This document shows positions 1-64,000 of a stretch of 64,000 bases of DNA, piece by piece (position 1 is the stretch's first letter; each line of letters starts with the position of its first letter). Source of the DNA: Phormidium ambiguum IAM M-71. Its GTDB lineage: Bacteria; Cyanobacteriota; Cyanobacteriia; Cyanobacteriales; Aerosakkonemataceae. A program made the translations under genes and the position numbers. A model generated the notes under the pieces. That model was not told the origin of the DNA, did not search any database, and was given only the letters and a program-made list of their open reading frames with translations. The stretch covers positions 1-64,000 of the forward strand of contig NZ_MRCE01000018.1 in the NCBI RefSeq assembly GCF_001904725.1. Reading direction: 5' to 3'.

Positions 1-127
1 CTAACGGCTTTGTCAAGCGTTTAAAAAAACTTTTTTGGGGAAGGTTCGGAAGTCTGATGGAATGGCGGTTTTAAGGCAGAATAGTTGAGTGGGAAACACA
101 GTTGAACTACTCAGGTAAGGAAAAGTT

Positions 128-1033
128 GTGAATTTTCAATCAATTATTGCTACTCTGAATCGGTTTTGGAGCGATCGCAATTGTCTAATCGCTCAACCCT
201 ACGACATTGAAAAGGGCGCTGGGACAAAGAATCCTCATACTTTTCTGAGGGCGTTAGGGCCAGAACCTTGGTCTATTGCTTATGTAGAACCTTGTCGTCG
301 TCCAGGTGATGGACGTTATGGGGAGAATCCGAATCGGTTTCAATATTATTATCAGTATCAAGTTCTAATTAAGCCATCGCCAGATAATATTCAGGAAATT
401 TATCTTGATTCTTTGAGAGCTTTGGGGATTCGTCCCGAAGATCATGATGTGCGGTTTGTGGAGGATAATTGGGAGGATGCAGCAGTAGGTGCTTGGGGTA
501 CTGGGTGGGAAGTTTGGTTAGACGGGATGGAAATTACCCAGTTTACTTACTTCCAGCAGTGTGGCGGAATTGATTGTCGTCCAGTGTCGATCGAGATTAC
601 TTACGGACTGGAACGATTAGCCATGTATCTCCAGGAAACAGAGGCGATTACCAAAATCAAATGGACAGATGAGATTAACTATGGAGATGTACATCTGCAA
701 GGAGAAATTGAACAGTGTACTTATAATTTTGAGGCTTCTAATCCAGAATTACTGTTTACTTTGTTCGGTTTGTACGAACAGGAAGCCGAACAATTAATTG
801 ATAAAGGATTAGTTCTGCCTAGCTTGGATTATGTTTTAAAGTGTTCTCATACTTTTAACTTGCTGGATGCTAGAGGCGTAATTTCTGTAACTGAGAGGAC
901 TCGTTATATAGGCAGAATTCGCAACATGGCAAGACAAGTAGCACAGCTTTATGTACAACAAAGAGAAAAACTTGGTTTTCCATTGTTGAGGTCTCAAACA
1001 TCACTGCAATCATCTATAGAACTGGTATCCTGA
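128..1033 (+). CDS. glyQ: Glycyl-tRNA synthetase alpha subunit
   Basis: Class II aminoacyl-tRNA synthetase alpha chain, which with the beta chain (GlyS) charges tRNA-Gly in the cytoplasm. The 301-residue length matches the usual bacterial alpha subunit of about 300. The family N-terminus is clear: [12 protein letters not shown], then [20 protein letters not shown], then the segment ending in [15 protein letters not shown]. The start is GTG, with AAGGA at 117-121 six bases upstream; no better ATG exists. No glyS lies in the window, which fits cyanobacteria, where the two subunit genes are usually unlinked. The downstream DUF4079 gene follows after 52 bp on the same strand. Confidence 0.97.
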
Positions 1034-1085
1034 TTAATTGGTGAAGTATGAGACTCACTAAATTTTTATTGAGATACTTAGGAGT

Positions 1086-1565
1086 ATGGTTAATCTAAAA
1101 GAGTTTTTAGAACTGATCGCAGCACAGTTTAGAGCCTTAGGTATTCCTGAACCGATCGAGCATTGGGGACATCCAGTGATGATGGCAATTGTTATCTTTG
1201 TGATGGGTAGTTTCGTCGGGTTAGCAGGATGGCGTGGACGAGTAGTTGCCGATCGAGAAATTGCTCTGAAAAGTCGATACGATCATCGAAAACTAGCGCC
1301 TTGGATGTTTTTATTCTTGGCCTTAGGATACACTGGGGGACTTCTATCTTTAGTAATGCAACATCAACCTATTTTTGAGAGTCCTCATTTTTGGACAGGC
1401 TCAATTGTGTTAATTTTGTTGGGCATTAATGGTGGAATTTCTGCCAGTAAGTTTGGGGGTAACAAATCCATACTTCGTACAATTCATGCCTATTTAGGAA
1501 GTGCCGCACTGTGTTTGTTATTTCTTCATGCAGTGTTGGGATTAAAATTGGGCTTGTCAATTTAA
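1086..1565 (+). CDS. DUF4079-type four-helix membrane protein
   Basis: Small integral membrane protein (159 aa) of a family I recognise as DUF4079, common in cyanobacteria; its function is unknown. Hydrophobic segments lie near residues 30-48, 72-92, 102-120 and 132-156. His26 (HWGHP), a conserved RYDHRKLAPW segment and a late LLFLHAVLG helix are reminiscent of haem-binding four-helix proteins, but that is inference. The ribosome site is odd: AGGAG (1080-1084) is only one base from the ATG, much closer than normal. The start nevertheless fits the expected protein N-terminus, and there is no good internal alternative. comEC starts 15 bp downstream, suggesting cotranscription. Confidence 0.8.
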   Translation: MVNLKEFLELIAAQFRALGIPEPIEHWGHPVMMAIVIFVMGSFVGLAGWRGRVVADREIALKSRYDHRKLAPWMFLFLALGYTGGLLSLVMQHQPIFESPHFWTGSIVLILLGINGGISASKFGGNKSILRTIHAYLGSAALCLLFLHAVLGLKLGLSI

Positions 1566-1580
1566 AACGACACTTTTTCC

Positions 1581-3890
1581 ATGAATTCAGCTACTACGGC
1601 TTTTATTCTTTGTTTAGCCTATATCATTGGCTTGCTATCTACAGTATTAATATTTCCTTGGGGAGGATTTGCTGTACTATTATTGGGAATCATCGCAACT
1701 TTAGTTGTACCTAAATTTTGGCGCAAAGGGCCTAAACCCTGGATTTGGTTAGTAGCTGGAGTTGTGGGATTATTAGCCGTTTTATATTTTCAGGCGAGGA
1801 TACCTCAACCTGCAACCAATGATATTAGCCGGGAAAGTGGTGCTATGGAACAGTTGGTTACGGTAAGGGGTACGGTAGAAAGTATGCCTCGTCTGACTCG
1901 CACTAGAAGAGCGCAATTTTGGTTGCAAACTACTCAGTTGAATGAGGTAATTGGTAAAGATGGCCCCATAGATTTGGGAAAACAAGTTTCAGGAAAACTA
2001 TATGTAACTGTGCCTTTACTGCAAGCAACTGGTTTACATCCGAACCAAAGGATTGCTGTTATGGGTAGATTATATAAGCCTAAGTTAACAAGTAATCCTG
2101 GTGGTTTTGATTTTCGTGCTTATTTAGCGCAAGAAGGTGCTTTTGCTGGTTTGTCAGGTCGAAAAGTTGAGTTTTTGACTGAGGAAAAAAGCCCGAAAGT
2201 TGGTTGGTGGGCCATTCGCCAAAGAATTATTCGTACTCATACTCGCGGGCTGGGAGTTCCCGAAGGGCCTTTAGTAAGTGCGATGGTTTTGGGTAGTCAA
2301 TCAGTTAATTTTTATTTGCCTGTGGAGCTTAAGGATCAGTTTACTCGAATTGGGTTAGCTCATACTTTGGCAGCTTCAGGGTTTCAAGTATCGTTAATTT
2401 TATATGTGGTTTTATTATTGACGAAACGGTTCTCTGTGCGATCGCAATTCATCGCTGGAGTAATAGCTTTAGGTATTTTTTTAGCGTTGACAGGACCACA
2501 ACCACCTATATTAAGGGCAGTAGTAATGGGAGTAGCAGCTTTAATTGCTCCATTACTTCAAAGAAAAATTAATCCTGTGGGTTCCTTGTTATTTGCTGCA
2601 ACTTTTTTATTGTTATTGAATCCCACATGGATTTGGGATTTAAGCTTTCAATTGAGTTTTTTGGCAACTTTAGGATTATTGATTACTGTACCTGCAATTA
2701 GCAAAAAATTAGACTGGATGCCTCCAGTTTTAGTAGCAGGAATTGCAATACCAATTGCTGCTTCTATTTGGACTTTGCCATTACAATTGTATGTTTTTAA
2801 AATCATTTCTCCTTATAGTATACCGATTAATATAATAACTACCCCATTTGTCACTCTTCTAAGTATCGGTGGCTTTATTAGTGCGCTTTTGGGGGTACTT
2901 TGGCCAATCTTAGGTAGTTCTATTGCTTGGTTTCTCTATTATCCTACTCATATACTAATTTCTGTAGTAGAGTTTTTCTATCAACTGCCTGGAAACTCAG
3001 TTGCAGTAGGTGCAATTTCTCAATATCAATTATTAGTTTTATATCTTTTAATCATATTGGTTTGCCTATTTAAATGGTGGCGCAATTATTGGTGGTTTGC
3101 TGGGTTATTAGCAGTCACCTTAATAGTAATTCCAGTATGGCAAACGCAAAGTGCGTTGTTTCAAGCAACTATTTTAGAATCTGGTAAACAGCCAGTGTTA
3201 GTAATTCAAGATAAAGGAAAAGTAACTTTAATTAATAGCGGAGATGCTAGTACTGCTAGATATGATATTATTCCTTTTTTACAACATCAAGGAGTAAATA
3301 AAATTGATTGGGCGCTATCTACAGATACCACAATTGATGATAAAAGTGGCTGGTTAGCTATTCTCGGATATTTACCCATTAATAATTTTTATAGTAATTC
3401 ATCGGTAGAAAGTTCATCTACGGAAAAAGCAAGTCAGGGACAATCAGAAATTCAAAGTATTGTCCAAGCACGTCAGGGCAATTATCAATCCTTGACTTTA
3501 GGACAAATAATGACCTTTGGAACGACTTTAACTAGATTAATTGATTCACAAACCCCGATGTTACAAATTTTGATAGATGGGCAAAACTGGTTATTTATTG
3601 GGGCTTTAAAAGCAGAAGAACAAAAGCAATTATTAATTACAGAAAAATTTCCGAAAGTTGATGTGCTTTGGACATCTGGAGAAAGAGTTACCGCAGAATT
3701 ATTAAAGGTAGTACAACCAAAAGTAGTAATTGTTTCTGCGGATAAAGTTGATTTAGAAACTTTGGCAAATGTTAATCAAGCCAAAATTAAATTATTTGTT
3801 ACTGGTAAAGATGGTGCAGTTCAATGGAAACCTAGTGGAACTTTTGAAACTACCTTGGAATTGACAGAGGGTTACAATTCTTTGCTGTAA
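1581..3890 (+). CDS. comEC: ComEC/Rec2-family DNA uptake channel
   Basis: Inner-membrane channel for single-stranded DNA entry in natural transformation (769 aa). Order: two N-terminal membrane helices (about 5-70), a DUF4131/OB-like periplasmic region (80-200, with TVRGTVESMPR and NPGGFDFRAYLAQEGAFAGL), the multi-helix Competence domain (about 225-510, with GLAHTLAASGFQVSL and WDLSFQLSFLATLGLL), and a C-terminal metallo-beta-lactamase-like domain (about 530-769). In that last domain the usual HxHxDH metal site is missing: about residue 578 reads LSTDTTIDDKSGW where catalytic homologues have an SHxHxDH motif. The channel is probably intact, but the attached hydrolase looks inactive. Only 15 bp separate it from the upstream membrane gene. 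Confidence 0.92.
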   Translation: MNSATTAFILCLAYIIGLLSTVLIFPWGGFAVLLLGIIATLVVPKFWRKGPKPWIWLVAGVVGLLAVLYFQARIPQPATNDISRESGAMEQLVTVRGTVESMPRLTRTRRAQFWLQTTQLNEVIGKDGPIDLGKQVSGKLYVTVPLLQATGLHPNQRIAVMGRLYKPKLTSNPGGFDFRAYLAQEGAFAGLSGRKVEFLTEEKSPKVGWWAIRQRIIRTHTRGLGVPEGPLVSAMVLGSQSVNFYLPVELKDQFTRIGLAHTLAASGFQVSLILYVVLLLTKRFSVRSQFIAGVIALGIFLALTGPQPPILRAVVMGVAALIAPLLQRKINPVGSLLFAATFLLLLNPTWIWDLSFQLSFLATLGLLITVPAISKKLDWMPPVLVAGIAIPIAASIWTLPLQLYVFKIISPYSIPINIITTPFVTLLSIGGFISALLGVLWPILGSSIAWFLYYPTHILISVVEFFYQLPGNSVAVGAISQYQLLVLYLLIILVCLFKWWRNYWWFAGLLAVTLIVIPVWQTQSALFQATILESGKQPVLVIQDKGKVTLINSGDASTARYDIIPFLQHQGVNKIDWALSTDTTIDDKSGWLAILGYLPINNFYSNSSVESSSTEKASQGQSEIQSIVQARQGNYQSLTLGQIMTFGTTLTRLIDSQTPMLQILIDGQNWLFIGALKAEEQKQLLITEKFPKVDVLWTSGERVTAELLKVVQPKVVIVSADKVDLETLANVNQAKIKLFVTGKDGAVQWKPSGTFETTLELTEGYNSLL

Positions 3891-3931
3891 AATCAAGCGA
3901 TCGATGATATGATATTATATAGTTACCTTTT

Positions 3932-4018
3932 GGAGAGGTGGCAGAGTGGTTGAATGCGGCGGACTCGAAATTCGCTATGGCGGCAACGTCATCGTGGGTT
4001 CAAATCCCACCCTCTCCG
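3932..4018 (+). tRNA. trnS-CGA: tRNA-Ser (anticodon CGA)
   Basis: An 87-nt class II tRNA with a complete cloverleaf. The acceptor GGAGAGG (3932-3938) pairs with CCTCTCC (4011-4017), followed by discriminator G. The anticodon stem is GCGGA/TTCGC with loop CTCGAAA; anticodon CGA is at 3966-3968 and reads UCG. A long variable arm (about 3976-3993) and a T-arm GTGGG-TTCAAAT-CCCAC are present. The 3' CCA is not encoded. It lies 42 bp after comEC, probably as a separate transcription unit. Confidence 0.97.
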
Positions 4019-4202
4019 TTGAATTGAGAACAGATGCGATGTCAGGTAAGTTGGACAATAAATTATTTTTGTCGCTGTTGGTTTACTAGTTTCTTTATAC
4101 CAAATTATATTGCATAGTCTCTTTAAAGGTGAAATAGTAGCTGGTTAAGTAATGGGAAAATGGGAAAAGTTTTGTTCGTCAAGTAATCGCAATTGTAGGG
4201 TA

Positions 4203-4245
4203 GATCGGACTATAAATCCGATCGATCGCATCAAAAAGTGCGATC
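4203..4245. repeat. Two adjacent 7-bp hairpins in the tRNA-Ser/4274 gap
   Basis: GATCGGA (4203-4209) pairs with TCCGATC (4217-4223), and GATCGCA (4224-4230) pairs with TGCGATC (4239-4245). Both are built from CGATCG/HIP1-like words. They lie between tRNA-Ser and the end of the convergent membrane gene and could act as a weak bidirectional transcription end, but there is no clear T-tract. Nothing else is recognisable in 4019-4273. Confidence 0.4.
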
Positions 4246-4273
4246 GCATCACTAACCGATCGACTCTTGATAC

Positions 4274-4570
4274 TTAAGTTTGATAGATTAATTTGGCAAA
4301 GCTATAAATGCTAATAATTAACAACAAAAATGCTACTACTTGAGTGATTCTAGGAGAAGTTGAAGGTCTCATTGACTCTCTAACTATCACAGAAATAGAT
4401 GAACAAATGACATAACTTAAACTTAATCCTAGATAAGCCCATCTTTCTGTAATTCCCCAAAGCCCCAGCAAAGCTATTGCTAAAAGTAACATAATTACTT
4501 CTATAAACCTGGGGGGATCGTATTGAGTTGAAAGAAATAAACTATTCCACCAAAAATGCCAAATACGCAT
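4274..4570 (-). CDS. Hypothetical three-helix membrane protein
   Basis: A 98-residue protein I do not recognise as a named family. It has hydrophobic stretches near residues 22-42, 46-62 and 76-95, separated by short charged turns (RESMRPSTSPR between the last two), so it is probably an inner- or thylakoid-membrane protein. The N-terminus is rich in Trp and Phe (MRIWHFWWNSLF), so the first residues may also insert in the membrane. The ATG has no strong ribosome-binding site. It lies alone, convergent with the tRNA gene and downstream of chlI on the same strand, but separated from it by a strong inverted repeat, so it probably has its own transcript. Confidence 0.6.
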   Translation of the reverse strand: MRIWHFWWNSLFLSTQYDPPRFIEVIMLLLAIALLGLWGITERWAYLGLSLSYVICSSISVIVRESMRPSTSPRITQVVAFLLLIISIYSFAKLIYQT

Positions 4571-4610
4571 ATAAATCGTTGGTTTTTAAAATTTAGACTT
4601 GTTAAAATGT

Positions 4611-4654
4611 GTTAGTAGTTAGTTGTAGCTAACTAGTCAAAACTAACTACTAAC
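4611..4654 (-). terminator. 14-bp perfect inverted repeat downstream of chlI
   Basis: The arms at 4611-4624 and 4641-4654 are perfect complements (GTTAGTAGTTAGTT and its reverse complement) with a 16-nt loop. The structure starts 25 bp after the chlI stop. On the minus strand it is followed by ACACATTTTAAC, a weak T-tract, so it may end or stabilise chlI mRNA. The arms consist of GTTAGTA/GTTAGTT-type heptamers, so it probably arose from a short tandem repeat. Confidence 0.5.
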
Positions 4655-4679
4655 AATTATTTTGACTCAAGCTGGGAAG

Positions 4680-5807
4680 TTATTCGGTAACTTCTAAACC
4701 GAACACTCGATTAAAAGCTTTTTCTACCTTATAACCAGAATCGATTGATTCTAGAGGATCTTTCCGCAAACGGTGACGCAAACATAGGCGAATTACTCTA
4801 CGAATATCATCAACCGTTACTTGGGTTCTTCCCTCGAAAGCTGCGATTGCTTTGGCGGCACGATTAGTTACAATATCACCGCGTAAGCCATCAACATCTA
4901 ATTCTGAACAAACTTCTGAGATTTTTACCCGTAAATCGTAATCAATTTCTACTGAGGGTAATAACTCTTTAGCTTTGAGCAACTTTTGTTGCAAAGCTTC
5001 TTGTTCTTGGTGGTGTTTGTCAGTAAATGTTGGTGGATCTTGATCGAATTCGGCTCTTTGTTCGACGATTTGCACTCGCAATGCAGGTTCTTTAACGGTG
5101 CGGATTTCAGCGTGCATTCCAAAACGATCGAGCAACTGCGGACGCAATTCGCCTTCTTCGGGGTTTCCTGAACCTACCAAAACAAAACGTGCTGGGTGAC
5201 GGATGGAAATTCCTTCTCTTTCTACGGTGTTCCATCCTGAAGCCGCCGAGTCGAGTAAAACGTCTACTAAGTGATCGTCTAACAAGTTGACTTCATCAAC
5301 GTAGAGAATACCACGATTAGCTTTGGCTAAAAGTCCTGGTTCAAAAGCTTTCACGCCTTCGGAAAGTGCTTTTTCAATGTCGATCGTACCGCAAACTCGG
5401 TCTTCAGTTGCCCCTAAAGGCAAATCGACCATTGTGACTTTTCTCTTGGCTATGGGAATTTCTACTTGTTGTGCTATGCGTTCTCGTACTGCATCACTCA
5501 TTAAATCGGGATCGGAAGGATGGCTGTTGAAAGGATCATCAGCTACCACTTCAATTTCTGGAAGTAAGTCAGCCAAGGCGCGAATCGTGGTGGATTTACC
5601 AGTACCGCGATCGCCCATAATCATGACACCGCCAATGTAAGGGTCGATTACATTTAATAGCAGTGCTAATTTCATCTCTTCTTGGCCAACAATAGCCGTA
5701 AACGGGAAAACTACCCGTCTCTTGGCTGGTTTAACATTATTTGTGCTAGCTGCGGCAGTCAGACTCAACGCGGTTCCCTCAAAATTGCTGAATTTGTCAT
5801 TTGTCAT
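4680..5807 (-). CDS. chlI: Magnesium chelatase ATPase subunit I
   Basis: AAA+ motor subunit of magnesium chelatase, which with ChlD and ChlH inserts Mg into protoporphyrin IX, the first committed step of chlorophyll synthesis. Of 375 aa, the conserved core begins at [17 protein letters not shown] (about residue 30). Walker A is GDRGTGKST (65-73), Walker B is [10 protein letters not shown] (167-176), and the sensor/arginine-finger region is [19 protein letters not shown] (about 212-230). The protein is slightly longer than usual because of a variable N-terminus (MTNDKFSN...), which is encoded by intergenic heptanucleotide repeats: the ATG (5805-5807) lies inside a tract of TGACAAA/TGACCAA units carrying three ATGs in three frames. 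Only this ATG gives the ChlI frame. Confidence 0.97.
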
Positions 5808-5820
5808 TGGTCATTTGTGA
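5793..5820. repeat. Heptanucleotide repeat overlapping the chlI start
   Basis: Four 7-bp units (TTTGTCA, TTTGTCA, TTGGTCA, TTTGTGA) in register, 5793-5820. The chlI start codon (plus-strand CAT at 5805-5807) lies within it. An inverted partner tract lies at 5884-5911. The units resemble the STRR heptanucleotide repeats known from filamentous cyanobacteria. Confidence 0.75.
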
Positions 5821-5883
5821 TTCGGATATTTTTTGATAATGAATCTTTGGCAAATTGCATCATTTGTTTTTTGTAATCATTAA

Positions 5884-5911
5884 CGACAAATGACAAATGA
5901 CCAATGACCAA
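5884..5911. repeat. Inverted partner heptanucleotide tract
   Basis: Four units (CGACAAA, TGACAAA, TGACCAA, TGACCAA) at 5884-5911, complementary in sense to the tract at 5793-5820. The two could fold into a stem in the gap between the CHASE2 kinase and chlI. Confidence 0.7.
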
Positions 5912-5949
5912 TTGTTTTTCATTGTGCCACAGAGTATCGTCATCAAACC

Positions 5950-8484
5950 TTAGCTTTTGCGGGTTTCTGGATCTAGCTTTGTGGAAAGATTATGGGGTTG
6001 TTCTTCCAATTTTGTTGGTTGATTGTTAGCTGGTAAATGGTTCCAGACTGGCATGATGGAGGTAGTGTCGGATTCTGTGGTAGGCAAAATAGCGGATTGT
6101 TCGGTAATTTTGGGTTCTTCAGCGATTTGATTGAGATTAGGCCGATCGAGCTTTTCGAGATCGGTCAATACAGCTAATGCAGACTGATAGCGATCGCTAA
6201 AATGATATTGCACCATCCGATCCAAAATCGTCGCTAATTCACCGCTAGTCTTAGCCAAATGTCGCCAATTCAAGTTTCCAGTTTCCATATCTTGCAGTAA
6301 CACTAAATCATGAGGTTGGATTCCTGTCAGTGCTTGAATCCCAATCATTCCTAGTGCGTAAAGGTCACTGGCTGGGCGGGGATGTCCCACTAATTGTTCT
6401 GGTGGTGCATATCCCCGCGTTCCGATCGCAACAGTTTGGCTTTCTGTTGCCCCACCTTCTGTCGGCAACATTTGTTTTACAGCGCCAAAATCAATTAACA
6501 CTAACTTTCGATCTAAACCTCGTCTAATAATATTTCCCGGTTTAATATCCCGATGAATTACATGATGTTGATGAATAAAATCTAAAATTGGCAAAACATT
6601 TTCTAATAAATCAATAACTTCTGTTTGTTTCCATCGTCTATCTATATGTAATTCTTCACTCAACGGGTTTCCTTGCACATACTCTTCTACTAAATAGAAT
6701 TCCCCTTCTTTTTCAATATAATCAATCAAAGTGGGAATCTGCCCATGCTGCCCCAAAACTTCTAAAATTCTAGCTTCTGTTTGAAATAAACGCCTTGCGA
6801 CTTCCAAAAATTTAGCATCTCTTCTGGCTGGCATTAAATGTTTAACTACACAAATTTCACTATCTGGAATTTGCAAATCTTTGGCTAAATAAGTCCGACC
6901 AAAACCACCTTGACCCAAGACTTTAATAATTTGATAACGCTGACTAAACTGGGGTGAAATTTCATCTGGATCTTGAGGAGGGCATAAAGGAAGAGTAGCC
7001 ACAGTCGTTTCGCCTTTAGTAATATCAGATTTTTGTACGCTAGTAGCAATATTGCCTTTGTACATCGTAGATAAAAGAGCAATTGTTTCTTCTTGCTCTT
7101 TTGCCCAACTGAGTATTTTTTCGCGTTCTTGCTGCATTCGGTAAGCAGCTATTACTACCACTGTTCCACCAGTAGTTACCATGCTTAATGCTGCGGGAAC
7201 TAAAGGCACCCATCCTGAAGACAACCAAATTCCAAAACTAATACTGCTTAAAACTCCAAAAGCAACAATTCCTGAAATTCCCAATAGTAGCGGATGACGA
7301 AGTTTCCAAGCACCTACACCACCGAGAATTGCCCAACCCCAAATCCACAAAGTTTCTGCCCAATCGGGCCAATACCAGGGTAATGCACGATTATCTAAAA
7401 CTGCATTAAGAATTTGACTAACAATTTGAGCGTGAACTACCACTCCTGGCATTTTATGTTGTTGGGTTTGAGTGGCGCTATAAGGTGTGTAAAATGCGTC
7501 ATCAATGCTGGCGGCTACGGCACCAATTAAGACGATGCGATCGCGTATCCACTCACCAGGTACTTGATTATTTAGAACCTGAGTTAATGTCACTTGTCGC
7601 GCTACATTTTCTGCCGAATGATATTTAAGTAAAATTTGATAACCTCGCACATCTGCGCCTTGATAGCCACCTGCATTACTATCTAAGCGTGGAAATAATA
7701 CAGGTTTAATTTGTCTGCCATTTTTGACTTTTTTGTTACTCCGAAAACCTAACGTTCCCTCTGTGGTTGCTTTAAAAGATTCAATACCTTCAAATGCCAA
7801 ATATCTACTAGCTAGTTGGTAACTGAAAGCGGAAGAAGTGGTACATTTTCCCTGTGCTTTAATCGCAAATAGTAAAGCTCTCCGAATCACGCCATCTGGG
7901 TCGATAATTAAGTCGCTGAAGCCTATTTGTTTGGGGGATAATGCTTTCGGAGGCGCAACTCCAAGACTATTTGATTCACTTAATTTACAAATGGCGACTA
8001 AGCGATCGCTTTTTTGTAAATATTGCAAAAAGCGATCGTTTCCTGGTGGTACAGGCAAATCTCGATAAATATCTAAACCTATTACACGCGGCTGATGTTG
8101 TTCCAGTTTAGTCAATAACTCAGCCATTTTCCCATCAGGAATCGGCCATTGTCTCAGATTTTGGATATCTTGTTCGGTGACAGCGACAACTAACAAGCGA
8201 GGATCGAAATTTGGGGAATGTGATGTCGCGTTAGCTTCCCGTGTAGCAAAACGCACAAACTGATCGTAAGCCGCTAACTCTAAAGGTTCCAGTTTTAATC
8301 CTAAGCGCAATCCTGGTATCGAAAGCGTCACCCCTTGTCGTAACCCAAGCATTAATGCCGTAACACCAATACTTGCCCAAATCACAGGTTTATAGGTTAT
8401 TGGCAAATTCTTGGGACGTTGCCAATAAGACAATAGGTGACGTAGTTTACCAGAAAATTTGGTGAGCACTGTCTTTTGGTGCAA
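5950..8484 (-). CDS. CHASE2-sensor serine/threonine protein kinase
   Basis: Transmembrane eukaryotic-type protein kinase (844 aa). Order: membrane helix about 33-49; extracytoplasmic CHASE2 sensor about 60-365 (including GLDIYRDLPVPPGND and the late RIVLIGAVAASIDDAFYTP motif); three helices about 378-447; cytoplasmic kinase about 517-785; low-complexity tail. Kinase motifs are intact: glycine loop GQGGFG (524-529), ATP lysine in VVKHL (Lys548), catalytic HRDIKPGN (644-651), DFG (665-667) and GTRGYAPPEQ (688-697). This is a known cyanobacterial design for coupling an external signal to Ser/Thr phosphorylation; ligand and substrate are unknown. The start is uncertain: the reading frame opens with TTG at 8484, and GTG at 8469 is an alternative. 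Confidence 0.9.
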   Translation of the reverse strand: MHQKTVLTKFSGKLRHLLSYWQRPKNLPITYKPVIWASIGVTALMLGLRQGVTLSIPGLRLGLKLEPLELAAYDQFVRFATREANATSHSPNFDPRLLVVAVTEQDIQNLRQWPIPDGKMAELLTKLEQHQPRVIGLDIYRDLPVPPGNDRFLQYLQKSDRLVAICKLSESNSLGVAPPKALSPKQIGFSDLIIDPDGVIRRALLFAIKAQGKCTTSSAFSYQLASRYLAFEGIESFKATTEGTLGFRSNKKVKNGRQIKPVLFPRLDSNAGGYQGADVRGYQILLKYHSAENVARQVTLTQVLNNQVPGEWIRDRIVLIGAVAASIDDAFYTPYSATQTQQHKMPGVVVHAQIVSQILNAVLDNRALPWYWPDWAETLWIWGWAILGGVGAWKLRHPLLLGISGIVAFGVLSSISFGIWLSSGWVPLVPAALSMVTTGGTVVVIAAYRMQQEREKILSWAKEQEETIALLSTMYKGNIATSVQKSDITKGETTVATLPLCPPQDPDEISPQFSQRYQIIKVLGQGGFGRTYLAKDLQIPDSEICVVKHLMPARRDAKFLEVARRLFQTEARILEVLGQHGQIPTLIDYIEKEGEFYLVEEYVQGNPLSEELHIDRRWKQTEVIDLLENVLPILDFIHQHHVIHRDIKPGNIIRRGLDRKLVLIDFGAVKQMLPTEGGATESQTVAIGTRGYAPPEQLVGHPRPASDLYALGMIGIQALTGIQPHDLVLLQDMETGNLNWRHLAKTSGELATILDRMVQYHFSDRYQSALAVLTDLEKLDRPNLNQIAEEPKITEQSAILPTTESDTTSIMPVWNHLPANNQPTKLEEQPHNLSTKLDPETRKS

Positions 8485-8551
8485 AAATAGTGAACTGGAA
8501 CAAACTATGCTTAAATACCTGAGTAAAAAATCATAGTCTTAGGTTTTCATA

Positions 8552-9055
8552 CTAACGCAGTGGTGTGGGTGATGACTCTGGTAAAGTTGGTTTCGGTTGA
8601 GATTGGGGTGTTGCATTTGTCACTGGATTTTTGACTGTACCATTTGGCATAATTGTGGCTTTAAATGTAGCACCCGTAAAATCTGCACCGCTAGTTCCCG
8701 TAAATTTCGCTCTGAATAAATTAGTCTCAGTAAGGTTGGTGTAACTGAGGTCAGCACCGCTTAAATTAGCACCTATTAGTATAGCGAGGGTAAGATTAGC
8801 GCCGCGAAGACTGACATTACTTAGGTTAGCACCAGCTAGCATTGTATTGGTCAAGCTAGCATTGCTTAAGTCTGCGCCACTCAAATTTACATCACTGAGA
8901 TCTAAATTGCTTAAGTTTTCCCCGCTTAAGTCACACCCGGAACATTCTTTCGTGTTTAATAGTCTCTCCACTGGGCTGATTTCTTGTGCAGAAATTCCTA
9001 ATCCGAAAATTAAGGTAGCTATCCAGGGTAAAGCAAGGAAAATTTTTCTGTTCAT
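8552..9055 (-). CDS. Exported pentapeptide-repeat protein
   Basis: 167 aa from the ATG at 9055; an in-frame TTG lies two codons upstream. The N-terminal hydrophobic stretch (MNRKIFLALPWIATLIFGLG) looks like a signal peptide. It is followed by a Cys pair (ECSGCDL) and about 16 pentapeptides of the A(D/N)Lxx type (DLSNASLTN, GANLSNVSLRG and so on) that should form a right-handed quadrilateral beta-helix, then a Pro/Ser/Thr-rich tail. The function is unknown; the fold often serves as a binding or structural surface. The same LLN-x-C-x-x-C(D/N)L-x-G entry motif recurs in the gene at 10399-11211, so the two share ancestry at this locus. Confidence 0.85.
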   Translation of the reverse strand: MNRKIFLALPWIATLIFGLGISAQEISPVERLLNTKECSGCDLSGENLSNLDLSDVNLSGADLSNASLTNTMLAGANLSNVSLRGANLTLAILIGANLSGADLSYTNLTETNLFRAKFTGTSGADFTGATFKATIMPNGTVKNPVTNATPQSQPKPTLPESSPTPLR

Positions 9056-9303
9056 AAACAAAATTATAATTTAGTATCTATTGATTTTAAATTCGTAGCC
9101 AAACAATTTCAAATCCCAATTTTTTTAAATATATTAGTGTAAAAAGTTACTGGTAAATTAGCGATCGCCAACCCAAAATTATTAATAATAAAATCATAAA
9201 ATTAAGTTTTATTGTACTTGACAAATCACCTTTAAAGATGTCATTAATATTTAACCACTCCAGATTTTGAAAGTAAAACAAAAGTAATTCAGGGGCGAAT
9301 AAA

Positions 9304-10194
9304 ATGAGTTACGCTATTTTTAATGAAAGCACTTACTTGGCAAATTACCCTGATGTTAAATCGGCAATTGCCCAGGGTTTTTTTGCTTCGGGACTGCAAC
9401 ATTTTCAATTAACTGGATTAAGAGAAGGTCGAATTAATGTATCACCTTTTTGGGATGAACAAAGATATTTAAATGCTAATCCAGATGTACTAGCAGCTGT
9501 AAATAACAAAATTTTCTCTTCAGGATTACAACACTATATTTTAAGTGGAGAAAGAGAAGGAAGACTCGGTGCAACTAGGGTAGATACTGTTCCGGGATTT
9601 AACGAAAACTATTACTATGCACTATATCCTAATGTATCGCGGGCAGTAGCTTCTGGACAATTTGATTCTGCACAAACCCAATTCATTCGTAGCGGTAGAT
9701 TTGACGGAAATATTGGTTTCTTTTCGGGAACTAGCGGTAATGATATTATTACCGGATTAGGGCCTTCAGGATCTGCCATAGTAGGGATTAGCGTAGAAAT
9801 TAATGCCACAATTACAGGCAATCCTGACCCAATTCCGAGAAGTTCAGGAACTGGTGAAGTTGATGTTTTAATAGGTAGTACTGGTTCCGATGTTTTTGGC
9901 TTGGGTTTTGGAAGAAGTCCTTTTAAATCAACAATTCAAAAATTTTATGTTGGACAAGGAAATAACGATTATGCTTACATTGTAAATTTTGAATCAGGAA
10001 AAGATTTTCTTCAATTAGCAGGTTCGCCAAACGAATATACTACTACTACTGGTGCTTTTGGCTTCACGGGGAATCGCACGGCAGGCGTTAGTATTTTCAC
10101 AAATACAGGAGATTTTGTGGCAGCTGTGGAAGGCGTTAATGTACTCCAATTAGCTGGACAAGATGCTAATGCCGGGTATTTCTTTTTGACTTAA
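9304..10194 (+). CDS. NYPDV-repeat, RTX-like extracellular protein
   Basis: A 296-aa protein with two parts. Residues 1-135 hold three copies of a roughly 48-residue module: F(D/N)E-xx-YL-xx-NPDV-xx-A-xx-xG-xF-xSGLQHF-xx-xG-xxEGR (starting near residues 6, 50 and 98, the third more diverged). Residues 140-296 are glycine-rich with RTX-like pieces (SGNDIITG at about 143, GSTGSDVFGLGFG at about 192) and an ending (FLQLAG...VNVLQLAG) like the last part of cyanobacterial calcium-binding haemolysin-type proteins. There is no classical signal peptide, as expected for type I secretion, but no secretion genes are nearby. Probably a secreted or surface protein; the role is unknown. It is transcribed opposite to its repeat-protein neighbours. 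Confidence 0.7.
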   Translation: MSYAIFNESTYLANYPDVKSAIAQGFFASGLQHFQLTGLREGRINVSPFWDEQRYLNANPDVLAAVNNKIFSSGLQHYILSGEREGRLGATRVDTVPGFNENYYYALYPNVSRAVASGQFDSAQTQFIRSGRFDGNIGFFSGTSGNDIITGLGPSGSAIVGISVEINATITGNPDPIPRSSGTGEVDVLIGSTGSDVFGLGFGRSPFKSTIQKFYVGQGNNDYAYIVNFESGKDFLQLAGSPNEYTTTTGAFGFTGNRTAGVSIFTNTGDFVAAVEGVNVLQLAGQDANAGYFFLT

Positions 10195-10263
10195 AATTGG
10201 CAACCAGTTTAATGGTGCGTTATATCATGTTCGGATAATTCAGTTAACTTTTCTAGAGTCATT

Positions 10264-10306
10264 AAACCCCAACCCTTAATCCCCTCCCCGTGTACGGGGA
10301 GGGGAG
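10264..10306 (-). repeat. Interspersed repeat A, copy 1 (diverged)
   Basis: Core palindrome CCCCTCCCCG-TGTA-CGGGGAGGGG (10281-10304) preceded by AAACCCCAACCCTTAAT. Read on the minus strand it matches the core and G-rich tail (GGGGTTTGGGGTGGGGTT-like) of the two better copies at 18691-18752 and 36035-36096. It occupies the 10195-10398 gap, which holds no gene. Confidence 0.75.
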
Positions 10307-10398
10307 ACAACGCACAGGCGTGTTTTATCAGTGATTATCCGAACCTGGGATAATGTAACGCACCCTACGAATAGGAAAATACTTGTGCTTACTTTCCT

Positions 10399-11211
10399 TT
10401 ATCGTTGAATTGGTGGTGGTTGAATTGGTCTGGGAGTAAGTACAGGTGGATAACCAGGTCGAACTGGTGGGTAAGGTCGAGTTGGGGGGAAAGATTGATT
10501 TGGTCGATTTCTAGCTTCTGGACTATTGGCGATATCGCGGCGAACATCGTTTAATGAGTCACCAGAAGCGAGACGATTTCTCCAAGTTCTTAATCCACTA
10601 GGATCGACATCACGACCTAAGACTTCGCGGTAAATTTGATTGATTTGATTTGTGGCTTCGTCGCTGTTAGCAATTCGAGAACGAACGTCTCTAACAGAAG
10701 TACCATTTCTTAAGGCTTCTGACCAATCTCGATAACCATTTAAGTCAGGTTCACGACCTAGAATATCACGGTAAATTTGGCGAATTTCTTCTTCATAGTT
10801 ACCGCGTCTACTGTAGCGATCGTTATAGCGATTATTGTAGCGATCGCTATAGCGATCGCCATATCTATTCTCAAGATCGGTTCCTCTCAAATTCGCATTA
10901 TCAAAAATTGCATTGCTTGTATTTGCATCTCTGAGATTTGCATTTCCCAAATCTGCACCTCGCAAGTTAGCATTTCTTAAATTAGCGCCTCGCAAGTTAG
11001 CATTTCTCAGATCAGCATCTTCTAAGTCAGCACCTTGTAAATCGACATTTCTTAAATCCCGACCTCTAAGATCTGCACCTCTTAGATTGCAATTACGACA
11101 ATTACCACTATTAAGTAATCTGCGGACATCACCAAAACTTTGAGCTTGTGCGGAATAAGAGAAACCCAAAGTGGTTAATAACAAGCTGGCTATGAGAATT
11201 TGTAGTTTCAT
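10399..11211 (-). CDS. Exported pentapeptide-repeat plus DUF4214-like protein
   Basis: 270 aa. Residues 1-23 form a signal peptide (MKLQILIASLLLTTLGFSYSAQA). Residues about 30-112 are pentapeptide repeats entered through the Cys pair GNCRNCNL. A Tyr/Arg/Asp linker follows (DRYSDRYNNRYNDRYS, about 116-133), encoded by a run of HIP1-like GCGATCGC words. Next come two copies of a module of about 45 residues (IxQIYRxxLGRxxDxxGxRxWxxxLxxGxSxxDVRxxIAxSxEA, about 141-228), matching my recollection of DUF4214, then a Pro-rich tail. The protein is probably periplasmic or cell-surface. The same tandem DUF4214 pair occurs in the neighbour at 11512-12543, so these are locally duplicated paralogues with different N-terminal halves. 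Confidence 0.8.
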   Translation of the reverse strand: MKLQILIASLLLTTLGFSYSAQAQSFGDVRRLLNSGNCRNCNLRGADLRGRDLRNVDLQGADLEDADLRNANLRGANLRNANLRGADLGNANLRDANTSNAIFDNANLRGTDLENRYGDRYSDRYNNRYNDRYSRRGNYEEEIRQIYRDILGREPDLNGYRDWSEALRNGTSVRDVRSRIANSDEATNQINQIYREVLGRDVDPSGLRTWRNRLASGDSLNDVRRDIANSPEARNRPNQSFPPTRPYPPVRPGYPPVLTPRPIQPPPIQR

Positions 11212-11292
11212 TTCCCTGACTCAAACTAAAACTAAGTGTTCTGCGTGCAAAATTAAATGTTTGCTGGATTGAGGACTGACGTTGGTAGAACC

Positions 11293-11480
11293 AAAAACCC
11301 AATTTCTTTAGCTAAATGTAGATAACCTATTTACTATATGACTTACACAGTCAATTAAAAGCTTAGGAGGGATTTTAGCCGATAAATCAACTATTTCACA
11401 AAATATACTGTAAAATCCGCTCCAACAATCCTTAATTTTTTGTTATTTTGTGTAAGTCATATAGTAGAAACTGGGTTTTT
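11293..11480. mobile_element. MITE-like element with 17-bp perfect terminal inverted repeats
   Basis: ACTATATGACTTACACA (11333-11349) is repeated as an exact reverse complement at 11449-11465, giving a 133-bp noncoding unit. Outside it, a second inverted pair (11293-11307 and 11466-11480, AAAAACCCAATTTCT-like, one mismatch) flanks the unit asymmetrically. No reading frame is inside. This looks like a miniature inverted-repeat element, although no transposase partner is in the window. It fills the 300-bp gap between the two DUF4214-like genes; nothing else is recognisable there. Confidence 0.6.
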
Positions 11481-11511
11481 TACTTAAGTCAGATCGTTCT
11501 CAGACTAGAAT

Positions 11512-12543
11512 TTATCTTTGAAACCTTGGTGTACTTTGGGGAACGGAAGGAGAGAAAGTAGAACCTGAGTTTCTTCTAGTTGGGAATGAGTAATCTGTTG
11601 GTACATTTCTTGAAGGTGAATTTCTTCTTCTTGGTTGATAGTTTTCTGCGGGTGAATATCTCCGAGTAGGAGTTCTGTCATTAGGTGAGAAGGTAGCAGG
11701 TGGAAAGTTTCTGTTGGGGTATCTCACCGCTGGCGCAACATTTTGAGGTACGTTGCGGGTGGGGAAAGAATAATTTCTTGATGGTACAGTTCTTACTGGT
11801 GGGTAGACTGTTGTTGGTGGCGTGTACCTTCTAGGTTGGGAATAGTTATAGGGATTATAACGAGGATAACGTCGAGTTCTGAGAGAGCGTGCTTCGGGAC
11901 TATTTTCAATGTCGCGTCGCACTTCGGATATACTTGCACCAGAAGCTAAACGATTTGTCCAAGTTCTAATTCCATCTCGATCGGCATTTCGACCCAATAC
12001 TTCGCGGTAAATTTGGTTAATTCTAGCGACTGCTTCATCGCTGCGAGCGATATCATATCGAATATCGCGCAAAGATTCTCCACCTCTGCGTTGTCCTAAC
12101 CAAGTTCTTAACCCACGATAATCAGGTTCGCGTCCCAGTACTTCGCGGTAAATGTCACGAATGCGATCGACTGAGTAATAGTTGTTGTATCCTCGCCGAT
12201 CGTACCTTCTGTAGTACGGGTCGTTGTAGTAGCGATTGCCATAATAGCGATCGCCATAATACCCAAAAGCACTATAGAAAGGATCGTAATAATTGTCGTA
12301 GTAATCGCCAAAAAACAGACCCCAAGACCACAACACTGGGTTGACATAATATGGTTGAATTCCAATTTGGATGTACAACTGTTTGGCGTTGGCGTTGGGT
12401 AAGCTAGAATTTGACAAATTAACTTTACTGGGTTTGGCGTTAGCTACTATTGGCGAAGAATTTGCCAAAGTTTCCGCAGACAATGGCTGGGTTAATCCTA
12501 AACCAATGAGTAAGCTAGTAGTTGTTATAGTTTTTAAGTTCAT
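11512..12543 (-). CDS. Exported tandem DUF4214-like protein
   Basis: 343 aa. The signal peptide is about residues 1-23 (ending SAETLA). Next is a short Asn/Ala-rich stretch and an aromatic low-complexity zone (YYDNYYDPFYSAFGYYGDRY, about 80-125) rich in Tyr, Asp and Arg and encoded partly by GCGATCGC-like repeats. Two DUF4214-like modules follow at about 127-222 (RIRDIYREVLGREPDYRGLR and RINQIYREVLGRNADRDGIR). The last 115 residues are rich in Pro, Arg, Ser and Tyr (RNVPxxYSFPTRR repeats), a flexible tail. The function is unknown; it may be a surface or matrix protein. Its closest relative in the window is the gene at 10399-11211. Confidence 0.75.
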   Translation of the reverse strand: MNLKTITTTSLLIGLGLTQPLSAETLANSSPIVANAKPSKVNLSNSSLPNANAKQLYIQIGIQPYYVNPVLWSWGLFFGDYYDNYYDPFYSAFGYYGDRYYGNRYYNDPYYRRYDRRGYNNYYSVDRIRDIYREVLGREPDYRGLRTWLGQRRGGESLRDIRYDIARSDEAVARINQIYREVLGRNADRDGIRTWTNRLASGASISEVRRDIENSPEARSLRTRRYPRYNPYNYSQPRRYTPPTTVYPPVRTVPSRNYSFPTRNVPQNVAPAVRYPNRNFPPATFSPNDRTPTRRYSPAENYQPRRRNSPSRNVPTDYSFPTRRNSGSTFSPSVPQSTPRFQR

Positions 12544-12983
12544 CTGACTGTTCTCTAGTTACTGATATACTTTTTGCTGAGAAAGTTCCAGAAGTTTCTG
12601 GTTGTTGGCTTAATAACCGATCCAGTTATGACTCAGACGTGAATGGGAGTCAGAACCAGATAATAAACTTCATGTTCTACTCTATGAATTTAGGATGACA
12701 ATTTGATCTGACTACTGACATCCCTCTTTAGTTCCCTTAACTAGCACAGTGGTAATTCTATTTTGGCACCAATCAAATAAGGACTGGTATAAACCAGCCC
12801 TTTAAGCACCCAAGCGGATTTGCATCCATCCCATTTGTAATAGCAACCTTAATTTGACTACTGGCAAAACTCGTTTAGTAATTAATTCTTACTTAATTTG
12901 CCAGAGTTAATCAGCCTGTAATTTCTATTCTGTCACGGGATTACTTATGCGTGAAAACAAAGGTCAACAAGCAAAATAAAAGT
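12544..12983. other. 440-bp intergenic region
   Basis: There is no convincing gene. It should hold the promoter and leader of the DUF4214 gene and the 3' end of the 12984-18460 cluster. At 12781-12800 an imperfect 8-bp stem (GGACTGGT/ACCAGCCC, one mismatch, 4-nt loop) is followed on the minus strand by TTATTTG and may end the upstream cluster's transcript. Confidence 0.4.
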
Positions 12984-14027
12984 TTACAAATCTAGCCAAT
13001 TAGCGATCGCATCGCTAGATTTAACAATGTGCATTCCTGCATTCGCAAACTTTTGAAAAGCTGCATCTGCTTGTTCTGTAAAATCGATCGCTCCCGGAAT
13101 AACGACTGGGGATGTACAATCTGCCAATAAGTAAACTTTTTGAGCAAGTTTCGGGTCTTTGGCGTTGATTTCTGTCAGTAAATCATCAACTGTCCAAGCG
13201 ACACAGTGACTTTTTGCTTGTCCGGCTACAATTATCGCATCAAATTCTAGAAGTTGCTTAATTAAGTTAGCATTTTTTTGTGCGATCGGTTGACCGTTAG
13301 TATCTTCTAAAACTTCGGCTCGTAAAACAGAGTAATTTTCTGTTAAAGGATTATTACCTTTAAGCTCAAAAATGGTTTGGCTAAACCGTACTTGACTGTG
13401 GAAAAATACCGCTTCTTCCACTGCGGAAACTAAAGCGTGACCAATACCACCCAACATAGAATGATAAGGCCAAATTGTTAAAGGATATTTGCTATCAGCA
13501 CTCAATTTTTCTACATAATAAAAAGCGTATTTTTGTAACTTTTCATAGTCATTATTTGCTACATGATAAGCGACGACTGGGTTAACTTGCCAAACTCCAT
13601 TTTTTAAATCATCAAGATTAATAACTGTTGCTGGTGCTGGGTTTTCTCCTGCTGCATTTACCCAGAAGATAGGATGAAAAATTTGCATCGCTGTATGGGT
13701 ATCCATTGTCGGTGCGATCGTACTAATTACACCCAAATTCCGGTAAATAAACTCACATAATCTGATATTATCTTCAATTGCACCTTTGCCCGAATTACCA
13801 GCCACAAATAATTCAAAATCAGGCAAACAAAATGTATTTTGAGCATCTATAATTAACAAACAAATTCGAGTTTTATCGTCAGCAGCAGGAGTAATACTAT
13901 ATTGCTTTGCCCAATCTCTAGCTAATATCGCTCTTTCCTGATAAGGTACTCGCCAAACTTCTCCTACTTTACTAGCATCAAAGTAAGCAGGAATCGGTAA
14001 TTGTTTAGCTATTTCTGTAGTACTCAT
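12984..14027 (-). CDS. Nicotinamidase/isochorismatase-type cysteine hydrolase
   Basis: 347 aa, clearly longer than ordinary nicotinamidases (about 200). The cysteine-hydrolase signatures are present: Asp61 in LLIIDAQNTF, the likely metal ligands in MDTHT (Asp109, His111), a WPYHSMLGG segment (about 186-194) like the nicotinamidase WPxHC region, and the nucleophile Cys275 in VAGQAKSHC. The expected reaction is amide or vinyl-ether hydrolysis, perhaps nicotinamide to nicotinate; the extra N-terminal 50 and internal residues leave the substrate open. The ATG overlaps the stop of the upstream TPR-glycosyltransferase-FkbM gene by 4 bp (ATGA), so the two are probably translationally coupled, an unusual partnership. 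Confidence 0.82.
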   Translation of the reverse strand: MSTTEIAKQLPIPAYFDASKVGEVWRVPYQERAILARDWAKQYSITPAADDKTRICLLIIDAQNTFCLPDFELFVAGNSGKGAIEDNIRLCEFIYRNLGVISTIAPTMDTHTAMQIFHPIFWVNAAGENPAPATVINLDDLKNGVWQVNPVVAYHVANNDYEKLQKYAFYYVEKLSADSKYPLTIWPYHSMLGGIGHALVSAVEEAVFFHSQVRFSQTIFELKGNNPLTENYSVLRAEVLEDTNGQPIAQKNANLIKQLLEFDAIIVAGQAKSHCVAWTVDDLLTEINAKDPKLAQKVYLLADCTSPVVIPGAIDFTEQADAAFQKFANAGMHIVKSSDAIANWLDL

Positions 14028-16564
14028 TTCACATTCTCCGATTTATTAACATTTACTGGTTTTAAATTATCTAATTTCAGATTAAAATTTGGTGGAACAC
14101 AGAAAATACTATTTGATTCAGCTTTGCCAAACAGATTTTCGGGATTTTGTAAATAGTTATTTTCTTGATAAATGGGGATTTTATGCCAATACAACTGATA
14201 ACCACATTCAACAAGAAAATTTATTAAAGACTTATCATTTTTAGGCTGATAATTTATATAAAGAATAGGTTGCAAAGTTTTAATTGTATTAATTGCGCCT
14301 TGTAAAACAGCCAATTCCATACCAGCAACATCTATCTTTATTAAACGACAATGCGGCAAATTCAAACTATCCAGTGTAATAGTTTGTGCTAGTTCACCTT
14401 CCTCGTCTTCACCAATATCTAATTTACTAAAATCATCTGGCTTACTATAATCTAAAACAGGCAATTTAATTGCCGAAAATGTATCGCTTACTGCCACATT
14501 GTAACAGTAAGTATTAGTAATACTATTGAGTGCTAAATTAGCACAAAGATTTTGAAAAATTACTCTTTGCGGTTCAAATGCTAAAACTGTTCCTTGATTT
14601 CCAACTGCTTGAGCAAAAGAAACCGTGTTCACCCCAATATTTGCCCCAATATCTACAACTAAATCTTTAGGTTTAATAATTTTTTGTAATAATTCAATCT
14701 CGCCTTCTTTATATTCTCCGTAAGCTTCCAGAGATTTGCCTACTTCGATATCATTAATGTTATAAAGTAAAAGTCCATGACGGCATTTTTTTAATTTATT
14801 AAATCCATTAAGCAGAAGTAAATTTTGTTCAATTAAGTGATTTTCCATTGTCTTATTTTGCAATTCTTCCACTAATTTTTCTAACTCTAAGGCTACTTTT
14901 TGAAATACGTGATGCCAATCTCCTAATTGAGTTTGTCGAAACAAACGCAACGTTGGATACCAAGTATTATTTTCTCCTTCTAACATCCATCGCCAATCAG
15001 CTACTTTGGATAATAAAACCCATACAGGTTTTCCCATTGCGCCAGCTAAATGTGCAACTGATGTATCTACACATATTACCAAATCTAGCTGGTTAATTAC
15101 TGCCGCAGTATCAGCAAAATCATTAATTTTTTCGCCAATATTTTGAATTTGTTGAGTTAAGTTTAATGCGGTTAAATCCTGTGCTTTTGCACCTTTTTGT
15201 AAACTATAAAAAGTAATACCTGGAATATCTAAAAGTGGTAAAAAATTTAATAAATTACAAGAACGATTGCGATCGTTAGTATTGCCTGGATTTCCTGCCC
15301 AAACTATCCCAATTTTCAGATAAGTTTCTGGGGGTGATTCTAAAATAATTGTAGTTGTTTTTGGAGGGAATAAATAAGGAATATTTGTTGGGATTGTTTC
15401 GGCGGTAGTACCCATTAAATAAGGTAAACTCATTGTCGGCGCACAGTAATCATATTCTACAGTTGTTCCTGAAGTTACTATTTGCTCAATACCAGGAACA
15501 GTGCTAAATAATCGGTATAATTCTTCATAACAAGCTAATGTTATATGTGCGCCTTGCTGAGCAATTAAAGAGGCATACCGGATAAAATGAATGTTATCAC
15601 CGTAACCTTGTTCGCAAAGGAGGAGAATTTTTTTACCTTGTAAATCTCCACCGTGCCAAACTGGTTGAAAGGAGGCAATTTTGCGGTATTCTTTAGTATG
15701 CCATCGCCATTCGTATTCAGCAAATCCGCGAGCAAATTCTCCTTTGATTAATAAACTAATGCCTAAATTTTTATGCGCTTCGGCAAAGTTAGGATCTAAG
15801 GTTAAAGTATATTGTAGTTTAGCGATCGCATCGTCCAACCTATCTAAATATTTAAGCGCATTAGCATAGTTATAATGTGCTTGTACATAGTTAGGATTTA
15901 ATTCTAAAGCTTTTTGGTAACAAGCGATCGCTTCTTCCGCTTTCCCTTGAGTTAACAATACATTACCCAAGTTATTATAAGCATCAATATAATTAGAATT
16001 TAAAGCTAAAGATTTTTCATAACAAGCGATCGCTTTTTCTAAATTTTTCTCTTCTTCAAAAGCGTTACCTAAATTGTTATGCGCTTCTGCATATTCAGGA
16101 TTTAATTTAATTGCTTCTTGGTAACAAGTAATTGCTGCTGCAAGATAACCTTCTTCTTGCAAAACTAAACCTAAGTTATTATGAACTTCGGGAAAGTTTG
16201 GTTTTATAGAAATGGTTTTCTCATAATGAATTTTCGCTGCTACTAGATCGCCTTTTGCTTTACAGGCATTACCCAAATTGTAATAAGCTTCTGGGTATTT
16301 AGGATTTAGGAACACAGCTTTTTGGTATGATGCGATCGCATCTTCCAATTGATTCTTTGCTAAAAAGCAATTTCCTAAATTGTTATGTACTTCCGCTAAA
16401 TTTGGATTTAAGTAAATAACTTTTTGGTAATAAGTAATTGCTTGCTCTAAATTACCGTTAATTGCCCAAAGATTAGCTAAATTTTTATAAGCTTCCCAAT
16501 CTTGCGGATTTAACTCAATAGACTTTTGGTAAAAAGCGATCGCCTCAGCAAAATTATTTCCCAT
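14024..16564 (-). CDS. TPR - glycosyltransferase (GT9-like) - FkbM methyltransferase fusion
   Basis: 846 aa with three parts. Residues 1-270 are about eight 34-residue tetratricopeptide repeats (pattern A-xx-YxK-xxL-xPxx-EAxxNLG). Residues about 275-565 resemble the TPR-linked heptosyltransferase/GT9-like domain (GYGDNIHFIRYASLI, IGIVWAGNPGNTNDRNRS, DLVICVDTSVAHLAGAMGKPVW). Residues about 625-820 are an FkbM-type SAM methyltransferase (VVDIGANIGVNT, AFEPQ, NVAVSD). It probably modifies a glycan or glycosylated protein in the cytoplasm by sugar transfer and O-methylation, with the TPR for partner binding; this is inference. GGTGAGG lies four bases before the ATG. It sits 15 bp after the TPR gene upstream and overlaps the hydrolase downstream. 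Confidence 0.85.
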   Translation of the reverse strand: MGNNFAEAIAFYQKSIELNPQDWEAYKNLANLWAINGNLEQAITYYQKVIYLNPNLAEVHNNLGNCFLAKNQLEDAIASYQKAVFLNPKYPEAYYNLGNACKAKGDLVAAKIHYEKTISIKPNFPEVHNNLGLVLQEEGYLAAAITCYQEAIKLNPEYAEAHNNLGNAFEEEKNLEKAIACYEKSLALNSNYIDAYNNLGNVLLTQGKAEEAIACYQKALELNPNYVQAHYNYANALKYLDRLDDAIAKLQYTLTLDPNFAEAHKNLGISLLIKGEFARGFAEYEWRWHTKEYRKIASFQPVWHGGDLQGKKILLLCEQGYGDNIHFIRYASLIAQQGAHITLACYEELYRLFSTVPGIEQIVTSGTTVEYDYCAPTMSLPYLMGTTAETIPTNIPYLFPPKTTTIILESPPETYLKIGIVWAGNPGNTNDRNRSCNLLNFLPLLDIPGITFYSLQKGAKAQDLTALNLTQQIQNIGEKINDFADTAAVINQLDLVICVDTSVAHLAGAMGKPVWVLLSKVADWRWMLEGENNTWYPTLRLFRQTQLGDWHHVFQKVALELEKLVEELQNKTMENHLIEQNLLLLNGFNKLKKCRHGLLLYNINDIEVGKSLEAYGEYKEGEIELLQKIIKPKDLVVDIGANIGVNTVSFAQAVGNQGTVLAFEPQRVIFQNLCANLALNSITNTYCYNVAVSDTFSAIKLPVLDYSKPDDFSKLDIGEDEEGELAQTITLDSLNLPHCRLIKIDVAGMELAVLQGAINTIKTLQPILYINYQPKNDKSLINFLVECGYQLYWHKIPIYQENNYLQNPENLFGKAESNSIFCVPPNFNLKLDNLKPVNVNKSENVK

Positions 16565-16579
16565 TTTACCTCACCTTAA

Positions 16580-18460
16580 TTACGAATCTTGGTAATCTCT
16601 CAACAACTGGGGTATGTAATCATATCCATCTAACCCTATTTGGCGGAGAAATAGCGATCGATTTTTTTGCAATACATTTTGGAAAGCATCAGCACCAATT
16701 TGACCTTTAATAATTGTCAGCAAACCTGCTGATTGTCGCCATTGCGGAGAAGAAATACGCTCTAAAAGATACATTCCTATTGTACCAAAGTAAATCGCCT
16801 TTTCTATTTCTTGTAAACTGTAATTGGCTTCAGCCAAATAAGCTAAATTCAACCCTTGCAAATACAAATCTCCCGAAATAGCCGCCGCGTGATTCCCAGT
16901 TTCTAAATAAGAAATAGCAGCTTCAGGTTGAGATAAAACAATGTAGGCAATTCCCAAACTAGTACAACAAAAAGCTTTACTTTGTTGGATGGTATATCCA
17001 GCCAAATAACTATCACTTAATCTTTCCAATAACTCTAAACCTTGTTGTAAATAATTAATTGCTCCTTCATAAACTTCGGTGTTTAATCGATCTAATTCTT
17101 GGGCTTGAAAAACCTCACTGTATCCAAGATTAGCTAAAGCATTAGCTTCTCCTAAACGATCGCCACTTTGCCGACTTAAAATTAACGCCCTTTGACTATA
17201 ACTAATCGCTTCCGAGTAATTTTTTTGTGCTACATAAAGCCGACTAATATGATTAAAATTGGCAATTTCGCAAGCTCGATCTTCTGCCGATCGCGCAATT
17301 ACTAAAGCTTGTTCATGAAAAGAAATTGAACGATCGTACTGCCCGATCGCACCTAAAGAATACCCCAACAAAGTGAGAATTCTTGCTTTCTCTTGCGTTC
17401 CCTCAACCCTTCGTAAAGGTTCATCCAAATAACTGATTGCCGATCGCAAATAATCGCCACTAAAAGAAGCAAAAATCCCACCATACAAAGGAAAATAATT
17501 CTGTTGCGCGAAAGTTCTCAGAATTTGTAAAGTTACTTGGAAACAACCATTACTTAAAGTATTTCTGGCACTAAAACCGCTAGCTAACTGCGACCAAATT
17601 AACGCGAAAGTAATAAAGGTAGAAATCGAAAGCTTTGCACCGAATTTAGCATCATAAACCAGCTTATCAAACCAATTAACCAACCCTCTTTGCAAACATT
17701 GTAAAATTACCGACAACTCCACAAAAGCCGAAACTTCTACAGTTTGTTGAAACACAAATTCGGTGACAGACTGATTTAATGCTAAACTTTGAAATACCGC
17801 TTTCGGAAATGGATTATCGACTAAAGATGCCCACAAACTCCAAGGACCACTTTCCCCAGGCACACCTTCAAAACCTAATTTCCCCCGGCTTTGATCGTAA
17901 ATCCAGCTAACTAAATGCTCTTGTAACTTACCCCAAGATTTTAAACCCTCAGTCAAGCCTAAAGCTAATTCTTGAAGTTGTGCATTCGTTTCAGAATCAG
18001 AAGAGTTTTGCGCTTGTTTTTGCAGAGAAGTTGCTAATTGCTGTATTTGGTCTAAATTTAAAGGTTGGGCTTGATTTGGATCGATCGCTTGCAACAAAGC
18101 AATTAATCGATTATCAGCTTCCGTATTCACAATAGCACTCGTAGCCGTAGCGATCACCGAAGCCACCAAATTTTCTTGATGATACCGCTGCCATTCTCCT
18201 TCAATTGTTTGCAGTGCCCGCAAAATGCGAGTCGCTTTTGCTTGCTTCAGTTCATCGGCAGGATTATCAATTTCCGATTGTGTAACGTTAACACGATCGC
18301 TCAAACATTGCTCAAAAATTTCTCCCGTTCCCGCATTAATACCACGCAGCAACATCTGATAAACTTGCTGTTTCGAGCGAATTTTTCCCTTCAAGGTAGT
18401 TTGGACAATCTCATCAATTAAAGCAAAATAGCGATCGCGCAGAGAAAGAGAATCGGACAT
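16580..18460 (-). CDS. Tetratricopeptide-repeat protein
   Basis: 626 aa from the ATG at 18460 (an in-frame TTG four codons upstream is less likely). Residues 1-340 are helical and of no family I can name; two stretches are fairly hydrophobic but not clearly transmembrane. Residues about 365-580 contain TPR-like repeats of the Rapsyn/LGN spacing (YDRSISFHEQALVIARSAED, YSEAISYSQRALILSRQSGD, AINYLQQGLELLERLSDS), typical of cyanobacterial signalling or scaffold proteins. It is the first gene of a three-gene minus-strand cluster with the TPR-GT-FkbM and cysteine hydrolase genes (15-bp gap). The function is unknown. Confidence 0.75.
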   Translation of the reverse strand: MSDSLSLRDRYFALIDEIVQTTLKGKIRSKQQVYQMLLRGINAGTGEIFEQCLSDRVNVTQSEIDNPADELKQAKATRILRALQTIEGEWQRYHQENLVASVIATATSAIVNTEADNRLIALLQAIDPNQAQPLNLDQIQQLATSLQKQAQNSSDSETNAQLQELALGLTEGLKSWGKLQEHLVSWIYDQSRGKLGFEGVPGESGPWSLWASLVDNPFPKAVFQSLALNQSVTEFVFQQTVEVSAFVELSVILQCLQRGLVNWFDKLVYDAKFGAKLSISTFITFALIWSQLASGFSARNTLSNGCFQVTLQILRTFAQQNYFPLYGGIFASFSGDYLRSAISYLDEPLRRVEGTQEKARILTLLGYSLGAIGQYDRSISFHEQALVIARSAEDRACEIANFNHISRLYVAQKNYSEAISYSQRALILSRQSGDRLGEANALANLGYSEVFQAQELDRLNTEVYEGAINYLQQGLELLERLSDSYLAGYTIQQSKAFCCTSLGIAYIVLSQPEAAISYLETGNHAAAISGDLYLQGLNLAYLAEANYSLQEIEKAIYFGTIGMYLLERISSPQWRQSAGLLTIIKGQIGADAFQNVLQKNRSLFLRQIGLDGYDYIPQLLRDYQDS

Positions 18461-18575
18461 AAGCTTGTGCAATCGGTGTATTGTTTTAAGATAGCTCGAA
18501 AACCATAAATTCTGGCAGCACTAGCCCAGCAATTTCCAAATAAGTTCATCACATTGACGTACCACCGTCACAATT

Positions 18576-18604
18576 TTGACAACTCAATCAGTCAATATAA
18601 AAAT
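18576..18604 (+). promoter_or_regulatory. Putative promoter of the Yfr1 candidate
   Basis: A perfect -35 hexamer TTGACA (18576-18581) is followed after 17 bp by AAAAAT (18599-18604), a moderate -10; TATAAA at 18596-18601 is an alternative with a 14-bp spacer. Transcription would start near 18608-18612, just before the conserved small-RNA motif. Confidence 0.5.
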
Positions 18605-18607
18605 AGT

Positions 18608-18674
18608 TTCGTATTGCTCCTCACACACACACTAACAGTAAAAAGCCTGGAAGTCATGCCTCCAGGCTCTTTTA
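18608..18674 (+). ncRNA. yfr1: Candidate Yfr1 small regulatory RNA
   Basis: The stretch contains CTCCTCACAC (18617-18626), the core of the ultraconserved unpaired motif of cyanobacterial Yfr1 (ACUCCUCACAC; here the preceding base is G). A Rho-independent terminator follows: AGCCTGGA (18644-18651), 9-nt loop, TCCAGGCT (18661-18668), then CTTTTATT. A TTGACA promoter element precedes it. The predicted length of about 65 nt is in the range known for Yfr1. Yfr1 pairs through the CUCC element with mRNAs including outer-membrane protein mRNAs in Prochlorococcus and affects stress growth. Differences: the usual 5' stem-loop is weak here (AATA-GTTTCG-TATT only), and the locus is not the common guaB-trxA one. 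The hairpin can also end the minus-strand gene at 18761. Confidence 0.7.
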
Positions 18675-18690
18675 TTGTGAGATTAATCCT

Positions 18691-18752
18691 CTGTAAAATT
18701 GTGCTTAATCATAGCCCCTCCCCGTTTACGGGGAGGGGTTTGGGGTGGGGTT
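18691..18752 (+). repeat. Interspersed repeat A, copy 2
   Basis: A 62-bp unit starting CTGTAAAATTGTGCTTAATC, with a GC palindrome CCCCTCCCCG-TTTA-CGGGGAGGGG and a G/T-rich tail. It is nearly identical to 36035-36096, differing mainly in the loop and in one short stretch. It is a noncoding repeat between the Yfr1 candidate and the convergent gene at 18761. Confidence 0.85.
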
Positions 18753-18760
18753 CAGATCGA

Positions 18761-19168
18761 CTAAATAGCCAACATTTTTGTCACTTCTGCACTCATAAAA
18801 GCAATATCAGGATCGCGTTGAATAGCTCGGAAATACTGCTTTTCTAACCGAGTTCCCTCAGCACAAGGTTGGATTAAAACTCGTGCTTGTTCCAAAAGTT
18901 GCTCAGCTTCATTCAAAGTCACAGGTTCCTTGGAAGCTAAAAATTCATCAATCTGAACGATAAATTGAGAGATAGGACGCAACCAGCTAAACCATTCATC
19001 ACTAATCACTAATTGAAAAAAGTCATTGTTTGACTTGATGCGTCCGTGGAACTGTTCATATTCAACTCTTTCAGAATCGAGTAATGCTTTGTGAAGACGC
19101 AACAGAGTTTGTCGTAAATCACGCAGGCGTTGCAGTCTTGAATTTAATAAAGGATCGGTTGAAGTCAT
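18761..19168 (-). CDS. Hypothetical helical protein
   Basis: A 135-aa protein with no signal peptide or membrane segment, predicted mostly alpha-helical, with charged helices (LNSRLQRLRDLRQTLLRLHK near the N-terminus; SDEWFSWLRPISQFIVQIDEFLASKEPVTLNEAEQLLEQAR in the middle, given here as a region rather than a motif). I do not recognise the family. Many bacteria have similar small soluble proteins with a central FSWLRP-like segment, but I cannot give a function. It stands alone on the minus strand; the hairpin at 18644-18668 reads as AGCCTGGA...TCCAGGCT plus TTTTTA on its strand and probably ends its transcript. Confidence 0.65.
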   Translation of the reverse strand: MTSTDPLLNSRLQRLRDLRQTLLRLHKALLDSERVEYEQFHGRIKSNNDFFQLVISDEWFSWLRPISQFIVQIDEFLASKEPVTLNEAEQLLEQARVLIQPCAEGTRLEKQYFRAIQRDPDIAFMSAEVTKMLAI

Positions 19169-19363
19169 TTAGTAGCGAACTAAGTAAATACTTTTCTCAT
19201 CTTGACACATTGCCAATCTAGAGTAGAGTAAATTAAATTCACCAAAAATAAAATATTTGGCTACCATAAATTTTAGTCTTTAGTTAAGATTTGAGTTTTT
19301 ACGGATTACACATCAGTGACAATTAATACAAAATAGTATTTATCAAACAATAAACTCATCTAT

Positions 19364-21814
19364 ATGTCTTCAGCACAAAAGAACCTTTACACTCCAGCAT
19401 GGTTAATATTGGCTATAGGTACTATCCTATCAATTATTGCTACCCTCAATGTAGCTAAATGGGAAAAAGAAAGCCATCGTGCCGAATTTAAAAACCAAGC
19501 AGATAAGTTAGCTACTGCTCTGCAAGAAAGTGTTAATACTAACTTAGGGATTCTCCGTGCTACTAATAGCTTTTATGCTGCGTCACAAAAAGTCGATCGC
19601 AAAGAATTTTCCACCTTTATTCAAGATTTTATGACTAGATATCCGGGTATTTTAGCATTCAGTTGGTCTAGTCGAGTGTCAGCCGCAGAGCGCCAAAAGT
19701 ACGAGCAAGCAGTTCAAGCCGAAGGTTTTCCTAATTTTGAAATTTTAGAACGGGGAACCCAAGGTAAAATGCTGAGAGCCGGAGAACGCCCTGAATATTT
19801 TCCCGTAACTTATATAGAAGCGAAACAAAGCCAAACTGGAGCTTTAGGCTATGATTTAAATTCGGAATATTCCCGTCGTATCCCATTAGAAAAAGCTAGA
19901 GATACAGGGAAAATGGCAGCTACAGAACGCATCAAAATCTTTACGACTAAACAACTGGGATTTTTAACTTTTCAACCTATTTATCGCCATGATGCAAATT
20001 TGAAGACTGTGGAATCTCGCCGGGAGAATTTTCAAGGAGTTACAACAGCAGTTTTTCAAATTTCTGATATTGTCAAAGCTGCTTTAGTAGGGTTGCAGTT
20101 GCAACATATTGATTTTTATTTATTAGATGATTCTGCTCCCCAGGAAGAGCGTTTTTTGTCTTTTTATCAATCTCGAAAAAACTTAGTTATAGCTGATATT
20201 AATCGCAAATTTTCTGAGCCAATTAATACTGGATCTTTTTGTTACTACAATTTTTGTAAACGAAGTCTTCAAGTTGCCGATCGCCAATGGACGCTTTTCT
20301 TAATTCCCAAAGCTCAATATATAGGCATTCAATCTTTTTGGAGAGCCGGAATAACGCTGTTTAGTGGGTTGTTTTTAACTGGATTTGTTACTGCTTATTT
20401 ACTAAGTTCATTACGTCATACTTCGCAAGTAGAAAATTTGGTTTTTGAACGTACAATTCAAGCAAAACAATTACGAGAAACTTTACAGACTTTACAACAA
20501 AATATGGAAATGCTGGATTTAGCTAATGATAGCATTATTATTCGTGATTTAGATAACAAAATTAATTATTGGAATCAAGGTTCAGAAAGGTTATATGGGT
20601 GGAAAAAATCAGAAGCTGTTGGTCAATATACACATATTTTATTAAAAACTGAATTTCCTAAATCTCGTGAAGAAGTTTTTAATGAATTTTTAGCCAAAGG
20701 TTATTGGGAAGGTGAGTTAATTCATACTAAGCGAGATGGGACAAAAATTACGGTAGAAAGTCGTTGGACTTTACAAAGAGACGATCGAGGAAATGCGATC
20801 GCTATGCTAGAAATTAATAATGATATTACTCAGCGCAAACAAGCCGAAGCAGCCATCCATCAACTCGCCGAAAGAGAACGAGAAAAAGCTAATCAACTAA
20901 AGCAAACATTAGAAGAATTACAAAGAACTCAAACCCAACTTATTCAAACCGAAAAAATGTCTAGCTTAGGTCAACTAGTCGCCGGAGTTGCCCATGAAAT
21001 CAATAATCCAGTAAACTTTATTTATGGCAATTTATCCCACACCAACGATTACATTCAAGAATTAATAGAATTATTACGTCTCTATAAAAATAATTATCCC
21101 AATCCAGTAACAGAAATTAAAGAATACTATGAGAATAGTGAAATTGAGTTTTTAATTGAAGACTTACCAAAAGTTTTATCTTCTATGAAAATCGGTACAG
21201 AAAGAATCAGGCAAATTGTTTTGAGTCTCCGCAATTTTTCTCGCTTCGATCAAGCAGATATGAAATCAGTAGATATCCATGAAGGCATTGATAATACCTT
21301 ATTAATTTTACAAAATAGATTGAAAGCTAAACCCAATCATCCACCTATTGAAGTAATTAAAGAATATGGCAAATTACCTAAAATTGAATGCTACGCCGGA
21401 CAACTGAATCAAGTATTTATGAATATTATTTCTAATGCGATCGATGCCTTAGATAATCATAACGAACAGCGTTCTAAGCAAGAAATTGCAAATAATCCCA
21501 GCATTATTAAAATTGCTACCGCAGTTATTGGAGAAGGAACCGCAGAAAATCCGCAACGAGTTTTAATCAAAATAGCCGATAATGGCCCAGGGATAAATCC
21601 CGACACAAAAAAGCGACTATTCGATCCATTTTTTACCACAAAACCAGTAGGTAAAGGAACTGGTTTAGGTTTATCTATTAGTTACCAAATAGTCGTAGAA
21701 AAGCATGGTGGTGTACTCAATTGTGAATCAGAATTAGGCAAAGGTACAGAATTTTATATTGAAATTCCAATGACTCAGCAACAAAAAACCGCTATAAAAG
21801 AATTAAGTATATAA
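19364..21814 (+). CDS. CHASE-PAS sensor histidine kinase
   Basis: 816 aa. Membrane helices at about 11-29 and 325-348 enclose an extracytoplasmic CHASE domain (about 75-290, with LAFSWSSRVSAAER and ALGYDLNSEYSRRIPLEKARDTG, a typical CHASE region). Then a coiled coil, a PAS domain with PAC (about 380-495, NDITQRKQAEAAI), a second coiled coil, HisKA with the phospho-acceptor His544 (GVAHEINNPVNF), and HATPase_c (N-box NIISNAIDAL, G1 DNGPGI, G2 GTGLGLSI). It is membrane-bound and expected to autophosphorylate in response to a small extracellular ligand. No response regulator is adjacent, so the partner is elsewhere. Confidence 0.94.
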   Translation: MSSAQKNLYTPAWLILAIGTILSIIATLNVAKWEKESHRAEFKNQADKLATALQESVNTNLGILRATNSFYAASQKVDRKEFSTFIQDFMTRYPGILAFSWSSRVSAAERQKYEQAVQAEGFPNFEILERGTQGKMLRAGERPEYFPVTYIEAKQSQTGALGYDLNSEYSRRIPLEKARDTGKMAATERIKIFTTKQLGFLTFQPIYRHDANLKTVESRRENFQGVTTAVFQISDIVKAALVGLQLQHIDFYLLDDSAPQEERFLSFYQSRKNLVIADINRKFSEPINTGSFCYYNFCKRSLQVADRQWTLFLIPKAQYIGIQSFWRAGITLFSGLFLTGFVTAYLLSSLRHTSQVENLVFERTIQAKQLRETLQTLQQNMEMLDLANDSIIIRDLDNKINYWNQGSERLYGWKKSEAVGQYTHILLKTEFPKSREEVFNEFLAKGYWEGELIHTKRDGTKITVESRWTLQRDDRGNAIAMLEINNDITQRKQAEAAIHQLAEREREKANQLKQTLEELQRTQTQLIQTEKMSSLGQLVAGVAHEINNPVNFIYGNLSHTNDYIQELIELLRLYKNNYPNPVTEIKEYYENSEIEFLIEDLPKVLSSMKIGTERIRQIVLSLRNFSRFDQADMKSVDIHEGIDNTLLILQNRLKAKPNHPPIEVIKEYGKLPKIECYAGQLNQVFMNIISNAIDALDNHNEQRSKQEIANNPSIIKIATAVIGEGTAENPQRVLIKIADNGPGINPDTKKRLFDPFFTTKPVGKGTGLGLSISYQIVVEKHGGVLNCESELGKGTEFYIEIPMTQQQKTAIKELSI

Positions 21815-21969
21815 CAATACTTCTACTAAAGTGACATACCCATCACAAAAATTTTGTAGCTTTACTAACTAAAAATTATTTAGCTGGGAGATCCTGAAAT
21901 ATCAAGTAAATGTAGTAAATTGAAGTGAGTCGATAAATAAATTAAAAACCTTTTTTAACCTAGAATTTT

Positions 21970-22809
21970 ATGTTTGGAGTAGCAGTTAATTACTTTGGGA
22001 TGAAAAATTATCCACTTTCAGTGAAAGAGTCAGCTAAATTTGCCATATCACTTCTAAAAAATTGCCCAGAAGTGACAACAATTATATTAGTTGATGGTTC
22101 AGCCACAGCTGATGACGAGTTGCGAAACTATTGCCAGTCTATAGATACTAATTACCTGCATGAGGGAAGGGTTTTATCTTTTGCAGAAGCCTATAACTTG
22201 GGTATCAGTAAATTGACAGAATCCTGGGTAGTAACAATGGCATCTGATATATACGTATATCCAGGTACTTTTACTACTTTCTGGAAATTTATAGAAACGC
22301 ACAAAGATAAAGCGATCGGATGTCTCATTCCCTATTTATCCCGCTGTGATTTTCCGCTACAACGTGCTGCCGCTCACTCTAAAAAGCATTCTTGTTACTC
22401 ACCAATCATGACCCTAAATTTAAATGTTTTTCCAAAAGATGTATATGAAAAAATTGGCGGGATATCCACCACTTATACTGGAAATTTTAACGATATCGAT
22501 CTGTCAGTTAAGCTGCAAAAAAATGGGTTAAATATTTTCTTAGTTAATAACTATGTTCAGCATTATGGTAGGCTGACACTCAGATATGGTACTAACGTAG
22601 ATGGTCGTGCTGATTGGAAAAATTTCTATGCTGATTATCCAGATCTCAAAGGTAATAGCGAACTTTGGAGTTTGAGATTGGATAAATTTTTGCGTAATCC
22701 ATTGTTAAAGTTAGTATTCCGTATCGCTATGAAAGTGAAAAATGAGAAGTTAAAACATAAATTGCATAAGTTGGTATATGCTATGATTCCTGTTATGCAA
22801 AAAGTTTAA
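21970..22809 (+). CDS. Family 2-like glycosyltransferase
   Basis: 279 aa, a GT-A fold sugar transferase by appearance. N-terminal beta-alpha units (TTIILVDGSATADDELRNYC) resemble the GT2 nucleotide-binding start, followed by FAEAYNLGI and the SDIYVYPG stretch (about residues 93-100), which stands where the DxD metal motif normally is (here S-D-I). The late acceptor region GNFNDIDLSVKLQKNGL (about 174-190) matches the GT2 ED-like motif. The C-terminus is basic and helical. It probably transfers a sugar to a cell-surface glycan; donor and acceptor are unknown. It lies 155 bp after the histidine kinase and has no glycan-gene neighbours. Confidence 0.8.
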   Translation: MFGVAVNYFGMKNYPLSVKESAKFAISLLKNCPEVTTIILVDGSATADDELRNYCQSIDTNYLHEGRVLSFAEAYNLGISKLTESWVVTMASDIYVYPGTFTTFWKFIETHKDKAIGCLIPYLSRCDFPLQRAAAHSKKHSCYSPIMTLNLNVFPKDVYEKIGGISTTYTGNFNDIDLSVKLQKNGLNIFLVNNYVQHYGRLTLRYGTNVDGRADWKNFYADYPDLKGNSELWSLRLDKFLRNPLLKLVFRIAMKVKNEKLKHKLHKLVYAMIPVMQKV

Positions 22810-23133
22810 AGCCGACTAGGACTTTTCCTAATTTTTTGTATCAAACTAGAATAATTTCACTTTCACTAAAGCTTCGCTTTGTCTCCCCTCGCTGTCTAAG
22901 ACAAAGTTATTTCTATAGTTATTCTACAGTTAAATTTAAGAGTAAATCACTCTCTATCCTGTAACCAGTAACCATTCCATGCCATTGAGACTCAAATCAC
23001 AACCATAAACGCTTACTGTCACCCTGTATAAGAGGAAAACCGCTCATTATATTCACATAGTCTAGAGCGATCGCACTAACATTATCCAAATCGCCCTAGC
23101 ACCTGTCGTGTCTCGTCAGTGGAAAACTCGATC
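22810..23133. other. 324-bp intergenic region
   Basis: No gene seen. An 8-bp inverted repeat CTTTGTCT (22877-22884) / AGACAAAG (22899-22906) with a 14-nt loop lies after the glycosyltransferase; there is no T-tract. The rest should carry the promoter of the HD-domain gene, but no clear elements are visible. Confidence 0.35.
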
Positions 23134-23985
23134 ATGTTTGATGCTACTCAATTAATTATCGATCGCTTCGTCCAAGAACTACGCGAAGGATATCGGCGCA
23201 CCTACGGAGGCTGGAAAACAGACTACGCTGACATCATTGCTTGGGCGGGAAATATGGCATTAGAAAATATTGCCAATAGTGATGCCCTTTACCACAACGT
23301 CGAACACACTATTTTAGTTACATTAGTAGGACAAGAAATCATGCGGGGTAAACACATCCGCGAAGGTGGAATATCCTGCGAAGATTGGCTACATGGCATT
23401 ATTTCTTTGTTGTGTCATGACATCGGTTACGTTAAAGGTGTTTGTCGTCAAGATAGACCTTTAGAAAACCTATACGCCACCGGAATTAATGGCGAAATGG
23501 TCAGACTAAATCCTGGTTCTTCTGATGCTAGTTTAGCTCCTTATCATGTAGACCGAGGTAAACAATTTATTCAAGAACGTTTTGGTTATCACAAATTAAT
23601 TGATGCTCCAACCATACAACGGAATATGGAATTAACTCGGTTCCCAGTACCCAACGATGAAGACCATCAAGACACAGGAAATTGTCCAGGTTTAGTTCGC
23701 GCTGCCGATTTAATTGGTCAATTAAGTGACCCCAGATACTTGAAAAAAATTGGCGCACTTTACTACGAATTTGAAGAAACAGGTGTAAACAAAAATCTTG
23801 GCTATCGCCATCCCGGAGATTTACGAAATAATTACGCCAAGTTCTACTGGAATGTAGTTTATCCCTATATCGATCCAGCACTAAGATATTTGGAATTAAC
23901 TCAGGAAGGCAAACAAATTTTAGCGAATCTTTACGCTAATGTCTTCGTGATTGAACATGAAATGCCTGCTGTTGAAGCTGCATAA
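23134..23985 (+). CDS. HD-domain metal-dependent phosphohydrolase
   Basis: 283 aa starting at ATG 23134; an in-frame GTG at 23119 is possible but less likely. HD-superfamily residues are visible: YHNVEHT (two His, about 56-62), the HD pair in LLCHDIGY (about 95-102), and a later Asp in RAADLIGQL (about 191-199). This is the cation-binding H...HD...D pattern of phosphohydrolases and cyclic-nucleotide phosphodiesterases. The spacing YHNxxHT...CHDIGY is like PDEase-type HD proteins, so cyclic-nucleotide hydrolysis is a reasonable guess only. Widely conserved in cyanobacteria as far as I recall. It stands alone. Confidence 0.8.
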   Translation: MFDATQLIIDRFVQELREGYRRTYGGWKTDYADIIAWAGNMALENIANSDALYHNVEHTILVTLVGQEIMRGKHIREGGISCEDWLHGIISLLCHDIGYVKGVCRQDRPLENLYATGINGEMVRLNPGSSDASLAPYHVDRGKQFIQERFGYHKLIDAPTIQRNMELTRFPVPNDEDHQDTGNCPGLVRAADLIGQLSDPRYLKKIGALYYEFEETGVNKNLGYRHPGDLRNNYAKFYWNVVYPYIDPALRYLELTQEGKQILANLYANVFVIEHEMPAVEAA

Positions 23986-24120
23986 TGTAAATCGATTAAT
24001 TACAACTGAGATGAGTTAATTTATTTAGTTTGGGTAGGTAATTTACTTAGCCTATAACAAGCTTTCTTGATGAAAAAATAGAAAGCTATCTCTACTCGAA
24101 ATCATTCGGAGTAAATCGCT

Positions 24121-25278
24121 ATGACTTTTAAAATTCTCTGCTTAGATGGCGGGGGAATGCGGGGCATTATTTCGGCTCGGATTCTTCAAGAAGTAGAAAA
24201 AGAAATCAAGGAGAGAAAAGGTTTAGCTTTACACGAATATTTTGACATGATCGCGGGAACTTCCACCGGATCGATATTAACCGCAGGAATTGCCACCAAA
24301 AAAACTAGTCAGCAGTTAATCGATCTCTACAAAACCGAAGGAAAATATATTTTCCCTCCCAGAAAATTAGCTCCATTTTTACAAAAAATAGCCGATTTTT
24401 TTAGTTCTTCTAAATATAGCAATGAAGGATTAATTAATGTTTTGCAAAATCGGATAGGCAATATCCAAATCAGCCAAGTTAAACATCCAATTATTTTAAT
24501 TCTTGGTTATGATTTGCTATATCGGAATACAACTTTTTTTACTAATTTTCATCCCGATCAAGGATTGAAATGGTATGATGATACGCCTCTTTGGGAAATT
24601 TGTGTTAGTTCATCTTCAGCACCAACTTACTTTCCTCCCTATCTATTAAAAGTTTATAATCCAGAAAAATTTGGTGATTGGAATTTTCCCCATATTGATG
24701 GAGGTGTTGCTGCTAATAACCCATCTTTAGCAGCAATTAGTTTAGTTTTAAGAATTAGTCACAATCCCGATGTACCGCTAGAAATTAAACAAGAATATAA
24801 AGTAGATAATCTGGAATTAGAAGATATTTCTGTGCTTTCTATTAGTACGGGACGTGGTGGAGAACCATATCGTTATGAAGAAGCAAAAGAGTGGAAATCC
24901 CTAGATTGGGCGCAAAAAATTTCTGATGTATTTATGGAACCTACAGCAGAAATAGCCGCAACAATTTGTCGGCAACTTTTGGGAGGGTATGATTCCAAAC
25001 GTTATTTAAGACTTGAGTTTGAATTAAATGAAAGATTCAAAGCTAAAGAAAATGAAACTTATAAAGATACTCGTGAATTAGTGCCTAAAGAACAGAGAAT
25101 TAATCGGTTTACACAAAAGAAACTTAGTGAAGCGATCGATGATTCTAGCGAACAATATATACAAGATGCCCTAGAAGCAGCAACAGCTTTTGTAGAAACA
25201 GGTTGTACTTATTATAATAGAGCCCTTTGTGGGCCTTTGGTGAAAAATGCGATCGCAGATTTCCTCACCAACAATTAA
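24121..25278 (+). CDS. Patatin-like phospholipase
   Basis: 385-aa soluble acyl hydrolase of the patatin/cPLA2 fold. The oxyanion loop is LDGGGMRG (8-15), the nucleophile elbow GTSTG (Ser48), and the catalytic Asp is in HIDGGVAANNP (Asp193), so the Ser-Asp dyad is complete. It probably cleaves membrane glycerolipids. No signal peptide is seen. Patatins can be effectors in anti-phage systems (for example CapV in CBASS), but no nucleotidyltransferase or accessory gene is adjacent, so a housekeeping lipase role is the simpler reading. It is convergent with moeA across an interspersed palindromic repeat. Confidence 0.93.
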   Translation: MTFKILCLDGGGMRGIISARILQEVEKEIKERKGLALHEYFDMIAGTSTGSILTAGIATKKTSQQLIDLYKTEGKYIFPPRKLAPFLQKIADFFSSSKYSNEGLINVLQNRIGNIQISQVKHPIILILGYDLLYRNTTFFTNFHPDQGLKWYDDTPLWEICVSSSSAPTYFPPYLLKVYNPEKFGDWNFPHIDGGVAANNPSLAAISLVLRISHNPDVPLEIKQEYKVDNLELEDISVLSISTGRGGEPYRYEEAKEWKSLDWAQKISDVFMEPTAEIAATICRQLLGGYDSKRYLRLEFELNERFKAKENETYKDTRELVPKEQRINRFTQKKLSEAIDDSSEQYIQDALEAATAFVETGCTYYNRALCGPLVKNAIADFLTNN

Positions 25279-25280
25279 TC

Positions 25281-25343
25281 CGTTTGCAAGTCCGCGTAGG
25301 CGGACTTAGTTTGTGTAGCTGGGGTTTCAACCGCCAAATTTTT
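25281..25343 (-). repeat. Interspersed repeat B, copy 1
   Basis: The palindrome AAGTCCGC-GTAGG-CGGACTT is followed by AGTTTGTGTAGCTGGGGTTT and CAACCGCC. Its reverse complement matches 36134-36199 over about 65 bp (AATTGGGCGGTT..., ACTACACAAAC, AAGTCCGCCTACGCGGACT). It fills the patatin-moeA convergent gap and abuts the moeA stop codon; the hairpin could serve as a bidirectional terminator. Confidence 0.8.
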
Positions 25344-26593
25344 TAGGAATTTTTAACTTGTAAAACCTGCACAAAATCTCCAGCATTTACCAAGGTTTCT
25401 CCCACAGGTAAAACTCCTAACCCATTCGTTTGTGCCAAGTTAATCAAATTCCCTGAATTCTGAGTTCCACCAGCTAAACTAAACTCATATTCACCATTAA
25501 CTAAATGTAATTGTCCCCACAAATAAGATTCTCTTTTGCCATCGGATTTTAAAGAATGTCGGGTTTTAGCTTGTACAAACTTGGGTTGCCAAAAATCTTG
25601 AATACCCGCAAGTTTTTCGATCGCTGGTTGCACAAATCGCCAAAAAGTTACTAAAGACGAAACCGGATTTCCGGGTAAACCAAAATAAAGAACTGGCGAT
25701 CGATCCTTAGATAAATTAAACTTCGCAAAAGTCAAAGGTTTTCCGGGTTTAATTGCAATGGCACGAATCTGAATTTCTCCCCCTAAAGAAGAGAGAATCC
25801 GATCGACAAAATCATAATCTCCCACCGAAACACCGCCGGAAGAAATCACAATATCAGCAGATGTTAAAGCTTGAGAAATCGCATTTTTTAGCTGTTCTGG
25901 ATCGTCAGGAATAATTCCCAACATTTGCGGAACTGCACCAGCTTGCTTCACTAAAGTCGCCAAAGCATACTGATTCGAGTCTACCAACTGACCGGGTTTT
26001 AATGTTTGTTCAGGTGTTACTAGTTCGTCGCCTGTGGAGAGAATTGCCACAACCGGACGACGATAAACTGGAATTTGGGTACATTGGGCGGAAGCGAGGA
26101 CAGCGATTTCCGTTGCGCCAATGTTGATACCTGGGGAAAGCAAAGGTGTTCCTGCTTTGGAATAAGAACCTTTCTGGCGAACAAAAGCTTGAGGTGCAGA
26201 CGCACTTAAAATAGTGACAAAATTGCCTTCTCGCTGGGTTACTTCCTGCATGACTACAGTATCCGCCCCTTTTGGCATCATTGCGCCTGTAAATATTCGC
26301 GCCGCTTGTCCGGGTTGAATTGATTTTTCAGGGGATTTTCCCGCCGGAATTTCGGTAATAATCTCTAAAATGGCAGGGTTTTTGGCATTACATTCGGCTA
26401 TATCTGTGTGACGGACAGCGTAACCATCCATTGCTGAGTTATCCCAATGGGGGAAATCTAGTTGACTGGTGATTTCTTGAGCCAGAATCCGCCCGGATGC
26501 CTCTAATAGGTCTACAATTTCTATGTCCCGCTCAGGATTGAGGGGTTCGACTGAATTGAAGATAATTTGTTCTGCTTGTTGAACTGGTAACAT
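25343..26593 (-). CDS. moeA: Molybdopterin molybdotransferase
   Basis: 416 aa. MoeA inserts molybdate into adenylylated molybdopterin in molybdenum cofactor synthesis, needed for example by nitrate reductase. Family motifs in order: DNSAMDGYAV (about 51-60), GxARIFTGAMMPKGADTVVMQE (as a region, about 93-115), ILSTGDEL (about 185-192), SGGVSVGDYDFV (about 253-264), FGLPGNPVSS (about 307-316), and the C-terminal domain IV ending QVLQVKNS. The length is typical. No other moa/moe genes are adjacent. Divergent from rpmG, sharing a 100-bp upstream gap. Confidence 0.95.
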   Translation of the reverse strand: MLPVQQAEQIIFNSVEPLNPERDIEIVDLLEASGRILAQEITSQLDFPHWDNSAMDGYAVRHTDIAECNAKNPAILEIITEIPAGKSPEKSIQPGQAARIFTGAMMPKGADTVVMQEVTQREGNFVTILSASAPQAFVRQKGSYSKAGTPLLSPGINIGATEIAVLASAQCTQIPVYRRPVVAILSTGDELVTPEQTLKPGQLVDSNQYALATLVKQAGAVPQMLGIIPDDPEQLKNAISQALTSADIVISSGGVSVGDYDFVDRILSSLGGEIQIRAIAIKPGKPLTFAKFNLSKDRSPVLYFGLPGNPVSSLVTFWRFVQPAIEKLAGIQDFWQPKFVQAKTRHSLKSDGKRESYLWGQLHLVNGEYEFSLAGGTQNSGNLINLAQTNGLGVLPVGETLVNAGDFVQVLQVKNS

Positions 26594-26693
26594 GAGATTG
26601 AAAAGTGAAGCGTTTAGTTGCTGAACTTACCCGAAATATGAAATGATAGATATTTGTGTTTAATTCTGCCCAGACTTTAGAGTTTGTAAAATT

Positions 26694-26882
26694 ATGGCTA
26701 AAGGTGTTCGCATCATTGTGACATTGGAATGCACCGAATGTCGCACTAACCCGGAAAAGCGATCGCCCGGTGTTTCTCGGTATACCACAGCAAAAAACCG
26801 TCGGAATACGACGGCGAGGCTAGAACTGAAAAAGTTTTGCCCCCACTGTAACAAACATACCGTTCACAAAGAAATCAAATAG
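26694..26882 (+). CDS. rpmG: 50S ribosomal protein L33
   Basis: 62 aa, a small basic large-subunit protein. It shows [17 protein letters not shown], a [23 protein letters not shown] core and two Cys pairs (CTEC and CPHC), the zinc-ribbon form of L33. Start ATG at 26694. The rpmG-rpsR order is conserved in cyanobacteria and plastids. The stop codon (26880-26882) lies inside a heptamer repeat (AGTCATT-AGTCATA). Confidence 0.97.
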
Positions 26883-26930
26883 TCATTAGTCATAGTTACC
26901 TTTAACTAGCGACCAATGACCCAAGGATAA
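26881..26930. repeat. STRR-like heptamers between rpmG and rpsR
   Basis: AGTCATT and AGTCATA units at 26881-26894 and related GTTACC/TGACC words to about 26930. The rpmG stop codon lies at their start. Similar heptamers occur at 5793, 5884, 53344 and 53541. Confidence 0.55.
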
Positions 26931-26950
26931 ATTCCCAAGGAAAATTGACC

Positions 26951-27166
26951 ATGACATATTTTCGTCGTCGCCTATCTCCGATTAAGCCTAGCGAACCCAT
27001 CGACTATAAAGATGTGGATTTGCTCCGTAAGTTTATCACCGAGCGCGGTAAAATTTTGCCTCGCCGGATTACTGGATTAACCGCCAAGCAGCAAAGAGAT
27101 TTAACTATTGCCATTAAGCGGGCGCGGATTCTGGCATTATTACCATTCATTAACCAAGAAGGGTAA
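26951..27166 (+). CDS. rpsR: 30S ribosomal protein S18
   Basis: 71 aa from ATG 26951 (AAGGA at 26937-26941, nine-base spacing); the frame also has a TTG two codons upstream. The S18 pattern is plain: [21 protein letters not shown], then [26 protein letters not shown]. It binds S6 and 16S rRNA in the platform of the small subunit. Cotranscribed with rpmG by position. Confidence 0.97.
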
Positions 27167-27282
27167 AAACAAAATAGATTGAGTGATGAGTGATGAGTTT
27201 TGCAGATCGAAATGCTGTCAGGGCGGGTTTTGGAGATTAATTTGTTGATTAATAAACAAGGATAATGACTGAACCTGTCCCG

Positions 27283-27303
27283 AAAACTCAAAACTCAAAA
27301 CTC
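27283..27303. repeat. (AAAACTC)x3 heptamer repeat
   Basis: Three exact 7-bp units at 27283-27303 between rpsR and the ribonuclease gene; a second short tract (GAGTGAT)x2 lies at 27181-27194. STRR type, with no coding potential. Confidence 0.8.
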
Positions 27304-27335
27304 CCAATATATGCAGACTGGGGATTTTTGCAATT

Positions 27336-29381
27336 GTGGAAAAGGGAAGGCTGGTTGAATTTAGATTACATGGAGAACGGCGTTTAGCCGTTGCAGAACG
27401 TCCAGATGGTAAAACTAACTGGATTGTAGTTGACGATCGCGGTCAATCTTACAACATTCATCCCCGGCAAGTCACTTACGAAGTTAACGGTACAACATAC
27501 CAACCAAAAGAAATTCCCCTGTTTCGCCAAGAGGTAGAAAACTATCTTGACCCTTCGAGTTTAGAAGTGGCTTGGGAAATTTTGGCAGAAACCGGGGAAA
27601 GTGTAAATATTCCAGGGATGGCAATGTTGCTGTTTTCTGAGCAAACACAAGCTCAGTGTTATGCAGCATATTACCTCCTTTCGGAAGACAAGATTTATTT
27701 CAAGCAAAAAGGCGATCGCTACGAACCACGTTCCGCAACTTTGGTGGGAGAAATTAAACACCAAATAGAAGTTGCAGAACAACGGAAACGGGAATCAGAA
27801 GAGTTTTTTACTCTCGTACAACAAGTAATCGCTGGTAATCCATTAGAATCGTACAATAGCGTCCGAGAGGCATTTTCCGAAACTAGATATCGTAATCGTA
27901 TCGATGCGTTAGAAAGGTACGTCATACTAGGAGAGGAAGCTACTGGGCGTTCTTTAGCCCAGGAAACCTTGGCTGCTCTAGAATTACCAACAAACCCACA
28001 AGCGGCTTTCGATTTGTTGGTGAGATTGGGATTGTGGAGTTACCATGAAAACCTGTTTCTCCGGCGCAGCCAGATTCCAGTTCACTTTTCAACTAAGGTG
28101 TTAGAAGTGGCTCAGCTGCGTATTGATACTCCACCGCCAGACCCGGATAGCGATCGCTTGGATCTCACCCATCTCAAGGTTTATACCATTGATGACGAGA
28201 GTACCAAAGAAATAGATGACGGATTGAGTTGGGAAAAACTTCCCGACGGTAGAGAACGTTTTTGGATACATATTGCTGACCCTAGCCGTTGGGTAATGCC
28301 AGGAGATGAATTAGACCTGGAAGCGAGGCGGCGTAGCACTACGCTATATTTGCCTACCGGGATGATTCCGATGTTCCCCACAGAATTGGCTACAGGGCCA
28401 ATGAGTTTGGTACAGGGGAAAATTTGTACCGCCCTGAGTTTTGGGGTGATTTTGGATGAAACTGGCGGAGTGCAAGAGTACAGTATTCATCCGACGATTA
28501 TTAAACCTACTTATCGTCTCACTTACGAAGATGTAGATGAGATGCTGGATCTAGCAGTTCCAGCAGAACCGGAATTAACTGCGATCGCATCATCAGCCCA
28601 ACTTAGACAAGCTTGGCGGCAGTCTCAAGGCGCAATTACAATTAATTTGCCCGAAGGACTGATTAAAGTCGAAGATGACGAAATCCATATTCAAGTTTTG
28701 GACGACTCCCAATCCCGAATGATGGTTGCGGAAATGATGATTTTGACAGGGGAAGTAGCCGCCCGTTATGGTCAAGAACATCAATTAGCGTTGCCTTTTC
28801 GCGGTCAGCCACAACCAGAACTACCCTCAGAAGAAGAGTTACTGTTACTTCCAGCAGGGCCTGCCCGCGCTTGTGCCATGCGCCGTTGTATGCCTCGCAG
28901 TGAGATTAGCGTCACTCCAGCGCGTCATGCTAGTTTAGGTTTGAATACCTACAGTCAGGTAACATCTCCGATTCGTCGTTATAGCGATTTGTTGGCACAC
29001 TTTCAAATTAAAGCGCATTTGCGAGGCGATCCGTTGCCTTTTTCCGCAGATGAATTAAGGGAAGTGATGATGAGCGTGTCAATGGTGACGCAAGAAGCTA
29101 GTTTGGTAGAACGGCAAACTCATCGTTATTGGGCGCTAGAATATTTGCGGCGTAATCCCGGACAAGTTTGGCAAGCGTTGTTGTTGCGCTGGTTAAGGGA
29201 AGATGACAGGTTAGGTTTGATTTTGCTGGAAGATTTGGGTTTAGAGTTGCCGATGGGCTTTAGGCGATCGATCCAGTTAGGCGATCGTCTAGATGTTCGC
29301 GTCAGTTACGTCGATCCACGTCAAGATGTCATCAAATTTGAAGAAACCAGCGATCAAACCGCACAAGCAACAGCTAGTTAA
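27336..29381 (+). CDS. RNase II/R family exoribonuclease
   Basis: 681 aa, a 3'-5' exoribonuclease of the RNB superfamily (VacB/RNase II). The start is GTG (27336); there is no stronger alternative. The N-terminal 200 residues are a cyanobacterial-type, OB/S1-like region (LVEFRLHGERRLAVAERPDGK). The RNB catalytic domain follows from about residue 275, with the magnesium-binding Asp cluster in YTIDDESTKEIDDGLSW (about 281-297), and later SPIRRYSDLLAHFQIKAHL (about 546-564). The C-terminus holds a short S1-like piece. It follows rpmG-rpsR, an order I believe is common in cyanobacteria. Downstream is a strong terminator. Confidence 0.93.
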   Translation: MEKGRLVEFRLHGERRLAVAERPDGKTNWIVVDDRGQSYNIHPRQVTYEVNGTTYQPKEIPLFRQEVENYLDPSSLEVAWEILAETGESVNIPGMAMLLFSEQTQAQCYAAYYLLSEDKIYFKQKGDRYEPRSATLVGEIKHQIEVAEQRKRESEEFFTLVQQVIAGNPLESYNSVREAFSETRYRNRIDALERYVILGEEATGRSLAQETLAALELPTNPQAAFDLLVRLGLWSYHENLFLRRSQIPVHFSTKVLEVAQLRIDTPPPDPDSDRLDLTHLKVYTIDDESTKEIDDGLSWEKLPDGRERFWIHIADPSRWVMPGDELDLEARRRSTTLYLPTGMIPMFPTELATGPMSLVQGKICTALSFGVILDETGGVQEYSIHPTIIKPTYRLTYEDVDEMLDLAVPAEPELTAIASSAQLRQAWRQSQGAITINLPEGLIKVEDDEIHIQVLDDSQSRMMVAEMMILTGEVAARYGQEHQLALPFRGQPQPELPSEEELLLLPAGPARACAMRRCMPRSEISVTPARHASLGLNTYSQVTSPIRRYSDLLAHFQIKAHLRGDPLPFSADELREVMMSVSMVTQEASLVERQTHRYWALEYLRRNPGQVWQALLLRWLREDDRLGLILLEDLGLELPMGFRRSIQLGDRLDVRVSYVDPRQDVIKFEETSDQTAQATAS

Positions 29382-29422
29382 CAAAATTTATGAATAAAAC
29401 TTTGTTTACAAAGTTATTTAGC

Positions 29423-29467
29423 AAACGCAGAAAAAAGCTTTAATGCACAATTCTGCGTTTTGTTTTT
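29423..29467 (+). terminator. Rho-independent terminator after the exoribonuclease gene
   Basis: AAACGCAGAA (29423-29432) pairs perfectly with TTCTGCGTTT (29451-29460), with an 18-nt loop, followed by TGTTTTTAA. It lies about 40 bp downstream of the stop. Confidence 0.8.
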
Positions 29468-29531
29468 AATACTGTCTTTATCAGAAACTTCAATCTATAG
29501 TAGAAAGTCAAAAATTTTCTATCACTCTTAC

Positions 29532-30086
29532 TCACAAACTTGCATCCGCCAACCAAACATCTTCATTCTCTTCTATAAAACTAGTAATAAAAAACTCTAC
29601 TTTAACTAATCCAAATTCTATCAAATCCCCATCTTTCAGCGCATGAGGTTCTAAAGAAGATAATCGATGATTATTAACTTTAGTTCCATTTCTGCTACCC
29701 GCATCTTGAACAAAAAAACTATTTCCTGAATTGTGGCCTAAAATCGCATGACAGCGAGATATCGAAAGTTCAGAAATTGGTATAGAACACTTTAATTTAC
29801 TACGCCCAACCGTCCATTCTTGAGAACCATCAACAATTTGAACAGTTTCAGCATGAGACAAATTAGTTACTAAAAAAGTTGACTTACCCGTATTAACAGC
29901 TTGAATATAAAAATGTGCTAACTCACAACGTTTAGGAGCATTTAAAATAGGTTCAATAATACTTGTCAATTGCCCAATATCATGTTGGCAATTATCTACC
30001 AACGAACGTATAAAAGAAGTATTTTTTTCTAAAAATTTGAAAGCTTTATCTGTATTTTGGGCTGGGTAAGTTAGGTTTGAAAGCAT
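29532..30086 (-). CDS. FHA-domain protein
   Basis: 184 aa from ATG 30086; an in-frame TTG at 30140 would add 18 residues that look unconserved. The C-terminal half is a Forkhead-associated phosphothreonine-binding domain: WTVGRSKLKCSI (GR), LSISRCHAIL (S-x-R-x-H), and DAGSRNGTKVN (N-G-T). The N-terminal 75 residues are helical and unrecognised. It probably reads out Ser/Thr kinase signalling, for which the CHASE2 kinase in this window is one possible source, but they are 20 kb apart. No ribosome-binding site is strong. It stands alone; the expected promoter is in the following 500-bp gap. Confidence 0.87.
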   Translation of the reverse strand: MLSNLTYPAQNTDKAFKFLEKNTSFIRSLVDNCQHDIGQLTSIIEPILNAPKRCELAHFYIQAVNTGKSTFLVTNLSHAETVQIVDGSQEWTVGRSKLKCSIPISELSISRCHAILGHNSGNSFFVQDAGSRNGTKVNNHRLSSLEPHALKDGDLIEFGLVKVEFFITSFIEENEDVWLADASL

Positions 30087-30615
30087 ACCAATTCTCAATG
30101 AAGTGTACCAGAAATAGTAGACGGATGCACCTTTGCACAACAGGTAATGCTATTTAAACCGTTTAGGTGCAGCAGTATAACTAGAGGTTTACTACATTCT
30201 AAAAATTTTAACAATCACTAAAAGCAGAAAATTTACTAAAACTTTAAGAATTTTTGCATAATTACCGATCTTTGTAAAGTTTTTAATAAGCAAGACCTAG
30301 TTAAATATGCGGTCATTTATGACAATTTTCCAACTGACACACTTCAAAGTCTGGTTGTTTATAGTGACATATTGACAAACCATCCACAATCCATATTTAA
30401 CAAAGTGTTACCACTCAGCCAGGATTGTGCGTATTTCCCCCATCCTGATGAAATTAAACTTCAGACAGCTATATTAACTGGCATAGCGGATATCGCGCTT
30501 TGCCAGAATGCAGCCAAAATCGTGATTATACAAGGTCATCGCCCGCGCATTGAATCAAAAACTACACATCACTGCGTAGCGTGACAGTGAGATTATCCAA
30601 CTTCGCAGCCATCTC
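30087..30615. other. 529-bp intergenic region
   Basis: No supported gene. A 70-codon frame opening with TTG at 30372 has no ribosome-binding site and no recognisable sequence. The region separates divergent FHA and giant membrane protein genes and should contain both promoters; no convincing -35/-10 pair was found by eye. Confidence 0.4.
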
Positions 30616-33600
30616 ATGTCATCCTCAAATTCGCGCTTTCTCAAAATAGAAATTACTGCCAATTCCTCTCATCCAGAACTTTTGGCAGGGTTGGAGGCTT
30701 GGCTACGCTTGGGTTTGTTGACTGATGCCCAAATCAAACAAATATCTCGGCAATACCTAACCTGTCCTCTACCAGAAGTCACTGCAACAGCAAGCGTTCC
30801 AAACCGTAACGAAATAGATTTTGTCCTCCCCATAGCTGCGGAAACTGCAACTCAAAGAAAATTAACCACTCAGGAACCACCAAATCGAATTAACCGCATT
30901 TTACAGTCACTCATGGCGGAACTTAGCGTCCGATGGCTGCTGTTCTTAGGTGTTTTCATGGTGGTAGTTTCCTCCGGGCTGTTGGCGGCGACGCAATGGG
31001 AAAAGTTTCCTTCGTTTGGACAGTACGGAATTTTACTGTCTTATACTTTAATTTTTTGGTTAGTCAGTTTTTGGGCAGGTAAACAAAGTAATTTGCAATT
31101 AACAACCCAAACTTTACAAGCGGTAACTTTGTGTTTAGTTCCGGTGAATTTTTGGGCAATGGATGGTTTTCGCTTGTGGGGAAATCCCTGGGAATGGCTA
31201 ACGGTAGCAATTGCTTCTATTACCCTTACTGGCATTACTGTTTTAACTTTAAATCTTCAGCGTTACCGCCCTAATTATTTAGGATTGATTAATTATTTAG
31301 GTTTAAGTTATTTGCATTGGGGTTGGGCATTTTCTGGCTTTCCCTTAATTGCTGTTTATTTGGGAATTGCATTTACCAGTTTGGCGACGGTTTATAGTAA
31401 TCGTAATTGGACGACTTCTGAGGAATCACTAGAAATTAATCAATTAGCAATTGCTAATTCTCAAAGAATAACGACATCGGTAATTTATGCAGTAGCAGTT
31501 TTATTAATTCGAGCAATTTTCTTAACTAAACCTCCTGTAGAAATCACTCAATTAGGTTTAGCGATCGGTATTTGCGGCTGGCTTTTGATCTGGTTATCGC
31601 AACAAAGACAAAACCCTTTGACTTCTGCACCACCTTTTTCCCAAGTCAACTGGGAAATATTGGGACTAATTCTATTATTTTTAGGTTGGGCGGTTTCGGT
31701 AATCGATTTTCCCGGACAAGCTTTAGCTGTAAGTGGGATTGGTTTATGGTGTTTTGTTAATCGTTTAAAACGTTTTTGGCGCAAGTTTGATTTGGCAGCG
31801 TTTTTACTCATCGGTTTTCAGTCAATTTGGTTATTTTGGCGGTTAATTCCTAAGAATATTCAACAAACTTTATTGGAAATAGCAGTTCAATTAACTAATG
31901 GAGATGATTACTATATTTTATTGAGTGTAGTCTTATTTCCCTACATTATTTTTATTGTTGGTGTGACTAATTGGTTAGAGAAACGCCAAAAACCTGATTT
32001 GGTTAAGTTTGGGGAAGGAATAGCCTTAATTTTAGGTTTGATGTTGACTTTAATTAGTTTACCCAATCCTTTGTTGCGATCGCTAAATCTCCTCTTCTCC
32101 ACCATCACTTTAGCAGTTGTCACGCAAAAACGCCCCCGCACTTCTTTAGTCTACCTAACTCACATTTTTGGATTACTCACAATTACCTCAACTATCGACT
32201 ATCTATTACCTAACCTAAATGTAAATATTTGGATGGCCATTTTACAAGGTTTAATGGTAACAGAATGGATATTTAGTATCAGTAACACCGTCCCCAGTAC
32301 CCAGTCTCAAATCTCCACTTGGCAACGCAGTTCGTGGCATTTAGGATTAAGCTTAGCAGCATTATCTTATGTAGTTCCTTTAAATGTTAATAATGGCAAT
32401 TCTATCCCTAGTTTGCTATGGTTAATTACACCATTGGCGTTAACTGGGGTAGCAATTTGGGGAGGAAATTCGCGCCGAGAATTAGCTGGATGGTTAAGTG
32501 TAGCGGCTAATATTTTGGCGCAAGTTTTGCTGTTTCCCTTTCCTGAAACTAGGCTATTTGGTTTGGGTTTATCTACCATCCTGATGTTTGTAAATACTCG
32601 TTATTTACAGCATTTGGTATCAGCAATTATTACTATTAGTTTCAGTTTAGCTTTTTCTGGACAATTATTATGGGACGGATTTTTGGGATTTCCCAGAGAG
32701 TCTATTCCAGCTTGGTTGATTGCGTTGGCGATCGCAATTAATATACTATGGTTAAGTCGCAGTTTTCTGCTTCGTAAAAACCACAATTTAGCCAGAATTT
32801 ACACCGAAGCAACCGATAAATGGGCAACTATTATTTGTAGTTTAAATTTAGTGCTGATAACTTACCATTCAGCAAGCGTTTTTTCCGGCTTTCTCACCCC
32901 ATCAATTCCTGTTTTATGCGCCATAATTCTTACTTTTGTCGCTATTGTTTATCGAAATTGGCAACAACCTACTAATTTAGCAATCTTTGCATTAGGGTGG
33001 AGTTTAGAACTTTTAACTGCCGAAATTATTGGTTTTACCGATCGTTCATTAATTAATTTAAGCATAGCTAATATTGCTTTAGGTTTATCAACCCAGCTTT
33101 TAGGTGATTGGTTGCGACGCAAAGTTGGCGCAGAAAGATTCCCAGTCAGTTTGCATATTGTTCCCTTAATGTATGGAATTTTAGCAGGAATATTTCGGTG
33201 GAATAATTTTGATTATTGGACTGGTTTAATTTCCCTAGCAATTTCTTTAATTGTTATTGGTGTAGGTAGACGTAAACCAGAATTTAAATCCTTACTTTAT
33301 TTAGGTTTATTTGGTATTACTGCTTCCACTTATGAATTATTACTTTATCAGCTTGTACAATCAGAAAAAGGAGGATTTGGTGATGGTTTAATTGCAATGG
33401 CGGCGCTTGGTACAAGTATTATGTATGCTTATCGGGTTTTATCGCCTTGGTTATTAAGATATTTACCAATTACAACCCAAGAGTTACAAATAATTGCCCA
33501 TTTGCATTGGGTTTGGAGTAGCTTTTTATTAATGTATGCAATTATAAATCCTGTGCAAAGCGGTAGATTTATAGGATTGGGTGTAGGGGTATTTTTAATA

Positions 33601-34461
33601 CAATATGCAATTTTCCAAGGACGCAATAATCCTAACTTAAGACTGGCAGAAACTTGGGTTTATTTGGGACTTTTACAAGCGGCGGCGATAAGATTTTATT
33701 GGCAAGGTACACCAGTCGAAGTGTTATTTTCCGATCCTTTAAAACCTTTTCGAGTTGCGATCGCCTGCCTTGTGGCATACTTTTTCTATATCTTACCTTG
33801 GTCAAATTGGGGTTGGCCGAAAAAACCTTGGTTAGTAGCAGCAATTATTTGGCCTTTAGTTATTATTGGGGAAACTCGCGCAGTTGTTAACCCTGTTAGT
33901 TTACTAGTCGCTGCCGGATTTTATATTATCATCGCTTGGCTCGATCGCCAAATCCGTTTTACTTACATTAGCGCCATATTAATTAACTGGACATTGTGGC
34001 GTTGGTTTTTAGATTTAAGACTCACAAATGCTTTGTGGTATGTTATTCCTGTTGGTTTAACTTTCTTATATATTGCCCAAATCGATCCAACTTTAACTCA
34101 ACCAGAACAAAGAGAAAATCGTCATTACTTACGCTGTTTAGGAATTGGTACAATCTGTTTAGTTTCCCTGTGGACAGAAGAATGGACAGGCTTAGGTTCT
34201 GGTATCTTAAGTATATTAGCGATTTTTGCAGGATTAGCTCTCAGAGTCCGTGCATTGCTGTATATTGGCACTATCACATTTTTGATCAATGCCTTTAATC
34301 AACTAGTAATTCTTAACTTCCGTTATTCATTCTTTAAATGGTTAATTGGTTTATTAGTTGGAATTGTTTTTATTTGGATAGCTGCTAATTTTGAAACTCG
34401 TCGAGAACAGCTAACTGCTTTTTTAAGAAACTGGATTACTGAATTACAAAACTGGGAATAG
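30616..34461 (+). CDS. Very large polytopic membrane protein, DUF2157-like N-terminus
   Basis: 1281 aa. Residues 1-100 are soluble and start with a helical motif (ELLAGLEAWLRLGLLTDAQIKQI) like the N-terminal part of DUF2157 membrane proteins. From about residue 108 to the end it is almost continuously hydrophobic, with about 30 or more predicted helices of about 20 residues (for example AIWGGNSRRELAGWLSVAAN, LGLAIGICGWLLIWLSQQ) and short loops. No catalytic motif is apparent. Similar giant membrane proteins occur in cyanobacteria, function unknown to me. The gene stands alone with a weak stem-loop in the following gap. Confidence 0.75.
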   Translation: MSSSNSRFLKIEITANSSHPELLAGLEAWLRLGLLTDAQIKQISRQYLTCPLPEVTATASVPNRNEIDFVLPIAAETATQRKLTTQEPPNRINRILQSLMAELSVRWLLFLGVFMVVVSSGLLAATQWEKFPSFGQYGILLSYTLIFWLVSFWAGKQSNLQLTTQTLQAVTLCLVPVNFWAMDGFRLWGNPWEWLTVAIASITLTGITVLTLNLQRYRPNYLGLINYLGLSYLHWGWAFSGFPLIAVYLGIAFTSLATVYSNRNWTTSEESLEINQLAIANSQRITTSVIYAVAVLLIRAIFLTKPPVEITQLGLAIGICGWLLIWLSQQRQNPLTSAPPFSQVNWEILGLILLFLGWAVSVIDFPGQALAVSGIGLWCFVNRLKRFWRKFDLAAFLLIGFQSIWLFWRLIPKNIQQTLLEIAVQLTNGDDYYILLSVVLFPYIIFIVGVTNWLEKRQKPDLVKFGEGIALILGLMLTLISLPNPLLRSLNLLFSTITLAVVTQKRPRTSLVYLTHIFGLLTITSTIDYLLPNLNVNIWMAILQGLMVTEWIFSISNTVPSTQSQISTWQRSSWHLGLSLAALSYVVPLNVNNGNSIPSLLWLITPLALTGVAIWGGNSRRELAGWLSVAANILAQVLLFPFPETRLFGLGLSTILMFVNTRYLQHLVSAIITISFSLAFSGQLLWDGFLGFPRESIPAWLIALAIAINILWLSRSFLLRKNHNLARIYTEATDKWATIICSLNLVLITYHSASVFSGFLTPSIPVLCAIILTFVAIVYRNWQQPTNLAIFALGWSLELLTAEIIGFTDRSLINLSIANIALGLSTQLLGDWLRRKVGAERFPVSLHIVPLMYGILAGIFRWNNFDYWTGLISLAISLIVIGVGRRKPEFKSLLYLGLFGITASTYELLLYQLVQSEKGGFGDGLIAMAALGTSIMYAYRVLSPWLLRYLPITTQELQIIAHLHWVWSSFLLMYAIINPVQSGRFIGLGVGVFLIQYAIFQGRNNPNLRLAETWVYLGLLQAAAIRFYWQGTPVEVLFSDPLKPFRVAIACLVAYFFYILPWSNWGWPKKPWLVAAIIWPLVIIGETRAVVNPVSLLVAAGFYIIIAWLDRQIRFTYISAILINWTLWRWFLDLRLTNALWYVIPVGLTFLYIAQIDPTLTQPEQRENRHYLRCLGIGTICLVSLWTEEWTGLGSGILSILAIFAGLALRVRALLYIGTITFLINAFNQLVILNFRYSFFKWLIGLLVGIVFIWIAANFETRREQLTAFLRNWITELQNWE

Positions 34462-34615
34462 TATGGATTCCTTAAATGTTTATTATAAATGCTTGGCATG
34501 GGCGGATTTTGACCTTAATTTTCTGATTAGGTATTGTAATCTTTTGGCTAAACCCGCCCATACTGATTTTCATCAATGATTTGCGTAAACGATATCATTT
34601 ACATTAAATTTGCCA

Positions 34616-36040
34616 ATGACTAATAATATTCAAGTTCAACCACGATTAGAATTTATTCCACAAAATTTCAATCCTTTGGTTTTTCAGTGGTGCCAATTAA
34701 TATTACCACTATGGTTGCGATCGCGTACTAATATAGCCGAAATTAAAGCCGAAAACTTAGCAACTTTAGTTGATTTATACAAGCAATTTCAAGACAATAA
34801 AATTCGCTTTTTAATGGCATTTCGTCACCCCAATGTTGACGATCCTTACTGTTTAATGTATCTCTTAACCAGATTATTGCCTCAAGCAGCTAAACAGCAA
34901 GGAATACCATTAAAAAAACCAACTCACGGGCATTTTATTTACGATCGCGGAATTCCGCTTTGGGCAGGTTCTTCTGTTGGTTGGCTTTATTCGCAATTAG
35001 GCGGAACTCCCATCCATCGCGGTAAATTAGATCGAGTAGGTTTACGTTCAATTCGACAGTTATTTGTCGATGGACAATTTCCGATGATGGCATCTCCAGA
35101 AGGTGCAACAAATGGACACAATGAAATAGTTAGTCCCATTGAACCAGGCATTGCCCAAATGGGTTTTTGGTGTGCGGAAGACTTATTAGCAGCAAAACGA
35201 TCGGAAGAAGTTTTCTTACTACCAATAGGAATTCAATATTACTATATAAATCCGCCTTGGTTATCTTTAGAAAAATTGCTAACCCAATTAGAAATTGATA
35301 GTGGTTTATCTCCAAACACAAACTTTGAATTTGTGATATCAAATGAAGTGAAATTTACCAGCGAAAGAGAAGCAAACTTATATAAAAGATTGTATCGTTT
35401 GGGATTTCATATAGTAGGCTTAATGGAGGATTTTTACACCAAATTTTATCATAAAACTCCTCAGCAAATTTCCCAAGATTCTGTTACTGACCCTACAGAA
35501 CTTTTATCGTTGAGATTACAATCATTACTAGATACAGCGTTAAAAGTAGCAGAAGAGAGTTTTCATATTCCTACTAAAGGCAGCGTGATCGATCGCTGTC
35601 GCAAATTAGAACAAGCAGGATGGGACTGGATTTATCGGGAAGATATCAAGAATTTAGAAGTATTATCACCCCTAGAAAGAGGTTTAGCCGATCGCATTGC
35701 CGAAGAAGCATCCAAGCGAATGTGGCACATGAGATTAGTCGAAAGTTTTGTCGCCGTCACAGGTAAATATGTATACGAAAAACCCTCTGTAGAAAGATTT
35801 GCCGAAACAACTTTACTCTTGTGGGATATGCTAACCAGAATTAAAGGAGGTAATCCTTTTAAACGTCCCAAATTAGGGAAACAAAGAGTCGAAATGTCGA
35901 TCGGAAATCCCCTTTCAGTTTCCTCCCGTTACGATGACTATAAAACTAGTCGTCGTAAAGCAGTCAACGATCTCACTCAAGACTTACAAACAGGATTAGA
36001 GAAATTGATCGTTAAAAATTCGTATCCCAATTCTCTGTAA
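34616..36040 (+). CDS. Phospholipid/glycerol acyltransferase (PlsC-like)
   Basis: 474 aa from ATG 34616 (a TTG two codons upstream also exists). The HX4D acyltransferase motif is FRHPNVDDPY (His71, Asp76), and PEGATNG (about 161-167) fits the EGTR-like acyl-acceptor motif. It is about twice as long as a classical PlsC (about 240 aa); the C-terminal 250 residues are helical and unassigned. A glycerolipid acyl-transfer role at the membrane is likely. The last codons and TAA stop (36038-36040) lie inside interspersed repeat A, so the exact C-terminus came from the repeat. It follows the giant membrane protein by 154 bp on the same strand. Confidence 0.82.
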   Translation: MTNNIQVQPRLEFIPQNFNPLVFQWCQLILPLWLRSRTNIAEIKAENLATLVDLYKQFQDNKIRFLMAFRHPNVDDPYCLMYLLTRLLPQAAKQQGIPLKKPTHGHFIYDRGIPLWAGSSVGWLYSQLGGTPIHRGKLDRVGLRSIRQLFVDGQFPMMASPEGATNGHNEIVSPIEPGIAQMGFWCAEDLLAAKRSEEVFLLPIGIQYYYINPPWLSLEKLLTQLEIDSGLSPNTNFEFVISNEVKFTSEREANLYKRLYRLGFHIVGLMEDFYTKFYHKTPQQISQDSVTDPTELLSLRLQSLLDTALKVAEESFHIPTKGSVIDRCRKLEQAGWDWIYREDIKNLEVLSPLERGLADRIAEEASKRMWHMRLVESFVAVTGKYVYEKPSVERFAETTLLLWDMLTRIKGGNPFKRPKLGKQRVEMSIGNPLSVSSRYDDYKTSRRKAVNDLTQDLQTGLEKLIVKNSYPNSL

Positions 36041-36096
36041 AATTGCGCTAAATCATAGCCCCTCCCCGTAGACGGGGAGGGGTTTGGGGTGGGGTT
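36035..36096 (+). repeat. Interspersed repeat A, copy 3
   Basis: A 62-bp unit nearly identical to 18691-18752 (CTGTAAAATTGCGCTAAATC, palindrome CCCCTCCCCG-TAGA-CGGGGAGGGG, G-rich tail). The loop differs between copies while the stem arms are kept, as expected if the hairpin matters. The first six bases encode the last codon and stop of the acyltransferase. Confidence 0.85.
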
Positions 36097-36133
36097 CCAT
36101 ACAGCGCATTTTCATATAGAGTTGGTATTAGAG

Positions 36134-36199
36134 AAAAATTGGGCGGTTAAAACCGCAACTACACAAACAAAGTCCGCCTACGCGGACTCTTGAAAACGG
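36134..36199 (+). repeat. Interspersed repeat B, copy 2
   Basis: AAAAATTGGGCGGTT, ACTACACAAAC, AAGTCCGCC-TAC-GCGGACT, then TTGAAAACGG. It matches the reverse complement of 25281-25343. It lies in the acyltransferase/Nif11 convergent gap with copy 3 of repeat A. Confidence 0.8.
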
Positions 36200-36220
36200 A
36201 AATTCTATGTTCTAGGCAAC

Positions 36221-36454
36221 TTATCTTGGTACTAAATGCCGCCGAGGGCCAACCCCAGGATTAATTACTGCTGCCATTTCTTCGGGCGACATTTTTTCAA
36301 TTTCGGCTTGCAGTTGTTCAACTGTGAAATTGTAACCCTGTTCTGCGGCAATTTTGACAAAGGTATTTGGATCGTCTGTTGCTTTGAGTTTTGCTTTCAA
36401 AGCATCATCTTTTTGGATAGCTTTAAAAAAGCGTGCGGCACATTCTTGTGTCAT
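36221..36454 (-). CDS. Nif11-like leader peptide family protein
   Basis: 77 aa from ATG 36454, with GAGGTG seven bases upstream; the frame extends 11 codons further but those residues lie before the family start. Nif11-type leader features are clear: MTQECAARFFKAIQKDDALKAKL, then DDPNTFVKIAAEQGYNFT, then VEQLQAEIEKMSPEEMAAV. After the leader the tail is short: INPGVGPRRHLVPR, with no Cys/Ser/Thr-rich core and no GG or GA cleavage site in the usual place. Nif11 leaders precede modified peptides (proteusins, prochlorosin-like lanthipeptides) or stand alone. No LanM, radical-SAM or protease/transporter gene is nearby. It may be an orphan leader or a non-RiPP Nif11 protein. Confidence 0.82.
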   Translation of the reverse strand: MTQECAARFFKAIQKDDALKAKLKATDDPNTFVKIAAEQGYNFTVEQLQAEIEKMSPEEMAAVINPGVGPRRHLVPR

Positions 36455-36779
36455 AAAACACCTCGCCTTTGTTAAATTTTGGTACAAAAAACTTTCGCAA
36501 AGTCGCTACTTACTAGCGACTCAAATACCCAATTAGGTGTAATCGCCTACCCTAAATTGGCAAAAATTAAATGAGAGATATTTGTCAAGGATATGGGAAA
36601 AAATAAAAATTTTCACTAAATCTTGACATAAGTTAAAGATTTTAGTATCAAGCGTCACTTGTTAACGAGTAATTTTGTGCTTCAGATCCCCGACTTCTCC
36701 AAGAAGTCGAGGATCTCAAATGAGGATCTGGACACAAGAACATTTATAGTGATTGAAGTTGGGTTATTCTTAAAAAATT
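36455..36779. other. 325-bp gap with a 15-bp hairpin upstream of dxr
   Basis: AGATCCCCGACTTCT (36684-36698) and AGAAGTCGAGGATCT (36702-36716) form an almost perfect hairpin (one C/A mismatch, three-base loop) 64 bp before dxr. This is another palindromic repeat type that I recall from other cyanobacterial genomes, present once here. The rest is AT-rich with no gene. Confidence 0.6.
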
Positions 36780-37970
36780 GTGAAAGCGATTACACTTCTA
36801 GGCTCCACTGGCTCAATTGGTACACAAACGCTCGATATCGTCTCCCAGCATCCTGACAAATTTCGCCTTGTCGGGATAGCCGCTGGACGGAACGTAGAAA
36901 TGCTGGCGCAACAAGTTCGCCAATTTCGACCGGAAATAGTTGCAATTTGCGACGAAGACAAACTTCCAGAACTGAAAGCTGCAATTGCTGACCTCGACCC
37001 CCAACCCATTTTGTTAGCGGGAGATGCCGGAATAATTGAAGTTGCACGTTACGGCGACGCAGAAGCGGTAGTTACTGGAATCGTTGGTTGTGCTGGCTTG
37101 TTACCCACAATTGCCGCCATTGAAGCTGGAAAAGACATCGCTTTAGCTAATAAAGAAACTTTAATTGCTGGTGGCCCTGTAGTTAATCCTTTGGTGGAAA
37201 AACACGGCGTAAAACTTTTGCCAGCAGACTCAGAACATTCGGCAATTTTCCAATGTTTGCAAGGAGTTCCTCAAGGCGGGTTAAAGAAGATCATTCTAAC
37301 CGCTTCTGGTGGCGCGTTTCGAGATTGGCCTGTAGAAAAGTTAGCCGAAGCCAAAGTTTCCGATGCTTTAAAACATCCTAATTGGTCAATGGGTCGCAAA
37401 ATTACTATTGATTCTGCCACCTTAATGAACAAAGGTTTAGAAGTAATTGAAGCGCATTATTTGTTTGGTGCGGATTACGATGATATCGAAATTGTCATCC
37501 ATCCCCAAAGTATTATTCACTCTTTAATTGAGTTACAAGATACTTCGGTTTTAGCACAATTAGGTTGGCCGGATATGCGTTTACCTTTGCTTTATGCAAT
37601 GTCTTGGCCGGAAAGAATTTATACAGATTGGGAAAGATTAGATTTGGTAAAAGCTGGCAGTTTAACTTTCCGCGAACCAGACCATAATAAATATCCTTGT
37701 ATGCAGTTAGCTTATGCGGCTGGTCGTGCTGGTGGTTCGATGCCTGCGGTTTTAAATGCGGCAAATGAACAAGCTGTGGCTCTATTTTTAGATGAAAAGA
37801 TTGGCTTTTTAGATATTCCTCGTTGTATTGAGTGGGTTTGCGATCGCCATCGCACAGATCATCAACAAAACCCCTCTTTAGATGACATTTTAGCCGCAGA
37901 TCAATGGGCGAGACAAGAAGTTTTGGCAGCTAGTGAAAAAATTGGAGGAGCGATCGCACTTTCTATTTAA
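36780..37970 (+). CDS. dxr: 1-deoxy-D-xylulose 5-phosphate reductoisomerase
   Basis: 396 aa. Converts DXP to 2-C-methyl-D-erythritol 4-phosphate with NADPH, the committed step of the MEP isoprenoid pathway feeding carotenoids, the chlorophyll phytyl chain and quinones. The start is GTG at 36780 and gives [21 protein letters not shown], the NADPH site (GSTGSIG at 8-14). Then [14 protein letters not shown] (about 118-131), the metal/substrate loop [15 protein letters not shown] (about 145-159), and [21 protein letters not shown] (a region, about 201-221). A hairpin with a T-rich tail follows the stop. Confidence 0.96.
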
Positions 37971-38012
37971 TATTTGTAATCGATGCCCCTTGCCGTTAAA
38001 CTGACGTTATTC

Positions 38013-38052
38013 AGCCTCAATCGCAATACTACGACTGAGGCTTGAAGTTTTA
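38013..38052 (+). terminator. Putative terminator after dxr
   Basis: AGCCTCA (38013-38019) pairs with TGAGGCT (38036-38042), extended by a further three pairs across one mismatch, then TGAAGTTTTATTA. It starts 43 bp after the dxr stop. Confidence 0.55.
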
Positions 38053-38199
38053 TTAGAAGCATATTTGGCAAACCATCTAGGCGATCATGATCTTAGATGG
38101 ATACAAAAGAAATTGGCAGATAATAAATTTACTATAAAAATTGACTTGGTTAATGAAGCTGCAAAACGACGGTTAATGTTGGGAGGATATAGTCTTTAG
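38047..38199 (+). pseudogene. Possible gene remnant, about 50 codons, no start
   Basis: An open frame from 38047 to TAG at 38197-38199 reads VLLEAYLANHLGD, a helical WIQKKLADNKFTI segment, then VNEAAKRRLMLGGYSL. It has protein-like composition but no in-frame ATG and no ribosome-binding site; the only candidate start is TTG at 38062. It may be the 3' end of a lost gene. I cannot name the family. Confidence 0.35.
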
Positions 38200-38237
38200 A
38201 CTTGCACCCTAAATTATCTAAATCTCTGTCAAAAATT

Positions 38238-38429
38238 TCACCCAACTTCAGCATTCTTAATCGCCTGTTTCAGACGTACTAAACGCCTTTGTCTATTATC
38301 ATTTTCTAACTGCATCGTAAGGTTTTCTAATTCCAGGGTAGCTGCTTCCATTGCTAACCGACTGCGGCGCAAATTAGCTAATAATCTCTTAGCTGTTTCA
38401 GCATCAGGAATGTGGGGTTGATTATTCAT
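38238..38429 (-). CDS. Small hypothetical coiled-coil protein
   Basis: 63 aa from ATG 38429, whose ATGA overlaps the stop of the preceding gene, so translation is probably coupled. It starts MNNQPHIPDAETAKRLLANL and then forms one long charged helix (RRSRLAMEAATLELENLTMQ and so on) typical of a coiled coil. Family unrecognised. The pair lies just upstream, divergently, of a toxin-antitoxin module. Confidence 0.65.
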   Translation of the reverse strand: MNNQPHIPDAETAKRLLANLRRSRLAMEAATLELENLTMQLENDNRQRRLVRLKQAIKNAEVG

Positions 38430-38770
38430 GGCAAATTCCACTCCGTTTTTACTTCTTGAATGCTCCGCGTCATCGCTGGAATTTCCATTTGGATGCGTTC
38501 AATTGATTGGTTTACTAAGTTTAGTATATCAGCCGTTATCGCTGGTTGAGCCTCAGCAATGCGTAACTGAAAATTAGACAACCGAGAAAACCAAGGTGCA
38601 GCACGTTCAGCTACACTTTTGAGTTCATCCAAAAATGGTATTGTGTCACTCGTTTCGCCAAACATTTCAAATAAACTCAATTCTGCTGCTGTTGCTGCAT
38701 CAATGATATTTAACAACTGGCGTTTCAATTGCCAGATAATTTCCTCAAGTTCGTTGGTAAATTTTGCCAT
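38426..38770 (-). CDS. Hypothetical helical protein, coupled to the 63-aa gene
   Basis: 114 aa (start ATG at 38770). Mostly amphipathic helices: ELEEIIWQLKRQLLNIIDAA near the N-terminus, then a middle TSDTIPFLDELKSVAERAAP and a C-terminal QVNQS/ERIQMEIPAMTRSIQEV-type stretch. No signal peptide or membrane helix. I recognise no family. It overlaps the downstream 63-aa gene by 4 bp and is probably a two-gene operon; two small helical proteins from one mRNA suggest a complex, but this is inference. Confidence 0.65.
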   Translation of the reverse strand: MAKFTNELEEIIWQLKRQLLNIIDAATAAELSLFEMFGETSDTIPFLDELKSVAERAAPWFSRLSNFQLRIAEAQPAITADILNLVNQSIERIQMEIPAMTRSIQEVKTEWNLP

Positions 38771-38978
38771 AGTTGCACATTTCCGATCAATCCCTAATCA
38801 TTTATCTTTATCACTAAATGAAGTAATCGTTTCTAGTAAACTTTAAATTACTCAAGTTTTGCAAGAAGCAACTGAGGCTATGGGGTAAGAGTAACCATCA
38901 CTTTTATTTAGAGGTAAAATGGGGAAAGAGCGATCGCTATTTTCACAAAACTTTTGGCAGAATCAATCAGAGGCAACA

Positions 38979-39218
38979 ATGCAAATTACATTAAGCCAAG
39001 AACAAACTCAAATCCTTGAAGCTTTGGTAAAGCAAGGACAATATTCATCTGTTGAAGAGGCAATTAATACAGCCTTACAGTTATTAATCCATGATGTCGC
39101 AGAACGAGAAGCTTGGTTGCGCTTTTCAAGGAATCAACTAAATGATGCTTACACTCAGGACGATGATTACCCACTCGACGCAATTAAAATAGCAAATCCC
39201 GACTATGCAGGAAGCTGA
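38979..39218 (+). CDS. Antitoxin, ParD/ribbon-helix-helix type
   Basis: 79 aa from ATG 38979 (an AGAGG lies about six bases upstream); the frame is open 20 codons further but those residues are not antitoxin-like. MQITLSQEQTQILEALVKQGQYSSVEEAINTALQLL (a region, not a single motif) matches the N-terminal RHH DNA-binding domain of ParD antitoxins; the acidic C-terminus (NQLNDAYTQDDDYPLDAIKI) would bind the toxin. The toxin start codon lies inside its end, with a 14-bp overlap. As usual, the antitoxin should repress the operon. Confidence 0.85.
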   Translation: MQITLSQEQTQILEALVKQGQYSSVEEAINTALQLLIHDVAEREAWLRFSRNQLNDAYTQDDDYPLDAIKIANPDYAGS

Positions 39219-39540
39219 TGTCGTTCTCACTCCAATTCCCCAAGCTGACGGAAAAATCAAGAATCGTCCAGTCATTATTCTGCGAGAACTACCCCCTTAT
39301 GGAGATTTTTTAGTCTGTGGTGTTAGCACCCAGTTACATCAACAAGTTACAGGTTTTGATGATATTATTTCCCCTTCTGACCCAGACTTTACTGCTACTG
39401 GTTTACGAGTTCAATCCTTAATTCGGTTAGGTTTCCTTGCTGTAGTGCCTCGTAATCAAATTATCGGTTCTCTTGGGGCTATTTCAGCAGAAAGACATCA
39501 ACGCTTATTAAAAACCCTTAGTGATTATCTGGTTAATTAA
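39205..39540 (+). CDS. MazF/PemK-type endoribonuclease toxin
   Basis: 111 aa, a small soluble mRNA interferase by family. MazF-like features: a DVVLTPIPQADGKIKNRPVIIL start (family G-D-x-x-x-x... strand and the GKxRPxxIL signature), VVPRNQIIGSLGAI near the end, and a C-terminal helix LLKTLSDYL. It starts at ATG 39205 within the antitoxin gene. A ParD-type antitoxin paired with a MazF-type toxin is an accepted but less common mix. No other genes appear to belong to the module. Confidence 0.82.
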   Translation: MQEADVVLTPIPQADGKIKNRPVIILRELPPYGDFLVCGVSTQLHQQVTGFDDIISPSDPDFTATGLRVQSLIRLGFLAVVPRNQIIGSLGAISAERHQRLLKTLSDYLVN

Positions 39541-39623
39541 TTAAACTAATTTTCTCCAAGTAACTCACAGAAAACGGAGCAAAATAGAGGTAATAATCTC
39601 TTTATCATCTAATTAAAAACTTT

Positions 39624-39839
39624 ATGCCAGCAGAATTAATTGTTTTAATTGCCGCCTTAATCGTCACATTCTTAGTATTTACGTGGTTAATTAAAGTTGT
39701 TAAAGCAACCATTCAAACCGCTATTACCATCGCCTTAATTGTTTTAATCTTACAACTAATCTTTGGCATCGGCCCTAGTCAACTTTGGCAAAAAATCATC
39801 GAACTTCCCCAAATAATTTGGCAGCAACCAAATCAATAA
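39624..39839 (+). CDS. Small two-helix membrane protein
   Basis: 71 aa, hypothetical. Hydrophobic helices at about 4-24 and 32-53 are separated by KVVKAT; the tail (QLWQKIIELPQIIWQQPNQ) is amphipathic. Probably an inner- or thylakoid-membrane protein of unknown function. ATG start with no strong ribosome-binding site. It ends at the left arm of an inverted repeat that abuts its stop codon. Confidence 0.65.
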   Translation: MPAELIVLIAALIVTFLVFTWLIKVVKATIQTAITIALIVLILQLIFGIGPSQLWQKIIELPQIIWQQPNQ

Positions 39840-39926
39840 TTAACCGCAGAAAACACTAGATAAAACAAAAACATTTGCGTACCCTGGGGGAAGGCTGCGC
39901 CAACATCTGCGTTCATCTGCGGTTAA
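39840..39926. repeat. 87-bp noncoding unit with 11-bp inverted ends
   Basis: TTAACCGCAGA (39840-39850) and TCTGCGGTTAA (39916-39926) are exact reverse complements. The interior includes CATCTGCGTTCATCTGCG, the same ATCTG(C/T)G words as in the repeat cluster at 53391-53500, so the element belongs to a dispersed repeat family. Confidence 0.6.
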
Positions 39927-39937
39927 ATTTCTCTTAT

Positions 39938-40426
39938 TTAAACTTTCCCTGTCAACCTAGCAAAAGCACTTTGCACAGCCGGAGGTAATTGACGCATAAT
40001 TTTACCTTTTTCTCTGTCAATGGCAACTAAAGTCACCATTGCTGTCACATACAATTCCTCACCATCCAAAGACTGAATTTGGTTATCCCAATTCAACCTT
40101 ACACCATCGATTTCTGCCATTTTTGCTTTGACAACTGCGGTCATTCCTAATCTTAATGGTCGGTGATAACGAATCGAAAGTTCGACAACTGGTAAATCGC
40201 AACCTAAAGCAACTAAATCAGCAAAATCAATGCCGAGCGATCGCAAACATTCTACCCTAGCTTCTTCCAACCAAGCCAGATAAGTACCATGCCAAACAAC
40301 CCCACCATAATCAGTATGATGTGGTTGCACCCTTACCGGATATTCAAACCAAGCGCCAGGTGTCATCTGAAGCAAGTTTTGGATAGCAGTAGTTGGAGGA
40401 AGTTGAGGATTTCTTTCTTCTGACAC
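39938..40426 (-). CDS. Acyl-CoA thioesterase (4HBT hotdog fold)
   Basis: 162 aa using GTG at 40426, supported by AAGGA about 11 bases upstream; a GTG at 40450 would add eight residues. The hotdog thioesterase signature is HHTDYGGVVWHGTYLAWLEE (Asp of HTDY is the usual catalytic residue, followed by GVVWHGxYLxWxEEAR). Cyanobacterial relatives include the DHNA-CoA hydrolase and YbgC-like enzymes, so hydrolysis of an acyl- or aroyl-CoA, perhaps in phylloquinone synthesis, is plausible but not shown. Single gene, convergent with the small membrane protein gene. Confidence 0.85.
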   Translation of the reverse strand: MSEERNPQLPPTTAIQNLLQMTPGAWFEYPVRVQPHHTDYGGVVWHGTYLAWLEEARVECLRSLGIDFADLVALGCDLPVVELSIRYHRPLRLGMTAVVKAKMAEIDGVRLNWDNQIQSLDGEELYVTAMVTLVAIDREKGKIMRQLPPAVQSAFARLTGKV

Positions 40427-40504
40427 AGTAAATTTCGTCCTTAAAAACACTAATTAATTAAAAATAACCGATCTATACTACCTTTCTTTTGCATTCTATC
40501 TTCT

Positions 40505-41473
40505 TTAACGCGGTTTAATTACCTTTGGCGCAGCGATTGCTGGAATTTGTGTAGGATCGATAAGAAACTTTTCTGCATTATAAACCCCTGACCAAGCTGC
40601 TAAAAGACGTGCTGCTAATCTTAACAGTTCTGCTTCGGAATTAAGACCCCAAAGCTGCATTAAAGGTGAGTTATCTGCTGATTGTTTTCCTAATGCCAAA
40701 CGCCATGCCACTGGTACACCAGCCACACTATTATATGTGCCAGATAACGCACCTACGATCGCACTCGTTAGTTGTGGATTGGGACATCTTGCAGCACGCA
40801 TTACCGAAAGTCGCAAATCTTCCAGCGTACTTAAAAAGCAGTAAAAAGCTAACGCTACTGGAGTATGCGGTGGCATGGTTTTCCCGCGAGGAATTAAAGT
40901 GTTTAAAGTTTTTTCTAATCCAGCACCTTCAGCTAATAAAATTTCCACCTTTCTAAGTTGTTGAACTAAAGAAGTTTCTACATCTAAATAATTAATAGTT
41001 TCCGTAATTAATGTGGCAGGATTAAGTTTTTCTTTCAAGGAAAGAGCGATCGCATATCCCAACGCTAAAGTACCATCTTTCAATACCGAATTATCTTGCC
41101 AAACATCTGCCACTTGTTGCAAGTTTTGTCTTAATTTTGCTTCATCTTCATGAAAAAAAAGCGCTACTGGTACTGTCGAAATAATTCCACTAATATCAGC
41201 CTTATCTCTAGTTATACCGGGTAAATTATCTAGTAGTTTTTCTGAATCATTCTCAATAATTGATTCTGAGGATTCGCACCAATCGACTAAATCCAACCTA
41301 CCACTACGAATTAAACCTTCTGTACCACGAATCACCAACCGTCCTGTATCAGAAGAATGCTGAATATTTTGTTTTGTGCCTAGTTGCCAAGTATCGCCGT
41401 AAGCACCAACAATTTCTCCAATAACAGTGCCTAAAAAGGCACCTCTAAACCTACTCAAAAGGGAGTAACGCAT
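40505..41473 (-). CDS. ADP-ribosylglycohydrolase-fold protein, catalytic residues lost
   Basis: 322 aa from ATG 41473. The all-helical DraG fold is recognisable: start RFRGAFLGTVIGEIVGA (canonical G-D-A-L/G becomes GTVIG), the middle TPVALAFYCFL, and the end SAIVGALSGTYNSVAGVPVAW (canonical DTDT...AIxGALAGAxxG). The metal-binding acid residues are missing: no DDT motif in the N-terminal part, and the DTDT motif before the last helix reads NPQL. The protein probably no longer removes ADP-ribose but may bind a ligand or partner. A conserved cyanobacterial paralogue in my recollection, not verified. Single gene. Confidence 0.7.
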   Translation of the reverse strand: MRYSLLSRFRGAFLGTVIGEIVGAYGDTWQLGTKQNIQHSSDTGRLVIRGTEGLIRSGRLDLVDWCESSESIIENDSEKLLDNLPGITRDKADISGIISTVPVALFFHEDEAKLRQNLQQVADVWQDNSVLKDGTLALGYAIALSLKEKLNPATLITETINYLDVETSLVQQLRKVEILLAEGAGLEKTLNTLIPRGKTMPPHTPVALAFYCFLSTLEDLRLSVMRAARCPNPQLTSAIVGALSGTYNSVAGVPVAWRLALGKQSADNSPLMQLWGLNSEAELLRLAARLLAAWSGVYNAEKFLIDPTQIPAIAAPKVIKPR

Positions 41474-41626
41474 CAATCTTATTATCTAACTAGCAACGCT
41501 CAGAAGACACTGCGCTGATTCTAACTCAACTAACTCCCGACAATACCTATCTTTTGCCAGAAGTTTATCTTTATTTTCATAGTTTACCCTGAAATTAGAC
41601 AAAAATCGGAGATTAATAGCTGGGAA

Positions 41627-42814
41627 ATGTTTGACGCTAGCGAAATCCTCACTGCCCAATTAGACAATATATTAGAACGTTGGAAAACAGCTGTTCGCCA
41701 AGACTCGCGCATAGAAAGTTCAGCTGATTTATCAGAAACCGCATTAAAAGATTCTATGCCAGTGCTTTTAAACGGAATGGTAAAGGCGCTAGCTAATCGG
41801 GGAACAGAAAGTTATGAAATCATTGCATCTGCCAGTTTAGAACACGGTAACACTCGTGCTGAGGAAGGATACAATGCTGCTGAAATTGCCTGGGAATACC
41901 AAATATTACGCCGAGTTATTTTTTCAGTTTTAGAACCTCAACTTTTGCAAGGTTCACCAGAAGAAATTATCAGAACTATGCGTACCCTTGATGCGGTAAT
42001 AGATGAAGCAATTTCCCAGTGTTATACAAGTTACGTGGAACAGCGAGTTAAAGAGTTAGAGCAGGTAAGAAGTCAGCTAATTATGACTAACCAAGAACTG
42101 ACTCGGTTGCTGCGTACTAGTAAAGATAGTTTAGCTTATATGGCACATGAATTAAAAACACCTTTAACATCAATTATTGGTTACTCTGACTTATTTTTGC
42201 GTCAGCAACAACAAACTGTAGATGTTCAAGCAACAGTGCCAAATCTGCGTAATATTGAGCGAGTGTTGCAATCGGGCAGGTTATTGTTGCGTTTAATTAA
42301 TGATGCTTTAGAATTGTCTAGTTCGGAAGCTGGCAAACTCCAATTGCATCTTACTTGTATTGATCCTAAACAATTAATTAAAGATGTAGTTGCCACAATT
42401 GAACCACTCGCTCAAGCTAAGAATTTACAGTTAAAAATAGATTGCGATCGCACTCCCAATCAAGTAACAACAGATATCTTTCGTCTCCGACAAATTTTCA
42501 TAAATCTTCTCAGTAATGCAGTTCGTTACACCAATGAAGGTTTCATCAAAATAGAGTGTTTAACCCATAGCAACTCTGATTGGTCTATCATGATTAGCGA
42601 TACTGGAATTGGCATAGCCCAAAAAGATTTAACTCGCATATTTGAACCTTTTACGCGAGCAAGTTCTAATACTCATTATCGAGATGAGCAAAGTACAGGT
42701 TTAGGATTAGCAATTGTCGATCGACTAATTAAACTCTTGCACGGAGAAATAAAAGTTGTTTCTCAACTCGGTGTTGGCTCAACTTTTACAATCACTTTTC
42801 CAACTGAAATATAA
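41627..42814 (+). CDS. Soluble sensor histidine kinase, RsbRD-like N-terminus
   Basis: 395 aa, no membrane helices. Residues about 8-135 are helical and resemble the RsbRD N-terminal domain (DNILERWKTAVRQDSRIES, MPVLLNGMVKAL, AAEIAWEYQILRRVIF). A coiled coil (VEQRVKELEQVRSQL) leads to HisKA with His174 (AYMAHELKTPLTSIIGY), then HATPase_c (NLLSNAVRYTNEG, DTGIGI, GLGLAIVDRLI). It is a cytoplasmic kinase of unknown input, partner elsewhere; no response regulator is next to it. Confidence 0.92.
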   Translation: MFDASEILTAQLDNILERWKTAVRQDSRIESSADLSETALKDSMPVLLNGMVKALANRGTESYEIIASASLEHGNTRAEEGYNAAEIAWEYQILRRVIFSVLEPQLLQGSPEEIIRTMRTLDAVIDEAISQCYTSYVEQRVKELEQVRSQLIMTNQELTRLLRTSKDSLAYMAHELKTPLTSIIGYSDLFLRQQQQTVDVQATVPNLRNIERVLQSGRLLLRLINDALELSSSEAGKLQLHLTCIDPKQLIKDVVATIEPLAQAKNLQLKIDCDRTPNQVTTDIFRLRQIFINLLSNAVRYTNEGFIKIECLTHSNSDWSIMISDTGIGIAQKDLTRIFEPFTRASSNTHYRDEQSTGLGLAIVDRLIKLLHGEIKVVSQLGVGSTFTITFPTEI

Positions 42815-42885
42815 AAATATGTTGTTACGCTTCCACACTCTAATTAATAAGGGCGAAGACAGCGCAACAATATACTTATTTTTGA

Positions 42886-43332
42886 TTATGACCTTTTTAA
42901 ATGATTCACTAAAGCAATTAATCCCAGCCAATAACTTTGGGGGCCAAAACCACTAATCTGCCCAATTGATACTGGCGCAATATAAGAATGATGGCGAAAT
43001 TCTTCTCGTTTGTAAATGTTACTTAAATGAACCTCTACTGTTGGAATTGCTACAGCTGCGATCGCATCTCGAATCGCCACACTAGTATGAGTATAAGCAC
43101 CAGCATTTATTAATAAACCCTGATGTTGACCAATTGCAGCATGAATAGCATCAACCAAAGCACCTTCGTGATTAGACTGAAAAGGCGAAACTTGCACTTG
43201 TAGTGCTTCTGCTTCCCGTTCTAATAGCTGGTTAATTTCATCTAAAGTTACAGTCCCATAAACTCCCGGTTCTCGTTTTCCCAGGAGATTTAGATTGGGG
43301 CCGTGCAGTACCAATATACTAAGTTTTTCCAA
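42886..43332 (-). CDS. aroQ: 3-dehydroquinate dehydratase, type II
   Basis: 148 aa. Converts 3-dehydroquinate to 3-dehydroshikimate in the shikimate pathway. Type II marks: [19 protein letters not shown] (start, with the catalytic Tyr in the flexible lid), [14 protein letters not shown] (about 53-66), [16 protein letters not shown] (about 77-92) and [16 protein letters not shown] (about 102-117). The length fits the dodecameric family. It lies 21 bp after a 45-codon gene on the same strand. Confidence 0.96.
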
Positions 43333-43353
43333 ATGTCTAGACTTTGAGAATTA

Positions 43354-43491
43354 CTAGCGACGACGATATGGTTGATCTACTGGAATCGGAATCGGTTCCG
43401 GTTCTGGCTCTGCTTCAGGCCCTAGCACTAAATCCATAATTTTACGCGCCCATTCTTTCAATGTGTCCAGTAGTTGTTCTATAAAGTCCAT
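43354..43491 (-). CDS. Conserved-looking 45-aa protein upstream of aroQ
   Basis: A 45-codon frame starting at ATG 43491 and ending TAG at 43354-43356. It begins MDFIEQLLDTLKEWARKIMD, then an acidic Pro/Glu run (GPEAEPEPEPIPIPV) and ends YRRR. GAAGGAG lies 11 bases before the ATG, a strong ribosome-binding site. It sits 21 bp upstream of aroQ on the same strand. The short amphipathic helix plus Pro-Glu linker and basic tail looks protein-like. I cannot name it; conservation upstream of aroQ in other cyanobacteria would decide it. Confidence 0.68.
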   Translation of the reverse strand: MDFIEQLLDTLKEWARKIMDLVLGPEAEPEPEPIPIPVDQPYRRR

Positions 43492-43708
43492 TGAATCTAT
43501 GACTCCTTCGATACTATTTATGCTTTGGCTCAATGCCAGGGAAGAGGCGGTTTTAACTTTGTATTTATCTGCTCAAAACCAGATAACTTTCAGTATACAA
43601 CTATACCAAATGGCCGCTTACCGAATAAAAGTTCGGTAAACTCTGTTTCAAGCTGTTTCTTTCATGATAACCAAAATTTCAAATAGATTAAGCTTTATTA
43701 ATAATTTC

Positions 43709-44962
43709 TCAATTTGCGGACAAAATTTGCCGTCGTAGGTGGTCGAGAGCCGTACAAGCACTGATATGACGGATTAATGTACGGTCTTGCAGAGAATTTA
43801 AGCGATGCTCAAAGCTTTGCACGAAATTATTTAGCCCTGCTATCCCGATATAAACTAGACCGACAGGCTTGGTTTCAGTTCCCCCATTAGGGCCTGCAAT
43901 GCCAGTGATACTGATTCCCCAAGTAGTGCCAAGACGCGATCGCACGCCTACAGCCATTTGCTTAGCAACGGTAGCACTCACCGCCCCCTCTTGCGCCAAA
44001 TCTTCTGGACTCACATCCAACAGCGAAATTTTCACTTGATTATCGTAGGAAATCACCCCGCCCATAAAATAAGCGGAACTGCCAGAAACCGAAGTCAACA
44101 GACTGCCCAAACCGCCACCAGTGCATGATTCAGCCACAGAAAGAGTTTCTGCCCTTTTTTGTAACAATTGACCAACCACTGAAGCCAAAGAATCGTCATC
44201 AGCACCAAAGTAATTTAACCCAGCGATTTGGCGAATTTCCGCTTCTACTGGTTGAATTAAGCGATCGGCTTCTTGAGGAGATGCCGCTTTTGCAGAAACG
44301 CGCAACTTTACCTCTCCCTTACTAGCATAAGGAGCCACCGTTGGATTAGATAAATTGAGTAAATGGTCAACCTTTTCCGCCAAAGCAGATTCAGCTATTC
44401 CCCAAAATCTTAGAGTCCGACTGTAAATAATTTCCCTTCCCCAACCTTGGCTTTTGAGAAAAGGCACAGCAGTTTCCTGCCACATTTGCCGCATTTCCAA
44501 CGGCACACCAGGAAAAGTAAAAATAGTGAGATTTGGGCGGGGTTGCCAAATCATACCGGGTGCAGTACCCAAACGATTAGGTAAGATATCTGCACCTTGG
44601 GGAATTAAAGCTTGCTTGCGGTTACTAGGGGTCATTTCTCGACCCCGGCGAGCGTATTTTTGACTAATATCGGCAATAATTTCCGGTTTTTCCTCTAAAG
44701 GACTGCCGAAAAATTGGGCGATCGTTTCTGTAGTCAAATCATCAGGAGTTGGGCCTAAGCCGCCAGTGAAGATCAGGATTTGCGATCGATCGCTAGCGAT
44801 CGCTATTACTTGTTTTAACCGCTCTGGATTATCTCCCACAACTGTTTGGTAGTAATGAGGAATCCCCAAATCAGCCAACTGCTGCGCCAAAAACTGGGCA
44901 TTAGTATTTAAAATCTCGCCCAGTAACAACTCAGTTCCCACACAAATAATTTCCGCAGCCAT
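43709..44962 (-). CDS. cinA: CinA family competence/damage-inducible protein
   Basis: 417 aa. N-terminal molybdopterin-binding-like domain (AEIICVGTELLLGEILNTNAQFLAQQLADLGI..., IFTGGLGPTPDDLT) followed by the C-terminal CinA/NMN-amidase domain (LSVAESCTGGGLGSLLTSVSG, SYDNQVK, ITGIAGPNGGTETKPVGLVYIG). The full-length family form hydrolyses nicotinamide mononucleotide and ADP-ribose in known members. It starts 10 bp after the WecA/TagO-like gene ends, so it is likely cotranscribed with that gene. Confidence 0.95.
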   Translation of the reverse strand: MAAEIICVGTELLLGEILNTNAQFLAQQLADLGIPHYYQTVVGDNPERLKQVIAIASDRSQILIFTGGLGPTPDDLTTETIAQFFGSPLEEKPEIIADISQKYARRGREMTPSNRKQALIPQGADILPNRLGTAPGMIWQPRPNLTIFTFPGVPLEMRQMWQETAVPFLKSQGWGREIIYSRTLRFWGIAESALAEKVDHLLNLSNPTVAPYASKGEVKLRVSAKAASPQEADRLIQPVEAEIRQIAGLNYFGADDDSLASVVGQLLQKRAETLSVAESCTGGGLGSLLTSVSGSSAYFMGGVISYDNQVKISLLDVSPEDLAQEGAVSATVAKQMAVGVRSRLGTTWGISITGIAGPNGGTETKPVGLVYIGIAGLNNFVQSFEHRLNSLQDRTLIRHISACTALDHLRRQILSAN

Positions 44963-44972
44963 GCTTTTTGTT

Positions 44973-46049
44973 TCACCCTTCTTCCTTCTTCATTCTGGCG
45001 ACCTGTTGCCAAACTTTTACTGCTGGATAAATTAGCAGCAACGTCGCACCCAGAACATAAATTTTCCCAAACGGTATGCCAGCAAAAGCTAGTGCTAGAC
45101 TACCAGCCCAAATCGTCAAAGAATAGATAAATATCACCGTCATTCGGTGAGACAACCCAACTTCTAGTAACCGATGGTGTAAATGGCGCTTATCAGGTTT
45201 AAACGGCGACTTACCGCGACGTAAGCGATCGAGAATTACCGCCGACATATCCAAAATTGGCACCGCCAAAATCAAATAAGGCAGCACCACAGAAGTCACC
45301 GCCGTAGTTTTCACTAAGCCAATTACTCCCACGCCAGCCAAAGTAAAACCGACAAAATAAGCCCCCCCATCACCCATAAAAATCTGGGCTGGGTTAAAGT
45401 TATAGCGCAAAAAGCCGATCAATCCACCTGCGAGGGCGGCGGCAATCAATGCTGCGGCTGGTTGTCCCATAAATAGGCACACAATCAGCATTACTACTGC
45501 CGCAATTGCCGAAACACCAGCCGCTAATCCATCCAACCCATCAATCCAGTTGGTAGCATTTACCATGCCCACCAACCAGACCACAGTGATAATTAAGCTA
45601 ATCCAAGGCGGCAAATTCACCATTCCAATCAAAGGCATGGAGAGGAAAGCGATTTGCACGCCAGCTTTCCAAGCTAAACTAGCGACAATTACTTCTACCA
45701 ATAGCCGAGTAAAAGCAGATAAACCAAATAAGTCATCTGCCAAACCGATCAGGAAGAAAGCGATACCACCAAGGGTAACTCCCCAGATTTCATATTCTTC
45801 ACCTGGAGGTAGGATTGCGCCTTTTGCGTCTACAAAGCCTCCAGACCACCAAACGACTAGAAGCGCAATTAAAGTACCGATAAAGATGGAAACGCCACCT
45901 AAACGCACCATTGGTCGTTGGTGGACTTTACGTTTATCTGGCACGTCAAATAATCCGCTTTGCAGGCCAAATTTTTTGACAATTGGCGTAGTCCAAAGGA
46001 CAACACAAGCGGAGACTAGAAAGGCAATCAGATGGTACAAGTAAGGCAT
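44973..46049 (-). CDS. Undecaprenyl-phosphate sugar-1-phosphate transferase (WecA/TagO/MraY-like)
   Basis: 358 aa with about ten membrane helices. Polyprenyl-phosphate N-acetylhexosamine-1-phosphate transferase family: KRKVHQRPMVRLGGVSIFIG (about residues 40-59), NATNWIDGLDGLAAGVSAIA (about 165-184), FMGDGGAYFVGF (about 226-237), DMSAVILDRLRRGKSPFKPDKRHLHHRLLE (as a region, about 260-289, with the family HHRL/HH motif). Acceptor is undecaprenyl phosphate; the donor is probably UDP-GlcNAc, not resolved by sequence. It starts surface-glycan chains at the inner membrane. Ten bp upstream of cinA, 114 bp after glyA. Confidence 0.92.
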   Translation of the reverse strand: MPYLYHLIAFLVSACVVLWTTPIVKKFGLQSGLFDVPDKRKVHQRPMVRLGGVSIFIGTLIALLVVWWSGGFVDAKGAILPPGEEYEIWGVTLGGIAFFLIGLADDLFGLSAFTRLLVEVIVASLAWKAGVQIAFLSMPLIGMVNLPPWISLIITVVWLVGMVNATNWIDGLDGLAAGVSAIAAVVMLIVCLFMGQPAAALIAAALAGGLIGFLRYNFNPAQIFMGDGGAYFVGFTLAGVGVIGLVKTTAVTSVVLPYLILAVPILDMSAVILDRLRRGKSPFKPDKRHLHHRLLEVGLSHRMTVIFIYSLTIWAGSLALAFAGIPFGKIYVLGATLLLIYPAVKVWQQVARMKKEEG

Positions 46050-46163
46050 CTGAAATCAGTAGGAGTTCGACAAACAAGGGGTCAGGCAGAGTCTACTACA
46101 TTTCAGAGCTTCTCGGTTCGCGGGATTAGACCCCAAGGCAGAATTAGTCAAAGTTTTCTACCT

Positions 46164-47447
46164 TTAAACCATTGCTGGTACTGGAATCGAGAGATGAGGG
46201 TACAAGGGGAAGCGATCGCATAACGACGCTACCCGCAAGCGACAATGCTGAGCCATTGCTTCATCTTCTGGATTTAGCAATCGATCGGCAATTATATCGG
46301 CAATTTCTATGAATTCAGTAGTTCCCATTCCTCTTGTGGTCATCGCCGGGGAACCTAACCTCAGACCACTGGTAACAAAAGGCGACTCGGTATCAAACGG
46401 AACTGTATTTTTGTTAGCCGTAATATTTACACCACTAACTAACTGATCTGCACGCTTGCCAGTCATACCAATACTGCGTAAATCCACTAACATCAAGTGG
46501 TTATCTGTGCCACCAGAAACAATCTTAAAGCCTCGGTTCACTAATTGATTCGCCATCGCTTTGGCATTTTCAATTACTTGACCTGAATAAGTCTTAAATT
46601 CTGGTTTTAAAGCTTCTCCAAAAGCAACAGCTTTAGCCGAAATCACGTGCTCCAATGGGCCACCTTGAGTGCCTGGAAACACGGATTTATCCAACTGTTT
46701 ACCTAGTTCTGGGTCACGAGTCATAATTAAACCACCTCTGGGTCCCCGCAAAGTTTTGTGAGTGGTGGTGGTGACAACATCGCAATAAGGAATTGGATTA
46801 GGATGATGTCCGGTGACAACCAATCCAGCAATGTGAGCAATATCCGCGAGTAAATAAGCTCCCACAGCATCTGCAATTTCCCGGAACTTGTCAAATTCAA
46901 TAATTCGCGGATAAGCAGAATAACCGCAAATAATTAATTTCGGACGATGCTGTTTCGCTAAGTCTAAAATTCGATCGTAGTCTAACTGTTCAGTTTCCTG
47001 ACTTACGCCATAGTGTGAAACTTTAAACCATTTACCTGATACGTTAACTGGCGAACCATGAGTCAGGTGTCCCCCGTGAGACAAGTCCATCCCCATGATT
47101 GTGTCACCTGGTTGCAATAAGGACAGGAACACAGCAAAATTGGCTTGAGCGCCAGAGTGGGGTTGAACGTTAGCATGAGCAGCACCAAACAATTGTTTAG
47201 CGCGATCGATCGCAATTTGCTCAATTTCGTCGATATATTCACATCCACCGTAGTAACGCTTACCGGGTAAACCTTCAGCGTATTTATTGGTTAAAACGGA
47301 ACCTTGCGCCGCTAAAACCGCCGCCGAGGTAAAGTTTTCACTGGCGATTAATTCTAGGTGATCGCGTTGGCGCTGGAGTTCTTTTTGAATTAATTCTGCA
47401 ACCAAGGGATCGGTTTGGGCTAAAAATTCTAAGTTAGTTTGTGTCAC
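46164..47447 (-). CDS. glyA: Serine hydroxymethyltransferase
   Basis: 427 aa. PLP enzyme that interconverts serine and glycine with tetrahydrofolate; in cyanobacteria it supplies one-carbon units and links to photorespiration. Motifs: [10 protein letters not shown] (start region), [20 protein letters not shown] and [14 protein letters not shown], in which Lys231 binds PLP. The start is GTG at 47447 without a clear ribosome-binding site. Cluster glyA, WecA-like, cinA on the minus strand. Confidence 0.97.
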
Positions 47448-47687
47448 AAAACAAATTCCCGGACAATTTCAATATTGAATTCAAGGCGTACTCGATCATA
47501 ACGCCCTTTGATTAGCACTAAGACAGCTTTGGGTAATTCTTTGGAAAATTTACTAGTTTATTTTGTTAAATTTATGCTGCAACATATTAAGGTCTGTATG
47601 TTTTTACACTTTCCAGCAAAGCGCTTGACATAAAATAAATTCAGTGCAAATGGGGATCGCTGGAGTTGCCATATGCTAGTTATATTG

Positions 47688-47870
47688 ATGGAAGATCAAG
47701 TTATTGCTCCGCAAACAGTCTGTCAAAGCTGTTTACTAGCCGATCGCAGCGGTCAACCTCGCTGGAGAGGCGATCGCCTTTTTTGTGGTCATGTAGTTGG
47801 TAAGCTTTCCGAAAATCAACCCGATCAGTATGAGTGTCAAATGGGTTTTCGGGTGGCAAATATTCAGTAA
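47688..47870 (+). CDS. Small Cys-rich, probably zinc-binding protein
   Basis: 60 aa from ATG 47688 (MEDQVIAPQTVCQSCLLAD); the frame extends five codons upstream but this start fits better. CQSC and later CGHVVG...YECQMG suggest a CxxC...C/H...C zinc site. Soluble and small; I recall such proteins in cyanobacterial genomes but not a named family. Single gene; a heptamer repeat tract starts right after its TAA. Confidence 0.65.
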   Translation: MEDQVIAPQTVCQSCLLADRSGQPRWRGDRLFCGHVVGKLSENQPDQYECQMGFRVANIQ

Positions 47871-47872
47871 GT

Positions 47873-47906
47873 ACTGGGGACTGGGGACTGGGGACTGGGG
47901 ACTGGG
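47873..47906. repeat. (ACTGGGG)n heptamer tandem repeat
   Basis: Five units of ACTGGGG (last partial), starting two bases after the previous stop codon. STRR type. The same kind of heptamer phase occurs at 27283, 62398 and, as an octamer, 60824. Confidence 0.9.
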
Positions 47907-48038
47907 AGAGTTTTGAGTGAAGAAGTTTTCTTGCCCCTGTGTCTTGCTGCTTCCCTGTTGGCAGGTCATCTCAGCTTTGATATGGGTATCTGCGCTATCC
48001 TGAACTTATATGCACGTTTAGCGCAGGAGAATTCACTG

Positions 48039-48536
48039 ATGAGTTGGCGGGGAACTACGACAGTTGGAGATCGCATTTTTGCTAGTTTACCCTATCTTTT
48101 ACCACTGATGGATGGTTTAAGTTTTAGCGGCCCTTTTTTTAGTCAATTTCCTAGCTTAAGCATACTTATTGTGCCACTGCTACCGTTGTTGCAAATCTAC
48201 GGAATAATCAACAGTTCTTTATTTGGTTTTGGTGGATTAATTCTGTTTTTAGCATTGTATTTTTTGGTGGTGAGGAACGAAAACATTGCTCATTTTATTC
48301 GATTTAACACCCTGCAAGCAATTCTCATTGGAATTGTACTATCCTTGTGCAGTTTAATTCTGGGGTACATTTTAGCTCCTGTTTTAGGTACGACTTCCTT
48401 TGTCATGCAAACTCTAATGACCACGATATTTTTAGGAGTAGTTGCAGCATTTTTCTACTCTGTAATCCAATCCTTGATGGGACGCTATGCTGAGATTCCG
48501 ACAATTTCCGAAGCCGTTTATATGCAAATTCGTTAG
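48039..48536 (+). CDS. Tic20 family membrane protein
   Basis: 165 aa from ATG 48039, supported by AGGAGA at 48025-48030 (eight-base spacing); the frame is open 42 codons further upstream but without a ribosome-binding site. Four hydrophobic helices (about 18-38, 50-78, 95-120, 130-155) and the family segments DRIFASLPYLLPL, FFSQFP, HFIRFNTLQAILIGI. The cyanobacterial homologues are related to the plastid import-channel protein Tic20; their own role is unclear. Its stop codon overlaps the end of the convergent FAH gene by 4 bp. Confidence 0.85.
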   Translation: MSWRGTTTVGDRIFASLPYLLPLMDGLSFSGPFFSQFPSLSILIVPLLPLLQIYGIINSSLFGFGGLILFLALYFLVVRNENIAHFIRFNTLQAILIGIVLSLCSLILGYILAPVLGTTSFVMQTLMTTIFLGVVAAFFYSVIQSLMGRYAEIPTISEAVYMQIR

Positions 48537-49351
48537 TCGTTTTTTTTGCTTTCAAAAACATTGCTGGAATTTACTACAGGTCTTGAGATTACCGTGTTAG
48601 TTAAGTAACCAATTCCTTCAATTTCTACACGCACTCGATCGCCTATTTGTAAAGACCCAATTCCGGCTGGAGTACCCGTTAAAACTACATCTCCAGGTAA
48701 TAAAGTCATGATTTGAGAAATATAAGATACCAGTTGCTCGGGACTAAAAACCATTTCCTCCACAGAAGCCGATTGTACAGGCTGTGGGTCATCATTGATA
48801 AAGGTTTGCAACCGCGCACCTGGAGTCAATTCTCGCACAATCCAAGGGCCTAGAGGACAAAAGGTATCAAATCCTTTGGCTCTAGTCCATTGATTGTCTC
48901 TTTTTTGTAAATCCCTAGCCGTGACATCGTTAGCTATTGTGTAACCCCAGATTTTTGATTGTGCTTGTTGTGGGGTGCAATCGATAGTGCGATCGCCAAT
49001 AATTAAAGCTAACTCCCCTTCATAATCCATCCTTTGCGTTTGCGGCGGATACCAAATCTCTGTTTCCGTCGGAATAACAGCTGTTGAAGGTTTAAGAAAC
49101 AACAGCGGCTCTTTCGGAACTTCTGACTCCATTTCAGCTGCGTGCTTCACATAATTTTTTCCCACCGCCACCACTTTTGAAGGCGCACAAGGAGCCAAAA
49201 GCTGATAACCATCAGGACTTAACTCAGTATCAGTTGGTTGACCTTGTAACCAAGGCGGTGCATCAAGAACAATTACACTACGGTTTAATTGCAATAAGCC
49301 GTAGTAAATCTGTCCTCTCGGAGTTTGAACACGGACGTAGCGTTTTGCCAT
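48533..49351 (-). CDS. Fumarylacetoacetate hydrolase family protein
   Basis: 272 aa from ATG 49351; 12 more codons are open upstream but are not family-like. FAH-fold signatures: APCAPSKVVAVGKNYVKHAAEM (middle start), RMDYEGELALIIG (metal-binding Glu residues), NDVTARDLQKRDNQWTRAKGFDTFCPLGP (as a region), and VVLTGTPAGIGSLQIGDRVRVEIEGIG near the end. Members hydrolyse or decarboxylate acylpyruvates and related keto acids; the substrate is not predictable by sequence. Convergent with the Tic20-type gene. Confidence 0.9.
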   Translation of the reverse strand: MAKRYVRVQTPRGQIYYGLLQLNRSVIVLDAPPWLQGQPTDTELSPDGYQLLAPCAPSKVVAVGKNYVKHAAEMESEVPKEPLLFLKPSTAVIPTETEIWYPPQTQRMDYEGELALIIGDRTIDCTPQQAQSKIWGYTIANDVTARDLQKRDNQWTRAKGFDTFCPLGPWIVRELTPGARLQTFINDDPQPVQSASVEEMVFSPEQLVSYISQIMTLLPGDVVLTGTPAGIGSLQIGDRVRVEIEGIGYLTNTVISRPVVNSSNVFESKKND

Positions 49352-49814
49352 AACGATGACAGATATCCTCAGAAATTCACAACTCAAAAGTCATTAGGCA
49401 AAAGTTTCAAGTCTCAGAACGGTTATTTTCTAATTACTTTTACCTTTTGCTTTTGTGCAGGGTAGCACCTAAACAGATAATTATTGACTATTTTTTCACA
49501 ACAATCTGAAGTGGACTTAAACAAAGCAGGGAAAAAGCTTTCTTTAATAATCCGCAAAAACCATCTCCTTAGCTTGTTTAAGTACCAATATCAGCTAATA
49601 AACTAGATTTTGACCCCGCTAAGTCTGATTTTGCCAGGTAAAAGTCAAAATCAGCTAAATTTCCCAAGATTATACTTTATTGCCCTTTCGTTATCATCAA
49701 TCACTCTAAAATTTTGTAACAAAAACTACAATTTTATTATTTTTTCCAAAATCTCAGGTTAGTCTACGGATAGATACATAGTTCGCAGAAATACATTATT
49801 AAGGATAAATACTT
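49352..49814. other. 463-bp region upstream of gdhA
   Basis: No gene seen. It contains a 9-bp perfect inverted repeat (CTGATTTTG 49625-49633 / CAAAATCAG 49646-49654, 12-nt loop) and an NtcA-type word GTA-N8-TAC at 49716-49729. The promoter of gdhA should lie in its right half. Confidence 0.5.
49716..49729 (+). promoter_or_regulatory. Possible NtcA box upstream of gdhA
   Basis: GTAACAAAAACTAC fits GTA-N8-TAC. The downstream -10 spacing is imperfect: TAGTCT at 49760-49765 is 30 bp away, whereas NtcA-activated promoters usually show about 22. The sequence is 86 bp upstream of the gdhA start. It is short enough to occur by chance. Confidence 0.3.
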
Positions 49815-51104
49815 ATGGTTTCCTCATCATTACGACCCTTAGAAGCTCCTACTCCGGCTCACATCTGTCCCTTTGACCAAGCTTGCAGCTACTTAGAGCA
49901 AGCAGCAAAAGAGTTACATTTAGATCCTGGTTTGTTAGAAATTTTAAGCCATCCACGCAAAGTAGTCACAGTTTCCATTCCTGTGAAACTTGATAACGGT
50001 CAAGTGGAAGTATTAGCAGGACATCGAGTACAACATTGTGATGTTTTGGGGCCATACAAAGGCGGGACTCGCTACCATCCAGATGTCACATTGAGGGAAG
50101 TATCAGCTTTAGCAATGCTGATGACTTGGAAATGCGCTTTAGTCGGTATTCCTTATGGTGGTGCTAAAGGTGGCATTGCTCTTGACCCAGCACGCTACAG
50201 CGTTGGTGAATTAGAAAGAATTACGCGGCGTTATACTAGCGAATTAATTAAAGATATCGGCCCTTCAATTGACATTCCCGCACCCGATGTCGGTACATCA
50301 GCACGGGAAATGGCATGGATGATGGATACCTACTCAATGAATGTTGGTCACGCAGTTCCCGGAGTAGTTACAGGTAAACCTATTTCCATTGGCGGTTCTA
50401 GAGGTCGGGAAATGGCAACCGGACGGGGCGTAATGATTATTGTCCGGGAAGCAATGACCGAACGGAAAAGAAGCTTAGCGGGAGCAACAGTAGTTATTCA
50501 AGGTTTTGGTAATGTGGGTGGTGCCGCAGCAGTGTTGCTGCATGAAGCAGGTGCAAAAGTAATTGCCGTTTCTGATGCTACTGGCGGAGTTTTTGATCCT
50601 GAAGGTTTGGATATTCCGGCATTAAAAGCTTATGCTCTACAAAATCATCGCAGTGTAATTGGTTTTCCGGGAGCAAAAGCGGTTACTAATGCGGAATTAT
50701 TAGCCCTACCTTGTGATGTGTTAATTCCAGCAGCTTTAGAAAACCAAATTACTGAAGAAAACGTCCATGAAGTGCAAGCAGAAATTGTCGTAGAAGCTGC
50801 AAATGGCCCTGTAACTTTAGTAGCAGATAGAGCGTTAGAAAATCGTGGCGTAACTGTACTACCAGATATTTTAGCTAATGCTGGTGGCGTGGTAGTTAGC
50901 TATTTGGAATGGGTACAAGGACTTTCTTACGTTTTTTGGGATGAAGAAAGGGTGAACAAAGAAATGGAAAATTTGATGGTTCATGCTTATCATCGCGTGA
51001 TTCAAGAGTCCAAAGAACGCCAAGTTCCTCTGCGAGTTGCAGCTTATACTTTAGGTGTAGGTCGTGTAGCTCAAGCTTTAGCAGATAGAGGTTTGTATCC
51101 TTAA
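49815..51104 (+). CDS. gdhA: Glutamate dehydrogenase (Glu/Leu/Phe/Val family)
   Basis: 429 aa. Interconverts 2-oxoglutarate plus ammonia and glutamate with NAD(P)H; in cyanobacteria it supports nitrogen assimilation beside the GS-GOGAT route. Motifs: GPYKGGTRYHPDVTLREVSALAMLMTWKCALVGIPYGGAKGGI (as a region, catalytic Lys and Asp) and the dinucleotide fold VVIQGFGNVGGAAAVLLHEAG (about 222-242). AAGGA lies nine bases before the ATG. A strong terminator follows. Confidence 0.95.
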   Translation: MVSSSLRPLEAPTPAHICPFDQACSYLEQAAKELHLDPGLLEILSHPRKVVTVSIPVKLDNGQVEVLAGHRVQHCDVLGPYKGGTRYHPDVTLREVSALAMLMTWKCALVGIPYGGAKGGIALDPARYSVGELERITRRYTSELIKDIGPSIDIPAPDVGTSAREMAWMMDTYSMNVGHAVPGVVTGKPISIGGSRGREMATGRGVMIIVREAMTERKRSLAGATVVIQGFGNVGGAAAVLLHEAGAKVIAVSDATGGVFDPEGLDIPALKAYALQNHRSVIGFPGAKAVTNAELLALPCDVLIPAALENQITEENVHEVQAEIVVEAANGPVTLVADRALENRGVTVLPDILANAGGVVVSYLEWVQGLSYVFWDEERVNKEMENLMVHAYHRVIQESKERQVPLRVAAYTLGVGRVAQALADRGLYP

Positions 51105-51150
51105 AAATTGCCAGTTTTTTGAGTTTCAGATTTAAGTGAATGAGTTACTA

Positions 51151-51191
51151 CGATCGCACTTTTTTATTTTTGAAGGTGCGATCGTTTTTTT
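51151..51191 (+). terminator. Rho-independent terminator after gdhA
   Basis: CGATCGCAC (51151-51159) pairs with GTGCGATCG (51176-51184), a 9-bp stem with a 16-nt T-rich loop, followed by seven T (51185-51191). The stem contains a HIP1-like core. Confidence 0.85.
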
Positions 51192-51293
51192 ATCTCAAAT
51201 TCTGTACTTTAATTACCCTTTTTCAACATTTTATAAATTTTTCCTAACGTACCCTAACTCACCACCAATCCAAGGTGATACAATCGACATCCA

Positions 51294-52774
<1,481 letters not shown>

Positions 52775-52785
52775 AATTAAAGTAG

Positions 52786-52803
52786 GGTGGGAAAAATCCC
52801 ACC
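52786..52803 (+). terminator. Hairpin after thiC
   Basis: GGTGGGA (52786-52792) / TCCCACC (52797-52803) with loop AAAA, followed by TGAATATTTT. It starts 11 bp after the thiC stop. The T-tract is weak, so transcription may partly continue into the next gene. Confidence 0.5.
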
Positions 52804-52829
52804 TGAATATTTTACCTTGGTAAACAGCA

Positions 52830-53321
52830 ATGGATTTACAAGCAAAAATTAAGGTTACTCCCAATTGTGCTGTATTTACTCGCAATTATCAGCAACACCT
52901 TGAAGATGCGATCAAGAAAAATCCTCGGCAACCTATTACCTTTCGTTCTTATTTAAAATGGACATCAGCTGAATTAGCAGTAAAAACTCACGGTTTTTGT
53001 AAAATTTACTTTGTACCCGGTGAGGAAAAACTAGTTCAATATGAAGCTATTTTAGAAGAAGTATTATTAGAACCGCAAGCAGATAACCCTAAAACCGAAG
53101 AGTTACTTGCTAACTGTTTAGAATCTACGCAGGAAGAAGGTTTATGGGAAAAAGAGGACGGAGAAGTAGGTGTTCAAACTCTTTATGTGATTTCCCATTG
53201 TCGGAAATTGACCTCGCCTTTTATGCAAACCGAGTTAATAAAACTTTCAGATGAGCGTCCGATAGATGAAAATTTTATTCGTAGTTATGCGTTAGTTTAC
53301 GAGTGGAATAAATCCAATTAA
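52830..53321 (+). CDS. Hypothetical protein downstream of thiC
   Basis: 163 aa, soluble, mixed alpha/beta, with no signal peptide. It has ITFRSYLKWTSAELAVKTHG, KIYFVPGEEKLVQYEAILEE, and LADNPK...EELLANCLEST, with a C-terminal ending DENFIRSYALVYEWNKSN. I do not recognise the family. Its position 55 bp after thiC suggests coexpression, though it may not take part in thiamine synthesis. Confidence 0.6.
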   Translation: MDLQAKIKVTPNCAVFTRNYQQHLEDAIKKNPRQPITFRSYLKWTSAELAVKTHGFCKIYFVPGEEKLVQYEAILEEVLLEPQADNPKTEELLANCLESTQEEGLWEKEDGEVGVQTLYVISHCRKLTSPFMQTELIKLSDERPIDENFIRSYALVYEWNKSN

Positions 53322-53343
53322 TTCACATCCATTAAAAACTAAA

Positions 53344-53561
53344 GTCATTGGTCATTAGTTATTACAACACCACCAAAAATCTAGAAGAACATCTGTGTTC
53401 ATCTGTGTTCATCTGTGGACATCTGTGGTAAAAAACAAATTTATGCACTCCACCAAAAATCTAGAAGAACATCTGCGTTCATCTGCGTTTATCTGCGTTC
53501 AAAAAACGATCGCAAACTCTCACCACAAATCTAATACTAATGACCAATGACCAATAACTAA
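53344..53561. repeat. Repeat island: inverted heptamers around two 26-bp direct repeats
   Basis: The outer ends carry heptamers GTCATTG/GTCATTA/GTTATTA (53344-53364) and, inverted, TGACCAA/TGACCAA/TAACTAA (53541-53561). Inside, a 26-bp direct repeat (CCACCAAAAATCTAGAAGAA plus CATCTG) occurs at 53370-53395 and 53450-53475, exactly 80 bp apart, each followed by 10-bp ATCTG(T/C)GTTC-type units. The pyrE stop codon lies at the right end. Not CRISPR: no spacers or conserved palindromic unit. Confidence 0.75.
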
Positions 53562-54154
53562 CGACCTTCTAATTCCTTCGCCCGACTTTGAATTTCCTCA
53601 ATCCCAAAAACCGCTGAAAACTTCAACCCAACAGATTGATAAAATTCCGCACCACCCTGCTTTCTATCCACCAAAGAAATCACTTCTTCCACAGTGTAAC
53701 CAGCTTGGCGCAATCTCTCCACGGCCTTCATTGCTGACTGTCCAGTTGTCACCACATCTTCTAAAACTACCACCTTGGCACCATCGGGCAAATTTAGCCC
53801 TTCAACATAAGCTTTTGTACCATGACCTTTAGCTTCTTTCCTGACAATTAAAGCGGGAATTGGGCGGTTTTCCAAAGCCGAAACTACGCTTACAGCTGAT
53901 ACGATCGGATCGGCCCCCAAAGTTAACCCAGCCACAGCTTGTGTATCTTCCGGTAACATTGCTAGAAGCAAACGACCGATCGCCAAAGCCCCTTGAGGAT
54001 GTAAAGTTACTTGTTTACCATTAATGTAATAAGAACTCTTTTGTCCAGAAGACAGCACAAAATCTCCAGATTGATAAGCCAACTGACAAAATAAATCTAG
54101 GAGTTCCTGACGTAAACTCCCCAAATCAGATGAAGTTTTAATTCCGCTAGTCAT
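53558..54154 (-). CDS. pyrE: Orotate phosphoribosyltransferase
   Basis: 198 aa. Makes OMP from orotate and PRPP in UMP synthesis. The PRTase loop is VVVLEDVVTTGQSAMKAVERL (a region, about 133-153), with the substrate-binding SGQKSSYYINGK (about 37-48) and IVRKEAKGHGTKAYVEG (about 106-122). The length is about 200, as in many bacteria. The last codons and TAG stop are within heptamer repeat sequence. Confidence 0.95.
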   Translation of the reverse strand: MTSGIKTSSDLGSLRQELLDLFCQLAYQSGDFVLSSGQKSSYYINGKQVTLHPQGALAIGRLLLAMLPEDTQAVAGLTLGADPIVSAVSVVSALENRPIPALIVRKEAKGHGTKAYVEGLNLPDGAKVVVLEDVVTTGQSAMKAVERLRQAGYTVEEVISLVDRKQGGAEFYQSVGLKFSAVFGIEEIQSRAKELEGR

Positions 54155-54236
54155 TACAGTAATTAATCTAAAACAGCCAACAATGATCTTAGACTCAAAG
54201 ATAGGTTAATATTTGGGAAAAAGTGAGGGTGAAATT

Positions 54237-54719
54237 ATGGTCATGCGCCTTAGCAGTTTGATAGCAACATTAACACTGAGTGCTGCCAGTGCATTATTTG
54301 CCACTACAGCCAAAGCCGAATATGCCGTAGATTGTAGCAACGGAATAGATTGTGTCAACCCTTTTCCGCTCACAGGGTACACTCTGGATGAAGCAATGAA
54401 TCGTGCTTATTTTAGTCACGGTAAACCAGTTTATCAAAACCAAGTCTTTCCCAGACAGCTTTTCTTTATTTTTGGCCCTAGTTTCAACCCATTTCAAGGT
54501 AACTACCCAGAAATTGAAATTACTGAAGACGCTAGAACGGTTCATAATCTTTATGTAGAAGCTTTAAGATTGCAAAACGCTAGCGATCCTGTGTTGCGTA
54601 CTAGAAATTTACCTAATCCTTACAATACTTCTTTATTCCAACTTCAAAACGGTGTAATTAGTAACCCAAATCCTGTTCCCGGAGTCCAACTTTACAACGA
54701 AGAATTGCCCCCACAATAA
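54237..54719 (+). CDS. Hypothetical exported protein
   Basis: 160 aa from ATG 54237 (a TTG further upstream at 54213 is less likely), with GAGGGTG about six bases upstream. N-terminal signal peptide (MRLSSLIATLTLSAASALFATTAKA), cleavage expected after AKA near residue 27. The mature part begins EYAVDCSNGIDCVNPFP with two Cys, followed by ITEDARTVHNLYVEALRLQN. Small, periplasmic or secreted; no family I can name. It lies divergent from pyrE with an 82-bp gap. Confidence 0.65.
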   Translation: MVMRLSSLIATLTLSAASALFATTAKAEYAVDCSNGIDCVNPFPLTGYTLDEAMNRAYFSHGKPVYQNQVFPRQLFFIFGPSFNPFQGNYPEIEITEDARTVHNLYVEALRLQNASDPVLRTRNLPNPYNTSLFQLQNGVISNPNPVPGVQLYNEELPPQ

Positions 54720-54760
54720 ATAATTTCCATAATAGGTTCTTTTGTATTCATGGCTTGACA

Positions 54761-54785
54761 ATCACCGCACTTATGGGGCGGTGAT
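54761..54785 (+). repeat. 8-bp hairpin between the exported protein gene and tRNA-Ile2
   Basis: ATCACCGC (54761-54768) pairs with GCGGTGAT (54778-54785), nine-nt loop, not followed by a T-tract. It could stabilise RNA ends rather than terminate. Confidence 0.4.
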
Positions 54786-54873
54786 CTTCCCATTTGACAG
54801 ATACCCTGCGCGAGGGAGGATATCCATAAAATAGCTGACTTAAGGATTACTAATAATCCACCTACAGCTTTAA

Positions 54874-54946
54874 TCGGCAGTGCAGGAGTCGAACCTGCCT
54901 GAGGCGAATTATGAGTTCGCTGCCTAATCCGCTCGGCCAACTGCCG
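54874..54946 (-). tRNA. trnI-CAU: tRNA-Ile2 (CAU anticodon, lysidine-modified)
   Basis: A 73-nt tRNA on the minus strand. Acceptor CGGCAGT/ACTGCCG, discriminator A; short D-arm GCC/GGC; anticodon stem GCGAA/TTCGC with loop CTCATAA; T-arm GCAGG-TTCGACT-CCTGC. The anticodon CAT is at 54911-54913. It is not initiator Met: it has a paired C1-G72 and no GGG/CCC anticodon stem. The loop CTCATAA and D-arm TGGCCGAGCGG resemble plastid trnI-CAU and bacterial ileX rather than elongator Met, so I call Ile2, decoding AUA after lysidine addition by TilS. CCA is not encoded. Confidence 0.88.
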
Positions 54947-55112
54947 GAAAAACATATCTACTTTACAAAGTAGTAGCAATCTAACTATAGACTACTATAA
55001 TACCACTTTAAGTAAGTTCCAGAGCAATAAGCTCTTTAATTGTATAATCAGTCAGGTAAATTCGACAAGCTTTAATGCTAGCTGAGTATAATTGAGCGTT
55101 AGTGGAAGCAAA

Positions 55113-55832
55113 ATGGCGAAAAACGTAACATCCATCAAAAAATTGAACCCGACAGCGGTACTGACTATAACTTTGCTGGCGCTAATGCTTGTGGGGGGGA
55201 GCTTAAGTGGTATCTGGGGTTTTGCTTTAGGTAGAGAAGCTCTCAAGGGAGTCAGTCAACCAGATGCTCGCCCCACAGCCAAAAAGAACCCCAAGGATTC
55301 CCAATTGACTTCAAAACCCCTAAATTTTCTCAAAGAAGCCGATATCATTAAGACTGTAAAAACTCGCTTACAGGATAAAGGCAAAGACGTTAAACCAGAA
55401 AAGAAAGAAGCGGATAATAATGCTAATGAAAAGTCAGCCGCTAAAGCGGAAGCTGCTGAAAAACCACCTAGCCAGCCAGGTTTTCCAATAAGTGCTAAAG
55501 ATAAGGGTGTGGTGTTGGAAATTCGTTCAGCGCGTCAACAAGAAGGTTTTTTGCGATTGGATGTTAGCTTAAAGAATGAAAGCTCTCAACCAGTGCAATT
55601 TGTTTATACTTTCTTGGATATTACTGACAATTGGGGAAGACCTTTAAGTGCTAATACAGAAGGTTTGCCTGGAGAGTTACCTGCTAACAGTCAGGCATTT
55701 ACTGGGACAGTAAATGTACCAAATTCTGTGTTAGAAAATGCTGAGCAATTGTCTTTGACGTTAACTGATTATCCAGAGCAAAAAGTTCGTCTGCAAGCAT
55801 CTGGCATTCCTATTGCCAAATCTAGTAATTAA
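55113..55832 (+). CDS. Membrane-anchored protein with charged linker
   Basis: 239 aa from ATG 55113 (TTG 55092 upstream is possible). One membrane helix at about 15-40 (a Leu/Gly-rich stretch) is followed by a long Lys/Glu/Ala-rich linker (about 50-130) and a C-terminal beta-rich domain (VVLEIRSARQQEGFLRLDVSLKNESSQPVQF as a region, ending about 230). The domain lies outside or in the thylakoid lumen if the helix is a signal anchor. Family not recognised. It precedes the CNNM/CorC-like gene by 35 bp and may be cotranscribed. Confidence 0.6.
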   Translation: MAKNVTSIKKLNPTAVLTITLLALMLVGGSLSGIWGFALGREALKGVSQPDARPTAKKNPKDSQLTSKPLNFLKEADIIKTVKTRLQDKGKDVKPEKKEADNNANEKSAAKAEAAEKPPSQPGFPISAKDKGVVLEIRSARQQEGFLRLDVSLKNESSQPVQFVYTFLDITDNWGRPLSANTEGLPGELPANSQAFTGTVNVPNSVLENAEQLSLTLTDYPEQKVRLQASGIPIAKSSN

Positions 55833-55867
55833 TTAGAAACTTTTTTAGTAACAAATTTTTTCCTTAA

Positions 55868-57382
55868 ATGTTTGCCACTGTTGTGGTTTTGTTAATATCC
55901 AACTTGGGATTTTTGAGTAATCAAGTTCCGATCGCTTTAACTTGGTCAGATATTTTATTTCGGATTTTGTCGGTATTGTTGTTAATCGCAATTAACGCTT
56001 TTTTTGTTACAGCTGAGTTTTCGATGGTTTCGGTACGTCGATCGCGCATTAACCAATTAGTTAACTCAGGTGACATTCCGGCAAAAACTGTCCAAGATTT
56101 ACAACGCAGTATCGATCGCTTACTCTCCACTACTCAACTCGGCATCACCCTTTCTAGTTTAGCTTTGGGTTGGATTGGCGAAAACACGATGGCGATTTTA
56201 GTCGCTAGTTTTTTGACTCAACTTCCCTTACCCAGGTCTCTAAGTCAAACAATGGCGCATACTTTAGCCATTCCGTTAGCTTTTTTCCTGATTGCTTATT
56301 TACAAATTGTTTTAGGCGAGTTGTGTCCTAAATCAGTTGCCTTGCTTTATTCTGAACAATTAGCTAGATTTTTAGGGCCGCCAAGTTTAGCGATCGCTCG
56401 CTTTTTTAATCCCTTCATTTGGATTTTAAATCAATCCACTCGTTTCTTATTAAGATTAGGCGGAATTCGTTACACAGGGCAAGGTTGGCGACCTCCTGTT
56501 ACTCCTGAAGAATTACAACAAATTATCACCACTTCTAGTGAATCTACAGGATTAGAAGCTGAAGAAAGAGAACTATTAAGAAACGTCTTTGAATTTGGCG
56601 ATATTACCGCAGAAGAAGTGATGATTCCCAGAATTAGTATTGCCGCTATTCCCAGTACCGCCACCTTCCAAATGCTGCTTTATGAAATTGCCGCCAATGG
56701 ACATTCTCGCTATCCAGTTATGGGAGAATCTTTAGATGATATTCGAGGGATTATTGACTTTATCGAATTAGCAGAACCTTTAGCCCAAGGAAATTTAAAT
56801 TTAGATAGTCCCATTCAACCTTGGATTCGTCCAGTCAGATTTGTTCCTGAATATATACCTTTAAGTGAATTGTTGCCGATGATGCAGCGATCGCACTTAC
56901 CAATGGTCATGGTAGTAGATGAATTTGGTGGTACCGCAGGATTAGTGACAATTAATGATTTAATTGCCGAAATTATTGGAGATACTAACGAACCCGAAAA
57001 CCCTGAAGAATTAATTATCCAAAATATAGATGAACAAACGTATTTAGTGCAAGCACAAATTAATTTGGAAGAACTTAACGACTTACTAGACTTAAATTTA
57101 CCCTTAACTAATGAGTACCAAACTTTAGCAGGATTCTTGTTGTACGAATCTCAAAAAATTCCCCAAATCGGAGAAAGTTTAATCTATAAAAACTTAAACT
57201 TTACTGTGATTTCTGCTGTTGGGCCGAGATTGAATCAAATCCGCATCCGCAAAATAGATTCTTCATCAGATATTGTCGATATTGGACAAAATTCTTTAGA
57301 GTTGGAGTCTGCACCTGAAGCAATTAATTATTCCGAAAACTCTTCTGCTAATAATCAAAACTCGAATTCTGATTTAGGATAA
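55868..57382 (+). CDS. CNNM/CorC-like hemolysin-family membrane transporter
   Basis: 504 aa. Order: leading helix (about 1-25), DUF21/CNNM transmembrane domain (about 30-200, FVTAEFSMVSVRRSRINQLV... GITLSSLALGWIGENTMA... IVLGELCPKSVAL), two CBS domains (about 220-345, PEELQQIITTSS... EVMIPRISIAAIPS... HSRYPVMGESLDDIRGI... LSELLPMMQRSHLPMVMVVDEFGGTAGLVT), and a CorC/HlyC C-terminal domain (about 360-450). Likely a magnesium/cobalt efflux or sensor protein in the inner membrane. The C-terminal tail is Ser/Asn-rich. Confidence 0.93.
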   Translation: MFATVVVLLISNLGFLSNQVPIALTWSDILFRILSVLLLIAINAFFVTAEFSMVSVRRSRINQLVNSGDIPAKTVQDLQRSIDRLLSTTQLGITLSSLALGWIGENTMAILVASFLTQLPLPRSLSQTMAHTLAIPLAFFLIAYLQIVLGELCPKSVALLYSEQLARFLGPPSLAIARFFNPFIWILNQSTRFLLRLGGIRYTGQGWRPPVTPEELQQIITTSSESTGLEAEERELLRNVFEFGDITAEEVMIPRISIAAIPSTATFQMLLYEIAANGHSRYPVMGESLDDIRGIIDFIELAEPLAQGNLNLDSPIQPWIRPVRFVPEYIPLSELLPMMQRSHLPMVMVVDEFGGTAGLVTINDLIAEIIGDTNEPENPEELIIQNIDEQTYLVQAQINLEELNDLLDLNLPLTNEYQTLAGFLLYESQKIPQIGESLIYKNLNFTVISAVGPRLNQIRIRKIDSSSDIVDIGQNSLELESAPEAINYSENSSANNQNSNSDLG

Positions 57383-57446
57383 AGGTTATTTCGTACTTGT
57401 TTGGGAAACTTTGGTTTTAGGGATTAAGCATTAAAATAGTTTATTA

Positions 57447-58124
57447 TTAAGAAGCATAAGGTAGCGGATCTTCTAATTCTAATGCTTGAAAAGCTGCTAA
57501 ACGTAACCGACAAGAATCACAGACACCGCAAGCTTTTTCTTCCCCCGCATAACAAGACCAAGTTTTCTCCCAAGGCACACCTAAACTATTACCCAATTGA
57601 ATAATTTCGGTCTTTTTCAAATTAATTAAAGGCGCAACTATTTCAATTGATTCACCCTCAAGACCTTGCTTAGTCCCCAAACGAAAAACTTCTTGCATTG
57701 CTTGAATGTAATCGGGCCGACAATCTGGATAACCGGAATAATCCAAAGCATTCACACCGATGTAAACCTTAGCAGCACCGATCGCTTCCGCATATCCCAG
57801 AGCAAAACTTAAAAAAATTGTATTTCTGGCTGGCACATAAGTAATTGGAATAGTTTGTCCCATCTCTGTCAAGGATCGATCGCTTGGCAAATCAATTTGA
57901 TTATCCGTCAGTGCCGAACCTCCCCACAAACGTAAATCAAAACTCACTACTTGGTGTTCCCTAACACCAACAAAACGCGCAATATCCCGTGCTGCCTCCA
58001 ATTCCCGGCGATGACGCTGCTGATAATCAAACGAAAGTGCGTAACAATCATACCCATCTGCTCGAGCCTGATATAGCACAGTTGACGAATCCAAACCCCC
58101 AGATAGCAAAATCACCGCTTTCAC
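57447..58124 (-). CDS. queC: 7-cyano-7-deazaguanine synthase
   Basis: 225 aa using GTG at 58124, which gives MKAVILLSGGLDSST as in the family; an ATG at 58160 would add 12 residues. QueC converts 7-carboxy-7-deazaguanine to preQ0, a precursor of queuosine. ATP-pyrophosphatase motif LSGGLDSST (6-14), and near the end the zinc-binding cluster CYAGEEKACGVCDSCRLRL (Cys residues). The ribosome site GGGGGAAAG lies just before GTG. Convergent with the CNNM/CorC-like gene. Confidence 0.93.
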   Translation of the reverse strand: MKAVILLSGGLDSSTVLYQARADGYDCYALSFDYQQRHRRELEAARDIARFVGVREHQVVSFDLRLWGGSALTDNQIDLPSDRSLTEMGQTIPITYVPARNTIFLSFALGYAEAIGAAKVYIGVNALDYSGYPDCRPDYIQAMQEVFRLGTKQGLEGESIEIVAPLINLKKTEIIQLGNSLGVPWEKTWSCYAGEEKACGVCDSCRLRLAAFQALELEDPLPYAS

Positions 58125-58331
58125 GAACTTTCCCCCTTTTATCAACCTTCTAGCTTTCACTGGTAAGGCTTTTCAGCCAAAGCATAAAAATTCATATTGG
58201 TCAACTCAATCTGTATCGGAACTTTGAGTCTGCTTATAAATTCTTAATCAATGGTGGCACTATGTTACCATCTGGATGGTTTTTGACGGCTATAAGTAAA
58301 AAGACCGAGCGTGGTGTAGGAGCATACCAGA

Positions 58332-59402
58332 GTGCAAGAAAGCATCTCCGTGAGATTTGCAAACGCATATATGCAACGAAATATAGAACCGTTGCGAATC
58401 GGGGTCATCGGCGTGGGTAACATGGGACAACATCATACCCGTGTCCTCAGCCTACTCAAAGATGTAGAACTAGTCGGTGTAGCGGACATTAATGTAGAAC
58501 GCGGCTTAGATACTGCCAGTAAGTATCGCGTGCGCTTTTTTGAAGATTACCGCGACCTGCTGCCTCACGTAGAGGCTGTTTGTATTGCAGTACCGACTCG
58601 CTTACATCATTCAGTAGGAATGACCTGTCTACAGTCAGGCGTTCATGTTTTGATTGAGAAACCGATCGCAGCTAGCATTGGCGAAGCTGAATCCCTAGTT
58701 AATGCCGCCGCCGAATCCGGGCGCATTCTCCAAGTGGGACACATCGAACGCTTTAACCCAGCATTTCAAGAACTCAGCAAAGTCCTGAAAACGGAAGAAT
58801 TGCTAGCCCTTGAAGCTCACCGCATGAGTCCCTACTCAGACCGAGCTAACGATGTCTCTGTGGTCTTGGATTTGATGATCCATGACATAGACCTGTTGTT
58901 GGAATTAGCTGCCGCACCAGTGGTGAAATTAACCGCCAGTGGTAGTCGGGCTTCTGACTCCGGCTATTTGGACTATGTAACAGCTACTTTAGGCTTTAGC
59001 AATGGGATTGTGGCAACTTTGACCGCTAGCAAAGTTACGCACCGGAAAATTCGCCGAATTGCGGCTCACTGTAAAAACTCTTTGACCGAAGCCGATTTTC
59101 TCAATAACGAAATTCTGATTCATCGCAAAACTACAGCTAATTGCATGACAGATTACGGTCAAGTACTCTATCGGCAAGACGGTTTAATTGAGAAAGTTTA
59201 CACCAGCAATATTGAACCACTTCATGCAGAATTAGAGCATTTTGTCAACTGCGTGCGTGGTGGCAATCAACCTTCTGTGGGCGGCGAACAAGCTCTGAAA
59301 GCTCTGCGTTTAGCAAGCTCGATCGAGCAAATGGCGCTTGATGGCCAAGTTTGGCACCCAAGAGAGTCAGAGCGGATCGATCCATCACCTTTACAGGTTT
59401 AA
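58332..59402 (+). CDS. Gfo/Idh/MocA family oxidoreductase
   Basis: 356 aa. The start is GTG 58332, supported by AGGAG (58318-58322, nine bases away); ATG 58371 is a second candidate. NAD(P) Rossmann part: LRIGVIGVGNMGQHHTRVL (about 21-39), ADINVERGLDTASKY, the family EKP motif HVLIEKPIA (about 111-119), and a C-terminal dimer-forming domain with HDIDLLLELAAAPVVKLTASG. Probably a sugar or myo-inositol dehydrogenase; substrate unknown. It follows queC divergently after about 200 bp. Confidence 0.9.
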   Translation: MQESISVRFANAYMQRNIEPLRIGVIGVGNMGQHHTRVLSLLKDVELVGVADINVERGLDTASKYRVRFFEDYRDLLPHVEAVCIAVPTRLHHSVGMTCLQSGVHVLIEKPIAASIGEAESLVNAAAESGRILQVGHIERFNPAFQELSKVLKTEELLALEAHRMSPYSDRANDVSVVLDLMIHDIDLLLELAAAPVVKLTASGSRASDSGYLDYVTATLGFSNGIVATLTASKVTHRKIRRIAAHCKNSLTEADFLNNEILIHRKTTANCMTDYGQVLYRQDGLIEKVYTSNIEPLHAELEHFVNCVRGGNQPSVGGEQALKALRLASSIEQMALDGQVWHPRESERIDPSPLQV

Positions 59403-59417
59403 AATTCAGCCGATTTT

Positions 59418-60422
59418 TCACTCCCTGTCTGTAATGGCTGATGATTGAACTTCTAATAATTGCCCAATAGATTCAGTAATTGCTTGGCTAACTTGCAAAT
59501 TGCCTTGGTAACTGAGGTGAATATGATCCCTATATAAATTTTCTTTTGACTCGGCTGAGTTAAAGACTGGCAAAAAGTCCAAGTATAAAATTTGATTGCT
59601 GGCAGTGAATTCGGTAAGTCGTTGGCGTTCGTTAATCTCGTAATCACGGGGGCCTGATGCGCCAACTTCTCGCAATAATGGTGTCATTGCCAGCAAAAAT
59701 TTGCTGTTGTTAGATTTTGCGATCGCTAAAATTTCCCCAATTGCGCTTAAATTCAACCCAACTCGATCTCCAGATTCTTGATTCAATGCGGCTAATTCCG
59801 GGATATTGGGCGCTGGTAAAACGTAGCGAGTAAAAACTTCTTGTAATGCTAATAGCGGCTTTTGGGCGGGGTAATTGCGATCGCGTCCCACCTGTACGCT
59901 AGAAGGCGCAGTAGCAAATAAATCATCGGTATTGATTAACAGCACCACCACTTGCGCTCCGAAAGTACCAAATCGCTTTAAATAAGCTAACTCATTCCTC
60001 GGTCCCCAAGAATTTGCCGAAGCATTAAGCACTTCCACTTCCGCAAAAGTCTGTTCCCCAACAGTCGCTTTTAATTGACTGGCCATCATTGCTGATAAAA
60101 TATCTGCTCGATCGGTCCACCAACCACCATTTGCGATCGAATCTCCCAACAACAATACGCGCAAAGTTGACTCCTTCCGAGTCGGGGAAATCTGCTCACC
60201 CCGCATCGAATACTGATTAATCTCAATACGATTCCCAAATCTTCGCGTTCGCTGATTAGGCGCTAGTAAATAACCAATATCTTTATCTGCAACATAAATT
60301 AACGGATTACCAAATCCAAAGCGCCACCTTAGCCCCACCTCCACCACTAACAACAAAACAAACACCACCAGCAAAACTATTAAAGTAACTTTCACAAATC
60401 TTTTACCCCAATATACACTCAC
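59418..60422 (-). CDS. SGNH/GDSL hydrolase with N-terminal membrane anchor
   Basis: 334 aa with GTG at 60422 as start (no strong ribosome-binding site; another GTG is about nine codons in). Helix VTLIVLLVVFVLLLVVEVGLRW (about 12-33, region) anchors a lumenal or periplasmic SGNH domain: block I LLLGDSIANGG (about 90-100, Ser95), block II NASANSWGP (about 130-140), block III VVVLLINTDD, and a late SYQGNLQVSQ segment near DHIHLS (about 306), where catalytic Asp/His would be. Acyl or acetyl ester hydrolysis is likely. Convergent with the oxidoreductase gene. Confidence 0.8.
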   Translation of the reverse strand: MSVYWGKRFVKVTLIVLLVVFVLLLVVEVGLRWRFGFGNPLIYVADKDIGYLLAPNQRTRRFGNRIEINQYSMRGEQISPTRKESTLRVLLLGDSIANGGWWTDRADILSAMMASQLKATVGEQTFAEVEVLNASANSWGPRNELAYLKRFGTFGAQVVVLLINTDDLFATAPSSVQVGRDRNYPAQKPLLALQEVFTRYVLPAPNIPELAALNQESGDRVGLNLSAIGEILAIAKSNNSKFLLAMTPLLREVGASGPRDYEINERQRLTEFTASNQILYLDFLPVFNSAESKENLYRDHIHLSYQGNLQVSQAITESIGQLLEVQSSAITDRE

Positions 60423-60598
60423 CTATATTTTCAGTTCGTTGTCAACACTCTAGTGCTAAAAAATTTTCTAAAGATATGTTTAATTTTTGCGTTTTGTAAC
60501 TAAGGGAATAGACGAAGCTCGCAATAGCTAGTTAACTTATTATTTGGATCTCATCTTCTTAAACTTAGCAGCGATCTACAGGAGGAATACACAGCGCG

Positions 60599-60739
60599 AT
60601 GACAGACTTAAATCGTGGCATCATGAAATTTGAGGGTGCCGACACCCCCAAAGCTGTAGCTATTTCAGCAATCATAGTTCTCGGTACAATTGTTGGCTTA
60701 ATAGTTTGGGCAATCACTTCTGCTTACACCGTCGGCTAA
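60599..60739 (+). CDS. 46-aa single-transmembrane protein, photosystem-type
   Basis: A 46-codon gene with an excellent ribosome-binding site AGGAGG (60580-60585). Start ATG at 60599, stop TAA at 60737-60739. N-terminus MTDLNRGIMKFEGADTPKA is soluble, followed by one helix of about 21 residues (VAISAIIVLGTIVGLIVWAI) and a short end SAYTVG. This is the architecture of the very small thylakoid proteins of photosystem II; one idea is the Psb35-type family, but I cannot verify it from memory. It lies alone, 177 bp after the SGNH gene start on the other strand. Confidence 0.8.
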   Translation: MTDLNRGIMKFEGADTPKAVAISAIIVLGTIVGLIVWAITSAYTVG

Positions 60740-60823
60740 AAGAAAGGCAGAGCTACTTCATTATCATCAAAGAAAATTTGGAAAGTGGGGAGATGGGGGA
60801 AAAATTATTTAGCATCTCTTTCT

Positions 60824-60859
60824 CCCCTGCCCCCCTGCCCCCCTGCTCCCCTGCCCTGC
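60824..60859. repeat. CCCCTGCC octamer-type tandem repeat
   Basis: Four to five copies of a CCCCTG(C/T)C unit between the small membrane protein and malic enzyme genes. STRR-like C-rich spacer common in cyanobacterial gaps. Confidence 0.85.
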
Positions 60860-60989
60860 AACTATTAAATTGGTGTGAGTTAGTACAACAAAATAGGTTT
60901 TCTTACTCTAATCTGAGGACGTTGTAACAGAAAATATTAAATTCTGGGCAAACTCCAGATAGCAACGTTAACAGAGGTAAGAAGAAGAA

Positions 60990-62381
60990 ATGGTACAACT
61001 TACACCAAATCCTAGTTATAGCTTGGCTATTCGTATTGAATTACCTAACCGTGCCGGAATGTTAGCCAGCGTGACGCAAGCGATCGCTTCCGTCGGTGGT
61101 AATCTAGGACAAATTGATTTAATCGAACAATCACGTCACGTTTCAATTCGGGAAATCACCGTTGATGCTGCCAGTTTGGAACAAGATGAAGAAATTATCC
61201 AAGCCGTAAAAGCACTGCCCGATATCAAAATTTTAGAAGTTTACGATCGCACTTTTAACCTCCATCGCGGCGGTAAACTCAGCGTCAACAGCAAAATTCA
61301 CCTGAAAAGCCAATCCGACTTAGCAATGGCTTATACTCCAGGTGTGGGTCGGATTTGTACTGCCATCGCCCAAGACCCAGAAAAAGTTTACAGCCTAACC
61401 ATTAAACAAAACACAGTTGCGATCGTCACCGATGGTAGCGCAGTTTTAGGACTAGGCAACTTAGGCCCTGCTGGTGCCTTACCAGTCATGGAAGGCAAAG
61501 CCATGTTATTCAAAGAATTTGCAGGCATTGATGCCTTCCCCATTTGCCTTGCCACCCAAGACACCGAAGAAATTATTCAGACTGTAAAAAATATTGCCCC
61601 AGTCTTCGGCGGCGTTAACTTAGAAGACATTGCCGCACCCCGTTGTTTTGAAATTGAAAGAAGACTGCGCCAAGAACTAGATATTCCCGTATTTCACGAC
61701 GACCAACATGGTACTGCGATCGTTAGTTTAGCAGCCTTAATAAACGCCCTAAAACTAGTCAAAAAATCCTTATCAGAAGTCCGCATAGTCATCAACGGTG
61801 CAGGTGCAGCAGGTATCGCCATAGCCCGCTTACTCAAAAAAGCAGGCGCAGAATCTATTTGGATATGTGACTCTAAAGGCATCCTCTCCCACAGTCGCAC
61901 CGACCTTAACGAAGAAAAACGCGAATTTGCCGTCAAAGCCCAAGGTTCTCTCGCTGGCGCACTCCAAGGCGCAGACATTTTCCTCGGCGTTAGCGTTCCA
62001 GGCGTTCTCACCCCAGAAATGGTCAAATCAATGGCAAAAGACCCCATTGTTTTTGCAATGGCTAACCCTATTCCCGAAATTCAGCCTGAGTATATAGCCT
62101 CAGATGTCGCTGTTATCGCCACAGGTCGCAGTGACTACCCAAACCAAATTAACAACGTCCTAGCCTTTCCCGGCGTATTTCGTGGTGCCCTCGACTGTCG
62201 CGCCAGCACCATCACCACCACCATGTACTTAGAAGCTGCTTATGCCATTGCTTCCTTAGTCAGTCCCACAGACCTCAGCCCAGAACAAATCATTCCTTCT
62301 GTCTTTGACAAACGAGTTGCAAATGCTGTAGCTAGTGCAGTCCAACAAGCTGCACGCCAAGAAGGAGTTGCTCGTTCTTAA
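60990..62381 (+). CDS. NAD(P)-dependent malic enzyme with N-terminal ACT domain
   Basis: 463 aa. Decarboxylates malate to pyruvate. An N-terminal ACT regulatory domain (about 9-90: SYSLAIRIELPNRAGMLASV and ASVGGNLGQIDLIEQ) is fused to malic enzyme: catalytic part SDLAMAYTPGVGRICTAIA (about 110-128), VTDGSAVLGLGNLGP (about 150-164), FHDDQHGTAIVS (about 234-245) and dinucleotide fold VINGAGAAGIAIARLL (about 267-282). ACT domains often bind amino acids, so allosteric control by a metabolite is likely. A heptamer repeat follows the gene. Confidence 0.93.
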   Translation: MVQLTPNPSYSLAIRIELPNRAGMLASVTQAIASVGGNLGQIDLIEQSRHVSIREITVDAASLEQDEEIIQAVKALPDIKILEVYDRTFNLHRGGKLSVNSKIHLKSQSDLAMAYTPGVGRICTAIAQDPEKVYSLTIKQNTVAIVTDGSAVLGLGNLGPAGALPVMEGKAMLFKEFAGIDAFPICLATQDTEEIIQTVKNIAPVFGGVNLEDIAAPRCFEIERRLRQELDIPVFHDDQHGTAIVSLAALINALKLVKKSLSEVRIVINGAGAAGIAIARLLKKAGAESIWICDSKGILSHSRTDLNEEKREFAVKAQGSLAGALQGADIFLGVSVPGVLTPEMVKSMAKDPIVFAMANPIPEIQPEYIASDVAVIATGRSDYPNQINNVLAFPGVFRGALDCRASTITTTMYLEAAYAIASLVSPTDLSPEQIIPSVFDKRVANAVASAVQQAARQEGVARS

Positions 62382-62397
62382 TATCGCTTAGGCTAAC

Positions 62398-62425
62398 AGT
62401 CGGTAGTCGGTAGTCGGTAGTCGGT
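62398..62425. repeat. (AGTCGGT)x4 heptamer tandem repeat
   Basis: Four exact units at 62398-62425 in the malic enzyme/pipX gap. STRR type. Confidence 0.92.
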
Positions 62426-62537
62426 ATTAGGAGCAACGAAAATTATCATCCTAACCATTACCAATACCGACCAAAACTAAATAATCGACGAGTCTAATAA
62501 ATGGGAAAAAGTGCGATCGAAAACTAAATTGATTTCC

Positions 62538-62894
62538 TTACAAAGCTACTGTTTTGACCTGAAAAATTTGCTGATATCTACAGAGAATTTTCTTATACTC
62601 TTGTAAATTACCCTGCTCTCTTAAGCGACGTAAATAATTTTCTATCAGTAACCTAGAATCAGCACGCCCCACAGGTTCAACGTGAATATCCACTCCATTG
62701 TAAGTAATCACAAAAAACAATCGCATTGCATAGATAGTCGTGAATAATTCTTGATTATCCTGCAATGGGCATACACCATAAAGTAACCCAAAAGTGGGAT
62801 GATTTAAATAATTTTCTGTAGTTTCATGGACGTTTGCTCCTGGTGGACTAATCTCATCAAGCAGAGCGTTAAATTTATTTTTGTGGGATATCAC
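62538..62894 (-). CDS. pipX: PipX, PII-interacting co-activator of NtcA
   Basis: PipX swaps between PII and NtcA according to 2-oxoglutarate and so tunes nitrogen-regulated transcription. The core is unmistakable: ENYLNHPTFGLLYGVC, DNQELFTTIYAMRLFFVIT, VEPVGRADSRLLIENYLRRLR. Usual length is about 90 residues with a start just before ENYLNHPTFG. Here the open frame from GTG 62894 gives 118 residues, with 26 extra N-terminal residues not expected. The natural-looking start is elsewhere: AGGAG (plus CTCCT 62837-62841) nine bases before an ATG (62827), but that ATG is out of frame by one base and stops after seven codons. Either the GTG with AGGTGG upstream is used, or the sequence lacks one base there. 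Confidence 0.85.
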   Translation of the reverse strand: MISHKNKFNALLDEISPPGANVHETTENYLNHPTFGLLYGVCPLQDNQELFTTIYAMRLFFVITYNGVDIHVEPVGRADSRLLIENYLRRLREQGNLQEYKKILCRYQQIFQVKTVAL

Positions 62895-63218
62895 CAAAGG
62901 AAACCACCTTTTTAATTACTACTAAAGATAGATGCTAGCTGCAAAGCTTAATTGATTTATTGTCCCATCTATTTCACTTAGTAGCAATAGACCAATATTA
63001 ACTTTGTAGAATTAATATGTACTTATTAACCTAAAAAATAAAATAACTTCATAAATTCAATAGTAATTACTCTCCCTAAGATAGCTGCAAAGATCGTCAT
63101 TAAGTACAAACTTAATCTTAACTGCTCAAAGAAGATTTTCTAGATAAGCTTATAGATAGAATTTATATTTTCTCAAATTTGGAACAATATTACATAAACT
63201 TGTTTTTTAGTATCACCA
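62895..63218. other. 324-bp intergenic region
   Basis: AT-rich gap between the divergent pipX and protease genes; it should contain both promoters. No gene, repeat or clear regulatory site was recognised. Confidence 0.4.
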
Positions 63219-64000
63219 ATGAATTTTAGCTTCTTCGACATATTCTGGGTAATTTTGTTATTATCATCGCTCCAACCAATTTGGCAACGCCGCCGAGTAG
63301 AATTTCAGCGTATCCAAACCATTAAGGACTTTGAAAGACAACGGAACAGTCGGGCAATTTTACTAATTCATCGCCAAGAATCTATCAATTTTTTAGGCAT
63401 TCCTTTATCCCGCTATATTACAATTGAAGACTCAGAACAAGTGTTACGTGCCATTCGCTTAACACCGCCAGAAACACCTATTGACCTAATTTTGCATACA
63501 CCAGGCGGATTAGTTTTAGCTACAGAACAAATAGCTAGAGCTTTAATTCGTCATCCATCTAAAGTTACTGTTTTTGTGCCTCATTATGCTATGAGTGGCG
63601 GTACAATGTTGGCATTAGCAGCTGATGAAATTGTGATGGATGCTAATGCTGTTTTAGGCCCAGTCGATCCCCAATTAGGCAATTTTCCCGCAGCTAGCAT
63701 CCTGAAAGTGGTAGCAGATAAGCCGATTAGCGAAGTAGACGATCAAACATTAATCATGGCAGATTTGTCTGGTAAAGCAATTAACCAAGTGCAAAAATTT
63801 GTGCGAACTTTACTCAAAGACAATATTCCCAAACAGAAAGTTTCTCAGGAAAATATTGAACCGATTGTTGAGGCTTTAACTACGGGAAAAGTTACTCATG
63901 ATTATCCAATTACCGTAGAAGAAGCTACGGAATTAGGTTTACCAATTACTGTTGGCTTGCCGAACGCTATTTACAATTTAATGGAATTGTATCCCCAATC
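63219..64000 (+). CDS. SDH/ClpP-fold serine protease, partial
   Basis: Starts at ATG 63219 and runs off the window after about 260 codons (full length probably about 285). N-terminal membrane helix (about 5-18), then SppA/ClpP-like fold: ILLIHRQESINF, LILHTPGGLVLATEQIARALI (region), and the nucleophile region HYAMSGGTMLALAADEIVMDANAVLGPVDPQLG (as a region), in which the serine is in AMSGGT. The Lys partner is probably in the KSAINQVQKFV-like stretch (KAINQVQKFVRTLLK) near 190. Probably a membrane-associated protease; substrate unknown. No ribosome-binding site visible; ordinary cyanobacterial composition. Confidence 0.87.
   Translation, partial: MNFSFFDIFWVILLLSSLQPIWQRRRVEFQRIQTIKDFERQRNSRAILLIHRQESINFLGIPLSRYITIEDSEQVLRAIRLTPPETPIDLILHTPGGLVLATEQIARALIRHPSKVTVFVPHYAMSGGTMLALAADEIVMDANAVLGPVDPQLGNFPAASILKVVADKPISEVDDQTLIMADLSGKAINQVQKFVRTLLKDNIPKQKVSQENIEPIVEALTTGKVTHDYPITVEEATELGLPITVGLPNAIYNLMELYPQ

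What the first reader, a model, noticed from the sequence alone, without database searches (positions are those of the whole stretch)
18576..18674. Candidate Yfr1 small RNA at a non-canonical locus
Within 100 bp there is a perfect TTGACA -35, CTCCTCACAC (the core of the ultraconserved Yfr1 motif), and a Rho-independent terminator with an 8-bp stem and T-run; predicted length about 65 nt. In most cyanobacteria I know of, Yfr1 is between guaB and trxA, so a copy beside a TPR gene and a hypothetical gene would be a rearranged or second locus. The usual 5' stem-loop is weak here.
Basis: partly seen in the sequence, partly recalled or inferred. Interest (0 to 1): 0.6.

Follow-up and report, generated by a model that had tools for sequence, protein, structure and literature searches.

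The report
Second Yfr1-motif small RNA gene
This stretch very probably encodes a 68-nucleotide regulatory RNA, a second relative of the cyanobacterial RNA Yfr1 that sits away from the usual Yfr1 gene, and its wider group shares a promoter layout that suggests control by a signal-responsive regulator.

Summary
CTCCTCACAC (18617-18626, the only copy in the window) lies between a promoter-like region and an 8-bp terminator hairpin. It is not Yfr1: the genome has a strong canonical Yfr1 (62.7 bits) between guaB and trxA on another contig, and this locus scores 12.5 bits against the Yfr1 model (cut-off 38) and 21.9 against Yfr10 (cut-off 43). It is an additional Yfr1-motif ("Yfr10-like") sRNA, a kind already reported in other cyanobacteria (PMC6778093). 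A homologous locus is in 10 of 10 searched genomes of its family, with changing neighbours, though the motif is decayed in several. A model of the wider class hits 59 of 388 genomes of the order. Many class members outside this family share a 5' hairpin and a promoter of 11-bp KYCAY repeats with a TANNNT box 15 bp downstream: 19 of 20 selected loci, 17 of 28 found without that selection, about 0.6 expected. That geometry resembles PhoB/OmpR-type activation. The window's lineage keeps only a diverged operator and lacks the 5' hairpin. No expression data were available.

The parts
18554..18585 (+). operator-like region: GACGT (18556), GTCAC (18567) and GACAA (18578) spaced 11 bp; diverged form of the 11-bp KYCAY direct repeats of the class
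   Evidence: sequence; aligned to homologs that have GTCAC-N6-GTCAA/GTCAT
18576..18581 (+). TTGACA; -35-like hexamer or third operator half-site
   Evidence: TTGACA-17-AAAAAT, 10 of 12; alignment to CGTCAA/TGTCAT in sister genera
18596..18601 (+). TATAAA, probable -10 box
   Evidence: TATAAT/TATAAA at the same place in L019/L020
18608..18676 (+). predicted small RNA (about 68 nt), Yfr1-motif class
   Evidence: model R2 49.4 bits (the window was in the training set); R1 103 bits (likewise); fold z -4.17; 5' end inferred from the -10
18617..18626 (+). CUCCUCACAC, 10 of the 11 nt of the Yfr1 motif ACUCCUCACAC (G in place of the first A); predicted unpaired
   Evidence: unpaired probability 0.94-1.0
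18644..18676 (+). Rho-independent terminator: 8-bp stem, 9-nt loop, CTTTTATT; on the - strand the same hairpin is followed by TTTTT

Best explanation
This is the gene of a small trans-acting RNA of the Yfr1-motif class, additional to the canonical Yfr1. Shown by sequence comparison: a conserved promoter region, an exposed CUCCUCACAC element, a terminator, and conservation in a family in different gene contexts. Inferred: transcription starts near 18608, most likely activated by a regulator bound to the repeats; the unstructured motif at the 5' end pairs with complementary GUGUGAGGAG stretches, either in mRNAs, competing with or adding to Yfr1, or in the 5' end of the genome's Yfr2-like RNA. 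It would thus couple a signal to the Yfr1/Yfr2 network while the canonical Yfr1 supplies the steady level.
For: A homologous locus in 10 of 10 searched genomes of the family at E <= 1.5e-10 (four of these ten were used to build R1). Neighbouring genes differ between genera, so the RNA and not a neighbour is what is kept. In sister genera the terminator stem stays paired through one-sided changes such as UG to CG and GU to AU (read), and the 5' stem AGTTAA/TTAACT of L091 is AGTAAA/TTTACT in L090. Canonical Yfr1 is separate. Class-wide covariation 0.285 against 0.177 shuffled, 0 of 500. Class-wide promoter geometry; the 11-bp pair is in 0 of 10 canonical Yfr1 upstreams (nine of the ten come from one family, so a narrow control). 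A Yfr2-like RNA is in the genome (37.0 bits, cut-off 41), with 12 nt of unbroken complementarity to this RNA against 10 nt for canonical Yfr1 (read).
Against: No transcript data. The Rfam Yfr1 and Yfr10 models do not reach their cut-offs, and in that permissive search unrelated families had E-values as good as Yfr10's 0.4. The motif is decayed at this locus in four of the ten family genomes (CTCCTTACAT, CTCCTGACAT, CACCTCACAA) and altered in a fifth (CTCCTCACGC); in G003 the terminator is also missing. So the function may be fading in parts of the family. The window's operator is degenerate: one exact core only, and none of the 8 members of this family tested has the 15-bp spacing. The whole-molecule duplex energy with Yfr2 is not better than with shuffled Yfr2 (-25.7 against a mean of -28.4). 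The triple repeat is not enriched genome-wide (12 against 17 for the control).
Confidence: 0.8

Rival explanations
1. A rearranged or duplicated canonical Yfr1.
For: Shares 10 nt of the motif, a terminator and the length.
Against: Canonical Yfr1 is intact at guaB-trxA; 12.5 bits against the Yfr1 model, cut-off 38; no 5' stem; its relatives score 42-72 bits with R2 while canonical Yfr1 scores 20.0 or 23.2 without filters.
Confidence: 0.05
2. The hairpin is only the (bidirectional) terminator of the 135-aa gene on the - strand, and the motif is a chance match.
For: The hairpin is followed by TTTTT on the - strand as well, downstream of the 135-aa ORF that ends at 18761.
Against: Promoter region, motif and terminator are kept together in a genus where the neighbours are other genes.
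Confidence: 0.08
3. A decaying sRNA copy: a former Yfr1-motif RNA losing its 5' hairpin, operator and, in sister genera, its motif.
For: The 5' hairpin of the class is missing here; motif decay in G003, G004 (C142), G007 and G009, terminator missing in G003; degenerate operator.
Against: In the window's genus the stretch is 90% identical with the motif intact, and five of the ten family genomes keep CTCCTCACAC at this locus.
Confidence: 0.15
4. A Yfr2-type (Rfam Cyano-1) RNA on the - strand.
For: Cyano-1 hit of 18.7 bits at 18576-18630 -.
Against: Below the cut-off of 41, E 4.59 genome-wide; a far better Cyano-1 (37.0 bits) is on another contig. The hit is what complementary motifs would give.
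Confidence: 0.02

Closest known systems
Yfr10-like / additional Yfr1-motif sRNAs (Prochlorococcus Yfr10, Synechocystis SyR5, MIT9313 Yfr104, Nostoc TSS 2515196r and 3750139f; PMC6778093)
   Same: An sRNA gene with the Yfr1 motif besides Yfr1, without conserved synteny
   Different: Motif preceded by G, not A; no 5' stem; Rfam Yfr10 model not reached; not next to Yfr2. Fig. S7 of that paper was not available, so orthology to the named RNAs is untested
Yfr1 (RF01116)
   Same: Motif in an unpaired stretch followed by a terminator; similar length
   Different: Other locus, no 5' stem-loop, far below the model cut-off; canonical copy present elsewhere
PhoB/SphR-type promoters (tandem 8-bp boxes with 3-bp linkers, about 10 bp upstream of the -10 in E. 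coli; PMC1906773 passages)
   Same: 11-bp period and short fixed distance to a TANNNT box in the class
   Different: Core is KYCAY, not the cyanobacterial SphR box CTTAACCT; the regulator is unknown; the window's copy is degenerate

Membership tests
Yfr1 (RF01116) | covariance-model score over the gathering cut-off | tested here: not met
   12.5 against 38 bits
Yfr1 (RF01116) | undecanucleotide ACUCCUCACAC (PMC2190773) | tested here: not met
   GCUCCUCACAC: 10 of 11
Yfr1 (RF01116) | 6-10 bp 5' stem-loop (PMC2190773) | tested here: not met
   no structure in 18610-18642
Yfr1 (RF01116) | 3' GC-rich terminator hairpin with U tail | tested here: met
   z -4.63 (the scanner did not list it; loop of 9)
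Yfr1 (RF01116) | location at guaB and/or trxA in most genomes (PMC2190773 Table 2) | tested here: not met
   neighbours are a TPR-like gene and a 135-aa ORF; the guaB-trxA site holds the real Yfr1
Yfr1 (RF01116) | abundant 54-69 nt transcript | not testable with these tools
   predicted about 68 nt only
Yfr10-like Yfr1-motif sRNAs (broad sense of PMC6778093) | sRNA with the Yfr1 motif encoded in addition to Yfr1 | tested here: met
   motif 10 of 11; expression not tested
Rfam Yfr10 (RF02362), narrow sense | covariance-model score over the gathering cut-off | tested here: not met
   21.9 against 43 bits, E 0.4
Rfam Yfr10 (RF02362), narrow sense | motif in a loop on top of a stem (PMC6778093) | tested here: not met
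   motif unpaired with no enclosing stem
Rfam Yfr10 (RF02362), narrow sense | gene next to a Yfr2-family gene (high-light Prochlorococcus) | tested here: not met
   the best Yfr2-like hit is on contig C3, not C18
Class modelled here (R2: 5' hairpin, motif, terminator) | R2 score | tested here: met
   49.4 bits, genome E 1.8e-7; the window was one of 20 training sequences
Class modelled here (R2) | 5' hairpin closing on the CU of the motif | tested here: not met
   best stem of the window (CAATAT/GTATTG) overlaps the -10 and does not close on CU
Class modelled here (R2) | 11-bp KYCAY repeats with TANNNT 15 bp downstream | tested here: not met
   window and its family: 0 of 8 loci at 15 bp; degenerate GACGT-GTCAC-GACAA at 11 bp

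The most novel reading that the evidence does not exclude
Many cyanobacteria carry, besides the guaB-trxA Yfr1, a second Yfr1-type sRNA gene whose promoter has one shared architecture (two to four 11-bp KYCAY repeats, -10 exactly 15 bp after the last core), so that one PhoB/OmpR-family response regulator feeds an environmental signal into the Yfr1/Yfr2 network. In the window's family the RNA was simplified to a bare 5' motif plus terminator, with a longer match to Yfr2.
Probability: 0.45. Interest if true: 0.58.

Novelty: new member of a known kind. Interest (0 to 1): 0.42.

Why it matters
[quoted passage not shown] The comparison here finds a shared 5' hairpin and a fixed promoter layout in a large set of such loci. 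That would give a way to find them in new genomes and a direct test for the regulator that controls them.

Tried and rejected
Wrong Rfam accession first (RF01117, a ciona microRNA). RF01702 (Cyano-2) searched as a supposed Yfr2 model: no match. RF01701 (Cyano-1) is the one whose 5' end is complementary to the motif; its identity with Yfr2 is inferred from the complementary, multi-copy pattern and recall.

Idea that Cyano-1 is a wrong-strand view of Yfr1-motif RNAs: dropped, because Cyano-1 is found in 252 of 291 genomes of the class (196 over the cut-off) with up to 8 matches in one genome, as expected of Yfr2. The CTCCTCACAC match at C3:30683-30692 is the antisense of the genome's Yfr2-like RNA, and some hits look like that type.

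Regulon search with GTCA-N7-GTCA-N7-GTCA (up to 1 mismatch) in the own genome: 12 matches against 17 for the reversed control, no enrichment. Duplex energy with Yfr2: no better than shuffles. Strict GTCA in the 28 unselected upstreams: 8 of 28 against a shuffle mean of 3.2 and maximum of 9, so the strict core alone is not convincing there; the wider KYCAY core was chosen after seeing these sequences.

The pattern search (71 of 388 genomes; 13 of 388 with a control match, counted by eye from the listing) mixes this class with canonical Yfr1, Yfr2 antisense and chance, so it was used only as a source of sequences. The window itself does not match that pattern. R1 hits beyond the family at E 5e-4 to 0.1 are mostly chance by eye; L057, L058, L061 and L068 looked real.

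The 28 loci and the 20 training sequences of R2 were picked by hand; I left out canonical Yfr1, Yfr2 antisense, loci without a terminator (such as L092, L093, L098, L107, L108, L128) and near-duplicates. In one search one hit (G135, L197) looks like canonical Yfr1 and some weak ones are doubtful; 59 of 388 may therefore be slightly too high, while the strict filters lose others (5 of the 10 genomes of the window's own family were found).

Literature: Yfr10 is named in 2 papers of the held library. Searches for Yfr1 with Pho box/SphR/response regulator/promoter (15 of 146 listed) and with direct repeats/RpaB/HLR1/OmpR (15 of 133 listed) showed no title or abstract start describing such a promoter for these RNAs. 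This covers the listings only, and subscription journals are mostly not held. No supplements were read. No paper was read whole.

Full report
OBSERVATION. The hairpin is far more stable than shuffles (z -4.63, 0 of 200). The 33 nt around the motif fold to nothing. No window-wide Rfam hit at gathering threshold covers the site. With permissive thresholds the related families score Yfr10 21.9 bits (cut-off 43, E 0.4), Cyano-1 on the minus strand 18.7 (cut-off 41) and Yfr1 12.5 (cut-off 38, E 4.8); unrelated families reach similar E-values in that search, so Rfam alone decides nothing.

IT IS NOT YFR1. The same genome (7.41 Mb, 90 contigs) has one Yfr1 over the cut-off, 62.7 bits, at C33:44254-44318. 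Its flanks read as an IMP dehydrogenase (393 aa) and a WCGPC thioredoxin (107 aa), i.e. guaB and trxA, named by reading the translations. In 60 of 60 genomes searched (this one and 59 relatives) there is a Yfr1 at E <= 0.001, in 57 of 60 over the cut-off. CTCCTCACAC occurs 15 times in the genome, against 4 for the reversed pattern. By eye only the canonical Yfr1 and this site are followed by a strong GC-rich terminator, and one of the 15 is the antisense of the genome's Yfr2-like RNA.

CONSERVATION. A DNA search of the own genome and 59 relatives gave a 90% match in the same genus, covering promoter, motif and terminator, and 70-72% matches in another genus of the family (alignments; matches further down that list are mostly chance). 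A sequence model of the four best (R1) finds the locus in 10 of 10 genomes of the family at E <= 1.5e-10 among 388 genomes of the order (four of the ten are training sequences). CTCCTCACAC is exact at this locus in five of the ten (G000, G001, G002, G006, G008); G005 has CTCCTCACGC; G003, G007, G009 and the C142 copy of G004 have decayed forms; G004 has a second copy with an intact motif; in G003 the terminator is missing. Neighbours differ: a TPR-like gene and a 135-aa ORF in the window; a UspA-like gene and a glucan phosphorylase in a second genus; others elsewhere (names by reading the translations). So the RNA with its promoter is the conserved unit.

A WIDER CLASS. A gapped pattern search and a scan of the named-genome collection (20 stretches, 19 with cyanobacterial titles, among them Nostoc, Anabaena, Iningainema, Scytonematopsis, Symplocastrum and Coleofasciculus) turned up many further loci. 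Their common plan is a 5' hairpin closing on the CU of the motif (for example AGCAAAC...GTTTGCT, AGTAGAC...GTCTGCT, AGTAAAC...GTTTACT, AGTGA...TCACT), then UCCUCACAC, then a terminator. Over 28 hand-picked loci the mean stem score is 6.0, against 3.9 in shuffles with a highest mean of 4.55 in 300. A covariance model R2 (20 sequences) scores 26 of 26 loci given at 42-72 bits (most are training sequences), canonical Yfr1 20.0 (23.2 without filters). Pair counts on the model-fitted alignment: covariation 0.285 against 0.177 shuffled (0 of 500) and 0.108-0.156 when slid; pairs changed on both sides 12 against 9.1 (6 of 500); further pair types 33 against 30.1 (61 of 500, not remarkable). The 5' helix has 75.8% of cells paired and 4 of 7 pairs with changes on both sides; the terminator helix is in poor register, 54.6%. 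That alignment is fitted to the structure and related sequences are not independent. R2 hits 59 of 388 genomes of the order at E <= 0.001, in 37 of 149 genera and 11 families (one hit, L197, looks canonical). The window itself scores 49.4 bits but lacks the 5' hairpin.

PROMOTER. Among the 28 loci, nearly all chosen for one GTCA-like core, a second GTCA at exactly 11 bp is found in 16, and at no other distance from 6 to 17 in any; shuffles 0.014. To avoid the selection I took the 28 R2 hits that were neither in the set nor the window (R2 sees nothing further upstream than 25 nt before the motif). Strict GTCA gives 4 of 28 at 11 bp and is not more frequent than the best shuffles (8 of 28; mean 3.2, maximum 9). 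With the core widened to KYCAY, a choice made after seeing these sequences, 14 of 28 have two cores 11 bp apart, against about 0.1 expected and 0 or 1 at every other distance from 5 to 19; 10 of 23 after removing near-duplicates. A TANNNT hexamer begins exactly 15 bp after a core in 19 of 20 selected loci outside the window's family, where I first saw it, and in 17 of the 28 others, against 0.6 expected, maximum 3 in 500 shuffles; that is 12 of the 23 non-redundant ones (combined). In the 28 the next most frequent distances are 23 (7 loci) and 12 (6 loci), most of them probably from six related loci with overlapping boxes. Canonical Yfr1 promoters: 0 of 10 have the 11-bp pair (nine of the ten are from one family). 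An 11-bp period with a short fixed distance to the -10 is the layout of PhoB/SphR sites (8-bp boxes, 3-bp linker, about 10 bp before the -10 in E. coli; PMC1906773, passages), but the cyanobacterial SphR box CTTAACCT is different, so the regulator is open. The resemblance to the E. coli PHO box CTGTCATA is recalled; the passage I saw prints it otherwise. In the window's family the spacing is different (0 of 8 loci at 15 bp) and the window has GACGT-GTCAC-GACAA at 11-bp steps, so its TTGACA is probably the descendant of a half-site.

MECHANISM. Shown: gene anatomy, conservation and an exposed motif (unpaired probability 0.94-1.0). Inferred: transcription from about 18608; pairing through CUCCUCACAC with mRNAs and with Yfr2. 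For Prochlorococcus, pairing of Yfr1 and Yfr10 with targets and with Yfr2 is experimental (PMC6778093: passages, among them the abstract, and section 9 read). The own genome has a Yfr2-like RNA at C3:30679-30746 (Cyano-1, 37.0 bits, just under the cut-off of 41). Its 5' end pairs without a break with 12 nt of this RNA (GCUCCUCACACA) and 10 nt of Yfr1 (read), but the energy of the best whole-molecule duplex is not better than for shuffled Yfr2, so this is suggestive only.

KNOWN OR NEW. Yfr1-motif sRNAs besides Yfr1 are known: Yfr10, Yfr12 and Yfr18 in Prochlorococcus (PMC2518516 passages), SyR5, Yfr104 and two Nostoc 7120 transcripts (PMC6778093 section 9). SyR5 stands first in a table of the most abundant non-rRNA, non-tRNA transcripts of Synechocystis (PMC3516471 passage). 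Yfr1's own features are taken from PMC2190773 (abstract and passages), Yfr2's from PMC2662882 (passages); PMC6974561 and PMC4734099 were seen as passages. The window locus is a new member of that kind, not a member of Rfam Yfr1 or Rfam Yfr10 as modelled. What I did not find in the listings searched is the shared hairpin-plus-operator architecture. PMC6778093 says that secondary structure and synteny are hardly conserved among Yfr10 homologs, which may hold across the phylum but not within the set found here.

Noticed in passing
G000:C3:30679-30746 + (L238): Yfr2-like RNA (Cyano-1, 37.0 bits) of this genome, just under the Rfam cut-off; explains one of the 15 CTCCTCACAC matches as its antisense.
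   Followed up: partly
G000:C38:3694-3703 - (L010) and G000:C45:17558-17567 - (L012): Two further intact motifs, scored 25.6 and 15.9 bits by R2 without filters; L012 has a tandem motif (TTCCTCACAC, ACTCCTCACAC) and an A+T hairpin with a T-run. Weak extra candidates.
   Followed up: no
G004:C68:76769-76887 + (L077): A second locus of the same type in one family member, with intact motif, while its other copy (C142) has a decayed one.
   Followed up: no
G002:C41:54313-54353 + (L078): A repeat of the terminator part of the RNA about 400 bp downstream of the main copy, without the motif.
   Followed up: no
L205, L206; G043, G083, G115 and G375: A second sub-type in family f33: TTAGTTAAGCTCCTCACACCACACTAAAAGCCGTGAAAC... 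and variants, in some genomes that also hold the hairpin type.
   Followed up: no
L118, L120, L122, L124, L126, L134: In several Nostoc-like genomes the sRNA lies near the same hypothetical gene family, and in some near a HemJ-like gene (name recalled), so synteny is kept locally there.
   Followed up: partly
window 18715-18738: A second strong G+C hairpin (CCCCTCCCCGTTTACGGGGAGGGG) between the sRNA and the 135-aa ORF.
   Followed up: no
window 51288-51381 +: TPP riboswitch, 63.9 bits.
   Followed up: no
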